A stretch of DNA of 64,000 bases, taken from positions 81,657 through 145,656 of the forward strand of contig JAFDYT010000002.1 in NCBI GenBank assembly GCA_018266055.1. The letters run 5' to 3'. The notes below the pieces were generated by a model. It saw only the letters and a list, made by a program, of their open reading frames with translations. It was not told where the DNA came from and ran no database searches. This stretch comes from Bacteroidota bacterium. Its GTDB lineage: Bacteria > Bacteroidota > Bacteroidia > Cytophagales > Cyclobacteriaceae. Each line of letters starts with the position of its first letter. The stretch's first letter is position 1. The position numbers were made by a program, and so were the translations under genes. This document shows, in pieces, positions 1 to 64,000 of the stretch.

Positions 1-232
1 CTGTGCCAAAGATCATCATCTCTGCGTCGAAGATCATCATCTCTATACCGAAGATCATCATCTCTGTGCCGAAGATCATCATCTCTGCGTCGAAGATCAT
101 CATCTCAGCGTCGAAGATCATCATCTCTGCGTCGAAGATCATCATCTCGATGTCGATTATAATTATAACAGCGTCAGAGATCATTATAACCATGTCGGAC
201 ATAATTATAATGGTGTCGGACATGATTTTAGA
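1..232. repeat. 21-bp tandem repeat array
   Basis: Units of about 21 bp with the core GAAGATCATCATCTC are nearly identical from base 1 to about 150. They then decay to related units (GTCGGACATAATTATAATG-like) up to about 232. The array probably continues left of the window. A period divisible by three keeps frames open on both strands. Confidence 0.85.
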
Positions 233-271
233 GGGGTGTGTTGCGGTGATTTCGCACCATCTCCTGGTCAT
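1..271 (-). CDS. Partial heptad-repeat protein (runs off left edge)
   Basis: On the minus strand an ATG at 271 opens a frame with no stop down to the window edge. After an N-terminal stretch (MTRRWCEITATHPSK) and a degenerate zone it becomes near-perfect heptads of the type MMIFDAE/MMIFGTE. The frame stays in phase because the DNA repeat is 21 bp. The plus strand over the same bases is also open (heptads of type ASKIIIS), so either or neither strand may be coding. I do not recognise a family. Coding status is uncertain; the repeat could be a non-coding tandem array. Confidence 0.3.
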   Translation of the reverse strand, partial: MTRRWCEITATHPSKIMSDTIIIMSDMVIMISDAVIIIIDIEMMIFDAEMMIFDAEMMIFDAEMMIFGTEMMIFGIEMMIFDAEMMIFGT

Positions 272-331
272 CCCACCCCCACGATGATTATTTCAGCGCC
301 GAATTTGATTTCTGTCAACGTAGACGGTATG

Positions 332-402
332 TTCGACCCCTACGGGGTCGGGCCGTTGCCGCTACACTTATTTTTCTACAAAGCTTCGACCCCTACGGGG
401 TC
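332..402. repeat. Two copies of an 18-bp hairpin repeat
   Basis: TTCGACCCCTACGGGGTC occurs identically at 332-349 and 385-402. Each copy folds into a GACCCC/GGGGTC stem with a TAC loop. The two copies 53 bp apart look like members of a short interspersed palindromic (REP-like) family; that is inference from the duplication and the symmetry. Confidence 0.75.
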
Positions 403-426
403 TAAACAATGACCGAATATTGGAAT

Positions 427-752
427 ACGGGATGCCGGATAGCACACATGCCCTGCTCGGCCTGTCCGGCAAGACAACAAAATGAGAAGATGAGGTTTCA
501 TAATAGTGCTGATGCAAAAGCTTAGCTCTCTCCATTACCCTGTCACACCGGACGAAAACGCGCGAAGGAATGCGCGTGATCCGGTGTCCCTTTGAAGATG
601 CTATCAGTTATTCGTTAATTGTTAATTGTGAATAGTGATCGGTTATCGGTTAATTGCTCATCACGATTAACGAATAACAGATAACGTCTCAAGTCTCACC
701 CGAACGGGATGCCGGATCGCACAAGTGCCCTGCGCGGGCTGTCCGGCAAGAC
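427..752. repeat. Direct repeat pair flanking two inverted repeats
   Basis: Imperfect direct repeats of about 49 bp lie at 427-475 and 704-752 (shared ACGGGATGCCGGAT, a GCACA-TGCCCTGC-like middle and CTGTCCGGCAAGAC). Between them are a nested hairpin at 545-587 (ACACCGGA/TCCGGTGT outer stem, ACGCGC/GCGCGT inner stem) and a long inverted repeat (GTTATTCGTTAAT at 607-619, ATTAACGAATAAC at 666-678). No ORF of note lies inside. It may be a non-autonomous repeat element; there is no transposase evidence. Confidence 0.6.
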
Positions 753-874
753 GGCTAAATTGGAAGTGCGGAAAGTGGAGTAAACGAGTAGTGTGGTTTA
801 TTCCGAACTACTATATACTAGCTACTGTCTACTAAATACTATATTCTATATTCTATATTCTATCTACTTCTCCT

Positions 875-3187
875 TCAACTCAAATCGGGCCGCATTCGCA
901 CAAACACGGGCTCGCGGAAAATCTTGTCGGGAGTGAAGGACGCAAACGTCACTTCGGCCATCAGCTTTGGTTCTACCCACGTGCTGGTTTTGTCGTCGAG
1001 GGTTTTCTGCGGAATAGGCTTCTTGATTTCTTCCAGCTTTTTGATGTCGGCAAAAATCTCTTTCAACGCAGCATCATCAAAGCCGCTGCCCACTTTGCCG
1101 CGGTACACCAGCTGATCGCCTTCGCGCTCGGCGATGTGCAGTCCACCAAACACATTCGCACGGTTTCCCTTGCCCTGGTTATAGCCGATAATCACCACTT
1201 CGCGCGTGTTGCGGATTTTGATTTTCACCCACGCGTCGCTGCGCTTGCCCACCAGGTATTTGCTGTCTTTGCGTTTGGCCATGATGCCTTCCAGGTCGTG
1301 TGCGCGTGCAGCCTCCAGCAAAAGCTGACCATCTTCTTCCACTTCGCTGATGCGGTACGCCGCACCGGTATGCACGGCATCGCGCAGCCACTCCCGCCGC
1401 TTGGTCAGCGGCTCGTTGATCAGACTGCGGCCGTCGAGGTACAGGCAATCGAAAATATAACAATACACCGGACTGCTCTTGCTTAATTTCTGAATGGTGG
1501 TGTCGCCGTTGCTTTGCAGGCGGTGAATCACTTTTTTAAATTCAGGTCTTCCTGTTTTGTCGAGGCACACAATCTCGGCATCAAATACCCCGCAGGTGGC
1601 GCGGAAGTTTTTCGCGTCGAGCAACTCGGGAAACTGTTTGGTGATGTTGTTTTTGTTGCGGCTGGTGATGCGCACTTGTCCGTCTTCCAGATAAATCAGC
1701 GCGCGGATGCCGTCCCACTTTACTTCATACAGGTAATCGTCCGAAGAAGGCGGCTCGCTGGCGCTCGCCGACAGCATGGGCTCAATGTCGCTGTGCAAAA
1801 AATTAAACTGCGGCTCGTCTATGCGCTCCAGCAAAAATTCTTTGTTCTTGATTTTATAAATCCGGTATTCACCGGAGAATTCTTTACTGCTGAGCCGGAA
1901 GTAAAACCCGTCTTTCTTGTCTTTGGTGATCTGGTATTTTCCCAACCCATAGATCCACATGTCGCCACCGCCATATTGTCCTTTCGGGATTTTGCCGTCG
2001 AAGGTGAGGTACTTCATCGGGTGATCTTCGGTTTGCACCGCCAGGCGTTTCACGCCGGGATGTGGCGGCAAGCCACGAGGCACCGCCCACGACTTTAACA
2101 CTCCCTCCTGCTCCAGCCGCAAGTCGTAATGCAGGTTGGTAGCATGATGTCGATGAACAACAAAGTTATTGCCACCGCCAATGTCGAGCTGAGGCTTCGG
2201 CTCCGACGTCTTTTCAAAGTCGCGCTTCTTCTCGTACGACTCCAGCTGTGCGGGTGTTTTCCTTTTCTTCGACACGGGCAATTCCTTAGGAACAACTTTC
2301 TTGCGTTGCGTATGAATCTCGACGGCATAAGCATCCATTCCTTCCCATGCATCGCCGTCGCGCAGCACTTTATCTACCGCATTGCGGATGTTAAATTCTT
2401 TGGGATCTTTCAGGTTGGCGAGTTCATCCCACGTCAGTGGCATAGAAACCGGTGCACCGTTTCGTCCGCGCAAACTATATGGCGACACAATGCTTTGTCC
2501 CGAACGGATGCGGTAAATATCGATCAGCACTCTCCCCTTGCGCGCTTCTTTCTTGATGTGCAGCGTAGTCGTCGCCGAATTCTTTTCTACAAAAGGTGTA
2601 GCGATAAGTTGTGCTGCCTCAAACACGGCATGAAAGTCGGCTTTGGGTTCGAGCGGGCAACAGATGTGTACTCCCTTGCCACCGGTAGTTTTCACAAACG
2701 CCGCGTAGCCGAAACTTTCCACATGCGCCTTGAGGTCGTGCGCCAAATCTACAATCTTAGAAAAAGTATATCCTTCCGGCGGGTCAAGGTCGAACACCAT
2801 GTAATCCGGAAAATCATAATTGGGCTTGCGACTGTGAAGCTGGTGTAGTTCAAGGGCCGCGAGGTTGGCCAGCCACACCAGCGACGCCGGCTCAGTGGCG
2901 ATGATGTAATCTTTCTTTTCCTTGCCGAGTACTTCAAACTCAATCCAGTCGGGTGCCCACTCAGGGCGGTTCTTCTGATAAAACATTTCGCCGCCTACGC
3001 CGTCAGGAAAACGAATCAGCGTCAACGCTCTTCCTTTGACATGCGTGAGCAACGTGGGCGCAATCGTCAGGTAATATTCAATCACCTCGGCTTTTACAAT
3101 GCCGTCTTCCGGGAAAAGCACCTTTTCAAGATTGGATAATTCAATCTTGCGCTTGCCGATAGTCGTCCAGGTTGATTTCTTTGCCAC
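875..3187 (-). CDS. ligD: Multifunctional non-homologous end-joining DNA ligase LigD
   Basis: ATP-dependent ligase of bacterial NHEJ, which seals double-strand breaks together with Ku. Domains run POL-PE-LIG. The primase-polymerase domain is at about 10-300 (FDLDPPEG gives the metal-binding DxD at 133/135; GGKGVHI near 170). The 3'-phosphoesterase domain is at about 335-450 (H345, H347-H348, LHYDLRLE with D355). The ligase domain starts near 470, with nucleotidyl Lys490 in KWDG. 770 aa is a normal length. The order matches mycobacterial LigD rather than the PE-LIG-POL order of Pseudomonas. The start is GTG; an in-frame TAA lies two codons upstream. No ku gene is in this window. Single gene, downstream of the repeat tract in transcription terms. 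Confidence 0.96.
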   Translation of the reverse strand: MAKKSTWTTIGKRKIELSNLEKVLFPEDGIVKAEVIEYYLTIAPTLLTHVKGRALTLIRFPDGVGGEMFYQKNRPEWAPDWIEFEVLGKEKKDYIIATEPASLVWLANLAALELHQLHSRKPNYDFPDYMVFDLDPPEGYTFSKIVDLAHDLKAHVESFGYAAFVKTTGGKGVHICCPLEPKADFHAVFEAAQLIATPFVEKNSATTTLHIKKEARKGRVLIDIYRIRSGQSIVSPYSLRGRNGAPVSMPLTWDELANLKDPKEFNIRNAVDKVLRDGDAWEGMDAYAVEIHTQRKKVVPKELPVSKKRKTPAQLESYEKKRDFEKTSEPKPQLDIGGGNNFVVHRHHATNLHYDLRLEQEGVLKSWAVPRGLPPHPGVKRLAVQTEDHPMKYLTFDGKIPKGQYGGGDMWIYGLGKYQITKDKKDGFYFRLSSKEFSGEYRIYKIKNKEFLLERIDEPQFNFLHSDIEPMLSASASEPPSSDDYLYEVKWDGIRALIYLEDGQVRITSRNKNNITKQFPELLDAKNFRATCGVFDAEIVCLDKTGRPEFKKVIHRLQSNGDTTIQKLSKSSPVYCYIFDCLYLDGRSLINEPLTKRREWLRDAVHTGAAYRISEVEEDGQLLLEAARAHDLEGIMAKRKDSKYLVGKRSDAWVKIKIRNTREVVIIGYNQGKGNRANVFGGLHIAEREGDQLVYRGKVGSGFDDAALKEIFADIKKLEEIKKPIPQKTLDDKTSTWVEPKLMAEVTFASFTPDKIFREPVFVRMRPDLS

Positions 3188-3449
3188 GTGTTACAGATAT
3201 GCAAACTACGGCTTTCGCCGCGATTTTCGCATTGTTTACTTATGCAACGTGGTGATTTACAGGCGGAAAAAATTGCAAAAACGGTATTTACCTTCGCTCG
3301 TGAATAGCGTATGAATCGACATCAAAGGGGCCTACAACAGGGCCTTCTGCGCCATACTCATGGACTAACACACTTTCTCTCTCTTTAGAAAAACGAAGTC
3401 ACTTCGTTTTTCACTTCACCGTATTTTCTTTCACTTAATCCAATAAACT

Positions 3450-3719
3450 ATGTGGGCTATTCTCGAATTGCTTGTACTCTCCGGTATTGTGTTGATTTCA
3501 CTGACCGAGTTCTTTTATCCGCTGGTGGTGGGAAAACCTTTGTTTCCCTCCTTCCGGAAACAAACGGAGACGCCACCGGAAACAACCTCATTAAAGGATG
3601 AACTATCCAAAGCCAAAGCGAAAGTCGCCGAGGTGAAAAATGTTCAAGATGAAGTAAATAAAAATTTTAAATCGGCCGAACAATTAAAAGAAGAGTCCGA
3701 TAACCTTTTTAACAAATAA
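3450..3719 (+). CDS. Small membrane-anchored coiled-coil protein
   Basis: 89 aa. One hydrophobic segment at about 3-26 (WAILELLVLSGIVLISLTEFF) is followed by a charged, heptad-rich tail from about 45 to the end (SKAKAKVAEVKNVQDEVNK), likely a coiled coil. It ends 5 bp before the SPFH gene and is surely cotranscribed with it. The layout suggests an accessory subunit or scaffold partner of the SPFH protein in the inner membrane; this is inference from context only. No family recognised. Confidence 0.75.
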   Translation: MWAILELLVLSGIVLISLTEFFYPLVVGKPLFPSFRKQTETPPETTSLKDELSKAKAKVAEVKNVQDEVNKNFKSAEQLKEESDNLFNK

Positions 3720-3724
3720 ACCCT

Positions 3725-4924
3725 ATGGAAAATCCCTTGCAGAACGTAAGTGTCCCCAAATTAAATTCACGCCGCATCTTATTGATTGGCTTTGGTTTGC
3801 TCGCACTGATCTTCATTTTATTCTCCGGGAAGATGGTGGAGAATGTAGACAACTCCGAGATTGTCATCATTCAAAGTGTGTTCTCCGGAAAAGTTTCGAT
3901 TTACACTACGCCCGGCCCGGTGTTGCAAAACTTTGGTACGGCTACGCACTATAAAAAGTCGAATCAATTCTGGTTCAGTAGAAAAGACGACGAAGGAAAA
4001 ACCGAAGACCAGTCGATCAAAATCCGTTTCAACGACGGTGGTCATGGTCAGATCTCAGGTTCCGTACGTTGGTATATGCCTACGGATGACAAAGCGACAC
4101 TCAAGTTGCATACCGACTTCGGTTCTCAGGAAGCCGTAGAGCAGCAACTGATTCGTCAGGTGGTGACCAAAGCAGTGTACATGACCGGTCCGCTGATGTC
4201 GTCGAAAGAATCGTCGGCTGAAAAAAGAAACGACTTGCTGTCGTACATCGAAGACCAATCGATCAACGGCGTGTACCGCACCAAGCAGGAAGACATCAAG
4301 GTACACGACGACCTGATGAACACCGACAAGACCGTGACGGTAGTGAAGATTGTGCAAGACGAAAAAGGAATGCCGATGCGTCAGGAAGTATCCAGTGTGA
4401 AAGTGTATGGAGTGAGTCTTCAAGGCCTTGCCCTGAACTCGATCGACTACGATGCGGAAGTGGAGAATCAGATCAAAGTGCAGCAGCAGGCGTACATGCA
4501 AGTGCAGACCGCCATTGCCAACTCGAAGAAAGCGGAGCAGGATGCCATCACTACCGAGCTTCAAGGTAAAGCTGCCGCTGCCAAAGCGAAGTGGGAACAA
4601 GAGGTGATCAAAGCGCAAGCCATCACGCAGGCGCAGCAGGAAAAAGAAGTAGCGGCCCTGGAAGCGCAGACGGCGATTCTGGCCTCACAAAAAGTAAAGA
4701 CCGATGCGGATGCAAAATCGTATGCGAATGCCAAATTGGTTTCCGCTGGTTTAACTCCGCAAGAGCGCGCACAGTTTGAAAAGGATACGAAGATTGGCGT
4801 AGCCGAAGCGTTGTCTAAAATTGTGTTGCCAAGCACCTATATGAATGGTGGCAGCGGCAAAGAAGCTTCGCTGTTGGAAAGTATTCTCGGTGTGAAATTG
4901 CTGAACACCGACAAGAAGCAATAA
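3725..4924 (+). CDS. SPFH/band 7 domain membrane protein
   Basis: 399 aa. One N-terminal membrane helix (about 18-38, ILLIGFGLLALIFILFSG) precedes a prohibitin/band-7-like domain (VENVDNSEIVIIQSVFSGKVSIYTTPGPVLQNFG onward). A long Ala/Lys/Gln-rich helical region (about 250-350, AITTELQGKAAAAKAKWEQE) is typical of the flotillin/prohibitin coiled coil. SPFH proteins form oligomeric rings that organise membrane domains or regulate membrane proteases. It is cotranscribed with the small upstream coiled-coil gene and ends just before a strong intrinsic terminator. The substrate or partner cannot be told from sequence. Confidence 0.85.
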   Translation: MENPLQNVSVPKLNSRRILLIGFGLLALIFILFSGKMVENVDNSEIVIIQSVFSGKVSIYTTPGPVLQNFGTATHYKKSNQFWFSRKDDEGKTEDQSIKIRFNDGGHGQISGSVRWYMPTDDKATLKLHTDFGSQEAVEQQLIRQVVTKAVYMTGPLMSSKESSAEKRNDLLSYIEDQSINGVYRTKQEDIKVHDDLMNTDKTVTVVKIVQDEKGMPMRQEVSSVKVYGVSLQGLALNSIDYDAEVENQIKVQQQAYMQVQTAIANSKKAEQDAITTELQGKAAAAKAKWEQEVIKAQAITQAQQEKEVAALEAQTAILASQKVKTDADAKSYANAKLVSAGLTPQERAQFEKDTKIGVAEALSKIVLPSTYMNGGSGKEASLLESILGVKLLNTDKKQ

Positions 4925-4944
4925 AACATTGCTCGTATAAAAGT

Positions 4945-4975
4945 AAAGGCACCTTCGGGTGCCTTTCTTTTTTTA
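4945..4975 (+). terminator. Intrinsic terminator of the SPFH operon
   Basis: AAAGGCACC (4945-4953), loop TTCG, GGTGCCTTT (4958-4966), followed by CTTTTTTTAT. A 9-bp stem with a stable UUCG tetraloop and a U tract in the plus direction. The convergent transporter gene's stop lies immediately after it. Confidence 0.93.
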
Positions 4976-6505
4976 TCACTCGACTACTTCGACGTGCTTT
5001 TTGTTGGAAAGAAAAATCATTCCGATCACAAAGCAAACTGCGGCTACGATGATTGGATACCACAATCCGGCAATCGGGTCGCCACCGGGGTTAGTGTCTG
5101 ACTTACTGTATTCGTAAAGACTCGTGGCGATGAGCGGCGTAAGTCCGCCGAAAATTCCATTGCCAATGTGATACGGCAGCGACATGGACGTGTAGCGGAT
5201 CTTCGTCGGAAATAATTCTACCAGAAACGCCGCGATCGGGCCATACACCATCGTCACGAAGATTACCTGAAAGGTAATGAGCGCCACCATCCACCAGTAA
5301 TTTTCTCCCGCCAGAAAAGTTTCTTTCTTCACCTCTTCTTTCACTTCGCCGTCGGCTGCCGCTGTGCGCTTCTTTACTTCCGCCTGAATCGTTTGATCCG
5401 AGAAAACCCGGTTAGTAGTATAGGTAACGATGGTATCGCCGGCAGGCGTGAACGATGTTTTGCGTTCGATGTTTCGCGACATCTTGTTTTCTGTTTTCTT
5501 GCTGATGTCGGCCAGGGAATACATCTTCTGATAAATCGGGCGGTAGAACAACACGCCGAGAATCATTCCCGCCATCATGATGTATTTTCTGCCAACGCGG
5601 TCGCTCCACCATCCGAAGAAAATAAACAGCGGAGTACCGATGAGCAACGCTGTGGCGATGATGTAGTTGGATTGAACGAATTCGATGTTACACGTTTTCT
5701 GAATAAACGACAACGCATAAAACTGGCCGGTGTACCATATCACTCCCTGACCTGCGGTGGCGCCAAGCAAAGCAAGCAACACCATCTTCAGGTTTTCTTT
5801 TTTACCAAAACTTTCTTTGATGGGATTAGTGGAGAGTTTGCCGTCGGCTTTCAGTTTGGCAAACAGCGGCGATTCCTTCATGCGCAGGCGGATGTAAATT
5901 GAAATCGCCACCAACACCGCCGAAGCTAAGAAGGGAATCCTCCAACCGTAGTCGTTGAACGCCTCCACACTCATGCTCTGGCGCACGGTAAGGATCACTC
6001 CCAACGATACAAACAAACCCAGGGTAGCCGTAGTCTGAATAAAGCTGGTATAAAATCCGCGTTTCTCCACCGGCGCATATTCGGCTACATAAGTGGCGGC
6101 GCCGCCGTATTCTCCGCCCAAGGCTAGCCCTTGCACGAAGCGAAGCAACAACACCAGCAGCGGAGCCAGCAAGCCAATTGTTTCATAGCCCGGCACCAGA
6201 CCTATCATAAACGTAGAGCCACCCATTAAAATCAGCGTGAGCAGGAACGTATGCTTACGCCCGACCTTATCGCCCAGTCGCCCGAACACGAGCGCACCGA
6301 AAGGCCGCACTACAAAGCCTGCAGCAAAAAACGCGAGCGTCGATAAGAAGGCAGCCGTAGGATTTGCTTTCGGAAAAAATTGCTGCGCCAGCACGGTTGA
6401 CATGCTTCCGAAAATATAGAAGTCGTACCACTCAATCAGTGTGCCTACCGAGGACGCACTGATCACCGACCATAGTGTTTTTGTTTTTGGATCTTGGGTG
6501 GACAT
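4976..6505 (-). CDS. MFS transporter, metabolite:H+ symporter (MHS) type
   Basis: 509 aa, about 12 membrane helices. The N-terminus (GTLIEWYDFYIFGSMSTVLA, then RPFGALVFGRLGDKVGRKHTF) is the hallmark of the MHS branch (ProP, ShiA, KgtP, citrate carriers), which imports organic acids or zwitterions with protons. The conserved cytoplasmic GRLGDKVGRK loop and its second-half counterpart GWWSDRVGRK are both present. An unusual hydrophilic insert of roughly 75 residues (about 335-410, SKKTENKMSRNIERKTSF...) separates helices in the second half; ordinary members lack it. It starts 18 bp after the ureohydrolase gene ends, so the two probably form an operon. The substrate is unknown. Confidence 0.9.
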   Translation of the reverse strand: MSTQDPKTKTLWSVISASSVGTLIEWYDFYIFGSMSTVLAQQFFPKANPTAAFLSTLAFFAAGFVVRPFGALVFGRLGDKVGRKHTFLLTLILMGGSTFMIGLVPGYETIGLLAPLLVLLLRFVQGLALGGEYGGAATYVAEYAPVEKRGFYTSFIQTTATLGLFVSLGVILTVRQSMSVEAFNDYGWRIPFLASAVLVAISIYIRLRMKESPLFAKLKADGKLSTNPIKESFGKKENLKMVLLALLGATAGQGVIWYTGQFYALSFIQKTCNIEFVQSNYIIATALLIGTPLFIFFGWWSDRVGRKYIMMAGMILGVLFYRPIYQKMYSLADISKKTENKMSRNIERKTSFTPAGDTIVTYTTNRVFSDQTIQAEVKKRTAAADGEVKEEVKKETFLAGENYWWMVALITFQVIFVTMVYGPIAAFLVELFPTKIRYTSMSLPYHIGNGIFGGLTPLIATSLYEYSKSDTNPGGDPIAGLWYPIIVAAVCFVIGMIFLSNKKHVEVVE

Positions 6506-6523
6506 GAGGTTTTGTTTTAGGTT

Positions 6524-7318
6524 TTATCCGATCATTTTCGACGTCAGTTCTTTGACTAGTTTGTACCCCACCATCGCGGTCATGTTATTCGTGTCGCGCA
6601 GCGGATTGTACTCTACAATATCAGCGCCTACTACAGGCACTTGGATGGATTGAATTATGCGAATCAACTCGCGTGAAGAAAGTCCGCCGGGTTCATGATG
6701 CGAAACACCGGGTGCAAAAGCCGGGTCGAGCACATCCATATCCAGCGAAATATACAGCGGCCCGCTCAGGCTGTGGATGAAGTCCATGCTAAAATCTTTC
6801 ATCGCCACCACCTTCACGTTAAACTTCGTGGCTTGCTGTTGCTGATGCGGATTCATCGTGCGTATTCCCACCTGGGTTAATGACTTTACTTTTCCTTTTT
6901 CCATCAATCGTGCAAACGGCGACGCATGCGAAAATGGGTTGCCGTCAAAGTCATCGTACAGATCGGCGTGCGCGTCAAGGTGAAGCACATGCAGGTCCTT
7001 GTATTTTTCGGTGTGCGCTTCTATTATAGGAAACGAAACGGAGTGATCGCCGCCAAGGCAAAGGAGTTTATCGCCGTCGTGCAACTCATGCCTCACACGC
7101 TGAAGGATGGTTTGATACGCTGCCGCCGGATGCGTGTCAGTAAAGGAAATATCGCCGGCATCGCGGTAGCTTATTCCTCGGGCAATGTGCTTTTGGTCTT
7201 CGCTGTATTCATTGGCCGATCCGGTTTCTTCCATGAAGCGAATTCGCGCAGGCGCCAACGCCGGACCTTTCATAAACGACGAATTGCCATCGAACGGAAC
7301 ACCAAGTAGTTTTATCAT
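6524..7318 (-). CDS. Agmatinase/arginase-family ureohydrolase
   Basis: Mn-dependent hydrolase that releases urea (or formamide) from guanidino/formimino compounds. From the ATG at 7318 the protein is 264 aa. Metal ligands are in GGDHS (89-93), DAHADL (115-120) and SLDMDVLDP (191-199). All the His/Asp ligands of the binuclear centre are present, so it should be active. A longer TTG start at 7324 would lie against the upstream hairpin; ATG is preferred. Sequence alone does not separate agmatinase, arginase and formimidoylglutamase. Pairing with an MHS transporter suggests uptake and breakdown of a guanidino compound (inference). Confidence 0.9.
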   Translation of the reverse strand: MIKLLGVPFDGNSSFMKGPALAPARIRFMEETGSANEYSEDQKHIARGISYRDAGDISFTDTHPAAAYQTILQRVRHELHDGDKLLCLGGDHSVSFPIIEAHTEKYKDLHVLHLDAHADLYDDFDGNPFSHASPFARLMEKGKVKSLTQVGIRTMNPHQQQQATKFNVKVVAMKDFSMDFIHSLSGPLYISLDMDVLDPAFAPGVSHHEPGGLSSRELIRIIQSIQVPVVGADIVEYNPLRDTNNMTAMVGYKLVKELTSKMIG

Positions 7319-7324
7319 AGCCAA

Positions 7325-7352
7325 TTAAAAGGCCAACTCATGGTTGGCCTTT
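7325..7352 (-). terminator. Hairpin terminator between GMC pair and ureohydrolase
   Basis: Read on the minus strand, a 10-bp perfect stem (AAAGGCCAAC / GTTGGCCTTT, plus coordinates 7328-7337 and 7343-7352) with a 5-nt loop is followed by a short T run. Its 3' edge lies about 10 nt before the ATG of the downstream ureohydrolase gene, so it would also shape that gene's leader. Confidence 0.8.
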
Positions 7353-7378
7353 GTCATTAGAAATCTAATCATTTTTTC

Positions 7379-7975
7379 TTAAGAAGTTGCCCACGTCTTG
7401 CCGTTGCCTGCTTCTTTCAAAGGAATACATCCTTTGTACGCTCCGGGCACTGGCACGTATTGCAACACCTGTGTAGCTCCGGGCTCGGAAACAAAATACC
7501 CGAGCATGGTGAGTTCTTTCAACTTCAGGATAAACGGACGCGGCGTTTTCGGGTCGCTGTTTACTGCGGCTACGGCATCGTCGTGTGTTTTCTTGAGGTA
7601 ATCCTGACGCTCTTCGGGTGTTCCTTCGATAAACCGGTTGCCAAATACTTTGATGGCATTCTTATCGAATTCATCGAGGCCTTCCAGGAATTTCTTTTGG
7701 TCTTCGGCTGAATAACATTCGTTGATCAGCGAGTCGATGAAGTTCGGCACGCCGACGTCTTTGGCGCCCGGAGTATCCGTTTTAGGGAGAATGATTTCCG
7801 CCGCTTCGCTAACCACCGTAGCTTGATCTTCGGTAAAGAATACCGGTTTGTAATTCAGTTCGGGTGTGGCTTTGCAGCTTTGCAAAAAGGCAGCTACGGT
7901 AGATGCCGACACCGCCGCGCCCATGAGTAGCGCGGTTTTGCGCAATGCTTCTCTACGATCTATAAGTGTGCTCAT
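7379..7975 (-). CDS. Gluconate 2-dehydrogenase subunit 3-like protein
   Basis: 198 aa. The N-terminus has a twin-arginine motif (DRREALRK, R7-R8), a hydrophobic stretch and a possible lipobox (FLQSC, Cys34), so it is probably Tat-exported and perhaps lipidated. The body matches the gluconate dehydrogenase subunit-3 family (FFTEDQATVVSEAAEIILPKTDTPGAKDVGVPNFID), the small partner that accompanies GMC-type dehydrogenase subunits. It lies 27 bp downstream of the GMC gene in the same direction. Its Tat signal would carry the signal-less flavoprotein across the membrane by hitchhiking, as known for this enzyme class. No cytochrome c subunit is present nearby. Confidence 0.88.
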   Translation of the reverse strand: MSTLIDRREALRKTALLMGAAVSASTVAAFLQSCKATPELNYKPVFFTEDQATVVSEAAEIILPKTDTPGAKDVGVPNFIDSLINECYSAEDQKKFLEGLDEFDKNAIKVFGNRFIEGTPEERQDYLKKTHDDAVAAVNSDPKTPRPFILKLKELTMLGYFVSEPGATQVLQYVPVPGAYKGCIPLKEAGNGKTWATS

Positions 7976-8002
7976 ATCTGTTTCAAAATTTTGAAGTCTG
8001 CA

Positions 8003-9706
8003 TTATAAATTTTGTTTCTTCAATTCGCTTACCGCGAAATCAACCGCTCTTGCCGTGAAGGCCATGTAGGTAAGCGACGGATTCACGCATGCTGCCGAAG
8101 TCATGAACGCTCCGTCCGTCACGAACACATTCTTACAAGCGTGCACCTGATTGTACTTGTTCACCACCGACGTCTTCGGGTCTTTGCCCATGCGCGCGGT
8201 ACCCATCTCGTGAATACCAAGGCCGGGGCCTCCGATGTTGTCGTATGTGCTGATGTTCTTCACACCGGCTGCTTCAAGCATTTCGGCTGCATGTGCTTTC
8301 ATATCCACACGCATTTTCAATTCGTTCTGTTTGAATTCTGCATCGAAATCAATAACCGGCAAACCGTGTTTGTCTTTCTTATTGTGGTTGATGGTCATCT
8401 TGTTGCTGTGGTCAGGCAATACTTCACCGAAGCCGGTCATACCGATCGTCCACTTGCCTGGTTCAGACACTAACTTTTTAAGGTCAGCACCGAGTGCCAA
8501 TTCGGCTACGGCTCTTCCCCATCCTTGACGTCCGCCGCCACCCTGATAGCCGAAACCGCGCAGGTAGTCGCGCTTGTCGTTGCCTACGTTCTGGTAGCGG
8601 GGAATATAAAATCCATTTGCCCGGCGACCGGAATAATATTGATCTTCAAAACCATCCAATGAACCGCTTGCGCCTACGCCGAGGTGATGATCCATGATGT
8701 TGCAACCCAGCTCGCCGCTGTCGTTTCCAAATCCATTGGGGAAACGCTTGGAGATTGAGTTGAGCATGATGTAAGTCGAAGCAAACGCCGAAGCACAAAG
8801 GAAGATTACCTTAGCATAAAATTCCATCTGCTCGCCGGTTTCAGCGTCAAGCACTTTTACGCCAGTTGCTTTGCCTTTTTGCTCGTCGTAAATGAGTTCA
8901 TACACTACCGAGTTAGGGCGCAGTGTCATGTTGTTGGTTTTCTCTGCCGCCGGAAGCGTACACGAGTTGCTGCTGAAGTATCCGCCGAAAGGACATCCGC
9001 GAATACACATGTTTCTAAACTGACAAGTGCCGCGCCACGGTGTGTGCGGCAGCGGAGCCGTAGCATGCGCCGTGCGACCAATGGTAAGCAGTCGGCCAAA
9101 TTTATCTTTGATTGCTTTTTTCAATTCAATCTCCGCACAATTCAAATCCATGGGAGGAAGAAATTTTCCGTCGGGCAGGTATGGATAGTTTTCGGCCTGA
9201 CCACTTACGCCGATGTATTTTTCAACGTAGTCGTACCACGGTTCTATTTCTTTGTAGCGTACGGGCCAGTCTACCGCGATGCCGTCTTTGGCATTCGCTT
9301 CAAAGTCAAGGTCGCTCCAGCGGTAGCTTTGACGTCCCCACATGATTGAGCGGCCGCCTACGTGATAGCCCCGCATCCAGTCGGCGCGTTTGGTTTCTGT
9401 GTAAGGATGCTCGAGGTCGTTTACAAACCAATGTTTTGAACTTTGGCGAACAGTATACCCTGTGCGGTTTTGAACTCCTTGCTTTTTCAAATCCTCCTGC
9501 GTTGGTCTGTCGCCATTGGCAAGCTCCCAAGGGTTAAGTGTAGCCGTAGGATAATTCGGATGCTTTACATCCCTTCCCCTTTCCAACACCAGCGTTTTCA
9601 AGCCCTTCTCTGAAAATTCTTTCGCGGCCCAGCCTCCGGTAATACCCGTGCCGACTACAATGGCATCGTAGGTGTTTTTCTTTTCTGCTTCCAGGTTCAA
9701 ATTCAT
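8003..9706 (-). CDS. GMC-family FAD-dependent oxidoreductase
   Basis: 567 aa. The N-terminal Rossmann motif (DAIVVGTGITGGWAAKEF, GTGITG at 19-24) binds FAD. The C-terminal GMC_oxred_C region contains the active-site part (GLGIHEMGTARMGKDPKTSVVNKYNQVHACKNVFVTDGA). A cysteine-rich stretch near 235-250 (CQFRNMCIRGCPFGGYFSSNSC) is typical of the gluconate/sorbitol dehydrogenase subgroup. It presumably oxidises a sugar or polyol in the periplasm and passes electrons to the respiratory chain. It is first in an operon with the Tat-signal subunit 3. It has no signal peptide of its own. The sugar cannot be named from sequence. Confidence 0.92.
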   Translation of the reverse strand: MNLNLEAEKKNTYDAIVVGTGITGGWAAKEFSEKGLKTLVLERGRDVKHPNYPTATLNPWELANGDRPTQEDLKKQGVQNRTGYTVRQSSKHWFVNDLEHPYTETKRADWMRGYHVGGRSIMWGRQSYRWSDLDFEANAKDGIAVDWPVRYKEIEPWYDYVEKYIGVSGQAENYPYLPDGKFLPPMDLNCAEIELKKAIKDKFGRLLTIGRTAHATAPLPHTPWRGTCQFRNMCIRGCPFGGYFSSNSCTLPAAEKTNNMTLRPNSVVYELIYDEQKGKATGVKVLDAETGEQMEFYAKVIFLCASAFASTYIMLNSISKRFPNGFGNDSGELGCNIMDHHLGVGASGSLDGFEDQYYSGRRANGFYIPRYQNVGNDKRDYLRGFGYQGGGGRQGWGRAVAELALGADLKKLVSEPGKWTIGMTGFGEVLPDHSNKMTINHNKKDKHGLPVIDFDAEFKQNELKMRVDMKAHAAEMLEAAGVKNISTYDNIGGPGLGIHEMGTARMGKDPKTSVVNKYNQVHACKNVFVTDGAFMTSAACVNPSLTYMAFTARAVDFAVSELKKQNL

Positions 9707-9884
9707 TTGTAAATAGTTATTAGGTTATTAGACTTACTCCTTTGTTATCTTTTTAATAGTTACCCTGACGACCGGACAAACAACTTTTTGTGAGAGGCCA
9801 ATTGACGGTCAATTTAGAGGGAAAAGATAAAACTATTTTGGCAGGATCGTATTCCCGCCCATCAACTTTTTACAAGAAAAATTG

Positions 9885-10676
9885 TTAAAAATTCTCAATT
9901 ACGCCGAGTCCAAAAAGGGCAAAATCGTACTTCACCGGATCAGAAGGATCCAGCTTGCGGAGGTTGCTCGTCAGCTCAAGCGCCGTGGGCCAGTTCATGG
10001 TCTTGCCCTTCAGTAGTTTTAGCTTGCGGGCTACCCGCTCTACATGCAGATCGCACGGACAAACCAGTTGCGCTGGCGCGATTGTTTTCCAGATTCCAAA
10101 GTCCACGCCTTTGTGATCGTTGCGCACCATCCAGCGCAGAAACATATTGATGCGCTTGCACGCCGATTTTCGCGCCGGCGTTGAAATATGTTTTTGGGTG
10201 CGTGTCGGAAAATCCGGAAGACTGAAAAACGTGTGGTGAAAATTAATTAGCCCCTGCTCTACGGTATCATGAGTAGGCAAAACACCGAAAGCTTTTTCGA
10301 GGGAGTCGTTCTTTTTGTAAAACCGACTCAGAAATTCGATGAAGTACACCGCGTCAGTTTCGTTGAATGTGCGGTGAACAAAGCCTTTGAAATTTTTTCG
10401 GTCAGAAAGTTGGTGATGGATCAGAAAATCATGCGGCGAATTATCCATCCGCTTGAGAAAGTCTTTTGTTTTGTTGATGATCGTAACCCGCTGGCCCCAC
10501 GCCATCACCGCCGCCATGAGCCCGGCCACTTCGATGTCTTGTTTCTTTTTGAAAAGATGAGGAATCTGAATCGGATCGTCGTCAATAAATGCCGGGCGGT
10601 TGAACTGATCTACTTTTTGATCAAGAAAAATTTTCAGGTCGTGCCAGTAGTTTTCTTTTTCCTTGGTACGGGCCAT
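9885..10676 (-). CDS. TIGR02757 family protein (DUF2400)
   Basis: 263 aa from ATG at 10676. Recognised as the TIGR02757 family of Bacteroidetes and relatives by the pattern YWHDLKIFLDQKV..., DPIQIPHLF, DIEVAGLMAAVMAWGQR and RWMVRND-KGVDFGIW, ending LDPSDPVKYDFALFGLG. Function is unknown; the fold is probably helical and resembles HhH-GPD DNA glycosylases (recollection, not testable here). Its ATG overlaps the stop of the OmpA gene (TGATG), making it the last gene of the LysM-OmpA-OmpA operon by translational coupling. A GTG at 10679 is a possible alternative start. Confidence 0.88.
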   Translation of the reverse strand: MARTKEKENYWHDLKIFLDQKVDQFNRPAFIDDDPIQIPHLFKKKQDIEVAGLMAAVMAWGQRVTIINKTKDFLKRMDNSPHDFLIHHQLSDRKNFKGFVHRTFNETDAVYFIEFLSRFYKKNDSLEKAFGVLPTHDTVEQGLINFHHTFFSLPDFPTRTQKHISTPARKSACKRINMFLRWMVRNDHKGVDFGIWKTIAPAQLVCPCDLHVERVARKLKLLKGKTMNWPTALELTSNLRKLDPSDPVKYDFALFGLGVIENF

Positions 10677-11785
10677 CACTCCAAAAATTTTACTTCCACT
10701 CTTCTGTTTCTTGAGCGTGTCTGTTCATCCGACCCCGGTTGAATAGGTTGTTGTTTGCCAAAGCCCTGCGTTTGCATCCGGTTGTCGGCAATTCCTTTGG
10801 TCTTCAGGTATTGCGCTACGCTTTTGGCGCGATTCACCGAAAGAGAAAGATTATATTCATCAGTACCCTGATCGTCGGTATGGCCGGTGAGTTGAATTTT
10901 CCAGCTCGCATTCTTTTTTAGAATCGACACGAGCAAATCCAGTTCTGGAAAGGAAGCCTGCAGCAGTTCAACACTGTTGTACTTGAAATAGATGTGCTTT
11001 AAAATATACACTTCGTTCGGGCGAGGTACGGCCACCAACTGCAGCGTGTCGGGAGTTTGCGCCACCGGTGCGGCTTCGGCAATCACACTTACATCGTCGA
11101 TGTAATAATAAGCGCTGCCACTTAACATGGGGCTCATGCCATAACGGTTTTCTATTTCTCTGTTTTTGGTGGAGTCGTCGCTGCAAAAATTGCCGATCAC
11201 CAAAAATTGTTCTCCGCCGGTAGCCGTCACTTTTGCCGACGCCAGCAACCAACCGTTGGTGAGACTCTCAATCTCTTTGATTTCTGTGAACGTCGGTTTC
11301 ATGTCAAGCAATTTGTCGTGGTTGATTTTCACTTCGCTGTGCGACAGCGTCAGACCCACGCGGTCGATGGCATACACCGAATACGAGGAAAGCCGATAAA
11401 AAAACTGAATCGTGTATTTTGCATTAGCCTTCAACGGCTCTTTCAGTTTACACTGAATGTACTCGCGGTAGTTGGTCTTCTTGTTACTCCACGCATAGAT
11501 GCCCGCATAGCCCATGCCGCCATGCGCCACCGATACACCCGCCCAGTTGCGCGGCACATCCATATCGCCGAACGTGCATTTGTTGTAATAGTCAGGCGTT
11601 CCTTGCGAAGGTGAGCTCCAGAAGTTGGGACCGAAATGCAATGGATCTGTACTAAACGTAACGGGACATTTTTTGTATTCTTCAAATCCTGGGTTGGGAA
11701 CGAGATTCTGCGCCAATGAAATTGAAAATGAAAATGAAAAGCAGCCGACCAGCCACATGGTGACAGCGCTTATACGGCGAATCAT
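10676..11785 (-). CDS. OmpA-family outer-membrane protein (paralogue 1)
   Basis: 369 aa. Signal peptide at about 1-25 (WLVGCFSFSFSISLAQ). An N-terminal beta-sandwich-like region at about 28-235 begins NLVPNPGFEEYKKCP; it looks carbohydrate-binding-like, with the NWAGV and GYAGIYAW motifs. A C-terminal OmpA/MotB peptidoglycan-binding domain at about 255-369 carries LTGHTDDQGTDEYNLSLSVNRAKSV and NRRVEVKF. It probably links the outer surface or outer membrane to peptidoglycan. It is a tandem paralogue of the upstream gene, sharing the whole architecture. ATGA overlap with that gene indicates translational coupling. Confidence 0.92.
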   Translation of the reverse strand: MIRRISAVTMWLVGCFSFSFSISLAQNLVPNPGFEEYKKCPVTFSTDPLHFGPNFWSSPSQGTPDYYNKCTFGDMDVPRNWAGVSVAHGGMGYAGIYAWSNKKTNYREYIQCKLKEPLKANAKYTIQFFYRLSSYSVYAIDRVGLTLSHSEVKINHDKLLDMKPTFTEIKEIESLTNGWLLASAKVTATGGEQFLVIGNFCSDDSTKNREIENRYGMSPMLSGSAYYYIDDVSVIAEAAPVAQTPDTLQLVAVPRPNEVYILKHIYFKYNSVELLQASFPELDLLVSILKKNASWKIQLTGHTDDQGTDEYNLSLSVNRAKSVAQYLKTKGIADNRMQTQGFGKQQPIQPGSDEQTRSRNRRVEVKFLE

Positions 11786-12879
11786 TTCTCCAGGAATTTT
11801 GCTTCCACCCTCCGGTTGATTGCCCGGGCCTCTTCGGTCTTGGCAAGCTTCAGCGGTTTGCGTTTTCCAAAGCCGAGCACTTTAATCCGTGCAATGTCAA
11901 TGCCGTTGCCTACCAGATAGCGGCCTACACTCTTGGCGCGGTTAAGCGAAAGATTGTAGTTATAAAGGTTATCTCCTTTGTCGTCGGTGTGACCGCTAAG
12001 CTCCACTTTCCATTTCGGATTCTTTTTAAGGATCGCTACCAATGTATTCAGTTCTTCGTACGACTGCGGAAGAATGTCAGCACTGTTGAATGAAAAGTAA
12101 ATGTGCTGTAAAATATACACTTCGTTGGGCTTGGGCTCCGCCGCAAGCTCTTTTACTGTCGTGACTACCTTTTCAGGAATTGCCAACGCCGTCACCGACA
12201 CGTCGTCGATATAAAAGTAGGCGGCGGTATTGAGCATCGGCTCGTTGGCCTGTGAGAATGTCAGGTGGTACACTTTGGAATCTGCTTCGGTAGAAAAATT
12301 TCCGATGGTGATGAACTTTTCCCCGCCAAGGGCTTTGTATTCAAAATAAATCCGATGCCAGAGTCCGGTGTTCTTGGTGTACGCCGAATCCATCACGTGC
12401 GTAAACGAAGGTTGAATTTTCCAGATGCGATCGTGCGATGCTTGTGTAGTTGAATCAGAAAGCAACACACCGATCCGGTCAACTGCATATTTGGAATATC
12501 CCGAAAGGCGGATAAAAAACTCCACGCCGTAGGTTTTCCCTTCTTTTAATGAATCGGTAAGTTTTGCCTGGAGATATTCACGATACGTGCTGTTGTTGAG
12601 AAAGGCGTAAATGCCTGCATAGCCGAAACCTTTGTGCGCATTTGCTACACCCGCCCAATTGTGGGGCACGCCTGCATTGCCAAAACTACAGCGGTTAAAA
12701 ATATCTGGCGTACCCAGTGTAGGCGAAACCCAGCCTGGCGCAAAGTTGCGGTCTGATCCCTGCGGATTGTAAGAACCAGGGCAGCGATAATATTGCTCGA
12801 AGCTAGCATTGGGGACAAGGTTTTGGGCGGCACCAATTTTAATCGCAATCAAAAAGAGGATAAAGAGGGCTGCCTTCAT
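11782..12879 (-). CDS. OmpA-family outer-membrane protein (paralogue 2)
   Basis: 365 aa. Signal peptide (MKAALFILFLIAIKIGAAQ), then the same N-terminal domain as the next gene (NLVPNASFEQYYRCPGSY, NWAGVANAHKGFGYAGIYAF) and a C-terminal OmpA domain (LSGHTDDKGDNLYNYNLSLNRAKSVGRYL, INRRVEAKFLEK). The conserved Asp/Arg residues for diaminopimelate binding (GHTDD, NRR) are present. It starts 5 bp after the LysM gene and ends in an ATGA overlap with paralogue 1. The duplication is local and old enough for clear divergence. Confidence 0.92.
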   Translation of the reverse strand: MKAALFILFLIAIKIGAAQNLVPNASFEQYYRCPGSYNPQGSDRNFAPGWVSPTLGTPDIFNRCSFGNAGVPHNWAGVANAHKGFGYAGIYAFLNNSTYREYLQAKLTDSLKEGKTYGVEFFIRLSGYSKYAVDRIGVLLSDSTTQASHDRIWKIQPSFTHVMDSAYTKNTGLWHRIYFEYKALGGEKFITIGNFSTEADSKVYHLTFSQANEPMLNTAAYFYIDDVSVTALAIPEKVVTTVKELAAEPKPNEVYILQHIYFSFNSADILPQSYEELNTLVAILKKNPKWKVELSGHTDDKGDNLYNYNLSLNRAKSVGRYLVGNGIDIARIKVLGFGKRKPLKLAKTEEARAINRRVEAKFLEK

Positions 12880-12884
12880 TCGGT

Positions 12885-13976
12885 TTATTTATAGTAGATC
12901 AGCTCTACGTTAAATTTTGCATCGGACGCGCCGATACGGTCGTATGCTGATTTTGAAATTTTAATAATACTTCCGTCGTCGGTAGTCAACGGCCCAATCA
13001 CACGCACAAACACTTCGCGCTTGGTCGCTTCGCTGCGCACTTTCATGATTGTTCCCGCTTTGGCAGTTTTATGTTGCGCCAGGTATTTGCGGTTGCCGTC
13101 TGTTCCATCGATCAGCGAGGCAACGCCGGTTTCATGAATCTCGTCAGAGCCAACCACATTTTCAGAAATCTTAATTTCCTGCACCACAGGTTTTACTGGC
13201 TCGGGTTGAGGCTTGGTCGTTTCTACGACGGGCTTCACTACTTCTGGTTGTGGCTTAATTACCTCGACGGATGGTTTTACGGTTTCTACTGAAGGCTTCA
13301 CTTCCTGTGTAACAGGAGGAGTAACCGTGGTAGTGGTTGTAGTTTCTGAATTCAGCGGAGGAAGCACATAAAGGATTTGGCCTGGCTTTACTTCGTCGCT
13401 GGTAAGGTTGTTCCATGTCTTCAACTGTTGAAGCGAAGCGCCATACATTTTAGAAATAGAAAACAACGTTTCTTTGGCCACTACGGTGTGCGTTCCTTTC
13501 AACGACTTGGTCTCTGTTACTTTTACAGGATCGACCAACTTCACCGGGTCAGGTGTTTTCGCCGGCTTTTTCACCAACAACTCCATTCCAATATCGAGCG
13601 CGTTGTCTTTCAGGTTATTCCAATTTTTTAAATCGTCTACACTTATGCCATACTGTTTGGCAATGGAATACAACGTTTCTTTGGCCGCAACCTTGTGCGT
13701 GAGGGTTGGTTTTTCAGGTTTTGCTTTTCCTACGTACGGGATCTTCAACTCCTGCCCTACCGACAAACCTGCATCAGCTTTCGGATTATTCTCCACCAGC
13801 GCCGCTACCGTTACTTTGTATCGTCTTGAAATTGAATAAAGCGTTTCTTTAGGATCAACCTGATGAATGATAAACTGCTTGCCGTTGATGGTTTCAAGAC
13901 GCAGCGAGTCAAGCGGCGTAGCCGAAACCTTCGCCAGGCTTGCCACCGAAAGTAATAGTATCATCACTAATTTCAT
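12885..13976 (-). CDS. LysM-repeat cell-wall-binding lipo/periplasmic protein
   Basis: 363 aa from the internal ATG at 13976, chosen because it gives a clean signal peptide (MKLVMILLLSVASLAKVSA). The longer frame to 14036 adds a polar N-terminus and invades the divergent promoter region. Three LysM domains lie at about 35-80, 93-135 and 165-208, each with KETLYSI/KETLFSI. A Val/Pro/Lys/Glu-rich linker (KPSVEVIKPQPEVVKP) follows. The C-terminal beta domain (ETGVASLIDGTDGNRKYLAQHKTAKAGT to the end) resembles an RlpA-like double-psi barrel. It binds peptidoglycan. First gene of the envelope operon leading into the two OmpA paralogues. Confidence 0.88.
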   Translation of the reverse strand: MKLVMILLLSVASLAKVSATPLDSLRLETINGKQFIIHQVDPKETLYSISRRYKVTVAALVENNPKADAGLSVGQELKIPYVGKAKPEKPTLTHKVAAKETLYSIAKQYGISVDDLKNWNNLKDNALDIGMELLVKKPAKTPDPVKLVDPVKVTETKSLKGTHTVVAKETLFSISKMYGASLQQLKTWNNLTSDEVKPGQILYVLPPLNSETTTTTTVTPPVTQEVKPSVETVKPSVEVIKPQPEVVKPVVETTKPQPEPVKPVVQEIKISENVVGSDEIHETGVASLIDGTDGNRKYLAQHKTAKAGTIMKVRSEATKREVFVRVIGPLTTDDGSIIKISKSAYDRIGASDAKFNVELIYYK

Positions 13977-14070
13977 CTGCGAGGATTCTCTCACCGACAC
14001 TGCCGAAACCACAGACCCGAGTCTTTTCCTTTCCATATTCTATCTTTATACAAAAATACGATTCATTGCG
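13977..14070. promoter_or_regulatory. Divergent promoter region, LysM operon / NfeD protease
   Basis: 94 bp separate the two preferred start codons. The AT-rich plus-strand stretch TATCTTTATACAAAAATACG (14041-14060) holds sequence resembling a Bacteroidetes -7 element (TAnnTTTG type) for the plus gene. No operator dyad is evident. Confidence 0.4.
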
Positions 14071-15441
14071 ATGATGCGAAAACTACTTTTTCTTCTTGGA
14101 ATTGCCCTTTCGGCCTCGTTTAGTGCATTTTCACAACAAAATACAAAAATCAAAACAACTGACCACACCGCCCGGGTGATGGTCATGGACATTAAGGCTG
14201 AAATTGATGCGCGGATGCTCCGCTATGTGAAAGTAGCGCTGGCCCATGCCGAAAAAACAAAAGCCGATTACGTAGTTGTCGAAATGGATTCGTATGGCGG
14301 CGGGCTCACCGAAGCAAAAGATATTGTAGAGCTGATTATGAATTTCAAGAAGCCGATCTGGGTTTTTGTAAACTCCGATGCCGCCTCGGCGGGGGCGCTT
14401 ATTTCGATAGCCTGCGATAGCATTTACATGTCACCGGGAGCCAGCATTGGCGCCGCCACCGTAGTGGAAGGCGACGGAAAAGCAGCGCCAGACAAATACC
14501 AATCGTACATGCGATCGATCATGCGATCCACTGCCGAAGAAAACCACCGTAATCCAAGCATCGCCGAAGGCATGGTGGACGAGCGTGTGGTGATCGACAG
14601 CATCAAACAAGCCGGTAAGGTAATCACCTTCACTACCAACGAAGCAATTCAATACCACTACTGCGAAGCCAAAGTAAATTCCATCGAAGAAATTTTAACC
14701 CGAAACAAGCTCGCCCACTATACTGTTGATCACTTTGAGCTAAGCGCCGTCGAAAAGATCATTGCTTTTTTTCTTAATCCATTCATCAGCGGATTGCTGA
14801 TTCTGTGCATCATCGGTGGAATCTACTTTGAGTTTCAAGCGCCCGGCACAGTATTTCCGATTGCTGCTGCGCTGGTGGCTTTGGTTCTTTACCTGGTGCC
14901 GTATTACCTCGGCGGACTTGCCCAATACTGGGAGATCATCGCTCTCATGGTCGGCGTGATTCTTCTGCTTGCGGAAATTTTCATCATCCCGGGATTTGGT
15001 GTGGCCGGAATTTTCGGGATTACCCTTACGGTCGTCTCGCTTGTCCTTATTATGCTCAACAATGACTTTTTCAACTTTGAGTATGTGCCGCTTGGTGATA
15101 TCGTCAAAGCAACACTCGCCGCTGTGGGCGGAATGACCGGTGGGGTTTTGCTGTTGTTCTTCGGCGGTGCCAAGCTCACGCAGACGAAAGCGTTCGCACG
15201 GATTGCGCTCACCGATACGCAAGAAAGCGCTAAAGGCTATTCGGTAAACGCATCGTCGAAGGAGCTAATCGGCAAAACGGGAGTGGCACATACTGTGCTT
15301 CGGCCCAGTGGCAAGGTGATCATCGACGAACAAATCTACGATGCCTTTACACGCGGCGAGTACATTCAAAAAGACGAAGCCATCGAGGTCATCAGCTCAG
15401 AAGGAGTAACACTGAAAGTAAAAAGCGTAGGCAAAGTCTGA
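14071..15441 (+). CDS. NfeD/ClpP-class membrane-bound serine protease (long NfeD form)
   Basis: 456 aa from ATG at 14071; the next codon is also ATG. Signal peptide (KLLFLLGIALSASFSAFSQ), then a ClpP-like protease domain at about 30-225 with the nucleophile region NSDAASAGALIS (Ser106) and SPGASIGAA. Four or five membrane helices follow at about 235-375, then a C-terminal OB-fold NfeD domain (GKTGVAHTVLRPSGKVIIDEQIYDAF...). Long NfeD proteins cleave hydrophobic C-termini of stomatin/SPFH partners in other organisms. Here an SPFH gene lies about 9 kb away rather than adjacent. It overlaps no neighbour; the HAD gene converges 2 bp after it. Confidence 0.92.
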   Translation: MMRKLLFLLGIALSASFSAFSQQNTKIKTTDHTARVMVMDIKAEIDARMLRYVKVALAHAEKTKADYVVVEMDSYGGGLTEAKDIVELIMNFKKPIWVFVNSDAASAGALISIACDSIYMSPGASIGAATVVEGDGKAAPDKYQSYMRSIMRSTAEENHRNPSIAEGMVDERVVIDSIKQAGKVITFTTNEAIQYHYCEAKVNSIEEILTRNKLAHYTVDHFELSAVEKIIAFFLNPFISGLLILCIIGGIYFEFQAPGTVFPIAAALVALVLYLVPYYLGGLAQYWEIIALMVGVILLLAEIFIIPGFGVAGIFGITLTVVSLVLIMLNNDFFNFEYVPLGDIVKATLAAVGGMTGGVLLLFFGGAKLTQTKAFARIALTDTQESAKGYSVNASSKELIGKTGVAHTVLRPSGKVIIDEQIYDAFTRGEYIQKDEAIEVISSEGVTLKVKSVGKV

Positions 15442-15443
15442 CG

Positions 15444-16217
15444 CTACCACCACTCCAGCGGAAGCTGGATATCATTAAGTGAGTCCACCACTTTGTCGGG
15501 TTTGAATGCATAGCGAACCAGGTCTTCGCGTTTGGTCACGCCACTGAGCACCAGAATAGTTTTGTACCCCATTTGTACGCCGCCGCGAATATCGGTACCC
15601 ATGGTATCGCCGATGATGGTGGTGTCAGCAGTTTCAAGGCCAAGCGCCTTCCGCGCCGAGCGCATCATTACGGGACTAGGCTTACCCACATCAAAGGCCT
15701 TGATGCCTGTGGCGACTTCAATCATCGCACTGGTCGCCGCAATGCCGAGGTTATCCCACCCTTTCTTTTTTGGTGACGGGTCGCGGTTAGTGATTACAAA
15801 TTTTGCTCCGGCCAGAATCATATCTACCGCCCGTTGCACCATCTCCAACGTAAAATTTCTTCCTTCACCAAGCACTACAAAATCGGGATCGCTGTTGGCC
15901 AGCGAAATTCCATTTTCGTGGAGCGAACTGATCAGCCCACCTTCGCCAAGCACATACGCCGTGCCGTTGGGAATCTGGCTCGCCAGAAATTTTCCGGTAG
16001 CCATCGCACTGGTGTAAATATGTTCTTCGGTTACTTTAATTCCGAGCTTGTCCAACTTACGCACCGCATCGAGGCGTGTGCGCTGACTGTTGTTAGTCAT
16101 GAACATGAATGGTATTTTTTCTTTTACCAGACGATTGATGAAAACGTCTGCACCGGGTATCAACGTATCACCGCCATATACCACGCCATCCATATCGATG
16201 AGTAATCCTTTTGCCAT
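15444..16217 (-). CDS. HAD-IIA family phosphatase (NagD-like)
   Basis: 257 aa from ATG at 16217 (MAKGLLIDMDGVVYGG), chosen because motif I normally sits at the extreme N-terminus; the 33-residue upstream extension is unlike the family. Motif I is DMDGVV (D8, D10), motif II FMTNNSQRT, motif III region KPSPVMM, motif IV IGDTMGTDIRGG. Type IIA cap proteins dephosphorylate small sugar or nucleotide phosphates. Exact substrate unknown. Convergent with the NfeD gene, 2-bp gap. Confidence 0.92.
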   Translation of the reverse strand: MAKGLLIDMDGVVYGGDTLIPGADVFINRLVKEKIPFMFMTNNSQRTRLDAVRKLDKLGIKVTEEHIYTSAMATGKFLASQIPNGTAYVLGEGGLISSLHENGISLANSDPDFVVLGEGRNFTLEMVQRAVDMILAGAKFVITNRDPSPKKKGWDNLGIAATSAMIEVATGIKAFDVGKPSPVMMRSARKALGLETADTTIIGDTMGTDIRGGVQMGYKTILVLSGVTKREDLVRYAFKPDKVVDSLNDIQLPLEWW

Positions 16218-16337
16218 GCGAATACTATTTAGCTTAGCGAAGGTAGATAAGACGCAGAAGATTTGAGAAGTTTTTACAAAAAGATAATAGAATGCTGGCG
16301 AAATATCTTTATGCAATCGTAATCACCGGCTCCCTTC

Positions 16338-19300
16338 TCAATAGCCGTAAGTCTCAACGGGGGCATTATTTTTTGTAATCACCAGAAGAGACTTTCCTTT
16401 TCCAAGTTTTAAAGAATAAATCCCTCGCACAGCTCCTTCTACAAACAATCCTGATTTTTGCATGGGCACGTTAACGAAATTACCTTTTCCATCACCTTTC
16501 AGAAGCAGGCCATAACTCGCGTCGTTGATTCCCACTTCAGGTTTCGCTTCATAAAAATTTCCACCTAAAATAAGATCCATCTTACCATCGCGATCTACGT
16601 CGTCGCTCGCTATTCCGAATACCGGAGAGAATTGCGCTTCAGTGGGTAGTGCTACTCTGGTAAAAGATCCTTTCGTACTGTTAATAAACACACTTGTTTC
16701 AAGTAAAGTAGCCTGGCTTACTACGGAAGTTTTCAATTGATCCGGAGAAAATATGTCTTCGATTTTTTGCCCAACATAATTTTTGTACTTCAGGTATTTC
16801 TTTTTTAATGATGGGATTGCGGAAATAAGATCGTGCCGCAGCGGCATGGGGTATTGTACATCGCCATTGTACGTGCAGACAATTGCCTCTACCCGACCGT
16901 TGCCATCAAAGTCATTGGCATAAAGTGTTATTGGTCGCTCCACACTCGCTTTGAACCTGGAATTCAATCCATGATTCCCACCTACAACGTCGGCAAAGCC
17001 ATCACCGTTGAGATCCTTAATCAGCAATCTGTTCCACCAACCCGATGTTTTGCTAAAGCCTGCAGCTTCCGTTACTTCCATAAAATGATCGCCTTCGTTG
17101 TGATACAATCGGATGGGCATATACTCACCACAAATCACCAGATCTGGTTTTTGGTCACGATCGTAATCAAACCACTCGCCATCGGTAATCATTCCCACAC
17201 CTTTTAGTGAAGGAAGCAATTTCGCCGTTGCATCCAAGAATTTTCCTTGGCCATCGTTGAGCAGGATATACCCGTCAGCACGATACCCATAGTGATTGGT
17301 TTTGATTTGCGTTCCTACGAAAAGGTCAACATCCCCGTCATGGTCAATGTCAGCGGCCGATACACACGAGCTGTTTTTATAAATCGAAGGAAGCCTTCCG
17401 AAAGAAAGAGAAAAGTTTCCCTTTCCATCGTTCACATAAAGTTTGTCAGCCAATCGAATCGTGTCGGAAGTAGATTCGTTGCCGCCACTGCACACATACA
17501 AGTCCTGGTCGCCATCGCCATCGGCGTCAAAAAAAACTGCGTCTGTATCTTCCTGATCTTCGGTACCCGTCATCAACTTACGGTTTTCAAACTCACCATT
17601 TCTGTTTTGAATAAACAGAGCACCGGTATTTCCTTTTGCATTGCCGATGAAACAATCCTGCAGCCCATCGTTGTTCACGTCACCCAGAGCAAGCTGTGGC
17701 CCGGAAGTAGAATGCATGAAAAAATTCAACCTGTCGTGAAGAAATTCATTATAATCGTTTTCGCGATGTTCAAATTGAATCTCACTTTTAGCTTGAGCTT
17801 GAAAAACGGGTTGCGTTAATGGTGAGATGGGTTGAGGTAATTTTTCGGCATCAGTCTGTTTCAGAATAATCATCTTATTCACCGATACATTTTCAAGTTT
17901 TGAAGTACGACCGTCTGGCCATACTACCACCAGCGAATCAATTTTATTTGTGTTCCCCAATCCAAAGTTCAGTCGAAAATCAACGCATGATTCAAAACCG
18001 CGTGTCGGCATTACTTCTTGATAGCTTTTCTGCTGACCGAAATACAAAGTCACTTTTGAGCCGGTAGCAAATCTATTTTTGTCTTCGCCTTTCAGAAGCA
18101 CTTTCAAAAATTTATTTTCTGGAAATAAGTCGGTTGCGTTGTTTCGATACACGCTGGCGGGTTGGTTGATGTTATTGGTAATGATGTCGAGGTCGCCATC
18201 GTTGTCCAAATCCGCATAGACGGAGCCATTGGAAAACACCGGCTGACTCAAGCCCCATTCCATCGCTTTGTTGGTAAACGTTAAGTTCCTATCATTTTGA
18301 AAAACATAGTTTGCTTGAGGATGTGAAGGAATCAGATCGATAAGATTTTTTAGCCCGTTGCGCATTTGCAACGCCCTGCTCATGGAATCACTGGCTACAA
18401 ACTGGATGAAATCCTGATCGGTTACATCCTTATACATTCCATTGGAAACGAACACGTCTTTCCATCCATCGTTGTCAAGGTCGGCGATCAGCGAACTCCA
18501 ACTCCAATCGGTAGCTTGAATTCCCGCCAGGCGGCTGATTTCAGAAAAATAAAATTCAGGTTTACCCGATGTCGTAGTAGGCCCAAGATTAAGTTGTAGT
18601 GTATTCCGCAGGAATTGCTTGTAGTATCCATTGCTGATATTCGCCTGATATTTCTCCCAATTTTCAAACGATGTTTTTGACTTTATTCTCGCTTCGTTTT
18701 CAGGCAACATGTCAGTCACAAAAATTTCGCTGTAGCCATCGTTGTTGATATCGGCGATATCCGCGCCCATGGAATAGAAGCTGATTTCGTGAATGTATTT
18801 TTCGAGCGATTCAAGAAAAGTACCGTCACCTTGATTGATGTATAAATAATCTTTTTCAAAAAAATCGTTCGACACATAAATATCCTGCCAGCCGTCTTTG
18901 TTAATATCTGAAACTGCCACACCTAAACCATAGCCGATTGAGCTTCCATAAATTTTTGCTGCTTGAGTAACATCGGTGAATCGACCGCTATCATTTCGCA
19001 AAAGACGATTTCCTCCTTTGGTATCAATCACATTGCGCTGCTCTTTCACTCCGTAGTAGTTACCCGAAGCGTGCCCTGAATTACCCAGCAGGTAACAATC
19101 CAGATCGCCATCGTTGTCATAATCAAAAAATGCGGCGTGTGTGGAGTATCCAAGATTTTTAAGGTTGTAATCTCCGCTTCGTTCGGTAAACGTCATGTTT
19201 CCATTGTTGATGTACAGCTCATTGCCACGCCAGCCTACGGAAAAGTCAGCAGAGATTGAAGTGAACAAATCGAGAAAGCCGTCGCCATTGATATCTACAA

Positions 19301-19676
19301 ACGTGGCCCCTGAAGTCCATATCCCTTCCGCGAGAAAACCTGCCTTGTAGGAGATGTCTTCAAAGCGCATGTCTCCTAAGTTGAGATAAAGTTTGTTGCG
19401 TCCCTGGTTGCTGCAAAAAAATACATCCGGAAGTCCGTCGTTATTAATATCGCCGATAGCTACGCCTCCACCATTATAAAAACTGTGAAAAGTAAACGGG
19501 TTGAAGGTAGTGTTGTACGAAAGGTTGTTAGAGAAACTAATGTTGGTATAGCCCGAATCAAGCAAAGTGAAAAGTGTGCTCTTGCTATTCACTTCTTTTT
19601 GCCGGCAGGAAATAACCAACATCAGCACCAACGCCAAAGGCATCGCTGACGCGCCAAGAAAACGGACTACCTTCAT
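16338..19676 (-). CDS. FG-GAP/VCBS repeat lipoprotein with ASPIC/UnbV domain (second copy)
   Basis: 1112 aa. Lipoprotein signal (ALVLMLVISC, Cys24) followed by a short linker. Many FG-GAP propeller repeats carry calcium-type loops of DxNxDGxxD form (GDINNDGLPDVFF, DINGDGFLDLFT, DYDNDGDLDCYL) at about 60-520. An ASPIC/UnbV segment lies at about 535-615 (ATGSKVTLYFG, VVWPDGRTSKLENV), then a second set of repeats to the C-terminus. It is probably exported to the outer leaflet of the outer membrane. It follows its paralogue by 27 bp with no terminator between. The pair sits directly downstream of SusC/SusD, suggesting capture or presentation of the substrate imported by SusC (inference). Confidence 0.92.
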   Translation of the reverse strand: MKVVRFLGASAMPLALVLMLVISCRQKEVNSKSTLFTLLDSGYTNISFSNNLSYNTTFNPFTFHSFYNGGGVAIGDINNDGLPDVFFCSNQGRNKLYLNLGDMRFEDISYKAGFLAEGIWTSGATFVDINGDGFLDLFTSISADFSVGWRGNELYINNGNMTFTERSGDYNLKNLGYSTHAAFFDYDNDGDLDCYLLGNSGHASGNYYGVKEQRNVIDTKGGNRLLRNDSGRFTDVTQAAKIYGSSIGYGLGVAVSDINKDGWQDIYVSNDFFEKDYLYINQGDGTFLESLEKYIHEISFYSMGADIADINNDGYSEIFVTDMLPENEARIKSKTSFENWEKYQANISNGYYKQFLRNTLQLNLGPTTTSGKPEFYFSEISRLAGIQATDWSWSSLIADLDNDGWKDVFVSNGMYKDVTDQDFIQFVASDSMSRALQMRNGLKNLIDLIPSHPQANYVFQNDRNLTFTNKAMEWGLSQPVFSNGSVYADLDNDGDLDIITNNINQPASVYRNNATDLFPENKFLKVLLKGEDKNRFATGSKVTLYFGQQKSYQEVMPTRGFESCVDFRLNFGLGNTNKIDSLVVVWPDGRTSKLENVSVNKMIILKQTDAEKLPQPISPLTQPVFQAQAKSEIQFEHRENDYNEFLHDRLNFFMHSTSGPQLALGDVNNDGLQDCFIGNAKGNTGALFIQNRNGEFENRKLMTGTEDQEDTDAVFFDADGDGDQDLYVCSGGNESTSDTIRLADKLYVNDGKGNFSLSFGRLPSIYKNSSCVSAADIDHDGDVDLFVGTQIKTNHYGYRADGYILLNDGQGKFLDATAKLLPSLKGVGMITDGEWFDYDRDQKPDLVICGEYMPIRLYHNEGDHFMEVTEAAGFSKTSGWWNRLLIKDLNGDGFADVVGGNHGLNSRFKASVERPITLYANDFDGNGRVEAIVCTYNGDVQYPMPLRHDLISAIPSLKKKYLKYKNYVGQKIEDIFSPDQLKTSVVSQATLLETSVFINSTKGSFTRVALPTEAQFSPVFGIASDDVDRDGKMDLILGGNFYEAKPEVGINDASYGLLLKGDGKGNFVNVPMQKSGLFVEGAVRGIYSLKLGKGKSLLVITKNNAPVETYGY

Positions 19677-19703
19677 TTCGGGTTCAATAAAGTCAGTACT
19701 ATC

Positions 19704-22700
19704 TTACAGTGTTACTTTTCTGGACTTGCCTTTAAAATCAACCACTGTGATATTCTGAATCCCCTCTGGCAAGAAAACAATTCTTGAAGATTGTGATAAA
19801 AATCCCGAACCGTAATAAAATTCTATCTTCTGCTTTTTGCCATTGAATTCAATAGTGGCAGAAGCATCGTCAGGCTGAGGCTGAAAGCGCTTCATAGGTG
19901 TTTTTAACCTTTGACTAAAGACTTTCAAGCTGTCCTGATTTTGAGAAGCAATGTAGAACGGTTCGGCAGAACCCGCGAGTGAAACAAAACTCTTCGCGTT
20001 TCCGGGAACATAAAATCCACTCTTTGCAGAGGGTACGAGTGAAAAATTCAATTGGCCATCACCAAGCATAACGAGGCCCGTGAATGCGTCGTAACGACCA
20101 GCAAAAACTTCGTTTCCAAAATCATTTCCTACCATGGCAAAATCGAGATTGCCATCGCCGTTGAAATCGCCTGTAGCGATACCAAATACCGGAGCAACCT
20201 GAGCGAGTGTTTCCAATCTCTTCAATACAAATTTTCCGTTTCCTTTATTTTCGATGAAGCTTGTCGCCATTTCGTTGGCTTCTATCCGCGTGGCTCCTTT
20301 TAATTCTTCGGGAGTAAAGAGTAAGTCAATATCTTTTGTGCTGTATTGCTTATACCTCCTGAATTTTCTTCTGAACAATGGACTCTGCGAATTAAGCTCG
20401 TCCCAAAAATGCATGGGGAATAGCTTTGTTTCGCTCGAAAGCATGGAAGTCCTCAGGTAGCAGGCCATCACCGGATCTACACTTCCGTTGTTATCAAAAT
20501 CTTTCGCTACAACCACCAGCGGAGTCTGGTCAGTGATGTGGTAATTGTTATTCAGTCCAAGGTTACCCACCACATAGTCTATATCTCCATCACGATCAAA
20601 GTCGCCTGCGCCGATACTATTCCACCAGCCCACTTTATTCTCCAATCCTGAATCAATTGCGCGAGACAGTCTTCCGTTGTTATTTTTGAAAAAGGTTATT
20701 GGCATGAATTCACCCACTACCATTAAGTCAATAGCTCCGTCATTGTCGTAGTCGGTCCAAAGGGCATCGGTCACCATTCCAGTTTTTTTCAAGCCCGGAG
20801 CCAGCTGATCTGTCACATCGGTCAGTTTCCCTTTTTCATTTTGAAAGAGATAGCTTTCTGCGGGCATCGGGTATCCTCCCGGCACAACTCTTCCACCTAC
20901 AAAAAGATCGAGATCACCATCGCGGTCAAAATCGGCTGCGCGCACACACGAGCCGCTTGAGTTAGTGTTAGGCAAATCTGTTGCTTTGAAATTTCCTTTT
21001 CCATCGTTGATGTACAAATGATCCTGAAAAATATTCATTGAAGTGCCAGGCTCAATACTTCCGCCCACGGTATATAAGTCAAGGTCCTGGTCGTTATCCA
21101 CATCAAAGAGCAAAAGACCTTCGTCTTCTTCCAGCTTTTGTCCTTTCTGCAACTCGACGGGCTTTCCAAATTTTCCTTTGGCTGTTTGTACAAAGAGCAT
21201 CGTGCTTCGCTTGGCTCCGCCACCAATCACCATATCCTCAAGGCCATCGCCATTGATATCGCCTACTGCTATGCTTGGGCCGTACTGTGAAAATTTGTGC
21301 GGCAACGTTCGCTGGGTATTGAAATCATTCTGGTCCTCTTCATTGTGCTTGTATTCAAGTCCAAGCGTTTTACCTGCAGGCTTCAAAAGTTTATCAAGCT
21401 GATGTGCAGACCGAGTCGGTTCTGATTTTGCTATTTTTTCATAGTCAATCACAAGCCTCTGATTGGCATCAGTGTGATTGAGCTTACTTACTTTTCCATC
21501 GGGCCATTCGATGCGGATTGAGTCAACGCTTTTCGTATCGCCCAATCCAAAATGAACGAAAGGCTGAACCGAAGAGAGAAATCCTCGCGTCAGGAAAAGT
21601 TCGCTGAATTGAATTTTATTATTTGAATACAAAGTCACTTTCGTGCCTACGGCCAAACGGTTGGCACTTCCACCCGACAACTGAACGTCGAGGAATGCAG
21701 GCTTCACTTCTTTTGCATTATCATTCAATGTATTCTGGTATAAAGAAGCCGGATCATTGATGTTGTTGATCACGTAGTCGAGGTCTCCGTCGTTGTCGAA
21801 GTCAGCGAATGCTGCTCCGTTAGAGAATGAAGGAATATTGATACCCCACTTTTCACTCACGTCGGCAAAGGTGAGATCGCCGTTATTTTTAAAAGCGAAG
21901 TTGGGAATCTTGATGACAGGTATTGAATCAACAAGGTATTTGGCAGAAGCTATTCTGCCCACATCGGCGCGGTAGTTTGCAAAATCCTTGTCCGTAATAT
22001 CTTTTGGAAATCCGTTGGTAATCAGCAGATCTTTCCATCCGTCGTTGTCGATATCAACAAACAAAGGCGACCAACTCCATTCTGTTTGATACACCCCAGA
22101 CAGTTGACCTATTTCACTGAACTTCACGCTGTCTTCCAATCCGTTGTTCAACTGCAACATGTTGCGCACGTATTGGTATTGGTATCCAAATTTTTCGTTG
22201 TTAATGTAGTTTTGATAACTCTTGTTGGCGATCGTTGTTTTGATGCGGTCGTTACTTGCCGGCAGCATGTCGAGCGTGATGATATCTGGCCGGCCGTCAT
22301 TATTAAAATCGGCGGCATCATTGCCCATCGAAAACTGGCTTTGGTGGCCTGTAAATTCGGCAGTGGCATTTCTGAAAGTACCATTTCTGTTGTTTATATA
22401 AAGCACATCATTGGAGATGTAGTCGTTAGAGACATAAATATCAGGCCATCCGTCGAGGTTAAAATCGGCAATGGCAAGCCCTAGCCCAAAGCCCTCTTCG
22501 GTGACCCCACTTTCGATGGTCACATCTGTGAAGGTGCCGTCATTGTTGTTTCTGAAAAGGCGGTCGTTATTGGCCGCTGAGCCATCGGTGATTTTGGCTC
22601 TATAGTTTGTGGGCGTGTTATTGATTTTCACGTTCGTTAGCACGTACAAATCAAGGTCACCATCTTTATCGTAATCGAGGAAAGCAGCCATCACACTGTG

Positions 22701-23219
22701 ACCGTCATAATCTATTTTATAATCATGGGCCATTTCCTTAAAGGTGGGAGTTCCGTTGGCGCCCCAGCCTTGGTTTACAAAGAGCATGTTTTTTCTATCG
22801 GCCGCGTTTGGCTTTGTGGTCGCACAAACATAAAAATCCATCTTGCCGTCGTTGTTGATATCCACAATGGCAACCCCGGAGTTCCACCGTCCGGCGATGT
22901 TTACCATGGCTTTGTCAGATACGTCATCAAACTTAAAGCCTCCGCGGTTTATATAAAGCTTATTGGGTACCTGATTGCCAGTAAAGAGAATATCTACTAA
23001 TCCATCGTTGTTAAAATCGGCTGTGGCCACACCTCCACCGTTGTAGATGTACTCGAACGTGAGGATATTGAAGCTATCCGTTTCGGTAATTGTATTGGCA
23101 AAAGTAATACCCGTATCGTCGGGAGATAATTTTTGAAACAGAGTTTCCTTTTTCTTCGAACAGCCAAAGGCTACCAACAGAATCAAAGCAACAAACAGGG
23201 TAAAGGATTTTCTTTTCAT
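19704..23219 (-). CDS. FG-GAP/VCBS repeat lipoprotein with ASPIC/UnbV domain (first copy)
   Basis: 1171 aa. Lipobox LLVAFGC (Cys20) then SKKKE. FG-GAP blades with Asp-rich loops (ADFNNDGLVDILFTG, VDINNDGKMDFYV, DYDKDGDLDLYV) fill about 65-500. The ASPIC/UnbV segment is at about 535-620 (LAVGTKVTLYSN, IEWPDGKVSKLNH), with a second propeller to about 1060 and a C-terminal beta region. It is clearly a paralogue of the next gene over the full length. An intrinsic terminator hairpin ends about 7 nt before its ATG, so its expression from the SusC promoter would need read-through or antitermination. Confidence 0.92.
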   Translation of the reverse strand: MKRKSFTLFVALILLVAFGCSKKKETLFQKLSPDDTGITFANTITETDSFNILTFEYIYNGGGVATADFNNDGLVDILFTGNQVPNKLYINRGGFKFDDVSDKAMVNIAGRWNSGVAIVDINNDGKMDFYVCATTKPNAADRKNMLFVNQGWGANGTPTFKEMAHDYKIDYDGHSVMAAFLDYDKDGDLDLYVLTNVKINNTPTNYRAKITDGSAANNDRLFRNNNDGTFTDVTIESGVTEEGFGLGLAIADFNLDGWPDIYVSNDYISNDVLYINNRNGTFRNATAEFTGHQSQFSMGNDAADFNNDGRPDIITLDMLPASNDRIKTTIANKSYQNYINNEKFGYQYQYVRNMLQLNNGLEDSVKFSEIGQLSGVYQTEWSWSPLFVDIDNDGWKDLLITNGFPKDITDKDFANYRADVGRIASAKYLVDSIPVIKIPNFAFKNNGDLTFADVSEKWGINIPSFSNGAAFADFDNDGDLDYVINNINDPASLYQNTLNDNAKEVKPAFLDVQLSGGSANRLAVGTKVTLYSNNKIQFSELFLTRGFLSSVQPFVHFGLGDTKSVDSIRIEWPDGKVSKLNHTDANQRLVIDYEKIAKSEPTRSAHQLDKLLKPAGKTLGLEYKHNEEDQNDFNTQRTLPHKFSQYGPSIAVGDINGDGLEDMVIGGGAKRSTMLFVQTAKGKFGKPVELQKGQKLEEDEGLLLFDVDNDQDLDLYTVGGSIEPGTSMNIFQDHLYINDGKGNFKATDLPNTNSSGSCVRAADFDRDGDLDLFVGGRVVPGGYPMPAESYLFQNEKGKLTDVTDQLAPGLKKTGMVTDALWTDYDNDGAIDLMVVGEFMPITFFKNNNGRLSRAIDSGLENKVGWWNSIGAGDFDRDGDIDYVVGNLGLNNNYHITDQTPLVVVAKDFDNNGSVDPVMACYLRTSMLSSETKLFPMHFWDELNSQSPLFRRKFRRYKQYSTKDIDLLFTPEELKGATRIEANEMATSFIENKGNGKFVLKRLETLAQVAPVFGIATGDFNGDGNLDFAMVGNDFGNEVFAGRYDAFTGLVMLGDGQLNFSLVPSAKSGFYVPGNAKSFVSLAGSAEPFYIASQNQDSLKVFSQRLKTPMKRFQPQPDDASATIEFNGKKQKIEFYYGSGFLSQSSRIVFLPEGIQNITVVDFKGKSRKVTL

Positions 23220-23261
23220 AGGCTTTAAAAAAACAGAGCCAATTTATAAAAATTGGCTCTG
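23220..23261 (-). terminator. Strong intrinsic terminator between susD-like and FG-GAP genes
   Basis: On the minus strand, a perfect 12-bp stem (CAGAGCCAATTT / AAATTGGCTCTG; plus coordinates 23234-23245 and 23250-23261) with a 4-nt loop is followed at once by TTTTTTT. The U tract ends about 7 nt before the FG-GAP start codon. It lies inside an apparent four-gene operon, so it probably sets a high SusCD to FG-GAP ratio. Confidence 0.92.
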
Positions 23262-23285
23262 CTCATTACTTAAAAAAACTAGTTT

Positions 23286-25097
23286 CTAATTTCCGAAATA
23301 GGAGTTTTGCTTTAACGCACCACCCATCAAGTCAATCTGTCCTTGCGGAATAGGGAAGTATTCTTTCTGACCTACTACGAAGGGGAATCCTGTTCCGTAA
23401 ATTGAACCACCAGCCAGGCTAGCATTGTAGCGGTAAGCGGATTCAAGATTTACAGGGTTTCCACTTCCGTTGGTTGTTTCACCCCATCTTACAAGGTCAA
23501 AGAAACGGTGTCCTTCCATACCCAATTCAAGGTAACGTTCAAAGTGAATTGCCTTCAAAGCAGTTGGTACATCCGCAAAGCTTGTATAGTTGTTGATCAC
23601 GTAGTTACCAGCTGGGTTACCTGTATTCGCGAGGTATGCTTGCCAGTCGGTTTTAGAATCAGTAGATATTTTTACAAAACCTGCAGGGTTAGCTGCTCTG
23701 GTTCTCACCTTATTCACTTGGGCAACAGCATAAGCCAAATCAGGTGTCGATTTTTGTACCGCAGCTTCGGCGGCCATCAACAATACATCGGCAAAACGGA
23801 TGAGGTTGTAGTTCACAGCGCTATAACCAGGAGTCCATGAGCTATTGTCAGTATAAGTACCGATTTCACTCTTAGGGAAGGTAAGCTTCTTAGGGCTGTA
23901 CGGACCCGCATCACTTAATTGACGAACCCAAGCAGGGCCAGTGTAAGTACCCCAATCGAAGAAAGGAACACCTGTACGGCCAACGATCCAGTCGATACGT
24001 GGGTCAAGAGGTTGAGCATCTGCAGTTACTGAAGTAGCTCCTTTTGTCCAGGCTACGTCAGAAAGTGCATTAGCGGCTGAATTGTAAGAGCCATCCAACA
24101 GAGGCAAACCTCCTGAAGTACGATAGGCGTTAGCCTGATCCATCGAAGGCTGATAGAATCCGCAGCAGCTTACAGGCAAGCTAGAGAGATAAGGATAGTT
24201 CAAAACCAAATCCGCGTTGGCATTGGAAGCACCAGAACCGTCGTTTACAGACGCCTGGATAGCAAATACCGACTCGGGTGAATTGTCATTACCTGCATCA
24301 AAAGCATCTCTGAACTTGGCATTCAAAGCGTAAGGCTTACCGGCTGGGTTAACACCATTGGCAATAACATCATTAAGTGCTGTGTATGCCTTATCAAAAT
24401 CCTTTGAGTACAAATAGGCTTTGCCTAAGAAAGCGCCCGCAGCATATTTGTTTGCGCGGCCGGCATCCATACCCGATGCCGCAAGGTTGTCATAGGCAGC
24501 TTGGAAATCAGCGATAATTTGAGGCCAGATTACAGCATCATTAGGAACTTTATAGTTGCCTTTACCATAATCGATTGTCTCGTCGATGTAAGGAACCATT
24601 TTGAAGTGCTTGATCGCTTCGAAGTGATACACACCTCTCAGGAATCGAGCCTCTGCAGTGATTCTTTTTTCATCTGCTGCTGAAATCACGCCTGAAGGAA
24701 CTTGCGCTAGAAGTTTCAACACTGTGTTGGCACGGTTAATACCATCATAGCAAGCTGCCCATTTTGAAGCGATGTAGCTATTCGTAGCAGGTGCTGAGAA
24801 GGTTGATAGCGGGTTGATATCAGCTTGGTCACCGGAGTTAGAGCCTTTGAAAGCTTCCTGACCAACGACACCTCCGAATACCCAACCGCTGAACGAACCG
24901 TTCCAGCCGTCTCTTCCTTTTAAGGAATTGTAAGCACCTATAAGTGTTTGTTCTACACCTGCCTGGTTAAGCAATTGGGCATTACCCAAACTTCCTGCAG
25001 CAGGTACTTTAAGAAAATTATCGGAGCACGAAAAAATCTGAAAGCCAAGAATTGGTATCAACCAAAACAGCCCTCTTACTATTGTCTTTCTTTTCAT
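23286..25097 (-). CDS. SusD/RagB-family nutrient-binding outer-membrane lipoprotein
   Basis: 603 aa from ATG at 25097 (MKRKTIVRGLF), chosen because it gives a lipoprotein signal with Cys24 (FSCSD); the 19-residue upstream extension is unlikely. The early region (FLKVPAAGSLGNAQLLNQAGVEQTLIGAYN) and the TPR-like helices with YLYSKDFDKAYTALNDVIANG are typical of SusD. So is the C-terminal ALKAIHFERYLELGMEGHRFFDLVRWG ... NSYFGN. It acts as the lid of the SusC channel and binds the substrate at the cell surface. It starts 26 bp after the susC-like gene. Confidence 0.96.
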   Translation of the reverse strand: MKRKTIVRGLFWLIPILGFQIFSCSDNFLKVPAAGSLGNAQLLNQAGVEQTLIGAYNSLKGRDGWNGSFSGWVFGGVVGQEAFKGSNSGDQADINPLSTFSAPATNSYIASKWAACYDGINRANTVLKLLAQVPSGVISAADEKRITAEARFLRGVYHFEAIKHFKMVPYIDETIDYGKGNYKVPNDAVIWPQIIADFQAAYDNLAASGMDAGRANKYAAGAFLGKAYLYSKDFDKAYTALNDVIANGVNPAGKPYALNAKFRDAFDAGNDNSPESVFAIQASVNDGSGASNANADLVLNYPYLSSLPVSCCGFYQPSMDQANAYRTSGGLPLLDGSYNSAANALSDVAWTKGATSVTADAQPLDPRIDWIVGRTGVPFFDWGTYTGPAWVRQLSDAGPYSPKKLTFPKSEIGTYTDNSSWTPGYSAVNYNLIRFADVLLMAAEAAVQKSTPDLAYAVAQVNKVRTRAANPAGFVKISTDSKTDWQAYLANTGNPAGNYVINNYTSFADVPTALKAIHFERYLELGMEGHRFFDLVRWGETTNGSGNPVNLESAYRYNASLAGGSIYGTGFPFVVGQKEYFPIPQGQIDLMGGALKQNSYFGN

Positions 25098-25123
25098 ATC
25101 GTTCTGTTTTTCAGTTAATAAAA

Positions 25124-28100
25124 TTAAAATCCTAAGTTGACACCCAATGACCAAATGCGAGTAGCAGGGTAGTTACCCACATCTACACCAAGTGTAGTAT
25201 CCACACTTGACGCAACTTCAGGGTCTTTGCCAGTGTATTTAGTGATCGTGAACAAGTTAACTGCCTGCATGTACACTTTCAGTGAGCGGATATTGTACTT
25301 GCTTAGGAAAGAAGTTGGCACAGTGTAGTTCAACTGGAGATTTTTCAATCTCATGTATGAACCATTTTCCATGTACCATGAGTTACCAGTACCGTTGGTA
25401 CTAAAGTTAGAAGCGGTTTCCATTTTAGGAGCTCCTGCGTTTTGATGCGTCGGTGTCCATGAATCCAACGTCAGGGCAGAAAGGCCAGCACCTGAGAATG
25501 ATTGATAGAATCCGGTGTACCACTTGCTGAAGTTAATAATCTTATTACCCGACTTGCCGTAGACAAAAGCATCCAATGACCAGTTTTTGTATTTCACGGT
25601 TACGTTCAAGCCATACGTAAATTTAGGCACAGGGCTTCCCATGAATACACGGTCAGAAGCATCAATCTTACCGTCTTTGTTAGTATCTACGTACTTGAAG
25701 CGACCTGCAGCAGCTTGATCCTGATTCGCAGCAGTTGCTTCCGCATCACTGTTGAAATAACCAGCTACTTTATAGCCATAGAAAGAGGAAATCGATTGAC
25801 CTACTGCATTGCGCACAAAGTTCAGGTTTCTGAAGTTACCAGCATCAAAATATGTATTGCCTGGTGCAAGTGCAGTGATTTGATTTGAGATAGGAGCAAT
25901 GTTTCCATCGAATATCAAGCTCCACTCATTATTCACTTTTACTCTCTTAATCACTTGCAAGTCAATCCCTTTATTTACCATTGAAGCAATGTTAACCAAT
26001 GGGTTTGACAGGTAAACACCCGCCGTTGCAGGGATTTGAGGTGCAAACAACAGTTTGTCTGTATTCTTTTGCCAAACTTCAAGAATAACATCCAATGTTC
26101 CTTTCATGAATGTTCCATCCAAACCAATGTTAATCGTCTTGTTCTGCTCCCATTGTCCATTAGGGTTACCCACTTGCTGAGGAATAAAGGCTGATGATAC
26201 AGAACTGTTATTTCCTGCAATGTCATATCCATAACTTGGTGAAGTCGTAAAGAGCGTATATTGGTTTGCTGGAGGAACTGAGGCTTGGTTACCCATCACA
26301 CCCCAACCACCACGAAGTTTCAAATCATCGATCCATGAAACTCCTTTCATGAAGCTTTCCGATGAAATACGCCACGCAGCGGAAACAGCAGGGAATACAC
26401 CATATCTGTTGTTCTGACCAAATACTGAAGAACCATCGCGACGAATTGTCGCACTCAAATAGTATTTGTCGCTCCAGTTGTAATCAATTTTTCCGAAGTA
26501 AGAAGCCAACGTTCTGGGGGTCTGAGGACCGCTATTAACGGTTCTACCTACAGAGTTTGTGTTGGTCACACCAATGTAGCTTGGGTCATTGCTGAACGGG
26601 TTCAAACCAAAGCCACTGATATCTCTGCCTTGTGCAGGAGATTTCAACGCCTCAGTACCTGCAAAAACTTTTACTGAATGGTTACCGAATTTATTTTCGT
26701 AACGCACTGTATTAGTAAACACCCAACTCATCTGGAAACCAGCGCCTTCATTCAACTGATAAGAACCTGAGTTCTCCGCATTTTCATAGGTACGCTGTGA
26801 ATAGTTGAGGTAATAATAGTTATTCATTTGACCTCCAAAGCTCGTGCGTAAGGTCACGTGAGGGATTGGATCAACCTCCATATAGGTATTACCAAAAATA
26901 TTCCAGTTTGAGTTGAGGTTATACGCTCTTGAAATTCTAGACAAGCTAGCCACTGGGTTGGCAGGGTTGTTAAAGCCGGGAGCTGCAGTACCTGCCCATC
27001 CACCTTTCTCATCATATACGGGAATGATGGTAGGCATACGGTAAGCCAGGTTCAACTGGTTTTCACTTTGCTGGTCGCCGATTTGCGGGTTCTCTCTGTA
27101 CGACAATTGCAAGTTTTCTCCAATGCGTACTTGCTTGATCGGCTTGAATTCAGAGTTAACACGAAGATTATAGCGCTTCAAGTAAGTATTCAACGCCAAA
27201 CCTTGCTGATCGTAGTAGGATAAGTTAGCATAGTAGTGTGCGCGGTCAGTTCCACCGGACATACCGAGTGAGTAGCGGTTTACAGGAGCAACACGGGTCA
27301 TTGCCTTATACCAATCGGTACCTCCTTTGTTGGCCCTCACTACTTGAACAATTGAACCTTTAGAAGGATCAACATTATAGTTATCGAGAGCTTTTTGAAT
27401 GAGGGGATCACCACTCATAATATTACCAGTAGGTTTCCATGAACCATCAGGTTGCTGCACACCAACGTTGATATAGTCAGGAAGAACCGGACTAGCCAAA
27501 TTGCTTCCATAAGGCTGACCAGTTGCATTACCACCACCGTTTGTCAGTGCCTCATATACTTTTTGGGCTTGCTGAGTAGGGTTGAGCATTTTAATGCCTT
27601 GGCCCGGGAAGTTAAGACCGGTGCTCATGTCAAAATCGATTCTCGTCTTGCCATCGTTTTTGCCATGTTTAGTAGTATAGATAATAACGCCAGCAGCAGC
27701 ACGAGATCCGTAGATTGATGCAGCACCGGCGTCTTTTAGTACAGTGGTACTTTCGATATCGTAAGGATTGAGGTTACTTACATCGTAGGTAGGAACACCG
27801 TCAACAACAAAAAGTGGTGAGTTTGCGCCCAGGGAACCGAATCCACGAACACGAACCTGGCTAGGTGCACCAGGCTGACCGGAGGTCTGAACAATTACAC
27901 CAGCAATGCGGCCTTGAATGGCCTGCTCTACGTTTGAAACAGGGATAGAAACTGTCTTTTCATTAGCAATCGTTGAAACGGCAGAAACCAGGTCTTGCTT
28001 GCGCTCGCTTGAGTAACCGGTTACGATCACTTCTTGAAGTGAGGTAACATCGGCCTGCAGGCTTACGTCAATTACAGCCCTACCAGAAACAGCTATTTCC

Positions 28101-28354
28101 TGGGTCTTGTACCCGATAAAGGAAAAAGCGATAGTAGCCGTACTGCTAGAGACTGTCAAGGAGTAGTCACCGTTGGCATCGGTCACCGTACCGTTGGCAG
28201 TACCTTTTTCAACAACACTGGCTCCTGGAACCGGCTGTCCGGCTTCGTCGGAGATTTTTCCGCTTACCCGTAGCGATTGGGCAAACGACTGAGAGCAGGC
28301 GAGCATTAGCAGGATCACCAATGACAGGCCCCATTTTTGGTAAATTTTCATCAT
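25124..28354 (-). CDS. SusC/RagA-family TonB-linked outer-membrane transporter
   Basis: 1076 aa. Signal peptide (LSLVILLMLACSQSFAQ), a carboxypeptidase-regulatory-like domain at about 27-110 (GKISDEAGQPVPGASVVEKGTANG), TonB box region and plug at about 115-230 (VSNVEQAIQGRIAGVIVQTSGQPG, LYVVDG-like LFVVDGVPTYD). A 22-strand barrel follows, with the typical ANQYTLF, DAFVYGKSGNKI and C-terminal RIWSLGVNLGF; Phe is the last residue. It imports a nutrient using TonB energy. MM at the start leaves ATG at 28354 or 28351. First gene of the locus, behind a LacI-type palindrome. Substrate unknown; no glycoside hydrolase is nearby. Confidence 0.96.
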   Translation of the reverse strand: MMKIYQKWGLSLVILLMLACSQSFAQSLRVSGKISDEAGQPVPGASVVEKGTANGTVTDANGDYSLTVSSSTATIAFSFIGYKTQEIAVSGRAVIDVSLQADVTSLQEVIVTGYSSERKQDLVSAVSTIANEKTVSIPVSNVEQAIQGRIAGVIVQTSGQPGAPSQVRVRGFGSLGANSPLFVVDGVPTYDVSNLNPYDIESTTVLKDAGAASIYGSRAAAGVIIYTTKHGKNDGKTRIDFDMSTGLNFPGQGIKMLNPTQQAQKVYEALTNGGGNATGQPYGSNLASPVLPDYINVGVQQPDGSWKPTGNIMSGDPLIQKALDNYNVDPSKGSIVQVVRANKGGTDWYKAMTRVAPVNRYSLGMSGGTDRAHYYANLSYYDQQGLALNTYLKRYNLRVNSEFKPIKQVRIGENLQLSYRENPQIGDQQSENQLNLAYRMPTIIPVYDEKGGWAGTAAPGFNNPANPVASLSRISRAYNLNSNWNIFGNTYMEVDPIPHVTLRTSFGGQMNNYYYLNYSQRTYENAENSGSYQLNEGAGFQMSWVFTNTVRYENKFGNHSVKVFAGTEALKSPAQGRDISGFGLNPFSNDPSYIGVTNTNSVGRTVNSGPQTPRTLASYFGKIDYNWSDKYYLSATIRRDGSSVFGQNNRYGVFPAVSAAWRISSESFMKGVSWIDDLKLRGGWGVMGNQASVPPANQYTLFTTSPSYGYDIAGNNSSVSSAFIPQQVGNPNGQWEQNKTINIGLDGTFMKGTLDVILEVWQKNTDKLLFAPQIPATAGVYLSNPLVNIASMVNKGIDLQVIKRVKVNNEWSLIFDGNIAPISNQITALAPGNTYFDAGNFRNLNFVRNAVGQSISSFYGYKVAGYFNSDAEATAANQDQAAAGRFKYVDTNKDGKIDASDRVFMGSPVPKFTYGLNVTVKYKNWSLDAFVYGKSGNKIINFSKWYTGFYQSFSGAGLSALTLDSWTPTHQNAGAPKMETASNFSTNGTGNSWYMENGSYMRLKNLQLNYTVPTSFLSKYNIRSLKVYMQAVNLFTITKYTGKDPEVASSVDTTLGVDVGNYPATRIWSLGVNLGF

Positions 28355-28404
28355 TTAATTTTTTTGTTTTAGGGTTAAATGTTGGCTTGACATAAGCGCA
28401 GTTG

Positions 28405-28450
28405 TGTCAAACCAAGCATGAAGATAAGGGAAAGCAATTGTTACGCGCAA
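28405..28450 (-). promoter_or_regulatory. Putative promoter of the SusCD locus
   Basis: On the minus strand TTG (28450-28448), a 21-nt spacer and TATCTTCA (28426-28419) approximate the Bacteroidetes TTTG-N(17-23)-TAnnTTTG promoter; the last two bases of the -7 box deviate. The leader that follows includes a TTGACA/TGTCAA inverted repeat (28387-28392, 28405-28410). Confidence 0.5.
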
Positions 28451-28463
28451 GTAAATTTCGTTA

Positions 28464-28489
28464 AAATAACGTTTGCGCAAACGTTATTT
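28464..28489. promoter_or_regulatory. Perfect 26-bp palindrome, LacI-type operator
   Basis: A perfect dyad whose core is AACGTTTGCGCAAACGTT with no mismatch over 26 bp. The TTTGCGCAAA centre with the CG step matches operators of LacI/PurR-family regulators. It lies 14 bp upstream of the putative -33 element of the susC-like gene and about 110 bp from its start codon. No LacI-family gene is in this window. A position upstream of -33 suits activation or looping rather than simple steric block. Confidence 0.85.
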
Positions 28490-28884
28490 CTCCAAACGAG
28501 TGTTAGTAAAAATTAAATTTTGGAGTCAATTAGATTGGTAGATTTATCACCCGATCAAGCAGGATGGAAGGAACCTTCATCGCTTGTGCATCACAAGTTT
28601 AACACTTTTAACTTATTGATTACTAAAGCACTTCAGAATTTTATTCCAACGGAGTCTCGAGCTGATCAACGCTCATTGGCCAAGCGCCATTTAACGGTAT
28701 TTTCCGTAGACATTAAGGGCATATTTATTTTAAGCGGTGAACTCGGACATGAAAAAAATTTTACGAGTGGCCGAGAAAAATCGTTTCCGGAATCGTGTGA
28801 GTTACACAAAATCAGCATTTCATCGCTCCAGATCTAACCTCGTTTCTTACCGCCCCCGTCATAGGGCTTCGCAAAGGAATTTTC
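28490..28884. other. Intergenic region without recognised gene
   Basis: About 395 bp between the SusCD operator and the valS promoter. One TTG-initiated frame of 105 codons (28520-28837) is open but has no recognisable family, no ribosome-binding site and mixed base use. I see no hairpin, RNA gene or repeat here. Confidence 0.4.
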
Positions 28885-28892
28885 TATTTTTG
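28885..28892 (+). promoter_or_regulatory. -7 promoter element of valS
   Basis: TATTTTTG fits the Bacteroidetes TAnnTTTG -7 consensus, 32 bp before the valS ATG. No convincing -33 TTTG was found at the usual spacing. Confidence 0.5.
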
Positions 28893-28924
28893 CCGACTTA
28901 AATTTCTAGCTCCTCAAAAACCAA

Positions 28925-31573
28925 ATGGCACTCTCCACCAAATACAATCCCGCAGAAACCGAAGGCAAATGGTATCAACACTGGACAGACAAAGGATTTT
29001 TCCACGGAAAAGCTAATCCCGCCAAGGATCCCTATTGCATTGTCATCCCTCCGCCTAACGTAACGGGGGTATTGCACATGGGCCATATGCTCAATAATAC
29101 CATTCAGGATGTGCTAATCCGTAAGGCGCGTATGGAAGGTAAAGAGGCCTGTTGGGTGCCGGGTACCGACCACGCTTCCATCGCCACGGAAGCCCGTGTA
29201 GTAGCCATGCTCCGCGAAAAGGGGATAAAAAAGTCATCGCTTACGCGCGATGAATTCTTACAATACGCCTGGGAATGGAAAGACAAGTATGGCGGCATCA
29301 TTCTGGAGCAGTTAAAAAAACTGGGCGCCTCCTGCGATTGGGAACGTACTCGTTTCACCATGGAGCCGGAATATTACAAGGCCGTAATCCGTGTATTCGT
29401 AGATCTCTATAATAAAGGGTACATCTATCGTGGCATGCGCATGATTAACTGGGATTGCGAAGCCAAAACAGCCTTGTCGAACGAAGAGGTGTTGTACAAG
29501 GAAGAGGGCGAACGCTCTATTCTGTACTCGATTCAATACAAAATCAAAGACACAGACCAATGGATGGTCATTGCTACGCAGCGCCCCGAAACCATTATGG
29601 GCGACGTGGCCATTGCGGTAAACCCCACCGACGAGCGCTATGCTAACCTGATCGGCAAAAAAGTGCTCGTTCCCTTCATCAACCGCGAGATACCCGTTAT
29701 TGCTGACAACTATGTGGACAAAAGCTTTGGTACCGGCTGCCTGAAGGTGACACCGGCCCACGACGTGAATGACTACGAAATCGGCTTGCGGCACAACCTG
29801 CCCGTGATTGACACCATCAACGACGACGGCACGCTCAACGAAAAATGCGAGCTGCCAAAGTTCTACGGCAAAGACCGCTTTGCGGTGCGCAAGGAAATTG
29901 TAAAAGACCTGCGCGAGGCCGGCCACCTGGTGAAGGAAGAAGAATTTGTTACGCGCATAGGGCGCAGCGAACGCACCAACACAGTAGTAGAGCCTAAGCT
30001 CTCACTTCAATGGTTTGTGAAGATGAAAGAAATCTCGGTTCGCGCCAAAGACGCTGTAGCCAACGACGACATTCATTTGCATCCTTCAAAATTCAAAAAC
30101 ACCTATGCACACTGGATGGACAATGTGCGCGACTGGTGTATTTCGCGTCAGCTTTGGTGGGGGCATCGCATTCCGGCGTGGTACACGCCGGATGGATCGT
30201 TTGCCGTAGCCGAAACACAAGAGGAAGCTTTCAATATTCTTAAATCAAAAAACAATTCTCTAAAAGAGGAAGACCTTCGGCAGGATCCGGACATGCTCGA
30301 CACATGGGCATCATCCTGGTTGTGGCCAACGGCGGTGTTCGATGGATTTAAAGACGAGTATTTTTCGAACGGAAAAATCGATCGCACTAAAAATGCCGAT
30401 CTCAATTTTTTCTATCCTACCAAAGTATTGGTAACGGCACCCGAGATTTTATTTTTCTGGGTGGCGCGCATGATCATTGCAGGGTACGAGTACATGGATG
30501 AGAAGCCCTTTGAAGATGTTTACCTTACGGGAATTGTGCGCGACAAGCAAGGCCGCAAGATGAGCAAGTCGCTCGGCAACTCGCCCGATCCGCTTGAGCT
30601 GATAGAAAAATATGGCGCCGACGGTGTGCGCACCGGTATGTTGTTCAGTTCGCCGGCAGGCAACGACTTGTTGTTTGACGAAAAGCTTTGTGAACAGGGA
30701 AGAAATTTTGCCAACAAAATCTGGAATGCATTCCGGTTGGTGAAGGGTTGGGAAGTTTCGTCTCAAGCACAACCAGAGGAAAATAAAATTGCGATTGAAT
30801 GGTTTGACGCGAAGCTGAACAAAACGCTAGCCGAGCTCGAAGATCACTTCACCAAGTTCCGTATGTCAGATGCGCTGCACACCTTATATAAATTAACGTG
30901 GGACGACTTCTGCGCGTGGTATCTCGAAATCATCAAGCCCGAATTTGGTAAACCGATCGACGAAGCCACTTATCGCAAAACGATTTCTTTCTTCGAGTCG
31001 ATTTTAAAATTGCTACATCCGTTCATGCCCTTCATCACGGAAGAACTGTGGCACGAGCTGGCCGAGCGCAAAGACAACGACTGCATCATCGTGTCGGCTT
31101 GGCCAAAAGGCAATTCATTTGACACAAAAGTAATCGCGCAAAGCGAAACTGCATTTGAGGTAATTACGCAAGTGCGCAACGTACGCAATGCGAAAGGAAT
31201 TTCTCCGAAAGAAAAGCTACCGCTGACGACTACGACCGAAGCGACTATAAGGCAATTTATTCCAGTAATTAAAAAACTGGCCAACCTGACGACCTTAAAC
31301 TTCACCAGCGAAAAAGCATCAAACGCCACTTCGTTTTTGATTGGCACGCAAGAGTTTTTCATTCCACTGGAAGGTAAAGTCGATGCCGCCAAAGAGCGCG
31401 AAGAGATCCTCAAAGAAATTGAATACAACGAGGGTTTCCTGGCTTCAGTGATGAAAAAACTTTCGAACGAAAAATTTGTAAGCGGCGCACCTGCTCATGT
31501 GCTTGAAATGGAGCGAAAGAAGAAAGCAGATGCCGAAGCTAAAATCCAGTCTTTGAAAGAGCGGTTGGGCTAA
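28925..31573 (+). CDS. valS: Valine--tRNA ligase
   Basis: 882 aa class Ia aminoacyl-tRNA synthetase. Motifs: PPPNVTGVLHMGHMLN with the HIGH-type signature HMGH at 51-54, and KMSKSLGNSPDPLE with the KMSKS loop near 535. The CP1 editing domain is present (TQRPETIMGDVAIAVNP, GTGCLKVTPAHDVNDYEIG). The anticodon-binding region and a C-terminal coiled-coil arm (EREEILKEIEYNEGFLASVMKKL) complete the protein. It charges tRNA-Val and hydrolyses mischarged threonine. Length and motif order are normal. It is followed after 10 bp by a small exported protein gene in the same direction. Confidence 0.98.
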   Translation: MALSTKYNPAETEGKWYQHWTDKGFFHGKANPAKDPYCIVIPPPNVTGVLHMGHMLNNTIQDVLIRKARMEGKEACWVPGTDHASIATEARVVAMLREKGIKKSSLTRDEFLQYAWEWKDKYGGIILEQLKKLGASCDWERTRFTMEPEYYKAVIRVFVDLYNKGYIYRGMRMINWDCEAKTALSNEEVLYKEEGERSILYSIQYKIKDTDQWMVIATQRPETIMGDVAIAVNPTDERYANLIGKKVLVPFINREIPVIADNYVDKSFGTGCLKVTPAHDVNDYEIGLRHNLPVIDTINDDGTLNEKCELPKFYGKDRFAVRKEIVKDLREAGHLVKEEEFVTRIGRSERTNTVVEPKLSLQWFVKMKEISVRAKDAVANDDIHLHPSKFKNTYAHWMDNVRDWCISRQLWWGHRIPAWYTPDGSFAVAETQEEAFNILKSKNNSLKEEDLRQDPDMLDTWASSWLWPTAVFDGFKDEYFSNGKIDRTKNADLNFFYPTKVLVTAPEILFFWVARMIIAGYEYMDEKPFEDVYLTGIVRDKQGRKMSKSLGNSPDPLELIEKYGADGVRTGMLFSSPAGNDLLFDEKLCEQGRNFANKIWNAFRLVKGWEVSSQAQPEENKIAIEWFDAKLNKTLAELEDHFTKFRMSDALHTLYKLTWDDFCAWYLEIIKPEFGKPIDEATYRKTISFFESILKLLHPFMPFITEELWHELAERKDNDCIIVSAWPKGNSFDTKVIAQSETAFEVITQVRNVRNAKGISPKEKLPLTTTTEATIRQFIPVIKKLANLTTLNFTSEKASNATSFLIGTQEFFIPLEGKVDAAKEREEILKEIEYNEGFLASVMKKLSNEKFVSGAPAHVLEMERKKKADAEAKIQSLKERLG

Positions 31574-31583
31574 CCATGTCGAT

Positions 31584-32336
31584 ATGCGCTTACAGCTGCT
31601 ACTCGGTTTTCTTCTTATCGCTGTAATCGGGCATAGCCAACATATGGCTTCACCCTCGGCCAACGAAATACTCGAGCAGTATTTCAACACGGTGTCCAAT
31701 GGAAACATTGACAACTGGAGTGCTGTAAAATCGGCGTACATCGAAAGTGAAGCTTCGTACTTCGAATTGAAGCCAGGCCAGATTTCTACCAACTCATCCG
31801 GTCCAAAAAAGAAAATCGAAAAGCGCTATCGCCAATGGCCCGATAAAAGTGTAAGTGAGTTGTACGAAGACTCTGTACTGGTGAGTACCACCTATCACGT
31901 AGGAGGCAATCATTTCCTTGTGATTAACAACAGACAACCTATACCGATCGACACACGGCCTTACGAGCCGTATTTTGAATTTGATCCGATCCTCATTCAG
32001 CATACGCTGGAGAAAAGTTCGTCCATTAAACTTCGTGGCATCAAAAAAATAGATTCACTGCACTGCTATGATATTCAGGTGGTAACGCCGGCGCTGGTGT
32101 GGCATTTTTATTTTAACACTACCACGTACCTTCTTGAGTTCTGGAATAATTCGGTGGATGGAGACACTTCCAATTTCACGAAAGTGTATGACTACAAAAA
32201 AGTAAATGATTTGTTGATCACCACCTCGGAGGCGAAATTCAAAAATGGAGTTCTGTTTTTTTCGTCCAGGATAAAGCAACTGGTGTTGAATGCACCGATT
32301 GATCCAAAAAAATTCTCTTACAAAACTCCGCAGTGA
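31584..32336 (+). CDS. Exported LolA-like hypothetical protein
   Basis: 250 aa with a signal peptide (MRLQLLLGFLLIAVIGHSQ). The body reads as an antiparallel beta sheet: alternating strands such as SVSELYEDSVLVSTTYHVGGNHFLVINN, CYDIQVVTPALVWHFYFNTTTYLLEFW and KVYDYKKVNDLLITTSEAKFKNG. That strand pattern resembles the LolA/LolB/outer-membrane lipoprotein-sorting fold common in Bacteroidetes. Exact role unknown. Probably cotranscribed with valS (10-bp gap). It converges with ald, with only a 2-bp gap between the stop codons. Confidence 0.7.
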   Translation: MRLQLLLGFLLIAVIGHSQHMASPSANEILEQYFNTVSNGNIDNWSAVKSAYIESEASYFELKPGQISTNSSGPKKKIEKRYRQWPDKSVSELYEDSVLVSTTYHVGGNHFLVINNRQPIPIDTRPYEPYFEFDPILIQHTLEKSSSIKLRGIKKIDSLHCYDIQVVTPALVWHFYFNTTTYLLEFWNNSVDGDTSNFTKVYDYKKVNDLLITTSEAKFKNGVLFFSSRIKQLVLNAPIDPKKFSYKTPQ

Positions 32337-32338
32337 CG

Positions 32339-33562
32339 CTACACTCGGGCTGCCATCAGCAGCTCAATGTTTTTGAATTTCATTTTGAATTTCCGGGCGA
32401 TCGATTCATTCACGAGGCTTCCCTTGTAGGTGTACACGCCTTTCATAAACCACTTGTGCGCAAAGATCATTTCCTCCACTCCACCTTCTTCGGCAGCGCG
32501 CAGAATGGTAGGCGTAAAAATATTGCTTAACGCTGTCGTTGCTGTATTTGCCACGCGCGACGCGACGTTAGGCACACAATAATGAATCACATCGTATTTG
32601 CGAAACACCGGTTTGGCGTGTGAAGTAATTTCTGATGTAGCCACACAGCCACCCTGATCGATACTCAAGTCAATGATCAACGAATCGGGTTTCATGTTTT
32701 TTACCATCTCTTCGCTCACCACATGCCGTGTGCGTCCTTTCTCAGCGCGCAACGCTCCGATCACTACATCTGCATTTTTCAAACTCTCGCTCAACGTCAC
32801 CGTGTCGATGGTAGAAGTATAAAACTGATGACCGAGTGTGTGCTTGATGCGGCGTAACTTATAAAGATGATTGTCGAACACCTGAATTTCGGCGCCAAGG
32901 CTGAGGGCAGCGCGCGCGGCATACTCCGCCACAGTACCCGCTCCAATGATCACTACTTTGGTGGGCGGCACGCCGGTGATTCCGCCAAGGATAATTCCCT
33001 TACCATTTTTTACCGTGCTAAGATATTCTGACGCAATGAGCATCACGGTGCTTCCGGCAATTTCGCTCATGGCGCGGATGATCGGCATCCCTCCTACTTT
33101 GTCTTCAATAAACTCGTAGGCTAAGGAAGTCACCTTCTTGCGGAGTAAGGCTTGCACACGCTCTTCACTGAGGTAGCCCATCTGAAGGGCAGAGATCAGC
33201 GTTTGTCCGGGTTTGAAATATTCGAGCTCCTCCATGGTCGGCGGCTCGATCTTCATGATGAAATCGGCTTTGTAAACTTCCTGAGGTGAATACACAATCT
33301 TCGCTCCGGCGTCGCTGTAAGCGCGGTCAGTAAACTTACTACCGGCACCGGCATTGCTTTCCACCCACACCTCGTGCCCGTTGTTGACGAGCAAGGCCAC
33401 GGCGTCGGGCGTAAGGCTAATGCGATTTTCCTGTAAAGCGATTTCTTTCGGCAAACCGATAAAAAATGAGTGCTTGCCTTTTTTAACTTTCACTAATTGC
33501 TCTTGCGGTGACAGACTAGCTTGTGCCAAAGCCTCAAAGCCAGTGCTTTTTTTCTCAGCCAT
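32339..33562 (-). CDS. ald: Alanine dehydrogenase / PntA-like NAD-dependent enzyme
   Basis: 407 aa. N-terminal AlaDh/PNT domain (IGLPKEIALQENRISLTPDAVALLVNNGHEVWVESNAG) with the substrate-binding Lys/Arg region. The NAD domain has GAGTVAEYAARAALSLGAEIQVFD and the C-terminal catalytic part DLSIDQGGCVATSE. It should deaminate L-alanine to pyruvate with NAD. About 35 extra residues precede the domain (MAEKKSTGFEALAQASLSPQ), a feature of Bacteroidetes homologues. It is the third gene of PorX-TsaE-Ald: its ATG overlaps the tsaE stop by 8 nt (ATGGCTGA), implying coupled translation. Confidence 0.92.
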   Translation of the reverse strand: MAEKKSTGFEALAQASLSPQEQLVKVKKGKHSFFIGLPKEIALQENRISLTPDAVALLVNNGHEVWVESNAGAGSKFTDRAYSDAGAKIVYSPQEVYKADFIMKIEPPTMEELEYFKPGQTLISALQMGYLSEERVQALLRKKVTSLAYEFIEDKVGGMPIIRAMSEIAGSTVMLIASEYLSTVKNGKGIILGGITGVPPTKVVIIGAGTVAEYAARAALSLGAEIQVFDNHLYKLRRIKHTLGHQFYTSTIDTVTLSESLKNADVVIGALRAEKGRTRHVVSEEMVKNMKPDSLIIDLSIDQGGCVATSEITSHAKPVFRKYDVIHYCVPNVASRVANTATTALSNIFTPTILRAAEEGGVEEMIFAHKWFMKGVYTYKGSLVNESIARKFKMKFKNIELLMAARV

Positions 33563-33998
33563 GTTTTCGGTAACGGATTAACCGCGTTTGTTCATCAATA
33601 ATTTCAATTGCTATTTCAAAGTAATCGGGCGGAAGTAAAGAAGGAACCTTCTCAGGCCACTCCACCAAACACCAGTTGCCGGAATCAAAATATTCGTCGG
33701 TGCCAATATCGTAGGCTTCCATTTCATTTCTAATCCGATAAAAATCAAAATGATAAATTGGTTGCCCTTGGCGGGATTCATATTGATTTACGATAGAAAA
33801 AGTTGGGCTTGCCACTGTATCGTGTACGCCGCTTTCTGCTATTAGTGCTTTTACCAATGTCGTCTTGCCAGCGCCCATCGGACCGTACAATGCCCACACC
33901 GTGCTGCCCCCGGCGAGCGCTATCAGGTTTTTTGCTACATCATGAATTTCATGCAGGGAAAAGGCAATTCCCTTGTCTTCGGAAACAACGTCAGGCAT
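33555..33998 (-). CDS. tsaE: tRNA threonylcarbamoyladenosine biosynthesis ATPase TsaE
   Basis: 147 aa P-loop protein. Walker A GPMGAGKTT is at 39-47. The family motifs SPTFSIVNQY and YHFDFYRI follow, then LVEWPEKV. It works with TsaB/TsaD (and TsaC) in the t6A37 modification of ANN-decoding tRNAs. It sits between the PorX-type regulator and ald with 8-nt overlaps on both sides (ATGCCTGA with the regulator's stop). Essential-type gene; normal length. Confidence 0.95.
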   Translation of the reverse strand: MPDVVSEDKGIAFSLHEIHDVAKNLIALAGGSTVWALYGPMGAGKTTLVKALIAESGVHDTVASPTFSIVNQYESRQGQPIYHFDFYRIRNEMEAYDIGTDEYFDSGNWCLVEWPEKVPSLLPPDYFEIAIEIIDEQTRLIRYRKHG

Positions 33999-35550
33999 TC
34001 TTCGAAGATAATGAAATTATAGGGATAATCATTTCTTCCAGGCTCACGCCGCCGTGCTGAAACGTGTCTTTGTAAAAATTAACGTAGTAATTAAAGTTGT
34101 TGGGATAAGCGAAGAACTGATCTTCGATGGCGAAGACATACGCGGTAGAAACATTTTGCTTGGGCAGAAAAAATCGCTCAGGCTTGGGCGCTTCCATCAC
34201 CTTGTCGCCTTCGTAGCCCAGGTTTTTTCCCTGCTTATAGCGGAGATTGGAATTCACGTTTTTATCGCCAATGATTTTGAACGCTTTTTTCACACGGATG
34301 GTGCCGTGATCGGTGGTGATGATCACTTTCATTTTCTTTTCAGAAATCTTTTTCAAAATCTCTAACAGCGGCGAATGAATAAACCACGATTTGGTGATTG
34401 AGCGATATGCCGCTTCGTCGGGCGCCAGCTCGCGAATCATGGCCATGTCGGTGCGTGCGTGCGAGAGCATGTCCACAAAATTGTACACGATCACGTTAAG
34501 CGCATTGCCGTACAGGTTATTGATCGAGTCGGCGAGATCGCGCCCTTCTTCCAGTTGCTTGATTTTGTTGTACGAAAATTTAACGTTGAGATTATTGCGC
34601 TTGAGGTTGCGCGCCAGAAACTCATCTTCAAAATTATTTTTTCCTTCTTCTTCGTCTTCGCCTTTCCACAGTTCGGGATACGTTTTGGCCATGTCCGACG
34701 GAAGCATTCCAGAAAAGATGGCGTTGCGGGCATAGGCTGTGGTGGTTGGCAGAATGGAATAGTACGTTTCTTCTTTATCGATTTTGAAAAGTTCGGCCAC
34801 CACCGGTTCGATTACTTTCCATTGATCGTAGCGCAGATTATCGATGATGATAAGAAAAGTAGATTGATTGGCACTCAACTCCGGGAACACTACTTTCTTC
34901 ATGATCTGATGCGACATCAGCGGACGATCCACGTTCGGATTATTCAACCAGTTCTCGTAATTCTTTTTTATGAAGCGACAGAAGTTTGTATTGGCATCGA
35001 CTTTCTGGCTATCCAGAATTTCTGCCATGTCGCGATTGTCTACTTCGTCTAACTGCAACTCCCAAAAGACAAGTTTTTTATAAATATCAGCCCACTGCTC
35101 ATGGTTCATGTTGTCGAGTAGCGCCATACTTATTTTTCCAAACTCCTGCTGATAGTTGAGGTTGGTCTTTTCGATGACAAGGCGTTTGTTGTCAAGGATT
35201 TTCTTTACCGAAAGTAAAATCTGGCTCGGGTTGATCGGCTTGATCAGGTAGTCTTCAATCTTGGCGCCGATGGCTTCTTCCATGATGCGCTCTTCTTCGT
35301 TTTTGGTGATCATCACCACCGGCAGGTTGGGCTTGTTGTTTTTGATTTGGTTAAGCGCTTCCAGCCCGCTCATGCCGGGCATGTGCTCGTCGAGGAACAC
35401 GATGTCAAAGTGGCGCGAGTCGCTGAGTTCCACCGCTTCCGATCCGTTGTTCACAGGCGTGATATCGTAGCCGCGTTGTTGCAGAAAAAGAATGTGAGGC
35501 TTCAGCAAATCGATCTCGTCATCAGCCCAGAGAATAGTGTACCTTTGCAT
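33991..35550 (-). CDS. porX: PorX-type response regulator with PglZ domain (T9SS control)
   Basis: 519 aa. N-terminal CheY-like receiver at about 1-120: acidic pocket D10-D11-E12, phosphoacceptor D54 in VFLDEHMPG, T82 and K104. A helical linker follows, then a PglZ/alkaline-phosphatase-like domain from about 215 (TFLIIIDNLRYDQWKVIEPV, STTTAYARNAIFSGMLPSD-like region, VIITTDHGTIRVKKAF with metal-binding D/H). This architecture is PorX, the regulator that with PorY and an ECF sigma controls type IX secretion in Porphyromonas and relatives, and which hydrolyses phosphodiesters. No PorY kinase gene is here. First gene of an overlapping trio with tsaE and ald. Confidence 0.93.
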   Translation of the reverse strand: MQRYTILWADDEIDLLKPHILFLQQRGYDITPVNNGSEAVELSDSRHFDIVFLDEHMPGMSGLEALNQIKNNKPNLPVVMITKNEEERIMEEAIGAKIEDYLIKPINPSQILLSVKKILDNKRLVIEKTNLNYQQEFGKISMALLDNMNHEQWADIYKKLVFWELQLDEVDNRDMAEILDSQKVDANTNFCRFIKKNYENWLNNPNVDRPLMSHQIMKKVVFPELSANQSTFLIIIDNLRYDQWKVIEPVVAELFKIDKEETYYSILPTTTAYARNAIFSGMLPSDMAKTYPELWKGEDEEEGKNNFEDEFLARNLKRNNLNVKFSYNKIKQLEEGRDLADSINNLYGNALNVIVYNFVDMLSHARTDMAMIRELAPDEAAYRSITKSWFIHSPLLEILKKISEKKMKVIITTDHGTIRVKKAFKIIGDKNVNSNLRYKQGKNLGYEGDKVMEAPKPERFFLPKQNVSTAYVFAIEDQFFAYPNNFNYYVNFYKDTFQHGGVSLEEMIIPIISLSSKNA

Positions 35551-35594
35551 GAGTTTAAAAATTCTAAGTTACGATTAAAATCCCTTTTAGTGCC

Positions 35595-36824
35595 TTGAAC
35601 AAAAACAAAATAATCAACGATCCGGTCTACGGTTTTGTGTCCATTCCAAGCCCGCTGATCTTCGATCTGATTTCGCACCCTTATTTTCAGCGACTGCGCT
35701 TCATCCGCCAACTGGGCGTCAGCGATTTTGTATATCCTGGCGCGGTGCATACGCGCTTTCACCACGCGTTGGGCGCCCTGCACCTGATGGGCCGCGCGTT
35801 AGAAAGCCTGCGGCAAAAAAATATTGAAATTAGTAACGAAGAATTTGAAGCGGCTCAAATCGCTATTCTGCTTCACGACATCGGCCACGGGCCTTTGTCG
35901 CATTCGCTCGAGGAAATCCTGTTGCCGGGCGTGAGGCATGAAACACTTTCTTACCTGCTCATGAAATCGCTGAACGAAACATTCCACGGCGCGCTTGAGC
36001 TGGCGCTGAAAATATTTCGCAACAGCTACCAAAGAAAATTTTTTCATCAACTCGTCAGCAGCCAGTTGGACATTGACCGGCTCGACTACCTGAAGCGCGA
36101 TAGTTTTTTCACCGGTGTGCTCGAAGGTACGGTAGGCATCGACCGGATTATCGCCATGCTCAATGTGCACAATGACAATCTGGTGGTTGAAGAGAAAGGA
36201 ATTTTCAGCATTGAAAGTTTTTTGCATGCTCGCCGACTGATGTACTGGCAAGTGTACCTGCACAAAACGGCTGTGAGCGCCGAGCGAATGATGGTGAATA
36301 TATCGCGCCGTGCACAATACCTAACTCAAGCCGGAGCAAAAATTGTGGCCCCTGATGCGCTTTTGTTTTTCCTGAAAAATAATTTTTCGTCGGCCGATGT
36401 GAATGCCAACCCGGCCACTCTGCACAACTTCGCGCAGTTGGACGACCACGATATCTGGGGCGCCATAAAACAATGGCGGCTTCATCCCGATGCTATTCTG
36501 AGCGGGCTTTGCAACCGGATTTTGCAACGCGAATTATTTCACATCCAACTCACCACGTCGCCCATCAAAAAAACCCAGGTGGAAAAAGTGCGTGAAGAAA
36601 TTCACGAAGAGTTTGGCGTACTGCGACACGATGCCAGCTACCTCTTCTCGCACGGCACGCTCAGCAACGAAGCGTATGTTTCCGGTGGGCAGCCCATCAA
36701 TATTCTGATGAAATCGGGCAAGGTGGTGGACATTGCCGAAGCGAGCGATTTGCCGACCATTCAGGCGATGAGTAAAATCGTGAAAAAAAACTATTTATGC
36801 TGGCCTAAAAACCTATCTTTGTAA
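35595..36824 (+). CDS. HD-domain phosphohydrolase (dNTPase-like)
   Basis: 409 aa with a TTG start at 35595 (NKNKIINDPVYGFVSIPSPL). The metal site is formed by HTRFHHALGALHLM, LLHDIGHGPLSHSLE and LDIDRLDYLKRDS, the H...HD...D pattern of the HD superfamily in the YdhJ/SAMHD1-like branch. Likely a (d)NTP triphosphohydrolase or phosphodiesterase; substrate uncertain. Divergent from porX (44-bp gap), so both promoters must sit in very little space. A promoter element for lpxD overlaps the last codons. Confidence 0.9.
   Translation: MNKNKIINDPVYGFVSIPSPLIFDLISHPYFQRLRFIRQLGVSDFVYPGAVHTRFHHALGALHLMGRALESLRQKNIEISNEEFEAAQIAILLHDIGHGPLSHSLEEILLPGVRHETLSYLLMKSLNETFHGALELALKIFRNSYQRKFFHQLVSSQLDIDRLDYLKRDSFFTGVLEGTVGIDRIIAMLNVHNDNLVVEEKGIFSIESFLHARRLMYWQVYLHKTAVSAERMMVNISRRAQYLTQAGAKIVAPDALLFFLKNNFSSADVNANPATLHNFAQLDDHDIWGAIKQWRLHPDAILSGLCNRILQRELFHIQLTTSPIKKTQVEKVREEIHEEFGVLRHDASYLFSHGTLSNEAYVSGGQPINILMKSGKVVDIAEASDLPTIQAMSKIVKKNYLCWPKNLSL
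36814..36821 (+). promoter_or_regulatory. -7 element of lpxD inside the end of the HD gene
   Basis: TATCTTTG (TAnnTTTG consensus) covers the last sense codons of the HD gene, about 100 bp upstream of lpxD. It implies a separate lpxD transcript with a leader near 90 nt. Confidence 0.45.
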
Positions 36825-36919
36825 TCAGACCAAAGTAGGTTACACCTTGATGGTCAGTTGTTTGTATACTTATTTAGTCGTGTTTCGGATTTTACTCTCT
36901 CATCCCAACTCATTGAATT

Positions 36920-37999
36920 ATGGAATTCACCGTTAGTCAAATCGCAGGCATGCTCAAAGGCACCGTGCAGGGCGATGGGAATGAAAAAATAAATATGCTG
37001 GGTAAAATCCAGGAAGCTAAAAAAGGGCAGATCGCTTTTTTGGCTAACCCTAAGTACGAACACTTCATTTACACCACGCAAGCCAGTGCGGTGATTGTGA
37101 AGAAAGACTTTCAGGCCCGAAAGGAATTGACCGTCACGCTGATTTTAGTGGACGATCCTTACAGCAGTTTTACGCTGCTTCTCGAAGAGTATCATAAGGC
37201 CATTAGTTTTCAAAAATCAGGAATTGAAGAACCGAGTTTCGTCGGGAAGAATGTAACTACTGGAAAAAATATTTACCGCGGCGCCTTCTCGTACATTGGC
37301 AACAATGTGACAGTGGGCGAAAACGTAAAAATTTATCCGCACGTGTATGTTGGCGACAATGTAGTCATCGGCGACAATACTATACTTCATGCCAATGTGA
37401 AGTTATATGCCGATACGAAAGTGGGTAGCAATTGCGTGATTCACTCGGGAACGGTTATAGGAAGTGATGGCTTCGGATTCGCACCACAGGAAGACGGCAC
37501 ATATAAAACGATTCCCCAGTTGGGCAACGTAATCATCGAAGACAACGTGGCGATCGGCGCTAACACGGTGATTGACTGCGCTACTTTGTTTGGCGATTCA
37601 ACCATCATTCGCAAAGGCGTAAAACTGGATAACCTCATTCAGGTGGCGCACAATGTGGAGATTGGCAAAAACACGGTAATCGCAGCTCAAACCGGCATCT
37701 CAGGATCGTCAAAGATTGGTGAGAACAACATGATTGCCGGACAAGTGGGTATCGCAGGTCACCTCGTAATCGCCAACCACACGGGCATCGGCGCTCAGGC
37801 TGGTATCTCAAAATCAATTAAAGAAGAAGGCCAGAAAATTATTGGCTACCCGGCCTTTGATGTGAAAGAATACTTCAAGTCGTATGCAGTCTTCAAGCGA
37901 TTGCCTGACCTTAACGATCGCCTTCGCGAACTGGAGAAAAAAATCGCCCAACTTAACTCACTGGAAAATCAGGTAGAGAAAGTAGGAGGAGATGAATAA
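36920..37999 (+). CDS. lpxD: UDP-3-O-(3-hydroxyacyl)glucosamine N-acyltransferase LpxD
   Basis: 359 aa. Third step of lipid A synthesis: N-acylation of UDP-3-O-acyl-glucosamine from acyl-ACP. N-terminal uridine-binding domain at about 1-100 ([41 protein letters not shown]). A left-handed parallel beta-helix of hexapeptide repeats runs from about 105 to 310 ([29 protein letters not shown]). Catalytic His244 lies in [16 protein letters not shown]-terminal helix closes the trimer. It overlaps the next small gene by 8 nt (ATGAATAA). Confidence 0.97.
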
Positions 38000-38222
38000 T
38001 CATGTGAAGAGGATTTGGTTCCTTGTCATCTTCTTAGTTGCCATTTATATCTGTAGCTATCTGATCTTTAGGACGCTTAATACAGAAGTCTGGAAGAATG
38101 ACAACAAGCCGTATGTCATCTTCCCCCTCTCCATGAAATGGGTATATTACTTTTATCGGCCAGCTGTGTATGTTGACAGTAAGCTAACTTCGATGCAGTT
38201 TCACATCGGCCCTCATCATTAA
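37992..38222 (+). CDS. Small single-pass membrane protein
   Basis: 76 aa. One N-terminal membrane helix at about 8-27 ([18 protein letters not shown]) followed by a polar region with Trp/Tyr/Pro ([20 protein letters not shown]). Translationally coupled to lpxD by an 8-nt overlap of start and stop. No known family recognised. The coupling is the best reason to believe it is real; a role in the envelope is only inferred. Confidence 0.6.
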
Positions 38223-38243
38223 AATGGAAATTATATTCGGATA

Positions 38244-39797
38244 TCACCACCGTCTCCGCGAATAGCTTCTTCTCGGCGCTGAGCCAAACAACATTCCAAA
38301 AACACCGCGCACCAACTCTTTGCCAACTTGTTTGGTAATCGGTGACGACAATACTTCTTCAAAGGTGCTTTTCTCTTGCCGCGTAGATCGCGGCGCCGCC
38401 TTGGCCGCTTGCTTTTGTGCTGCCGCCTGCTCCTGCTCTTCTTTTACAGCCTGCACGCGCTCGTTCAAAATTTCAAATGCACTGCGCGGATCAATCGACT
38501 CCTGATACTTTTTGTAAAACTCCGAGCCATCCAGTTGCGCTTTGTATTCATCCGCGGTAAGCGGGCCCATACGTGATACCGGTGGAGTCAGGTGTGTCAC
38601 GGTCGTTTCGGTAGGAATTCCTTTTTCATTCAATACGGTAATGAACGCCTGACCAATGCCCAGCTGCGTGAACTGTTTTTCAAGATCATAAAACTCCGAC
38701 TTCGGAAAAGTCTTGATGGTTTCTTTCAGGTCTTTCACATCGTTGGGCGTGAACGCGCGGATCACATGATGGACGCGGTTACCCAACTGCGAAAGCACAG
38801 AAGGTGGAACATCGGACGTTAGCTGCGAACAGAAAAACACGCCCACACCTTTGGAACGAATCAGGCGGATTACCTGCTCAATCTGATCCATAAATGCTTT
38901 GGGCGCATCTTTAAAAAGCAAATGCGCTTCGTCTAAAAAGAATACAAGTTTGGGTTTGTCAAGATCGCCGGCCTCAGGTAATGTCTGATAAATCTCCGCC
39001 AACAGCGAAAGCATAAACGTCGAGAAGATTGCCGGCTGGTTCTGCACATCGGACACGTTGAGCAAACTGATCACTCCACGACCATCCACTTTTTCAAGAA
39101 GGTCTTCGATATCAAACGACTTCTCTCCAAATAATTTATTCACGCCTTGCGTTTCCAGCGCTACTATCTTGCGCAGCATAGTTGATGCGGTAGCCGACGA
39201 AATTTTTCCGTAGCTGTCTTTAATCTCGGCAGCACCTTCACCTTCGGATAAATAATTTAATACTTTCTTTAAATCGTTGAGATCAACAATCGGCAGTTGC
39301 TTGTCGTCGGCATACTTAAACAAAATCATCAGCACGCTGCTTTGCACTTCATTTAGTTCAAGCACTTTGCTCAGCAGCACGGGGCCAAACTCTGTGACCG
39401 TAGCGCGCATCTGAGCCCCGAGCTTTCCGCTAAGCGAATAAATTTCAACAGGGAAACCGGACGGTGAGAATTTTACATTCAGCGCCTTTGCCCTCTCTTC
39501 AATTTTGTCGTTGGTCGTTCCCTCACGCGCCATGCCGCTGAGGTCGCCCTTCATGTCGGGCATAAACACGGCCACACCCGCGGCCGAAAGCTGCTCTGCG
39601 ATTACCTGAAGAGTGCGTGTTTTACCTGAGCCCGTAGCGCCGGTGACCAGCCCGTGGCGGTTCATCATGCGCAGCGATAAATTTACTTTGGCATCCGCCA
39701 GAATTTCATTTTCATAAACCCCGGCACCGAGGTAGATCGATGGTCCGCTAAAATTATACGAGGTATTGACGGCAGCAGTGAATTTCTCCTTCGACAT
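38244..39797 (-). CDS. HerA/FtsK-like P-loop ATPase, DUF853 (YjgR) family
   Basis: 517 aa. Walker A GATGSGKT at 53-60, Walker B KLVFFLDEAHLLF near 285, and arginine/sensor-like segments (VGVFFCSQLTSDVPPSVLSQLGNRV). This is the DUF853 family of soluble HerA-type ATPases, whose physiological role is unclear. The C-terminal tail (AAAQKQAAKAAPRSTRQEKSTFEEV ... GSAPRRSYSRRRW) is basic and low-complexity. Single gene, convergent with lpxD and the small membrane protein. Confidence 0.92.
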   Translation of the reverse strand: MSKEKFTAAVNTSYNFSGPSIYLGAGVYENEILADAKVNLSLRMMNRHGLVTGATGSGKTRTLQVIAEQLSAAGVAVFMPDMKGDLSGMAREGTTNDKIEERAKALNVKFSPSGFPVEIYSLSGKLGAQMRATVTEFGPVLLSKVLELNEVQSSVLMILFKYADDKQLPIVDLNDLKKVLNYLSEGEGAAEIKDSYGKISSATASTMLRKIVALETQGVNKLFGEKSFDIEDLLEKVDGRGVISLLNVSDVQNQPAIFSTFMLSLLAEIYQTLPEAGDLDKPKLVFFLDEAHLLFKDAPKAFMDQIEQVIRLIRSKGVGVFFCSQLTSDVPPSVLSQLGNRVHHVIRAFTPNDVKDLKETIKTFPKSEFYDLEKQFTQLGIGQAFITVLNEKGIPTETTVTHLTPPVSRMGPLTADEYKAQLDGSEFYKKYQESIDPRSAFEILNERVQAVKEEQEQAAAQKQAAKAAPRSTRQEKSTFEEVLSSPITKQVGKELVRGVFGMLFGSAPRRSYSRRRW

Positions 39798-39905
39798 TTT
39801 TTAGTAATTTAATCTTTCAATAATAGCCAAATTTAAACTAAAAATGAGTTGTGGATTCTGATGAAAATCAGAAACACAAAATCATTTCAACCAACCAAAA
39901 TTACC

Positions 39906-42900
39906 ATGAACAGATTCTTCACCCTAAGTTTCCTTTTCTGCACCTTAATGGCCACGGCTCAGGAAACGCGGTTGCTACGCCAACCCGACATCAGCGCCTC
40001 GCAGGTGGTATTTGCTTACGCCAACGATTTGTGGATTGTAAGTAAATCGGGCGGCGCCGCAACACGCCTTACCAGTTTTCAAGGATCAGAATCCAATCCT
40101 AAATTTTCTCCGGATGGAAACTGGATTGCGTTCAGCGGACAATATGGCGGCAATACGGATGTGTTCGTAATCGCCAGCACAGGTGGAGAAGCCAAGCGGC
40201 TCACCTGGCATCCCGGCGCGGACATCGTGCGCGGATGGAGCCCCGACGGGAAAGTAGTGTTTGAATCAGATCGCGAAAGTGTGCCACGTGGGGGCACCAA
40301 ACTCTGGCAAATTGGAATCAACGAAGGTTTGCCTCAGGCTTTGCCCATGCCGCGCGCTTATCGCGGTGAGCATTCGCCAGATGGCAAATCCTTTGCTTAC
40401 GAAATGGTGTCGCCGTGGGACGAAGAATGGCGCAACTACCGCGGCGGACAAAACCGTCCGATTTGGGTAATGAACCTGACGGATTATTCAATCAAAACTC
40501 TGCCCTGGCAAAACAGCCACGACATGCAGCCCGTGTGGATCGACAAGAAAATTTATTTCTTATCTGATCGCGACTACACCATGAACCTCTACGGCTACGA
40601 CACACAGACTTCTGCGCTTGAGCAATTGACAACCTTTGCGGAATACGATATCAAATCGCTGTCCAGTGGAAACGGCATGCTGATTTTTGAATACGGTGGC
40701 GACCTCTACACGTTCGACCCGCAAACCAAAAGTCAAAACAAGTTGCGCATCGAAGTGAAAGGCGACTTTCCGTGGTTGCAACCCCAATGGAAAAATGCCA
40801 GCGACTGGCTGACGAATGCATCGCTTTCGCCCAATGGCAAGCGCGCACTCTTTGAAGCGCGTGGAGAAATCATTACCGTTCCATTGGAGAAAGGCGACTT
40901 CCGTAACCTCACCAATTCTTCTGGTTCACGGGAGCATGATCCGATCTGGTCGCCCGACGGAAAAAACATCGCCTGGTTTTCTGACGCCAGCGGCGAATAT
41001 AGTCTGATGATTTCAACACAGGATGGATTGAGCAAACCTCGTGAAATAAAAATCGCGTCGCCCACTTATTACTATTCACCCACCTGGTCGCCGGATTCGA
41101 AATACATCGCCTTTACCGATCACCTGCAGCAGTTGTGGATGATTGACGTGGCTACAGAAAAATTAACCTTAGTGGACAAGGATTCATTCCTGCATCCCGA
41201 TCGTAGCATCAATCCCGTATGGTCGCCCGATTCAAAATGGATTGCTTACGCCAAACGGCTAACCAGTCAGTATCACGTGATTGAAGCTTACTCGGTTGAT
41301 CAGGCGAAGTCATTGCAACTTACCGATGGCCTCTCCGACGCCGTATCTCCGGCCTGGGACGCCAGCGGCAAATACTTGTACTTCCTTGCCAGCACTAATC
41401 TGGCGCTTGGTTCCGGCTGGCTCGACATGAGTTCGATCGAGCGCCCGCTACGCCGGTCGGTGTACTTTATGGTGTTGAAAAAAGGGGATCCTTCTCCGCT
41501 CCTTCCAGAAAGCGACGAGGAAAAAATAGAAAAGAAAGAAGAAGCTAAGCCCGATGCCAAAGCGGAAAAGACTTCTGCAAAAGACAAAAAAGCAGAACCA
41601 GAGAAACCAAAAAACACAGTTCAGATTGATCTTGACGGACTGAGTCAACGGATACTCTCCCTAAGCTTGCCAGCTCGCGAATACTCCGTGTTGAAATCAG
41701 GAAGCGAAGGAGAAATATTCCTTGCCGAAGTCGTACAGAACCAAGACGGCCAGACTCTCTACAAGTACACACTCAAAGACCGCAAGTCAGACAAATTTTT
41801 GTCGCCCGTATATTTCTTCAGCCTTTCTAACGACGGCAAGAAAATGATCTACAAATCTGGAGGCCAATGGGGTGTGGTTGACACTGGTGGTAAACCCAAC
41901 GTAGGCGATGGAAGCTTAAAGACCGGCGCTGTAGAAATTCGTGTCGATCCCAAAAAAGAATGGAAGCAAATCTTCCGCGAAGCGTGGCGCTATCAGCGCG
42001 ACTACCTTTATGTAAAGAATATTCACGGCGCCGACTGGAACAAAGTCTATTCTATGTATGCTCCGCTGGTCGATCATGTGTCGCACCGCAGTGACCTTAC
42101 CTATCTGCTGGATATTCTTGGCGGCGAGGTATCCATTGGCCACTCGTTCACCGGAGGTGGCGATAATCCATCTATTAATCGGGTGAACATCGGCTTACTG
42201 GGTGCTGACCTTGATGTAGTAGGTAATCGCTACCGCATCAAAAAAATCTACAACGGCGAAAACTGGAATCCTGATCTTCGCTCGCCACTCAGCACGCCCG
42301 GCGTAGATGTAGCCGAAGGAGACTTCATTATTTCAGTGGATGGGGTTGACCTTACTTCGCCGACCAACCCTTACAGTCTGTTTGAGAACAAAGCCAACAA
42401 GCAAGTCGCGCTTCGCGTGAGCAAGACTGCTGACGGCGCGAATGCTAAACAAGTAGTAGTTGTGCCCGTGGATAATGACTTTGCACTGCGCACATTTGCA
42501 TGGGTGGAAAACAATCGCCGCAAGGTGGATCAACTCAGCAACGGCCAGCTGGCGTATGTGTGGCTTCCCAACACGGGCGAAGGCGGTTACAATTATTTCA
42601 ACCGGTATTACTTTGCGCAACAAAACAAGCAAGGCGTAATTCTTGACGAGCGTTTCAATGGCGGCGGCTTCATCGCCGATTACTTTGTCGATATTCTGAA
42701 CCGCAAGCTGCGCGGATATTTCAACAACGTATCTGGCGATCGCAAACCGTGGACAGAACCGCTCACCGGAATTTTCGGTCCAAAAGTTTTAATCATCAAC
42801 GAGATGGCAGGCTCTGGTGGAGATATGCTTCCCTACATGTTTAAGCAAATGAACATCGGCCCTTTGGTGGGAACCAAAACCTGGGGTGGCCTTGTCGGGA

Positions 42901-43169
42901 TTTGGGATGTTCCTGAATTGATGGACGGAGGCTACATGACGGCACCTCGTGGCGGCTTCTTCGATCTGAACGGCAAGTGGGACGTAGAAAACGTCGGAAT
43001 CACACCCAACATTGAGGTGGAGATGACTCCGAAAGAAGTAATCGAAGGGCATGATCCTCAACTGGAGAAAGCCGTGGAAGAGGCACTGCGTTTGCTGAAA
43101 GAAAATCCGGTGAAATTGCAAAGTGAACCGGAAGCGCCTGTCCGCGTACTGCGACCCAAGCGGAACTAA
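39906..43169 (+). CDS. Tricorn-like protease, S41 family, exported
   Basis: 1087 aa from ATG at 39906, which gives a signal peptide (MNRFFTLSFLFCTLMATAQ). Two beta-propeller regions contain WD40-like/TolB-type repeats (KFSPDGNWIAFSG, IWSPDGKNIAWFSD, TWSPDSKYIAFTD) to about 520. A charged K/E/A-rich insert sits near 535-570 (EEKIEKKEEAKPDAKAEK). Then come the C1 helical domain, a PDZ domain (GVDVAEGDFIISVDGVDLTS) and the S41 catalytic core (LDERFNGGGFIADYF; INEMAGSGGDM with nucleophile Ser970). It degrades oligopeptides; in this exported form it probably acts in the periplasm. Monocistronic, ended by a perfect terminator. Confidence 0.94.
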   Translation: MNRFFTLSFLFCTLMATAQETRLLRQPDISASQVVFAYANDLWIVSKSGGAATRLTSFQGSESNPKFSPDGNWIAFSGQYGGNTDVFVIASTGGEAKRLTWHPGADIVRGWSPDGKVVFESDRESVPRGGTKLWQIGINEGLPQALPMPRAYRGEHSPDGKSFAYEMVSPWDEEWRNYRGGQNRPIWVMNLTDYSIKTLPWQNSHDMQPVWIDKKIYFLSDRDYTMNLYGYDTQTSALEQLTTFAEYDIKSLSSGNGMLIFEYGGDLYTFDPQTKSQNKLRIEVKGDFPWLQPQWKNASDWLTNASLSPNGKRALFEARGEIITVPLEKGDFRNLTNSSGSREHDPIWSPDGKNIAWFSDASGEYSLMISTQDGLSKPREIKIASPTYYYSPTWSPDSKYIAFTDHLQQLWMIDVATEKLTLVDKDSFLHPDRSINPVWSPDSKWIAYAKRLTSQYHVIEAYSVDQAKSLQLTDGLSDAVSPAWDASGKYLYFLASTNLALGSGWLDMSSIERPLRRSVYFMVLKKGDPSPLLPESDEEKIEKKEEAKPDAKAEKTSAKDKKAEPEKPKNTVQIDLDGLSQRILSLSLPAREYSVLKSGSEGEIFLAEVVQNQDGQTLYKYTLKDRKSDKFLSPVYFFSLSNDGKKMIYKSGGQWGVVDTGGKPNVGDGSLKTGAVEIRVDPKKEWKQIFREAWRYQRDYLYVKNIHGADWNKVYSMYAPLVDHVSHRSDLTYLLDILGGEVSIGHSFTGGGDNPSINRVNIGLLGADLDVVGNRYRIKKIYNGENWNPDLRSPLSTPGVDVAEGDFIISVDGVDLTSPTNPYSLFENKANKQVALRVSKTADGANAKQVVVVPVDNDFALRTFAWVENNRRKVDQLSNGQLAYVWLPNTGEGGYNYFNRYYFAQQNKQGVILDERFNGGGFIADYFVDILNRKLRGYFNNVSGDRKPWTEPLTGIFGPKVLIINEMAGSGGDMLPYMFKQMNIGPLVGTKTWGGLVGIWDVPELMDGGYMTAPRGGFFDLNGKWDVENVGITPNIEVEMTPKEVIEGHDPQLEKAVEEALRLLKENPVKLQSEPEAPVRVLRPKRN

Positions 43170-43190
43170 TCGCACTGGTTTGTATAAGCC

Positions 43191-43230
43191 AAAATAAAAA
43201 GAGCCCGGTAATCCGGGCTCTTTTTATTTT
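43191..43230. terminator. Bidirectional intrinsic terminator
   Basis: Perfect 18-bp inverted repeat: AAAATAAAAAGAGCCCGG at 43191-43208, loop TAAT, then its complement at 43213-43230. The A/T-rich outer arms give U tracts in both directions. It serves the Tricorn gene and the convergent sugar-dehydrogenase gene. Confidence 0.95.
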
Positions 43231-43242
43231 ATCAATTTCCGA

Positions 43243-44409
43243 TTATCCTTTGTACGTGATTCGGTATATCACGTTGGCTTGATCGTCGCTCACCAGCATA
43301 GAGCCGTCAGGCAACACTAAGACGTCTACCGGACGGCCCCACACCTTTTGTGTTGCATCGTCCATCCAACCTGAAGCAAATAGTGCGTGGCCTGTCACAT
43401 TGCTTTTTGTATCCACCTTCACCAGCGTAAGGTTGTAGCCGCTCTTCTTCGAACGATTCCAAGATCCGTGCTCGGCCACGATAATGTTATTCGCGTATTC
43501 GGCAGGAAACATTTTGCCGGTATAAAATTTCAAGCCAAGCGGCGCCACGTGAGCACCAAGTTTATCAGCAGGTTTCACAAAATCGCTGCATGGGCGCTTG
43601 TCGCCAAACTCCGGATCTTTCACGGAGCCTTCGTGGCAGTACGGATAGCCGAAGTGAAGGCCAGCCTTGGAAGCAGTATTCAATTCGCACGAAGGAATAT
43701 CGTCACCCAACATGTCGCGACCATTGTCTGTAAACCAAATTTGCTTTGTGGTAGGGTGCCAGGTAAAGCCTACGGAGTTGCGCACACCGCTGGCGAAAAC
43801 TTCAAGGCCTGTGCCGTCGGGGTTCATGCGTGTGATGCTGGCGTAGATGGGATCTTTTGATTCGCAGATGTTGCAAGGAGCACCCACGGGAACATATAAT
43901 TTACCATCCGGGCCAAAGGCAATGTACTTCCAGCCGTGGTGGGTTTCAGTCGGATATTTGTCGTACACGATTTGCGACTTGCCCGGATTATCCAATTTGC
44001 TTTCGATGCCTGCAAACTTATGAATGCGGCTTACTTCGGCCACATACAAATCGCCATTGCGGAAGGCTACGCCATTGGGCATGTTGAGGCCGGAAGCGAT
44101 AGTCCATTTTTTGTCGGCCTTACCGTCGCCATCCACATCTTTGATGGCGTACACTTTATCCTGATCGCGATTACCCACGAAGATGGTGCCGCTGGGGCTG
44201 ATTGCCAGCTGGCGGGCATTTTCTACTTCAGCAAACACGCTGATGGAAAATCCTTTCGGCAATTTTATTTTGTCCAAAGGCAAAGAGGCGCTGGCGCCTG
44301 TGATGGCCGGCGACGATGTATCGGGGCTAACTTTTTTGGTGGTCGACTGTGTGGAGAGCAAACCAGCCGCCGTCAGCAAAATGACGGGAATAGATCGTGA
44401 GATTTTCAT
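43243..44409 (-). CDS. Exported PQQ-type sugar/sorbosone dehydrogenase-like beta-propeller
   Basis: 388 aa with an N-terminal signal peptide (ISRSIPVILLTAAGLLSTQS). The six-bladed propeller of the soluble glucose/sorbosone dehydrogenase family is indicated by LPKGFSISVFAEVENARQLAISPSGTIFVGN, LYVAEVSRIHKF, PDGKLYVPVGAPCNICES, VRNSVGFTWHPTTKQIWFTDNGRD and VLVLPDGSMLVSDDQANVIYRI. DVDGDGKAD near 95 looks like a calcium loop. Whether it binds PQQ is not certain. Monocistronic, sharing a bidirectional terminator with the Tricorn gene. Confidence 0.88.
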   Translation of the reverse strand: MKISRSIPVILLTAAGLLSTQSTTKKVSPDTSSPAITGASASLPLDKIKLPKGFSISVFAEVENARQLAISPSGTIFVGNRDQDKVYAIKDVDGDGKADKKWTIASGLNMPNGVAFRNGDLYVAEVSRIHKFAGIESKLDNPGKSQIVYDKYPTETHHGWKYIAFGPDGKLYVPVGAPCNICESKDPIYASITRMNPDGTGLEVFASGVRNSVGFTWHPTTKQIWFTDNGRDMLGDDIPSCELNTASKAGLHFGYPYCHEGSVKDPEFGDKRPCSDFVKPADKLGAHVAPLGLKFYTGKMFPAEYANNIIVAEHGSWNRSKKSGYNLTLVKVDTKSNVTGHALFASGWMDDATQKVWGRPVDVLVLPDGSMLVSDDQANVIYRITYKG

Positions 44410-44496
44410 GGTTATTTAATTTCTGATGGATTCAATTTTGTTCGATTCGAAATGTACGATTAACACAGGAAAGTGCATGTTTGTTTTTATGTAAAT

Positions 44497-44648
44497 GGCC
44501 GGAGGCGCTTAGCGCTCGGCCAGGGATGGAGGCATTGTTGGAGCCCGAAATGGCCTTGTGCGGCAGGTGGCGACTGCCGACAGCCCGGTGGCCTTGCGTT
44601 TTCGCTTGGCCAGGCCGCCCGTGAAGCGCGGTTTGCAGGGCGATGTTT
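44497..44648 (+). ncRNA. GC-rich structured intergenic element (candidate RNA or repeat)
   Basis: About 150 bp, far more GC-rich than its flanks. Serial hairpins: 44497-44521 (GGCCG...CGGCC around GGCGC/GCGCT); a CGGCAG/CTGCCG stem with loop GTGGCGA; and GGCC-TT-GCG-TTTT-CGC-TT-GGCC closing on itself. GGCC recurs at several stem bases. A stop-free frame exists but looks fortuitous. It ends about 25 bp before the ABC-F promoter. It may be a structured RNA or a dispersed repeat family; no Rfam class recognised. Confidence 0.4.
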
Positions 44649-44673
44649 TTAAAAATTGTAAACCTGAAAAGGC

Positions 44674-44681
44674 TACCTTTG
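44674..44681 (+). promoter_or_regulatory. -7 promoter element of the ABC-F gene
   Basis: TACCTTTG matches TAnnTTTG and lies 15 bp before the ATG at 44697, so the expected transcript would have a leader of only about 8-10 nt. Confidence 0.5.
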
Positions 44682-44696
44682 CCGCGATTTTAGTTT

Positions 44697-46610
44697 ATGA
44701 TTTCTGTTTCCAATATCTCGTACTTTATAGGCGGGCGCGCGCTGTACGAAAATGCGTCGATGTTTATCAGGCCCAACGACAAGATCGGGCTGATAGGCTT
44801 GAATGGTCGCGGCAAGTCGACGCTGCTAAAAATTTTGAACGGCGAGTTGACGGTGAATGCCGGCTCGATCAGCAAGGCCAAAGATTGCACGATTGGTTTT
44901 CTCAATCAGGACCTCCTCTCCTACCAAACCGACGACGCTATCCTTACGGTAGCGATGGAGGCGTTTAAGGAAGCCGTGGAGACGCAGCGCCAACTGGAAA
45001 AAGTAATTCACCAACTGGAGACGGAATACAGCGACGAACTGGTGGATAAGCTCACGAAGCTTCAGGAAAAATTTGAACACCTCGACGGCTACTCGATGCA
45101 AGCCAAAGCCGAGGAAATCCTGGAGGGGATTGGCTTCTCGACAAAAGATCTGCACAGACCTTTGCGGGAATTTTCGGGAGGGTGGCGCATGCGCGTGATG
45201 CTGGCCAAACTGCTGTTGGAAAAGCCGTCGTGCCTGATGCTCGATGAGCCTACCAACCACCTTGACCTTCCGTCGATTGAGTGGGTAGAAAATTATTTGC
45301 GCAATTACGAAGGTGCAGTAATCATTGTATCGCACGACCGTACTTTTCTTGACAATGTGATCACCAAAACCGTGGACGTGACCAACCAACAGTTGGTGAC
45401 CTACGAAGGCAATTATTCTTTTTATCTTAAGGAGAAAGAGTTGCGCGAAGAAATTCAGCAAGGCGCATACGAAAACCAGCAAGCAAAAATCCGGCAGACG
45501 GAACGCTTCATTGAGCGCTTTCGTGCGAAAGCTACAAAGTCGAAGCAAGTTCAGTCGCGCGTGAAGGCGCTGGATCGCATGGAGAAAATTGAGGAAGTGG
45601 TGAGCGACGTGGCGGAAGTGAATTTTAAGTTTACCTTCAAGCAACCCTCGGGTCGCCATGTGGTGACGCTCAAAGATGTTTCGAAATCGTATGGCCCACT
45701 CGACATATTGAAACGCACCAGCGCCACCATTGAGCGTGGGGATAAGATTGCACTCATCGGTGCGAACGGAAAAGGAAAGTCTACCTTGCTGCGGCTGCTG
45801 GCCAACACCGAAGAAATTGATGGCGAGCGCACGATTGGCTACAATGTGATTTATGGATTCTTCGCGCAGCACCAGCTGGAGTCGCTGCATGTGGAAAACG
45901 AAATTCTAGACGAGTTGAAGCAGGCTGGCAGCGGAAAGACAGAGCAAGAGTTGCGCAATGTGCTCGGCTGCTTTTTATTTTCTGACGAAGATGTGTTTAA
46001 GAAAATTAAAGTGCTTTCCGGCGGCGAGAAATCGCGCGTGGCCCTGGCGAAGACGCTGATTTCAGAAGCGAATTTTTTGTTGCTGGATGAGCCAACCAAT
46101 CACCTGGATTTTATTTCTGAAAATATCCTTATCCAAGCACTGCAGCAATTTCAAGGCACGTTTGTCACGGTGAGCCACAACCGGCATTTTGTAAGTCAGA
46201 TCGCTAACAAAATCTGGTATATCGAGAATCACGAGATCAAGGAATATCCGGGTACGTACGAAGAGTATGAATATTGGAGAAAGAAAAACGAGGTTTCGTC
46301 TGTCGTTGCTCCTGCCCCGAAAAAAGAAGCTCCAAAAAAAGAATCAAAGCCTGCGAACCCCGCGCCAGAAAATCAAAACAAATTGAACGCACTGAATAAA
46401 GACCTCAGCAAGACGGAAGCGCGCATTCAGCAATTGGCGAAGGAAAAGGAAAATGTGGAGCTTGAGCTTTCAAAACCGGAAGTGTACGGCAACCCCAACA
46501 AACTCATGGAAGTGCAACAGCGATTTGAAAAAGTAGATGCACAGTTGGAAGAAGAAAACAAACGATGGGAATCCATCGCGCTTGAAATCGAAGAACTGGA
46601 AGGAAAGTAA
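44697..46610 (+). CDS. ABC-F family ATPase (ribosome-associated)
   Basis: 637 aa with two ABC domains and no membrane segment. Domain 1: Walker A GLNGRGKST (34-42), signature FSGGWRMR near 160, Walker B CLMLDEPTNHLDLPS. The inter-domain linker near 245-310 is rich in Arg/Lys/Gln (RQTERFIERFRAKATKSKQVQSR), the P-site tRNA interaction motif arm. Domain 2: GANGKGKST, LSGGEKSRVALAK, LLLDEPTNHLDF. The C-terminal coiled coil (about 550-637) resembles Uup. ABC-F proteins act on the ribosomal E site. Nothing points to antibiotic resistance; it reads as the housekeeping Uup/YdiF-type paralogue. Confidence 0.94.
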   Translation: MISVSNISYFIGGRALYENASMFIRPNDKIGLIGLNGRGKSTLLKILNGELTVNAGSISKAKDCTIGFLNQDLLSYQTDDAILTVAMEAFKEAVETQRQLEKVIHQLETEYSDELVDKLTKLQEKFEHLDGYSMQAKAEEILEGIGFSTKDLHRPLREFSGGWRMRVMLAKLLLEKPSCLMLDEPTNHLDLPSIEWVENYLRNYEGAVIIVSHDRTFLDNVITKTVDVTNQQLVTYEGNYSFYLKEKELREEIQQGAYENQQAKIRQTERFIERFRAKATKSKQVQSRVKALDRMEKIEEVVSDVAEVNFKFTFKQPSGRHVVTLKDVSKSYGPLDILKRTSATIERGDKIALIGANGKGKSTLLRLLANTEEIDGERTIGYNVIYGFFAQHQLESLHVENEILDELKQAGSGKTEQELRNVLGCFLFSDEDVFKKIKVLSGGEKSRVALAKTLISEANFLLLDEPTNHLDFISENILIQALQQFQGTFVTVSHNRHFVSQIANKIWYIENHEIKEYPGTYEEYEYWRKKNEVSSVVAPAPKKEAPKKESKPANPAPENQNKLNALNKDLSKTEARIQQLAKEKENVELELSKPEVYGNPNKLMEVQQRFEKVDAQLEEENKRWESIALEIEELEGK

Positions 46611-46615
46611 AAAAT

Positions 46616-47293
46616 CTATTTCCAACCCACGGACATAGACAGTTGCACGCGAGTCATGTCTTGCGTGATGTCGGTAGTTGAAATTGGTTGCGCAACAAAA
46701 TCACATGCAGGGCAACCCCAATATTGATAGTAATTGCTGGAGTAAAAAATTCGTTGAAACTTATAGCCTACTGCAAAGGCTAATTTCACGTCGTGGTATT
46801 TAATCCGATAACCCAACTGTGGGTTGATCATCCGGCCGCCTGATACTTTGGAATAAGGATCATACATATAGGTCGCATACACTCCATTGCGCACAAACCA
46901 GGGATGCGCCGCTCCGTAAGTCATCTGAAGAAAAAGTGCATTTTTATTTTTGTTGCCAATCACATCCCAACTTGCCATAAAAAAAACAGGAAGCGTTTGC
47001 CAGTTTTGATAACTGTCGATGCCAACACCAAGGCCTGCCCGAAGTTTTCGGCCTATGGTTAGACCATGCACAGTAGAGCCACTGAAGGTTACATCCTTTC
47101 CCTGATCGCATGAACTACAGCCAATCAGTGTGCCCGCCTGAACGGCAAAAAAATATCCCACATATTTTGAAGCCGATACTGGCTTCGCATTTTGAGTAGC
47201 AGACTGAGTTTGGTGAAGTGAATCCTGAGCTGTAGCATTCACTGAGATAAAATAGCCACTAACCAAAACTACGATAAGTCTCAACGTCTTCAT
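46616..47293 (-). CDS. Outer-membrane beta-barrel-like hypothetical protein
   Basis: 225 aa with a signal peptide (LRLIVVLVSGYFISVNATAQ). Alternating amphipathic strands (LRAGLGVGIDSYQNW, KNALFLQMTYGAAHPWF, VKLAFAVGYKFQRIF, MTRVQLSMSVGWK) suggest a small barrel, although the last residue is Lys rather than Phe. Two CxxC pairs occur (GCSSC; WGCPAC). Its ATGA overlap with the LVIVD gene upstream shows coupled expression; the pair may form one surface unit. No family recognised. Confidence 0.72.
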   Translation of the reverse strand: MKTLRLIVVLVSGYFISVNATAQDSLHQTQSATQNAKPVSASKYVGYFFAVQAGTLIGCSSCDQGKDVTFSGSTVHGLTIGRKLRAGLGVGIDSYQNWQTLPVFFMASWDVIGNKNKNALFLQMTYGAAHPWFVRNGVYATYMYDPYSKVSGGRMINPQLGYRIKYHDVKLAFAVGYKFQRIFYSSNYYQYWGCPACDFVAQPISTTDITQDMTRVQLSMSVGWK

Positions 47294-48591
47294 TTTACAA
47301 TACTGATTTTGCTGAGAAGTTTGATGTTCTTAGGCTGTGAGTAATCGTACTGATACAAGCCGTCAGTACCAATCACCATCGCCACGTTTTGATAGGGAAT
47401 CAGATCCACTGCATTGATATTTGGGTAGTGCGCTATCATTCGTGCACCAATGCTGTCGGGATTGCTGGCATCGTACACTTTGAGTCCGTCGGCGCCATCG
47501 CAAATGAATAGTGTGTTTTGATCGATGCCCAGGCCATGAGGGTTGGTCATCTTATAGGTATTTCTTAATGAAGGGCTTTTCAAATTGGTGATGTCAATGA
47601 CTTGCAGTTCGTTGGTGTTGTTGTGGCAGATGTCGCCGTTGTACAGCGTTACATATGCATAGTTGCCCTGCACCACTACCGGGTCGCAGCTGTAAATGTG
47701 GTCGTAGGTGCTGAGCAAAAGTGGCTGGTCAGGAGAAGCCAGATCAAAAATTGCCATGCCGGCGCGCGATCCGATAAAAAGATTTTCGCCGTAAGGGAAA
47801 ACCGTTTCAGGCCAGGAAAGAAGAGTGACATCGGCCTTGCGCTGCGGTTGAGCTGCATTAGATATATCAGCAACGGCCAATGTTGTTCCATCGATGGCAT
47901 ACAAGAAATTCTTTGCGATAGTGAAACGAGCCATCGATCCGCTGATTCCGGTAGTGGGGTTGGTGGGCAGCGCAGCAGTGCTAGTAGCGGAATTTGCCGC
48001 CTGGGCAAAGGCAATGCCTTTGTCATAATAAATCCCACCCCAGGTTTGCAGCGCACTCGGTCCGCAATTATTCTCTTGCACCGACACAGCGCTGGTCTTT
48101 TCCCAGTTAGTGACAATACCTTTTACCGGATCCGCATAAAAACCAAACGTGTTATAATTTTTAAAAAAACCTTCAATGCGGTTTACCTCCTTGATTGCCG
48201 ACCAATCTGACACATCAAACATGACAAGGTCAATGTAACTATCGGCGTATAAAGTGTTCCCTTCTATCGCAAGGTCAAAGTTTCCGGGGATTTTTAAAAA
48301 ACCAGAAGCTACCGGCGACGATGGATTTGAATTGTCAATCAGATGAATGCCTTTGCCCACTTCATTGATATAAAGTTTCTGGTCTTTCCAATAAATCTTT
48401 CCGGGTGTATTAAGTGGAATTGAATTACTCAAGCCAGTGGTCGTTTTGATTTCGGCCATGGTGGTATAAACTGGCTGATAATAATAGTAGGTAGTTTTTA
48501 CCTGGCACTTGTCGGCACAGCCTACAAGAAGCAAGTGCACTGTGATCATCATTAGAAGTGATGACAGTCCGTAGATAATAATCTTTTTCAT
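47290..48591 (-). CDS. LVIVD-repeat lipoprotein
   Basis: 433 aa. Lipobox at HLLLVGC (Cys25). The body has LVIVD-type propeller repeats (GIHLIDNSNPSSPVASGFLKIPG, LVMFDVSDWSAIKEV, MAIFDLASPDQPLLLSTYDH, LQVIDITNLKSPSLRNTYKM, GLKVYDASNPDSIGARMIAH). Such proteins are common, poorly characterised surface lipoproteins of Bacteroidetes. Overlaps the downstream beta-barrel gene by 4 nt. Confidence 0.88.
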   Translation of the reverse strand: MKKIIIYGLSSLLMMITVHLLLVGCADKCQVKTTYYYYQPVYTTMAEIKTTTGLSNSIPLNTPGKIYWKDQKLYINEVGKGIHLIDNSNPSSPVASGFLKIPGNFDLAIEGNTLYADSYIDLVMFDVSDWSAIKEVNRIEGFFKNYNTFGFYADPVKGIVTNWEKTSAVSVQENNCGPSALQTWGGIYYDKGIAFAQAANSATSTAALPTNPTTGISGSMARFTIAKNFLYAIDGTTLAVADISNAAQPQRKADVTLLSWPETVFPYGENLFIGSRAGMAIFDLASPDQPLLLSTYDHIYSCDPVVVQGNYAYVTLYNGDICHNNTNELQVIDITNLKSPSLRNTYKMTNPHGLGIDQNTLFICDGADGLKVYDASNPDSIGARMIAHYPNINAVDLIPYQNVAMVIGTDGLYQYDYSQPKNIKLLSKISIVK

Positions 48592-48647
48592 GGCTGCGAT
48601 TGGGTTTCAAAAAGATAGACACCCCGCTCCGCCGAAGAGTTGGAACG

Positions 48648-50075
48648 CTACTTAAAAATATAACGGAAACGGAAGCCGATATCCCACACCATGTTATTAC
48701 CCGTAGCAGGGCTTGTTGATTTTAAAATGGGAGCAAAAGAATACCGAACTCCCGGCACCACGGATAAACGATAATGACGGCCAAGTTTATAACTCACTTC
48801 ACTGCTCATCAGTCCGGAGAAATTTACCGCACGGTATGGAGAATCCTGACCGGACCCTTGTGAATAACTTTGTCTTTGACCTGTAGGATCCGTCAAGGTA
48901 TTGCGAATAAAAAAGTCGGTGGATATCCCTGAGTTCAATTGCAGACCGACTTTCCGATCCAAAAACAAATAGCCTGCTTGCACAGGCACCGAAACAAATT
49001 CATTAGCACTGGTGATGGCGTAGGGAGAAGTTGTATTAGCCATTGCGGTTGAGTTGTAGGCGTAGTTGGCTACTGAAGACAACGAATTGGGTGCGTTGAT
49101 GTTTGTTGTTGTCCCCGACGACAGATTTGAATACTGTACTCCCGATTGCACCACGATCCGGTTTGACACCCGCATTCCTGCCAGCATTCCGTACGAATAA
49201 CTGCTGCCTGTGTTAACGTTTCCGCTGGATGCTGACTGAAAGGAAGAGCTTCCATAAAGCGAATTGGATGTAGCCAATGTGCTGAAGCTTCCACTGGCCG
49301 CAGTGACAGACGCCCAAAAATGTTCATGGTTAATTTTTTCGGAACGTGGCTCAATCATAAAAGCTCCCGGAATTGCAGGTAGCTTGCGTACCAACTCTTC
49401 GCGCACAGGCTCGCCATCGATTTCAACGATTGGCAACGTTCCCGCTTCAGGGATTGCTGCCAGTGCTACTGAGGAATGATTCTCTTTTTTCAATTCAGTT
49501 TCAGTCCGGTCAATAAGATTTGCCGAGACTACAGTTTGTGTGGACTGTATTTGCAATGGATCAATAGCTGCATTGTTAGACGGAAGCCGGTCCGCTGATT
49601 CCTTTTTTGTATTCGCAAAAGACTCCGCTGTTTTTTGCTTCGGATTTGAAAACGAATTTTTAGCTTTCTCCTTACTCACTTGCTGGAGTTGGCTGGGTTG
49701 CTCCTTTTTTAATGAAGATGAAGTACTCGGGTTATCATTCCCATTATTTTTGTTTTCGTTAAGATCAGCGATTGTTTTTTTCTCCTCTTTATTAAAAGCT
49801 TTGTTTTCGGTAGCCTTACCCTTTTCTTTGTTTTTATCAGCAACCAATTTTTCGTTTTCATTCCATCGGTAAACACCAAATCCACCTACCAGCAAGGCAA
49901 ACAAAACCGAGGCAGCCGCAAGACGCTGATAAAACACGACGCGTTTTTTCATAGAAGAACTCTCGGCATTGGCCAATTCAAGGTCAATCCCCGTCCATAC
50001 CGCATTCGAGGGAGTTACTTCCGCTCCCTCAAACGCATCCCTCCATTCTTCCTCAAACTTTTTCTCTGCTTTCAT
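48648..50075 (-). CDS. Putative transmembrane anti-sigma factor with C-terminal beta-barrel-like domain
   Basis: 475 aa. The N-terminus (EEEWRDAFEGAEVTPSNAVWTGIDLELA, about 7-36) resembles the short cytoplasmic sigma-binding segment of Bacteroidetes anti-sigma factors. One membrane helix is at about 51-68 (LAAASVLFALLVGGFGVY). A long Lys/Asn/Glu-rich low-complexity periplasmic spacer spans about 72-170. The C-terminal 220 residues read as outer-membrane strands (YGMLAGMRVSNRIVVQSGVQYSNL, VPVQAGYLFLDRKVGLQLNSGIS, RLSVVPGVRYSFAP, NMVWDIGFRFRYIFK). It overlaps the ECF sigma gene by 23 nt. Inner-membrane helix plus barrel in one chain would span the envelope. Role as anti-sigma is inferred from context. 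Confidence 0.72.
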   Translation of the reverse strand: MKAEKKFEEEWRDAFEGAEVTPSNAVWTGIDLELANAESSSMKKRVVFYQRLAAASVLFALLVGGFGVYRWNENEKLVADKNKEKGKATENKAFNKEEKKTIADLNENKNNGNDNPSTSSSLKKEQPSQLQQVSKEKAKNSFSNPKQKTAESFANTKKESADRLPSNNAAIDPLQIQSTQTVVSANLIDRTETELKKENHSSVALAAIPEAGTLPIVEIDGEPVREELVRKLPAIPGAFMIEPRSEKINHEHFWASVTAASGSFSTLATSNSLYGSSSFQSASSGNVNTGSSYSYGMLAGMRVSNRIVVQSGVQYSNLSSGTTTNINAPNSLSSVANYAYNSTAMANTTSPYAITSANEFVSVPVQAGYLFLDRKVGLQLNSGISTDFFIRNTLTDPTGQRQSYSQGSGQDSPYRAVNFSGLMSSEVSYKLGRHYRLSVVPGVRYSFAPILKSTSPATGNNMVWDIGFRFRYIFK

Positions 50076-50607
50076 AACTAACTTTCTTCTTTTCCAATTT
50101 TGCCTGCAGCAAGATTTTCGCGCGGTTGTACTGCGACTTTGATGTACCCTCGCTTACTCCAAGCATTTCGGCAATTTCCTTATGACCATACCCTTCTATG
50201 GCGAACAAGTTAAAGATCACACGGCAGCCATCCGGAAGGGTCTGTACAATCGATATCAGTTCCGATAAATTAAAGTCGGCCAGGCTAATGCTTTCATCTT
50301 CTTTCAACCCGGCATCTTCCACATCTACCATCGGCAGGAGATAGAGTTTTTGGCGCTGATAATTTAAAGCCGTGTTGATGATAATGCGAGTCATCCAGGT
50401 TTCCAGTTTTGACTCGAAGCGAAATGACTTGAGATTATTGAATATCTTAATAAATCCTTCTTGTAGCATGTCTTCAGCCTCGGGTATGCTCCGCCCATAG
50501 CGCATGCACACGGCCATCATCTTCCGACAATAGCGGTCGTAAAACGCCTTTTGCGCTGCCCTTTCGCCCTTGGCGCATCCATTTATCAGCTCCTTTTCAC
50601 TGAGCAT
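50053..50607 (-). CDS. ECF-type RNA polymerase sigma factor
   Basis: 184 aa sigma-70 family protein with only regions 2 and 4. Region 2 spans about 8-95 (AFYDRYCRKMMAVCMRYGRSIPEAEDMLQEGFIKIFNNLKSF, then ETWMTRIIINTALNYQRQ). Region 4 spans about 120-175 (VQTLPDGCRVIFNLFAIEGYGHKEIAEMLGVSEGTSKSQYNRAKILLQAKL), including its helix-turn-helix. It is probably held inactive by the membrane protein encoded by the next, overlapping gene. Target regulon unknown; the T9SS plug gene is divergent to it, 95 bp away. Confidence 0.96.
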   Translation of the reverse strand: MLSEKELINGCAKGERAAQKAFYDRYCRKMMAVCMRYGRSIPEAEDMLQEGFIKIFNNLKSFRFESKLETWMTRIIINTALNYQRQKLYLLPMVDVEDAGLKEDESISLADFNLSELISIVQTLPDGCRVIFNLFAIEGYGHKEIAEMLGVSEGTSKSQYNRAKILLQAKLEKKKVSYESREKV

Positions 50608-50689
50608 TCCTCTTCGGTCTGGTTATTTGACACCTCTACTCCTGTCCAGGTTGGAATATCCGGTTCACTTTTTCGTTTAGTTTTTACTT

Positions 50690-50697
50690 TACCTTTG
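50690..50697 (+). promoter_or_regulatory. -7 element abutting the T9SS plug gene (leaderless layout)
   Basis: TACCTTTG matches TAnnTTTG. The ATG starts only 5 bp after it, so transcription from this element would begin at or next to the start codon. Confidence 0.5.
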
Positions 50698-50702
50698 AAT
50701 TC

Positions 50703-51992
50703 ATGAAACGAATATCCGCTTTCCTTCACCCAATTGCACGAACAATAATCAGTATAGCGCTGATCTTTTTTAACTCCGGGCTACTCGCCCAAAAAACCCT
50801 TTCTTTCAGCGACGAGGTGTATGAAGAGCAAATCAAAACCGTGCAGTTATACCCGAACATGGGTGGCGCTCAGGATTTTCTTCAACCTGCGGCTACACAA
50901 GTAGCGCAGCAAAACCTGCTGCTCGAGTTCGATGACCTTCAGGATCAGCGCAGCAATTATTATGTGAAGTTAATTCACTGCAACTTCGATTGGACCCGGT
51001 CGTCGTTGAGCGATCTCGATTTTATGGATAACTACAATGAATACCCGCTGACCGATTACCAGCTCTCGGGCACCACGCATGTGCGGTATATTCATTACCG
51101 CTTTCAGGTACCGCCGGTAAAATTACCCGGCAATTATTTGTTGATGCTGTATCGCGACGACGTAAAGAATATAGTGCTATCCCGACGCATGATGGTGTAC
51201 GACTCGCAGATCGGACTTACCAAAGATGATCTTTTTATCGGACAGGGAGCACTGAATCGGGCGATGCAGCAATTCAATTTTATTCTGGATTACAGCGACA
51301 TCACCATACTCAATCCCATGGAAACGGTTCACGTGAACATCCGGCAAAATCAACGTTGGGATAATGCGAAGTTCAATCTGCAACCCAGTTTTTTGCGCGA
51401 CGATCAGAGCCAGTTGGAATATAAATCGCAAGACGACAGCCGACAGTTTAGCGGCGGCAATGAATTTCGTTTTGTCGATTTCAGATCGTTGAATAATCCC
51501 GGGGTGAATACCGGCCGGATCATCAAGTCGGTAAAACCGTACGAGCTGTATCTCGCGATTGATGTGCCCCGCGCCGAAGTTGCGTATTCACAGACCAAAG
51601 ACCTTGACGGATGTTTCATCATCGACAACATCGACTATGGAGAGCCAGCCACTACGGGTAATTATTTGTATGTCAACTTTGCCTTGAAAACCGGCTCACC
51701 GTACGAAGGCGATGTCTATCTGGTCGGCAAGTTCAACGACTATCGGCGCACTGAAGAAAACAAAATGAAGTTCAACGCCGCTTCAGGCATGTACGAATCA
51801 CGACAATTTGTAAAACAAGGTTGGTACGAATACCAATACATTCTGGCATCAAAAAATAATGCCGAAACGGTAATTGAAGGATCGCACTTCGAAACAGAAA
51901 ACGTGTATGAAGTGGCCATCTACAATCATCCGTTCCGGCCTAATGCCGACTTGCTAATCGGCTATTATTTAATTCCTGTTAATCCTCACTGA
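50703..51992 (+). CDS. Type IX secretion system plug protein (DUF5103 family)
   Basis: 429 aa with a signal peptide (TIISIALIFFNSGLLAQ). Recognised as the DUF5103 family by VYEEQIKTVQLYPNMG, NLLLEFDDLQDQRSNYYVKLIHCNFDWTRSSLSDLDFMDNYNEYPL and the C-terminal LPGNYLLMLYRDD...YEVAIYNHPFRPNADLLIGYY. In Flavobacterium the plug protein closes the periplasmic end of the giant SprA translocon channel. Roughly three Ig-like beta domains are likely. Monocistronic, divergent from the ECF sigma gene and convergent with the BNR gene. Confidence 0.9.
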   Translation: MKRISAFLHPIARTIISIALIFFNSGLLAQKTLSFSDEVYEEQIKTVQLYPNMGGAQDFLQPAATQVAQQNLLLEFDDLQDQRSNYYVKLIHCNFDWTRSSLSDLDFMDNYNEYPLTDYQLSGTTHVRYIHYRFQVPPVKLPGNYLLMLYRDDVKNIVLSRRMMVYDSQIGLTKDDLFIGQGALNRAMQQFNFILDYSDITILNPMETVHVNIRQNQRWDNAKFNLQPSFLRDDQSQLEYKSQDDSRQFSGGNEFRFVDFRSLNNPGVNTGRIIKSVKPYELYLAIDVPRAEVAYSQTKDLDGCFIIDNIDYGEPATTGNYLYVNFALKTGSPYEGDVYLVGKFNDYRRTEENKMKFNAASGMYESRQFVKQGWYEYQYILASKNNAETVIEGSHFETENVYEVAIYNHPFRPNADLLIGYYLIPVNPH

Positions 51993-51993
51993 T

Positions 51994-54900
51994 TCATTTA
52001 GAAAGATTTAGTTTTTGATTCAGGTTCGGAAGCTCTCCGGTTAGCACAGAATTCAATTTTGCAAGTTGAATATCCAATTCCTTAGAAAGCTCGGCGAAAA
52101 CTTTAATCACACCTGCCGTTGGTTTTGCATCACCCGATTCGAGGCTTCGCCGCACAGCAGAAATCCGGTTGCCTAACTTAATAGGAAAATTAAGTGGGTC
52201 CTGAGCACTTCTGTTTTTGGTTTGATACAGGTCCTCCTCAATGGCCGTGATCTTAGTGACGAGATCTTTGGCTGAAGTTGTCACCGACGGATCTGTCACT
52301 GAGGCTAACCCTTCTTCAATTTGTTTCCTGATTTTGCGAATGCGGATCACCGCTTCATTTGCTTCACTTTCTTTATCCCGAATTTTCATGGCCAGGTCAA
52401 AAGTCTCTTTCAAATCCGCTTCAGTTACACCTTTCAAGTTGGGATCGATTTTAATTTCGAAGGAATACGTTTGACTGTAACTTCCGGAGGTAAACCTCGC
52501 CTGATATTTTCCGATAGGAGCTTTCGGGCCGGCTTTAGGATTGGCGCCCCATAATATCATGCCCTCAAAAACAGTAGCACCAGGGTAGCGCAGATTCCAT
52601 GAAAATGTATTCAAGCCTTGGGCAGTAGTAGGTTTTGCTGGCTCACGCTCCCAACGCGGAATGTTAGGATCTGCTTTGTACTCCGGCTTATCTCCTTTAA
52701 ATACCCGAACAAGCTTTCCCTGAGCATCCAGAATTTCAATTTTAACTGAATCCATTTTATCTCTCAAGTAATATTGGAATATCGCATCGCTGATACCGCG
52801 AATGGCATCGGCTGGCTGAAAGAAAATGGCATTCTGTTTCATCAGCTCGGGCGTAAGCTGCCGCAACGGTTGAATGTCGTCCAATATCCAAAAGCCGCGA
52901 CCGTGTGTGCCAAGCACCACGTCATTGTCTTTTACTACCAGGTCGCGAATAGGAGTATCGGGCAGATTTAATTGAAGAGGCTGCCACTGATCGCCGGCAT
53001 TGAACGAAACATAAACACCATGCTCGGTTCCTAAAAACAAAAGCCCTGGACGAACAATATCTTCACGTACCGACCGCGCGAAATGTCCATCCTTTATTCC
53101 TGTCACAATTTTTGTCCAGGTTTTTCCGTAGTCTGTCGTTCTGAAGACATACGGCTGTCGATCATCCACCTGATAGCGAAAGGCCGCCACGTAGGCTGTT
53201 CCTGGTTTGTGTCTCGATTCGTCGATGATGGCTACCACCGAATTTTTTGGCAATTCCTTAGGCGTTATATCAGTCCAGTTTTTGCCGCCGTTTCGTGTGA
53301 TTTGAATTTTCCCGTCGTCGGAACCCGCCCATATTGTATTGACATCATGAAACGATGGTGCAAGCGCGAAGACCGTGGCATAGATTTCAGGACCATTCAT
53401 ATCGCGTGTGATAATGCCACCCGAAACACCAAGTGTTTCAGGATCGGCGTAGGTTAAATCCGGACTGATTTGCTCCCAGCTTTGTCCATCGTCGGTAGTT
53501 TTCCAAACGTGTTGAGAACAGGTGTAAAGAATTTTTGGATCAATAGGAGAAAACACGATGGGATACGTCCACTGCCAGCGTTCCGGCAATTCACTGGCAG
53601 GTTCTCCTGAAAAAAAGCGAGGGTAAACCTGAATGTCTCTCACCTGCCCACTGGTGCGGTCATAGCGGGTCAGCAATGCACCCTGGCTACCTGCATAAAA
53701 AATATCGGGATGCAGCGGATGTGAAGTGATGTATCCGCTTTCGCCACCGCCTACTTCATATCCCCACTGACCAAGTACATTCATATGATCCCATCCATCG
53801 CTTGGCACCGCTATGGTCGTGTTGTCTTGCTGTGCACCGGCCACGTGGTAGGGAACATGATTAGTAGTGGTGACGTGATAAAATTGCGTGGTGACGAAAT
53901 CCTCAGCCGTCCAGGTTTTTCCTCCATTGACCGACACCGTTCCTCCGCCATCATTGGAAGCGATCATGCGTTGGGGGTTGTTGGGATCAATCCACAAATC
54001 GTGATTGTCGCCGTGGGGCACATCGATCTGTTGATCGAATTTTATTCCTCCATCCGTCGATTTGAAAAATTCAACATTCAGGCAATACACCGTTTCGCGG
54101 TCAAAGGGGTCAGCATATATTCTTGAATAATAGAAAGCGCGCTGACGGAGTTTTCGTTCGTCGTTGGTTTTCTTCCAGGTTGCGCCGGCATCGTCACTGC
54201 GATAGACCCCGCCATCATTGGCTTCAACAATGGCCCATAGTCGCCTGTTATCAGCCGGTGAAACTGTAATTCCAATTTTTCCCAACGGTCCTTCGGGCAT
54301 GCCTGGATTTTTGGTTAGCTCTGTCCACGTCTCACCACCGTTCTCTGACTTCCAGAGTTTGCAATCCGGACCCCCGCCCCACATTTTCCATGTACGGCGA
54401 TACACCTGCCATGTGGAAGCGTACAGAATTTTAGGATTCGTTCGATCGATGATCAGATCAGCAGCTCCTGCTTTTGGGCTAACATACAGCACCTTTTTCC
54501 AGGTGTTTCCACCATCGGTAGATTTAAAGACACCGCGCTCTTCATTATCCCCGTAAGGATGGCCCAGCGCGGCTACATAAACTATGTCTGGATTAGTAGG
54601 ATGCACGCGAATTCGAGAGATAGCCTGCGTTTCTTTCAGGCCGAGCGACCGCCAGGTTTTTCCTCCGTCTGTCGTTTTATAAACTCCATCTCCCTGCGTA
54701 ATGCTGCCGCGCAGTTGAGTCTCTCCTCCTCCGATGTAAACTATGTCAGGATTTGTTTCTGCTACTGCCACCGCGCCGATGGACGAGCAAGAGATTTGCC
54801 CATCGGTGACAGGAAACCATTCCGTTCCTCCATCGGTCGTTTTCCACAGGCCACCGCCTGTTGCGCCAAAGTAATATTCATTGATTCTGCCCGGGCTTCC

Positions 54901-55059
54901 GGCAGCTCCGAGCGAGCGGCCGCCGCGCATCGGCCCAATGTTTCGCCACTTGAGTTTATTATAAAATTGAGGATCGTACGTAGTGGCTCCCGAGGTTGGT
55001 GTCTGGGCTGGCATAGAGGAGGCAATCGCCAGCAGCAAAAGCAAAAAAGAATATCTCAT
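51994..55059 (-). CDS. Exported BNR/VPS10-like beta-propeller protein
   Basis: 1021 aa with a signal peptide (RYSFLLLLLAIASSMPAQ). Many Asp-box (BNR, SxDxGxTW) repeats: WKTTDGGTEWFPV, YKTTDGGKTWRSLG, FKSTDGGNTWKKV, WKSENGGETWTEL, YRSDDAGATWKKT, ITRNGGKNWTDIT, FRTTDYGKTWTKI, spread through about 60-690. This forms two propellers like sortilin/xyloglucanase-type folds. The C-terminal part is beta-rich then helical (about 850-1000). Often annotated as glycosyl hydrolase, but catalytic acid residues cannot be assigned here, so I leave it as a binding or peptidase-like propeller of unknown role. Confidence 0.85.
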   Translation of the reverse strand: MRYSFLLLLLAIASSMPAQTPTSGATTYDPQFYNKLKWRNIGPMRGGRSLGAAGSPGRINEYYFGATGGGLWKTTDGGTEWFPVTDGQISCSSIGAVAVAETNPDIVYIGGGETQLRGSITQGDGVYKTTDGGKTWRSLGLKETQAISRIRVHPTNPDIVYVAALGHPYGDNEERGVFKSTDGGNTWKKVLYVSPKAGAADLIIDRTNPKILYASTWQVYRRTWKMWGGGPDCKLWKSENGGETWTELTKNPGMPEGPLGKIGITVSPADNRRLWAIVEANDGGVYRSDDAGATWKKTNDERKLRQRAFYYSRIYADPFDRETVYCLNVEFFKSTDGGIKFDQQIDVPHGDNHDLWIDPNNPQRMIASNDGGGTVSVNGGKTWTAEDFVTTQFYHVTTTNHVPYHVAGAQQDNTTIAVPSDGWDHMNVLGQWGYEVGGGESGYITSHPLHPDIFYAGSQGALLTRYDRTSGQVRDIQVYPRFFSGEPASELPERWQWTYPIVFSPIDPKILYTCSQHVWKTTDDGQSWEQISPDLTYADPETLGVSGGIITRDMNGPEIYATVFALAPSFHDVNTIWAGSDDGKIQITRNGGKNWTDITPKELPKNSVVAIIDESRHKPGTAYVAAFRYQVDDRQPYVFRTTDYGKTWTKIVTGIKDGHFARSVREDIVRPGLLFLGTEHGVYVSFNAGDQWQPLQLNLPDTPIRDLVVKDNDVVLGTHGRGFWILDDIQPLRQLTPELMKQNAIFFQPADAIRGISDAIFQYYLRDKMDSVKIEILDAQGKLVRVFKGDKPEYKADPNIPRWEREPAKPTTAQGLNTFSWNLRYPGATVFEGMILWGANPKAGPKAPIGKYQARFTSGSYSQTYSFEIKIDPNLKGVTEADLKETFDLAMKIRDKESEANEAVIRIRKIRKQIEEGLASVTDPSVTTSAKDLVTKITAIEEDLYQTKNRSAQDPLNFPIKLGNRISAVRRSLESGDAKPTAGVIKVFAELSKELDIQLAKLNSVLTGELPNLNQKLNLSK

Positions 55060-55149
55060 CAGAAATAGGTTTTATTTCATAAAAGATACAGAATGACCAA
55101 AAACAGAAAAAGGAATAATGTGACAACCGGAGAAAAAGAGCAAGCCCGA

Positions 55150-55947
55150 TCAGGCGTACATCTCCATGCTCTCTTCTTTGGCTACCGAACTCGGGTTGGC
55201 GATATCCAACATGCCAAAGCCTTTGTGTGAAAAATGCCCGAGGCCATTTTCATAAACAAACTGTTGCACCGGCTGCGGCGCATATAGCGTGAAGGGAAAC
55301 GTGTAGCCGCGCACTTCGTATTTCACATCCGAATCGTAGAGTGGATAGATGCGGGCGAATTTCTTGTGCGTGGCTTGAATCTTGGTCAGGTAGTCGTGGT
55401 CGGCTACCAATTGGAACTTATAAAAATTGTTGAGGTTGTCGGATTGAAACTTTCCACTCGCCTCCATGCGTGCGATGGTGTTGTCATAGAGAAGGTCCGA
55501 AAACTCGTCAACTTCCGGAGAGATAAAGCGCTTGCCCAACTCGTCATTGAAGGAAGCTTGCAAAAGCACGATCGGTGAAATGCACAAAAACTTCACAGCC
55601 TCACCTACTGTGGTGGTGGCTTCATTTTCATGCGATTCAGGTACAAGCTGCAGGTTGCCTATTTGCAATTCCTTTTGGCCAAAAAGTGTAGCCAGTAGGT
55701 AATCGATAAATTCTTTACTGGGCGATGAAAACACCAGCGTAACCCGTGAGGAATAAAAGTGAAGGCCTTTCCTACTGATCTTGATCTGGCCTTTGAGACC
55801 CGAGAAATTGTACTGGTTAAAGTTGAAGTATTCGCTTTTACCACCCAGCATGACCAATCCTTTTACCGCCTGAGCGAGCAAAAACTGGTGGTGGAAGGGC
55901 ACATAGGCTCCACGATTTTTCAGGGAAAAGACGATCCTGATCCTCAC
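55150..55947 (-). CDS. cas6: Orphan Cas6-family CRISPR RNA endoribonuclease
   Basis: 265 aa with GTG start (an in-frame TAA lies five codons upstream). Double ferredoxin-like RAMP architecture: an early beta strand (RIVFSLKN), then VPFHHQFLLAQAVKGLV (His19/His20 at the place where Cas6 catalytic histidines occur). The C-terminal glycine-rich loop GLGHFSHKGFGML is at 235-247, the Cas6 hallmark. Cas6 cuts pre-crRNA in the repeat. No array, no cas1/2/3 and no effector gene is seen within the window on either side, so it acts in trans or on another RNA. Confidence 0.88.
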   Translation of the reverse strand: MRIRIVFSLKNRGAYVPFHHQFLLAQAVKGLVMLGGKSEYFNFNQYNFSGLKGQIKISRKGLHFYSSRVTLVFSSPSKEFIDYLLATLFGQKELQIGNLQLVPESHENEATTTVGEAVKFLCISPIVLLQASFNDELGKRFISPEVDEFSDLLYDNTIARMEASGKFQSDNLNNFYKFQLVADHDYLTKIQATHKKFARIYPLYDSDVKYEVRGYTFPFTLYAPQPVQQFVYENGLGHFSHKGFGMLDIANPSSVAKEESMEMYA

Positions 55948-56084
55948 TGCCTCTACTTGTTAGCGGTAAAAAAATGCTTTAAATGTTAACCTCCGCCTAA
56001 AAAATTAAATCGAGCGGAAGGCTAAACTACTAAAAACCAGTTGAATCGACTGAATCAGTGTAAGGAATCTTTCAATTTTGTAGG

Positions 56085-57182
56085 CTAAACATTAAAGCGA
56101 AAGTGCATTATGTCGCCGTCTTCCACTACATATTCCTTGCCCTCTACGGCCAGTTTGCCGGCTTCGCGGCAGCCCACCTCGGTTTTATACTTCTGATAAT
56201 CAGCCAATTTGATTACCTCGGCCCGGATAAAGCCCTTTTCAAAATCGGTATGGATTACCCCGGCGGCCTGAGGAGCCTTCCAGCCGCGGTGGATCGTCCA
56301 GGCGCGAACCTCCTTTTCGCCGGCGGTGAAGTATGTAATAAGATTGAGCAAATGATAGGCAGCGTGCACCAGCCGGTTTAGCCCTGACTCTTTAAGGCCA
56401 TATTCCGAAAGAAAAACTTCGCGGTCAGCTTCGCTTTCCAGTTCGGCAATCTGCGCCTCAATGGCGGCACACACCATGACCACTTCCGCGCCTTCGTCTT
56501 TTACAAGATTCTTAAGCGCCTCCACGTGCTTGTTGCCGGTGTGGATAGACTGCTCATCCACATTGGCCACGTAGATCACTGGCTTGTCGGTGAGAAGTTG
56601 CAGGTCTTCAATTGCTTTGCGGTCTTCGGCATCCATCACCACGGCACGGGCGTTCTTTCCGGCCAGCAGGGCTTCTTTAAATTGGCTCAGGGCAGCGAAT
56701 TCCTTTTTTGCTTTGGCATCGCCGCTTTTGGCTGTGCGCTCCACTTTGCTGATTTTCTTTTCTACCGAGTCCAGGTCTTTCAACTGAAGTTCGGTGTCGA
56801 TGATTTCCTTGTCGGCGATAGGATCAACCTTGCCACCTACGTGAATGATATTGTCGTTTTCGAAGCAGCGCACTACATGGGCGATGGCGTCTACTTCGCG
56901 GATATTGGCCAAAAACTGATTGCCCAGCCCCTCGCCTTTGCTGGCACCTTTCACCAGGCCGGCAATGTCCACAAACTCAAAGGTGGTGGGCAGCACACGC
57001 TGCGGGTTGACGAGGCCTTCCAGTATTTTAAGGCGCTCATCGGGCACGGTAATGACGCCTACGTTAGGCTCAATCGTACAAAAAGGAAAATTGGCAGCCT
57101 CGGCCTTGTTGTTGGAGATTGCATTGAATAATGTTGATTTGCCTACGTTGGGAAGGCCTACTATACCGCATTTAAGTCCCAT
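56085..57182 (-). CDS. ychF: YchF (Obg-like ATPase, OLA1 family)
   Basis: 365 aa. P-loop GLPNVGKS (9-16) and [20 protein letters not shown] as G3. G4 deviates from NKxD (VANVDEQS), the reason these Obg relatives prefer ATP. A coiled coil at about 125-200 and a C-terminal TGS domain ([34 protein letters not shown]) follow. It binds ribosomes and is linked to stress response. Full length and conserved. Confidence 0.97.
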
Positions 57183-57201
57183 GAATAAAATTTTTGAGGC
57201 G

Positions 57202-57209
57202 CAAAGATA
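57202..57209 (-). promoter_or_regulatory. -7 promoter element of ychF
   Basis: Read on the minus strand, TATCTTTG matches TAnnTTTG and ends 19 bp upstream of the ychF ATG. No clear -33 partner at standard spacing. Confidence 0.5.
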
Positions 57210-57287
57210 ATTGGTTTGGCCAACTTACCCACCGGTGAACCAAAGCTTACTGCCGAATTGCCCTACCGGGGGATTGAGAAACGTGTG

Positions 57288-57319
57288 GAAAAGAAAAATC
57301 CTGCCTTTTGAGCAGGATT
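57288..57319 (-). terminator. Intrinsic terminator of the PUR-protein gene
   Basis: On the minus strand AATCCTGC (57319-57312), 7-nt loop, GCAGGATT (57304-57297) and a T-rich tail (TTTCTTTTCC) form a terminator about 29 nt after the stop codon. Confidence 0.85.
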
Positions 57320-57347
57320 AATCCAGGTTAGGTATAGGTAAAAATTG

Positions 57348-57710
57348 TTAGTCCCAGCGCAATTCTGTGTCGGTCGAGGAAGGTTTCCCTTCGCTCACTA
57401 CCTCCTTTTCTTCGTGGCGGTGTTCGAAAGCTGAAAAATCCACGCCGGGCATCAACTCGTTTTTCACATGGTTTACCGTGTTGTTGAGGGCATCCATGAA
57501 TTTGTTAAAGTCTTCTTTATAAAGGAATATTTTGTGTTTTTCGTAGGTAAAGCCTTCGTTGTCTTTGTTAAACCTCTTCTTGCTTTCGGTGATCGTCACA
57601 TAAAAGTCGTTGGCCCGGGTCGATTTCACATCAAAGAAGTAGGTGCGTTTCCCTGCTTTTACTTTTTCGGAAAAAATCTCGTCACGCCCGTTATTCTTAT
57701 TCTCTTCCAC
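57348..57710 (-). CDS. PUR-family nucleic-acid-binding protein (DUF3276)
   Basis: 120 aa, GTG start (VEENKNNGRDEIFSEKV). The core EIFSEKVKAGKRTYFFDVKSTRANDFYVTITESKKR... and KHKIFLYKEDFNKFMDALNNTVNHVKNEL is one PUR repeat, the single-stranded DNA/RNA-binding fold also known from Borrelia BpuR and eukaryotic Pur-alpha. The acidic tail (FEHRHEEKEVVSEG) is disordered-looking. Short, highly conserved in Bacteroidetes; probably dimeric. Own promoter and terminator. Confidence 0.93.
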   Translation of the reverse strand: MEENKNNGRDEIFSEKVKAGKRTYFFDVKSTRANDFYVTITESKKRFNKDNEGFTYEKHKIFLYKEDFNKFMDALNNTVNHVKNELMPGVDFSAFEHRHEEKEVVSEGKPSSTDTELRWD

Positions 57711-57752
57711 AGTTCTAGGGTTTTAAAGTTAGGGTTAGGTCTTTAGGTATTT

Positions 57753-57783
57753 CGAAGGTAGTATTTTAATCTTTTTTTGCAAA
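57753..57783 (-). promoter_or_regulatory. Near-consensus Bacteroidetes promoter of the PUR gene
   Basis: On the minus strand TTTG (57783-57780), a 19-nt spacer and TACCTTCG (57760-57753) match the TTTG-N(17-23)-TAnnTTTG promoter with one deviation in the -7 box. It predicts a leader of about 35 nt. Confidence 0.7.
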
Positions 57784-57855
57784 CGATGTAGCCATAAAAC
57801 CGCTCACGGAATAAATTTACATTCTAAATATCATCCTTTTTCTCATTTTTACGCC

Positions 57856-58761
57856 GTGGCGACTATCTATTTTGAGGAGGTAAGGCGTGCCGGAGGGCTG
57901 GAATTGCTGGCGCGCCAGATGGTGGAAGGATTTATCACCGGCCTGCACAAGTCGCCGTATCATGGCTTCTCCGTAGAGTTTGCCGAACACCGGCTTTACA
58001 ACGAAGGACAAAGCACCCGCCACATCGACTGGAAAGTATTTGCCCGCACCGACAGGCTCTATACCAAGCAATATGAAGAGGAGACTAACCTGCGCTGCCT
58101 CATTGCGCTCGATTGCTCGCCCTCGATGTATTATCCGCAGCCCGACAATGCCAAGATCAAGTTCAGTATTTACTCAGCGGCGGCACTGGCGCACCTGCTC
58201 ACCCACCAGCGCGACGCGGTAGGACTGGCCCTTTTTGCGGACCAGCTTGAAGAGATCACGCCGGTGAAATCAACGGCCGCGCACCTCGACAAGGTGTATA
58301 AGTTACTGGATCAACGCCTTGCGAGCCCCAAAAGTCTGAAGCCGACGCGCATCGCCAACGTGCTGCACACGCTGGCGGAGAAAATCCACAAGCGCTCGCT
58401 GGTGATCATCTTCAGCGATATGTTTGAAGGCGAGGATCAGGAAGAAATTTTCAAAGCCCTGCAGCACCTCAAACACAAAAAACACGAAGTGTTGCTGTTT
58501 CATATCACCGATCATAACACCGAACTGGATTTTAATTTTGAGGAACGCCCTCACGAGTTTATCGACCTGGAGAGCGGTGAAAAAATCAAGCTCAACCCGG
58601 CCGAGATAAAAGACAATTTTGTGCGGCAACTGAATCTGCTGCACACCGAGCTTAAAATGAAATGCAACCAGCTGAAAATCGACTTCATTTCGGCACATGC
58701 CAAACTCAACTATTTTGAAGTGTTGCAAGCCTACCTGATCAAGCGGGCCAAGATGAAGTAA
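57856..58761 (+). CDS. DUF58 domain protein (vWA-like)
   Basis: 301 aa, GTG start at 57856 (VATIYFEEVRRAGGLELLARQMVEGF). The DUF58 core is RLYNEGQSTRHIDWKVFARTDRLYTKQYEEE, followed by a von Willebrand A-like fold with MIDAS-type IALDCSPSMYY and the Rossmann strand HKRSLVIIFSDMFEG. In other bacteria DUF58 proteins accompany MoxR AAA+ ATPases and vWA/BatA-type partners. No moxR gene is adjacent here. Single gene; divergent to the PUR gene. Confidence 0.93.
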   Translation: MATIYFEEVRRAGGLELLARQMVEGFITGLHKSPYHGFSVEFAEHRLYNEGQSTRHIDWKVFARTDRLYTKQYEEETNLRCLIALDCSPSMYYPQPDNAKIKFSIYSAAALAHLLTHQRDAVGLALFADQLEEITPVKSTAAHLDKVYKLLDQRLASPKSLKPTRIANVLHTLAEKIHKRSLVIIFSDMFEGEDQEEIFKALQHLKHKKHEVLLFHITDHNTELDFNFEERPHEFIDLESGEKIKLNPAEIKDNFVRQLNLLHTELKMKCNQLKIDFISAHAKLNYFEVLQAYLIKRAKMK

Positions 58762-58934
58762 TCTTTGGTTTAGTAGTTCAAACAATGTGAGGGGAATTAT
58801 AATTCGGGCGCTCGGTTGGGCCCCTATTTGAAGGACTAGGTAGATTTATTACATGTTCCCAAAAAGAGACAGGCTTTGACTTGCTTTTGTGGATAACTTT
58901 AGTATAAAATGTTTTTAAATGTCACAAATTGGTA

Positions 58935-59015
58935 TAAATTTGCATTTACGTTTTAACCCCCCTATGTTGGAACATACATAGGCTTGAGCCCTCAATTGAA
59001 GAGGGCTTATTTTTT
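58935..59015 (+). promoter_or_regulatory. Leader of the NYN gene: promoter, hairpin and terminator-like stem
   Basis: TAAATTTG (58935-58942) matches the -7 box. Downstream, CCTATGT (58961-58967) pairs with ACATAGG (58976-58982). AGCCCTC (58987-58993) pairs with GAGGGCT (59001-59007), followed by TATTTTTT right up to the ATG at 59016. The second structure is a textbook terminator placed on the ribosome-binding region. Confidence 0.7.
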
Positions 59016-59636
59016 ATGAGAAAACGAGTCATTGTCTACGTTGACGGCTTTAATTTCTACTATGGCTTAAAAACCAAGGGGTGGAGAAAGTATTATTGGC
59101 TTGATCTATATAAATTCTTTTCACTTTTTTTATTAGACCATCAGGAGCTTGTTCAAGTAAATTACTTTTCCGCTACTCCACATCATGACGGTAAACAAAA
59201 TCGTCAATCCAAATTTTTTCAAGCTAATAGATTAAATCAAAACTTTAAACTTCATTTAGGTAAGTTCCTTAAAAAGGAGATAACCTGTAATCATTGTGAC
59301 AAAACCCATGAAACTTTCGAAGAAAAAGAATCTGATGTTAGAGTAGCCACAAGAATGATTGCGGATGTTGTCAATGACAAGTGTGATATATCGATACTTG
59401 TTAGTGCGGATAGCGATTTAATACCTCCAATTGAGTTTATAAGAGAATATAAACCGTCTCATAAGATATTCGTTTTCTTTCCGCCAAAAAGATGGTCGAA
59501 TGATTTATCTGGATTAAGCGATTTTTTTACAAGGCTTGACAGGCATGAATCAAAATTCCAATCTTCACTTTTGCCTTTAGAAATTGATAACCTAAAGGGT
59601 TATATAATTAAGTGTCCTGATAAATGGAAGATTTAG
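59016..59636 (+). CDS. NYN (PIN-like) domain nuclease
   Basis: 206 aa. NYN/LabA-type PIN fold: DGFNFYYGLK (Asp10, Asn13), EKESDVRVATRM (Asp107) and SILVSADSDLIPPI (Asp132, Asp134) supply the conserved acidic metal-binding residues of this RNase family. An extra CNHC pair (Cys91, Cys94) suggests a zinc knuckle near the middle. The gene is visibly AT-rich compared with the DUF58 gene upstream, and its leader has a terminator-like hairpin against the start codon. Both fit a recently acquired accessory gene, perhaps in RNA decay or defence. The target RNA is unknown. Confidence 0.88.
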   Translation: MRKRVIVYVDGFNFYYGLKTKGWRKYYWLDLYKFFSLFLLDHQELVQVNYFSATPHHDGKQNRQSKFFQANRLNQNFKLHLGKFLKKEITCNHCDKTHETFEEKESDVRVATRMIADVVNDKCDISILVSADSDLIPPIEFIREYKPSHKIFVFFPPKRWSNDLSGLSDFFTRLDRHESKFQSSLLPLEIDNLKGYIIKCPDKWKI

Positions 59637-59688
59637 TAACTTTAGAGTATAGCGGAAAAACAAGTAAAGAAAATAAACTGCCTAAGTC

Positions 59689-60000
59689 CTACTCTTCTGC
59701 TTGATTCTCCTCAGGCAAAATATTTCCGATTGTTTGCTCTCTAAATTCAGCATATCGATCGAAATGATCTCTTAAATGCTCTGGAGCAGATACGCCTAGT
59801 TCATAAAAATAATGACATAGGGTTGGTATGGCGTATTCGTCAAGTTGTTCAATCATGCAAACTTGACCATTAATACAGTTTGAGGCCATGTAAAGCTCGT
59901 CCCCTAATGGATCAATATTGCACCCCAGCGACTCAATGTGATATTGAAGTTCTTGAAACGTCATGGGTGTTTTTTTACATGGAGGTAACTTGATTTTCAT
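59689..60000 (-). CDS. Unrecognised partner of HicB-like protein
   Basis: 103 aa, start ATG at 60000 (MKIKLPPCKKTPMTF). A GAGGAG lies 10 nt upstream. An alternative start is MTFQELQYH at 59964. The sequence is acidic, with Cys residues (SLGCNIDPLGDELYMASNCINGQVCMIEQ) and a helical tail (FYELGVSAPEHLRDHFDRYAEFREQ). It lacks the HicA glycine/histidine core, so it is not a HicA toxin. It overlaps the HicB-like gene by 26 bp in the same direction, so the two are cotranslated. No family recognised. Confidence 0.6.
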   Translation of the reverse strand: MKIKLPPCKKTPMTFQELQYHIESLGCNIDPLGDELYMASNCINGQVCMIEQLDEYAIPTLCHYFYELGVSAPEHLRDHFDRYAEFREQTIGNILPEENQAEE

Positions 60001-60175
60001 CCATACTGATCTCCTCGTTCTTTAACTTGTTAACAAAGATTTGAAAATAAGCATTAATTTTTTCGCTTACTTCATTGACCGTGTTGGCCTGCGCGCATAC
60101 ACCAGGAAACTGACGAACAAATCCGAAGAATTTGCCAGTAGTTGCATCCTTAATAATGACACCATCAATTTTCAT
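59975..60175 (-). CDS. HicB-like antitoxin-family protein
   Basis: 66 aa. IIKDATTGKFFGFVRQFPGVCAQANTVNEVSEKINAYFQIFV follows the HicB/UPF0150 pattern (phi-phi-x-D-x-x-G-x-F-x-G-x-V-x-x-F-P-G, then T-x-x-E-hydrophobic). It lacks the DNA-binding RHH or HTH tail of full HicB antitoxins. A HicA-like partner is missing; the next gene encodes an unrelated 103-aa protein and overlaps it. Confidence 0.75.
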   Translation of the reverse strand: MKIDGVIIKDATTGKFFGFVRQFPGVCAQANTVNEVSEKINAYFQIFVNKLKNEEISMDENQVTSM

Positions 60176-60378
60176 TATTTGTTTTATTTAGGGTTGAGTA
60201 AACGAAATTTAATGATTTTAAAGTCACAAAAACAATAGTTATTTCAAATTCAAATGAGTTTAACGTTAAATTGACGTAATTTGATACAAGGGAGCAGCCC
60301 CTGAAACAGGCGTAACCAATGGAATAGAGAACACCTCCTAAGCCTTTTGTGTTAAACCTTGAGGCCTATGAGGATGCC

Positions 60379-60735
60379 TTACGCCTGCAGCTCTTCGTTG
60401 TGGAGATACGATTTGCGTGCGAGAAGCACGTCTTTGGTTTCTACATGGTCAGGATCAGGCACACAGCAGTCAACCGGACAAACGGCAGCGCACTGCGGCT
60501 CTTCGTGAAAGCCGGTACACTCGGTGCATTTGCCAGACACGATATAGTAGAATTCTTCTGATACAGGCTTTTGCAATTTTTTAGCGTCGGATACCACACC
60601 GTCCAGTTTTACTTCGGTGAGTTTGGTACCGCCGGCCCACGTCCACTCGCGGCCGCCTTCGTAAATCGCCGTATTCGGGCACTCCGGCTCACATGCCCCA
60701 CAATTAATGCACTCTTCGGTTATCTTGATGGCCAT
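60379..60735 (-). CDS. 4Fe-4S dicluster ferredoxin
   Basis: 118 aa. The first cluster motif is [12 protein letters not shown] (Cys9, 12, 15, 19). The second set is [23 protein letters not shown] (Cys70, 73, 82, 86, 90), with the widened spacing of bacterial dicluster ferredoxins of the YfhL/Allochromatium type. A roughly 45-residue insertion between the motifs and a C-terminal helix are also typical. It is a low-potential electron carrier. Divergent from the acyl-CoA reductase gene through a compact paired promoter. Confidence 0.93.
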
Positions 60736-60750
60736 GACCTATGTTTTCAA

Positions 60751-60770
60751 TACTTTTGCCCGCAAAAATA
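60751..60770. promoter_or_regulatory. Back-to-back divergent -7 elements
   Basis: TACTTTTG (60751-60758) on the plus strand and TATTTTTG on the minus strand (60770-60763) face each other across only four bases (CCCG). Each fits TAnnTTTG for its own gene: acyl-CoA reductase to the right, ferredoxin to the left. The two would exclude each other's polymerase. Confidence 0.55.
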
Positions 60771-60821
60771 CGGCACTATAATTTATCTTCAAAAACAAAG
60801 CGACGAGCTAAAGGTTCAATT

Positions 60822-61832
60822 ATGACACAGGAAAAGCGAATCGAGGGGTTTGTACGGTTGGGTGAAAAAATAATGCAGCTTTCTGAGGCCGAAATGGCCC
60901 TTTTAGCTCAAAAAGCAAGCAATGAAAACCCCTGGTTCACCCCCGAAAATATTCGGTTGTCTCTTTCCGGAATTGGTCGATTCCTACAGCCGTCTGCGCT
61001 CGGGCCGTGGGTAAGGAAGTACGCCGTAGAGCAAACCAGGCCGAAAAAGGTAGGAGTAGCCATGGCAGGCAATATTCCGCTCGTAGGTTTTCACGATTTG
61101 CTTTGCGTGCTGATGGCGGGTCACAAGCTTATCGCGAAAGTAAGCTCGCAGGACTCAGTGCTCATGCACTTCATCAAAGATTCGCTGATTGAAATAAATT
61201 CTGATTTTGCCGACTACATTTTCTTTGAAGAGCGGCTCAACGGCGTGGAGGCGATGATCGCCACCGGCAGCGACAACACGTCGCGTTACTTCGAATATTA
61301 TTTCCGCCAGGTGCCGCACATCATCCGCAAGAACAGGTCTTCCTGCGCGGTTATCCTGGGTGAAGAAAATCTGGAAGAGTACACGTTGCTTGGAAAAGAT
61401 ATCTTCAGCTACTTTGGCCTTGGCTGCCGCAACGTCTCCAAACTATACGTTCCCAGCGGCTTTGATTTTGTGCGCCTGCTCGATCAGCTTACGCCGTACA
61501 AAGACATCGTGCATCACCACAAGTATGTGAACAATTACGACTATCAAAAGTCGATTTTGCTGGTGAACCAGACGCACTTTTACGATACCGGTTTTTTATT
61601 GCTCACCGAAAACCAAAATCTGGTTTCTCCCATCGCGGTAGTGTATTACGAGTACTATGAAAATCAGGAAGACCTGAATGCGAAGATCGCTGCGCAAAAA
61701 GACAAGCTTCAATGTATCGTATCGGCTCAGGGCTGGTACACGGCAAGCATTCCGTTTGGAGAAGCTCAGCTTCCCGCCATTGACGATTACGCCGACGGTG
61801 TGGATACGATGACTTTCCTACAGTCCGTTTAG
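60822..61832 (+). CDS. LuxC-like acyl-CoA reductase
   Basis: 336 aa from ATG at 60822 (MTQEKRIEGFVRLGEKIMQLSE). The in-frame stretch back to 60741 would start upstream of the transcription start implied by the -7 element and adds an unlikely polar N-terminus. Family motifs: VGVAMAGNIPLVGFHDLLCVLMAGHK (nucleotide-binding loop), MIATGSDNTSRYFEYYF and FGLGCRNVSKLYVP with the predicted thioester-forming Cys202. LuxC-type enzymes reduce acyl-CoA or acyl-ACP to aldehyde with NADPH. No luxD/E or luciferase genes are here. Its stop overlaps the stop of the convergent gene. Confidence 0.9.
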   Translation: MTQEKRIEGFVRLGEKIMQLSEAEMALLAQKASNENPWFTPENIRLSLSGIGRFLQPSALGPWVRKYAVEQTRPKKVGVAMAGNIPLVGFHDLLCVLMAGHKLIAKVSSQDSVLMHFIKDSLIEINSDFADYIFFEERLNGVEAMIATGSDNTSRYFEYYFRQVPHIIRKNRSSCAVILGEENLEEYTLLGKDIFSYFGLGCRNVSKLYVPSGFDFVRLLDQLTPYKDIVHHHKYVNNYDYQKSILLVNQTHFYDTGFLLLTENQNLVSPIAVVYYEYYENQEDLNAKIAAQKDKLQCIVSAQGWYTASIPFGEAQLPAIDDYADGVDTMTFLQSV

Positions 61833-64000
61833 TCGGTAGTTGAGCGGAGAATCTCCACCCATCCGGTAAACACCTGACCTCCGGTACTCAACCGGTAGAA
61901 GTACACCCCATCTGACTCTGCACCACCATCCCACTTGTTGTTGTAGTTCGACGACTGAAATACTTCCTTACCCCAACGGTTGGTAATCACCAGCGTAGCT
62001 CCTGTAGCGGGCAGGTTGATGATGTAGAAGGTTTCGTTCTTGCCGTCGTTATTCGGTGTGAAGATGTTTGGAATGAACAGCTTCTGGTCGAAGCCGATGT
62101 ACGCTCTGTTGTTCACCAGGTCGTATGTTTTCACGCATCCCAGCGTATCGCGGATGAACAACCGATAATCACCGGCATAGAGATTATTGGCGTCGAATTC
62201 GATCTTGAGGGTTGTGTTGTTGCGCGGCACATTGACCCATAGGGAATCGAACGCCTGATGATTTTTCTGTCCCTGAATTTGCGGATCGATCAGTTGCAGC
62301 ATCACCTGGTACGGTTGCTCACCACTTTCTTTGATGCCAATCTGCATAGACCCTGTCGGGTGATTGAGCAACGAAGGAGTGCGCGTTATGAACAGCGTGT
62401 CGAGTGTGGCCGTGGCTCCGGAAATACTGAACGACTTAAAGGCCGACGAAATAGGAGCGGCACAACCTGACGTTGCCGATTGATCCTGGAACAAATGAAT
62501 CTGATAGCTTCCGCTGGTCAACGGCGAAAGGAAAACACTATCCAGCGCCTGAAGTTGTGTGATCGTGCCACTTAATACCACATTGCCCTGGCTGAGGATT
62601 TCGTAGCTGTAATTCACAGCGCCTAATCCTTTGATGCCATACACATTGACTTCGCCCGGTGTCTCAAAGCAGGTGTAGTTCTTGGCTTTCAAACTAAAAT
62701 CAACCGCCGTAGGTCCGCCACTTATCGACACGAGTGTGCGCGTAGGACAAAGCGCCCCCGACGGTTTGGCCACGACATAATAGATGCCCTGCGAAAGTCC
62801 GGAGAAAGTTACCGGCGTGCTTCCCGCTGACACGACCGTTTGCATCGTGGTCGGATCATTGATCGGATCGGTAGTGATACCGATGTTAAATGTGCCTGAC
62901 GACGTAATGGTCGCCACTACGGATCCATTGTTTCCACTACCGCTGCAATCCGGACCTGTTACCAGCGTGGTAAAGTTGACAAGGCCAGGGAAATTGACTG
63001 TTACTTTGAAATACTTGCTGCATCCGTTCGCATCGATAATCGTGAATTTGTGAATGCCACCCGAAAGACCGGTAAAGGTATTGGCGTTAGGCAACGCCGC
63101 ATAGTCAACGCTATCCAATCGATACGTGTAAGCGCCTGTGCCTCCCGTGATGGTACCCACCTGAATGGTTCCATCGTTGTTGGTACACGAAGCATCCTGC
63201 ACCGTGAAAGTAGTGGCAATGTCAGCAGGTTGTGAGATCGTTACCGATACCGATGCATTGCATGGATCAGATGAATTTCTTCGCACACTGATCACCCTTG
63301 TAAATGAAGGAGCTGCTCCGGCTGGTATACCGGTGATCTGATTGCCAGCCGTGAAGTTATTCCAGTTGACTCCATCCACCGACCATTGCAAAAGGTTTCC
63401 TGTTTCGCCAGGAACATCCAGTGTTACTGCGCCGGTCGCGCTGCCGTAGCAAGTTGCATTGATTGGATTGGTGGCCACCGGTGTGCCCACCGTACCCGAC
63501 TGATCGACGGTCACCTGGCCGCTCTTTGTACAGCTAGGATCGCCATAGATAATCGAGTAGGTATAAACCCCTACCGGAATATTGGTAAACAATGGATTGT
63601 TGAAATTGGTAAGCGCCACTGTGTTGTTGGTAGTAGAAATACCTTGAATGGTAATTGACACACCCACATTATTCACAGCAGGAACTGCAGGGTTGATTAC
63701 AAAATTGATCTGGCCATCAGAGTTTGTACACGTTGCAGGCGAAGGCGTTGGTGTAATTACCACAGTAGCACAAGTGCCTGTTCCGCCTCCACCGCCAGAG
63801 CAGAGAGGGTCGGTGGCTAAAAGTACTGTAACTGATACCGTGCTTGTCAATTGAGCTGTACACGTTCCGCCTCCAGTTGCCAACACATTGAAGGTAGTTG
63901 TCGACGACAGATTTCCGGTAGGAAGATTGATGCTTGCTCCTGTTCCTGCCACTGCAGAGCCAATAGCATTGTTGTTCGAATTATCTCTCAACTGATAGCT
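61829..64000 (-). CDS. T9SS-secreted gliding/SprB-like repeat protein, partial at right edge
   Basis: At least 723 codons open to the right edge; only the C-terminal part is present. SprB-type repeats appear (VDQSGTVGTPVATNPINATCYGSATGAVTLDVPG, SVTISQPADIATTFTVQDASCTNNDGTIQVGTITGG, DSVDYAALPNANTFTGLSGGIHKFTIIDANGC). The last about 85 residues form a gliding-motility-associated C-terminal domain (type B T9SS sorting domain): FIPNIFTPNNDGKNETFYIINLP, NRWGKEVFQSSNYNNKWDG, DGVYFYRLSTGG. Such proteins are exported by type IX secretion and serve as surface adhesins. It ends in a 4-nt overlap with the acyl-CoA reductase stop. Confidence 0.93.
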   Translation of the reverse strand, partial: SYQLRDNSNNNAIGSAVAGTGASINLPTGNLSSTTTFNVLATGGGTCTAQLTSTVSVTVLLATDPLCSGGGGGTGTCATVVITPTPSPATCTNSDGQINFVINPAVPAVNNVGVSITIQGISTTNNTVALTNFNNPLFTNIPVGVYTYSIIYGDPSCTKSGQVTVDQSGTVGTPVATNPINATCYGSATGAVTLDVPGETGNLLQWSVDGVNWNNFTAGNQITGIPAGAAPSFTRVISVRRNSSDPCNASVSVTISQPADIATTFTVQDASCTNNDGTIQVGTITGGTGAYTYRLDSVDYAALPNANTFTGLSGGIHKFTIIDANGCSKYFKVTVNFPGLVNFTTLVTGPDCSGSGNNGSVVATITSSGTFNIGITTDPINDPTTMQTVVSAGSTPVTFSGLSQGIYYVVAKPSGALCPTRTLVSISGGPTAVDFSLKAKNYTCFETPGEVNVYGIKGLGAVNYSYEILSQGNVVLSGTITQLQALDSVFLSPLTSGSYQIHLFQDQSATSGCAAPISSAFKSFSISGATATLDTLFITRTPSLLNHPTGSMQIGIKESGEQPYQVMLQLIDPQIQGQKNHQAFDSLWVNVPRNNTTLKIEFDANNLYAGDYRLFIRDTLGCVKTYDLVNNRAYIGFDQKLFIPNIFTPNNDGKNETFYIINLPATGATLVITNRWGKEVFQSSNYNNKWDGGAESDGVYFYRLSTGGQVFTGWVEILRSTTD

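Follow-up and report, generated by a model that had tools for sequence, protein, structure and literature searches.

A slowly evolving orphan Cas6 lacking the canonical catalytic site, with a conserved leader, in Cyclobacteriaceae and related Cytophagales

Introduction

CRISPR proteins are usually viewed as optional and fast-changing parts of an immune system. The gene discussed here, a cas6 on the minus strand (55150..55947) of a 64-kb stretch of Bacteroidota DNA (hereafter, the window), raises the question of what a Cas6 does when it stands alone. The initial annotation described it as a solitary cas6 lying between a propeller gene and ychF, took its motifs to be intact, argued from them against decay, and suggested that the protein may process structured RNAs other than CRISPR transcripts if the genome has no array. 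We found no paper on a CRISPR-free Cas6 of Cytophagales in the open-access literature, and earlier reports may exist elsewhere.

Results

The open reading frame lies where it had been annotated and encodes 265 amino acids from a GTG start codon; profile matches, its distribution in the family and a structure match all identify it as cas6. The protein exceeds the curated cut-offs of both PF01881 (71.7 bits; cut-off 23) and TIGR01877 (63.4; cut-off 58.65), and its best PADLOC match is the Cas6b model. The nearest PDB sequences are 3UFC (1.4e-15), 5YI6 and PH0350 (3QJJ/3QJP), followed by PfuCas6. An AlphaFold model built from 35 aligned orthologues (pLDDT 89.8, pTM 0.86) has solved Cas6 structures as its best matches (5YI6, 3QJJ, 3UFC and 3I4H, TM-score by target ~0.8), and on this model the protein is predicted to have the two RAMP domains and the C-terminal glycine-rich loop of the Cas6 family. 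The loop (residues 235-246; 55210..55245, minus strand) contains five residues, G235, G237, G243, G245 and M246, that are invariant in an alignment of 120 distinct orphan proteins.

Both neighbours are as annotated, with ychF (56085..57182, minus strand, placed by open reading frames and synteny) directly upstream. No CRISPR-like array was present in the window when direct repeats with copies of at least 20 nt at a spacing of up to 200 nt were sought; the sole repeat family under these settings is a 21-nt tandem repeat at 9-218, on the extreme window edge. Cas genes are absent nearby, the scan for cas families having covered eight proteins around the gene, and Rfam gave zero matches in the window at gathering scores. 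Two further genes of the window deserve mention. Upstream of ychF lies a 120-aa gene (57348-57710, minus strand) which we take to be PUR-domain-like and for which GTG is the start codon in 86 of 87 related loci, and the protein encoded at 59016-59636 (plus strand) resembles the PADLOC candidate defence family HEC-09 (5.7e-63), with a weak match to an NYN nuclease model.

The whole genome (4.79 Mb in 21 contigs, 100% complete) was searched for Cas1, RAMP, Cas3 and HNH/Cas9 proteins and for arrays through the repeat type of the family, and no CRISPR partner was detected. Neither Cas1 nor RAMP proteins (PF03787) were found by profile search, the Cas3 core gave only weak matches below the cut-off, of the kind that other helicases give, and the lone HNH_4 match lies in a 183-aa open frame, well below the size of a Cas9. 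The family repeat type has no copy in this genome at up to three mismatches, the same search recovering 5 to 163 copies in each of four control genomes. Twelve further carriers without Cas1, six of them single-contig assemblies (G163, G028, G030, G120, G190 and G116), likewise had no RAMP protein, no Cas3 over the cut-off, no Cas9-sized HNH protein and no array of the family repeat, with a lone three-mismatch match each in G017 and G182. As a separate observation, a small HNH_4 protein over the cut-off (open frames of 169-198 aa) occurs in all 13 of the Cas1-less genomes searched (G000:C17:563011-563121 and the 12 others).

The gene is not a one-genome curiosity; it is conserved throughout much of one family and in a sizeable part of the order. 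Of the 196 genomes sampled from the Cyclobacteriaceae-like family 169 carry it, representing 75 of 84 genera, with identities of 52-77% among the matches listed, the window's own match aside. Order-wide, 178 of 390 genomes match the search profile, strong matches (E < 1e-58) being found in this family (f1) and 12 others (f56, f58, f59, f61, f63, f67-f72 and f74) and weak ones in G620 and G671, while nine families (f2, f3, f57, f60, f62, f64, f65, f66 and f73) have no member among the 178. Carriers of relatives include Ohtaekwangia koreensis, Chryseolinea serpens, Dawidia soli and Fulvivirga sp. In a search of the phylum, 58 of 395 genomes match: nine genomes of the family at E < 1e-129 and the other 49 at E 4e-19 or weaker, and the 21 of these 49 that were examined (L140-L160) have the canonical Cas6 form. 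A phage origin was considered and dropped, none of 182 pattern-matching viral contig stretches encoding a relative.

Inheritance is vertical. In all 50 family loci examined, ychF lies upstream of cas6 and shares its strand, with gaps of 94 to 1140 nt, and cas6 and ychF distances correlate (Mantel r 0.73 over 59 loci, 0 of 999 permutations). Among 20 further loci, 18 of them outside the family, ychF is kept in ten (8 of the 18), is missing from the fetched flanks (~6 kb per side) in nine, and in one (L172) the contig ends so that the downstream gene alone is retained. The loci without ychF share neighbours between close pairs only, which indicates that the conserved unit is the cas6 gene alone. 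The idea of ychF as a functional partner is weakened by the same observations, ychF being outside the flanks in 9 of the 18 other-family loci. In a tree of 35 orphan, 29 canonical and 5 short Cas6 proteins the orphans fall on one side of a branch with SH-aLRT 97, the program having issued a long-branch warning.

Constraint on the protein is strong. Of 239 close pairs, 44 have dS < 2 and give a median dN/dS of ~0.02; in the other 195, dS is higher or incomputable. Beside the initiator, 48 positions are invariant in 120 of 120 distinct orphan proteins and 68 reach 97%. No listed family match has an internal stop codon; four listed order-wide matches do (G023, G633, G685 and G742), of which G023 is clean in the family search. 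The initial annotation's conclusion that the gene is not decaying is supported. That it is what is left, in decay, of a CRISPR locus since lost, as the absence of cas genes nearby might suggest, has next to no probability given its distribution in family and order, its dN/dS and its invariant positions.

We then compared the orphan Cas6 with the CRISPR loci of the same family. Cas1 occurs in 75 of 196 family genomes; comparing the listings by hand gives 70 genomes with both genes, 99 with the orphan alone, 5 with Cas1 alone and 22 with neither, a mildly positive association (odds ratio ~3 in this hand table, kinship ignored). More than one Cas6 match was seen in 20 family genomes, all with Cas1. 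Twelve CRISPR stretches were examined around Cas1 genes picked among the best-scoring ones: nine contain a canonical Cas6 and ten an array (by a simple finder), and in the remaining three no Cas6 was found inside the stretch. Five of the CRISPR loci (L194, L197, L199, L200 and L201) encode a second Cas6 beside the canonical one, a Cas6b of 218 aa in which the helix-1 catalytic position is a His and the His loop is missing. For a near-universal, slowly evolving and vertically inherited gene that is frequent in genomes without detectable CRISPR, crRNA processing is hard to credit.

The catalytic positions of Pyrococcus Cas6 were located on the orphan proteins with the help of a profile alignment to 3PKM, on which we assume the numbering of the PfuCas6 residues. 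Tyr31, His46 and Lys52 are named as the catalytic residues of PfuCas6 in PMC3652601. In the alignment, read by eye, Tyr31 falls on orphan residue 29, which is K in 105 of 120 proteins and mostly Q, R, N, D or E otherwise; His46 falls in an insertion missing from the orphans; and Lys52 corresponds to residue 44, which is variable. None of the three canonical residues therefore appears to be kept. The gap left by the insertion is visible at residues 35-46 (55810..55845, minus strand), where alignments place the longer loop with the catalytic His of canonical Cas6, and the Q21-S49 spacing is 23-29 in the orphans versus 40-42 in full-length canonical proteins. Canonical Cas6s of the phylum have the His in 21 of 21 cases (one, L145, is partial) and the Tyr in the 20 full-length ones, and all nine CRISPR-linked canonical Cas6s of the family have both.

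Other residues are conserved. H20, K52, S66, R199 and R213 are invariant in 120 of 120 orphan proteins, and H19 and H63 are present in 117. H19 and H20 both belong to a PFHHQ motif (residues 17-21; 55885..55899, minus strand) that alignment and model put at the start of helix 1. The view that the motifs are intact is therefore only partly right: the glycine-rich loop and PFHHQ are invariant or nearly so, whereas the canonical Tyr and the His-bearing loop are gone, and His19 and His20, though conserved, do not sit at the catalytic positions known from Pyrococcus Cas6. Judging from these alignments, catalysis by the canonical route is unlikely. Loss of the triad does not imply inactivity, because a Sulfolobus Cas6 needs no histidine for its activity (PMC3652601) and Cas6 active sites differ widely among subfamilies, as stated in PMC3727216. 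The invariant H20, K52, R199 and R213 together with the near-invariant H19 and H63 could form a relocated catalytic site.

The region ahead of the gene is conserved as well. In the window, on the minus strand, a promoter-like element recognised by sequence conservation, TTTAGTAGTTTAG (56022..56034), which we take to resemble the Bacteroidota -7 element, precedes a hairpin found by an arm search, with CTTCCGCT (56013..56020) as its 5' arm and GGCGGAGG (55990..55997) as its 3' arm, G-U being among the pairs. From sequence and leader alignment, a first run of six U (55999..56004) lies in the hairpin loop beside the 3' arm, and a second of seven (55968..55974) lies ~20 nt ahead of the GTG start codon (55945..55947).

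The start codon is weak throughout the family: a comparison of 105 distinct loci gave GTG in 52, TTG in 53 and ATG in none, with at least 12 switches between GTG and TTG on the family tree. The adjoining ychF starts with ATG in 142 of 142 loci (not deduplicated), and ATG opens 385 of 544 surrounding mechanical gene calls, an underestimate as the longest frame was taken.

Runs of T are similarly frequent. Within 40 nt of the start, at least five T occur in 103 of 105 family loci and six in 90 of 105; in the comparison with other leaders six T occur in 84 of 103 cas6 leaders versus 67 of 544. At least two T6 runs within 90 nt were found in 71 of 102 distinct cas6 leaders, compared to a maximum of 33 in 200 dinucleotide shuffles, and in 3 of 101 ychF, 0 of 77 PUR and 0 of 26 DUF58 leaders. 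The presence of at least one such run (90 of 102; shuffles 70 on average and 80 at most) is less striking.

The hairpin was assessed downstream of the promoter-like element in the closer genera (leaders L001-L030 and L051-L130), where an anchor was obtained for 79 of 82 distinct leaders. The stem score was reached by 69 of the 79, compared to 22 on average and 36 at most in letter shuffles, the one control used here. In an alignment of 31 leaders (A4), four of six pairs change on both sides and the covariation score was reached in 0 of 500 shuffles (kinship ignored), and slid partners score below the true pairing; the pair-type score was matched in 34 of 500 shuffles, and for one of the six positions pairing breaks down in 27 of the 31 leaders. 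Consensus folding of the alignment of the window's own clade (A3) gave no structure because the arm spacing varies. A first arm search had been discarded: its mean of 6.47 was indistinct from that of swapped arms (6.16, maximum 6.83), and the wrong element had been anchored in many leaders.

Of 103 cas6 leaders, 46 have a U-run inside a stem-loop beside the 3' arm, versus 13 of 544 others, several of these 13 being ychF leaders. The position of the run differs among clades: in the window's clade it lies within the loop, ahead of the 3' arm, and in L006 and L097 it directly follows the hairpin, terminator-like. In 14 of 15 genomes a leader model (R1) picked out a single site, which was the cas6 leader each time; the model was built from the same leaders or near-copies, so the absence of a second site, with 150 of ~1600-3700 candidates scored per genome, is its sole informative part. 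A regulon sharing this leader was rejected on the candidates scored. R1 has no match in the window's genome, where the leader is of another subtype.

Outside the family the leader features weaken and the picture is mixed. T6 within 40 nt occurs in 24 of 56 distinct loci versus 14 of 115 background leaders (23 of 57 with cruder anchors), and ATG starts are found in 18 of the 56, with 5 of 5 in f74 and, at the other end, GTG in 7 of 7 in f59. In three f58 loci TTA was read as the start, the true start being a GTG one codon up. The motif search behind the start-codon counts dropped L072, L223 and L238, and L238 starts with ATG.

Discussion

The retained fold, the loss of the canonical site, the conserved structured leader and the weak start codon, taken together, fit a self-regulating RNA-binding protein. 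We propose that a descendant of Cas6 parted from CRISPR long ago and has since been passed on vertically in the Cyclobacteriaceae-like family and related Cytophagales, probably retaining the two-domain RAMP fold and glycine loop while giving up the Tyr/His catalytic site. Its main role would be the sequence-selective binding of cellular RNA, perhaps in the manner in which the inactive Pyrococcus Cas6nc wraps single-stranded RNA. Its own leader, in which a short 5' hairpin and U-runs come ahead of a weak GTG or TTG start, is a likely target, and protein bound there may curb translation of the cas6 mRNA or make that mRNA less stable. We regard this reading, in which the orphan works apart from CRISPR by binding cellular RNA, perhaps with nuclease activity retained, and regulates its own mRNA, as evenly poised; the suggestion of the initial annotation that the role lies in RNA outside CRISPR still appears the best one, in a genome whose searches returned no CRISPR. 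A wider proposal, offered tentatively and with some doubt, is that of a housekeeping RNA regulator across much of the order, which would bind, or cut through a new site, U-rich hairpins in cellular mRNAs, its own first, and give Cas6 a global post-transcriptional role outside immunity.

The main rival to RNA binding is a relocated catalytic site. The protein would then still be a sequence-specific endoribonuclease, its site moved or rebuilt, cutting cellular hairpin RNAs and perhaps its own leader at the hairpin base; the invariant basic residues and the diversity of known Cas6 active sites speak for it, and the short leader hairpin is a usual kind of Cas6 substrate, but with every Pyrococcus catalytic position unkept, the helix-1 position varying, and 3UFC and 3QJJ, described as non-catalytic or inactive, among the nearest solved relatives, we consider it rather unlikely. 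A different account leaves Cas6 binding aside and reads the leader as an intrinsic terminator, or an attenuator, for transcripts of ychF, joined to an ordinary promoter. The run directly after the hairpin in L006 and L097, the promoter-like element ahead of the hairpin and the ychF leaders among the background stem-loops agree with this; however, the run lies inside the loop in the window's clade, U runs precede the start also where the gene is not beside ychF (f56, f58 and f71), and the avoidance of ATG is left unexplained, which makes this account unlikely.

It is very improbable that the orphan is a shared crRNA processor serving CRISPR loci in trans wherever a strain has them. Most type III systems apparently use a Cas6 supplied in trans, according to PMC12669027, and the association with Cas1 is slightly positive; yet Cas1 is missing from 99 of the 169 carriers, the 13 Cas1-less carriers searched genome-wide yielded no CRISPR component of the kinds sought, most family CRISPR stretches have a canonical-site Cas6 of their own, and vertical inheritance under such constraint is unlike an optional immune helper. 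Here one CRISPR protein has become slow-evolving and near-universal in a family, many of whose genomes have no CRISPR genes that could be found. Exaptation of Cas6 can be tested directly in this natural setting, as can the question of which RNAs other than repeats the Cas6 fold recognises, and the conserved leader is the first candidate target RNA. There is also a practical side, as automated annotation would label a CRISPR enzyme in many CRISPR-free genomes.

Compared with the Cas6 of CRISPR loci (TIGR01877, PF01881; PADLOC Cas6b), the orphan passes the same cut-offs and shares the two-domain RAMP fold and the C-terminal glycine-rich loop, but it forms its own clade, without a detected array or cas partners and without the canonical Tyr/His/Lys triad. 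There is a likeness to Pyrococcus Cas6nc: 3UFC and 3QJJ, the latter of which we take to be PhCas6nc, rank within the top three solved structures (TM-score by target ~0.80), and the orphan appears to combine, as they do, a kept fold with the loss of canonical catalytic residues. PfuCas6nc (3UFC) is called non-catalytic in PMC3652601, and PhCas6nc inactive in PMC3727216. These proteins are archaeal, whereas the orphans have in addition a conserved leader, a conserved HHQ and further basic residues that are invariant. Sulfolobus Cas6 (Sso1437) resembles the orphan in having an active site without histidine (PMC3652601); it differs in being an active crRNA processor in which Lys28 weighs most, while the helix-1 Lys of the orphan, at residue 29, is not kept in every orphan family. 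Solo-Cas4, as described in PMC5704561, offers the parallel of a cas gene retained outside CRISPR loci; it is another protein, and the orphan Cas6 is a near-universal, vertically inherited gene of its family.
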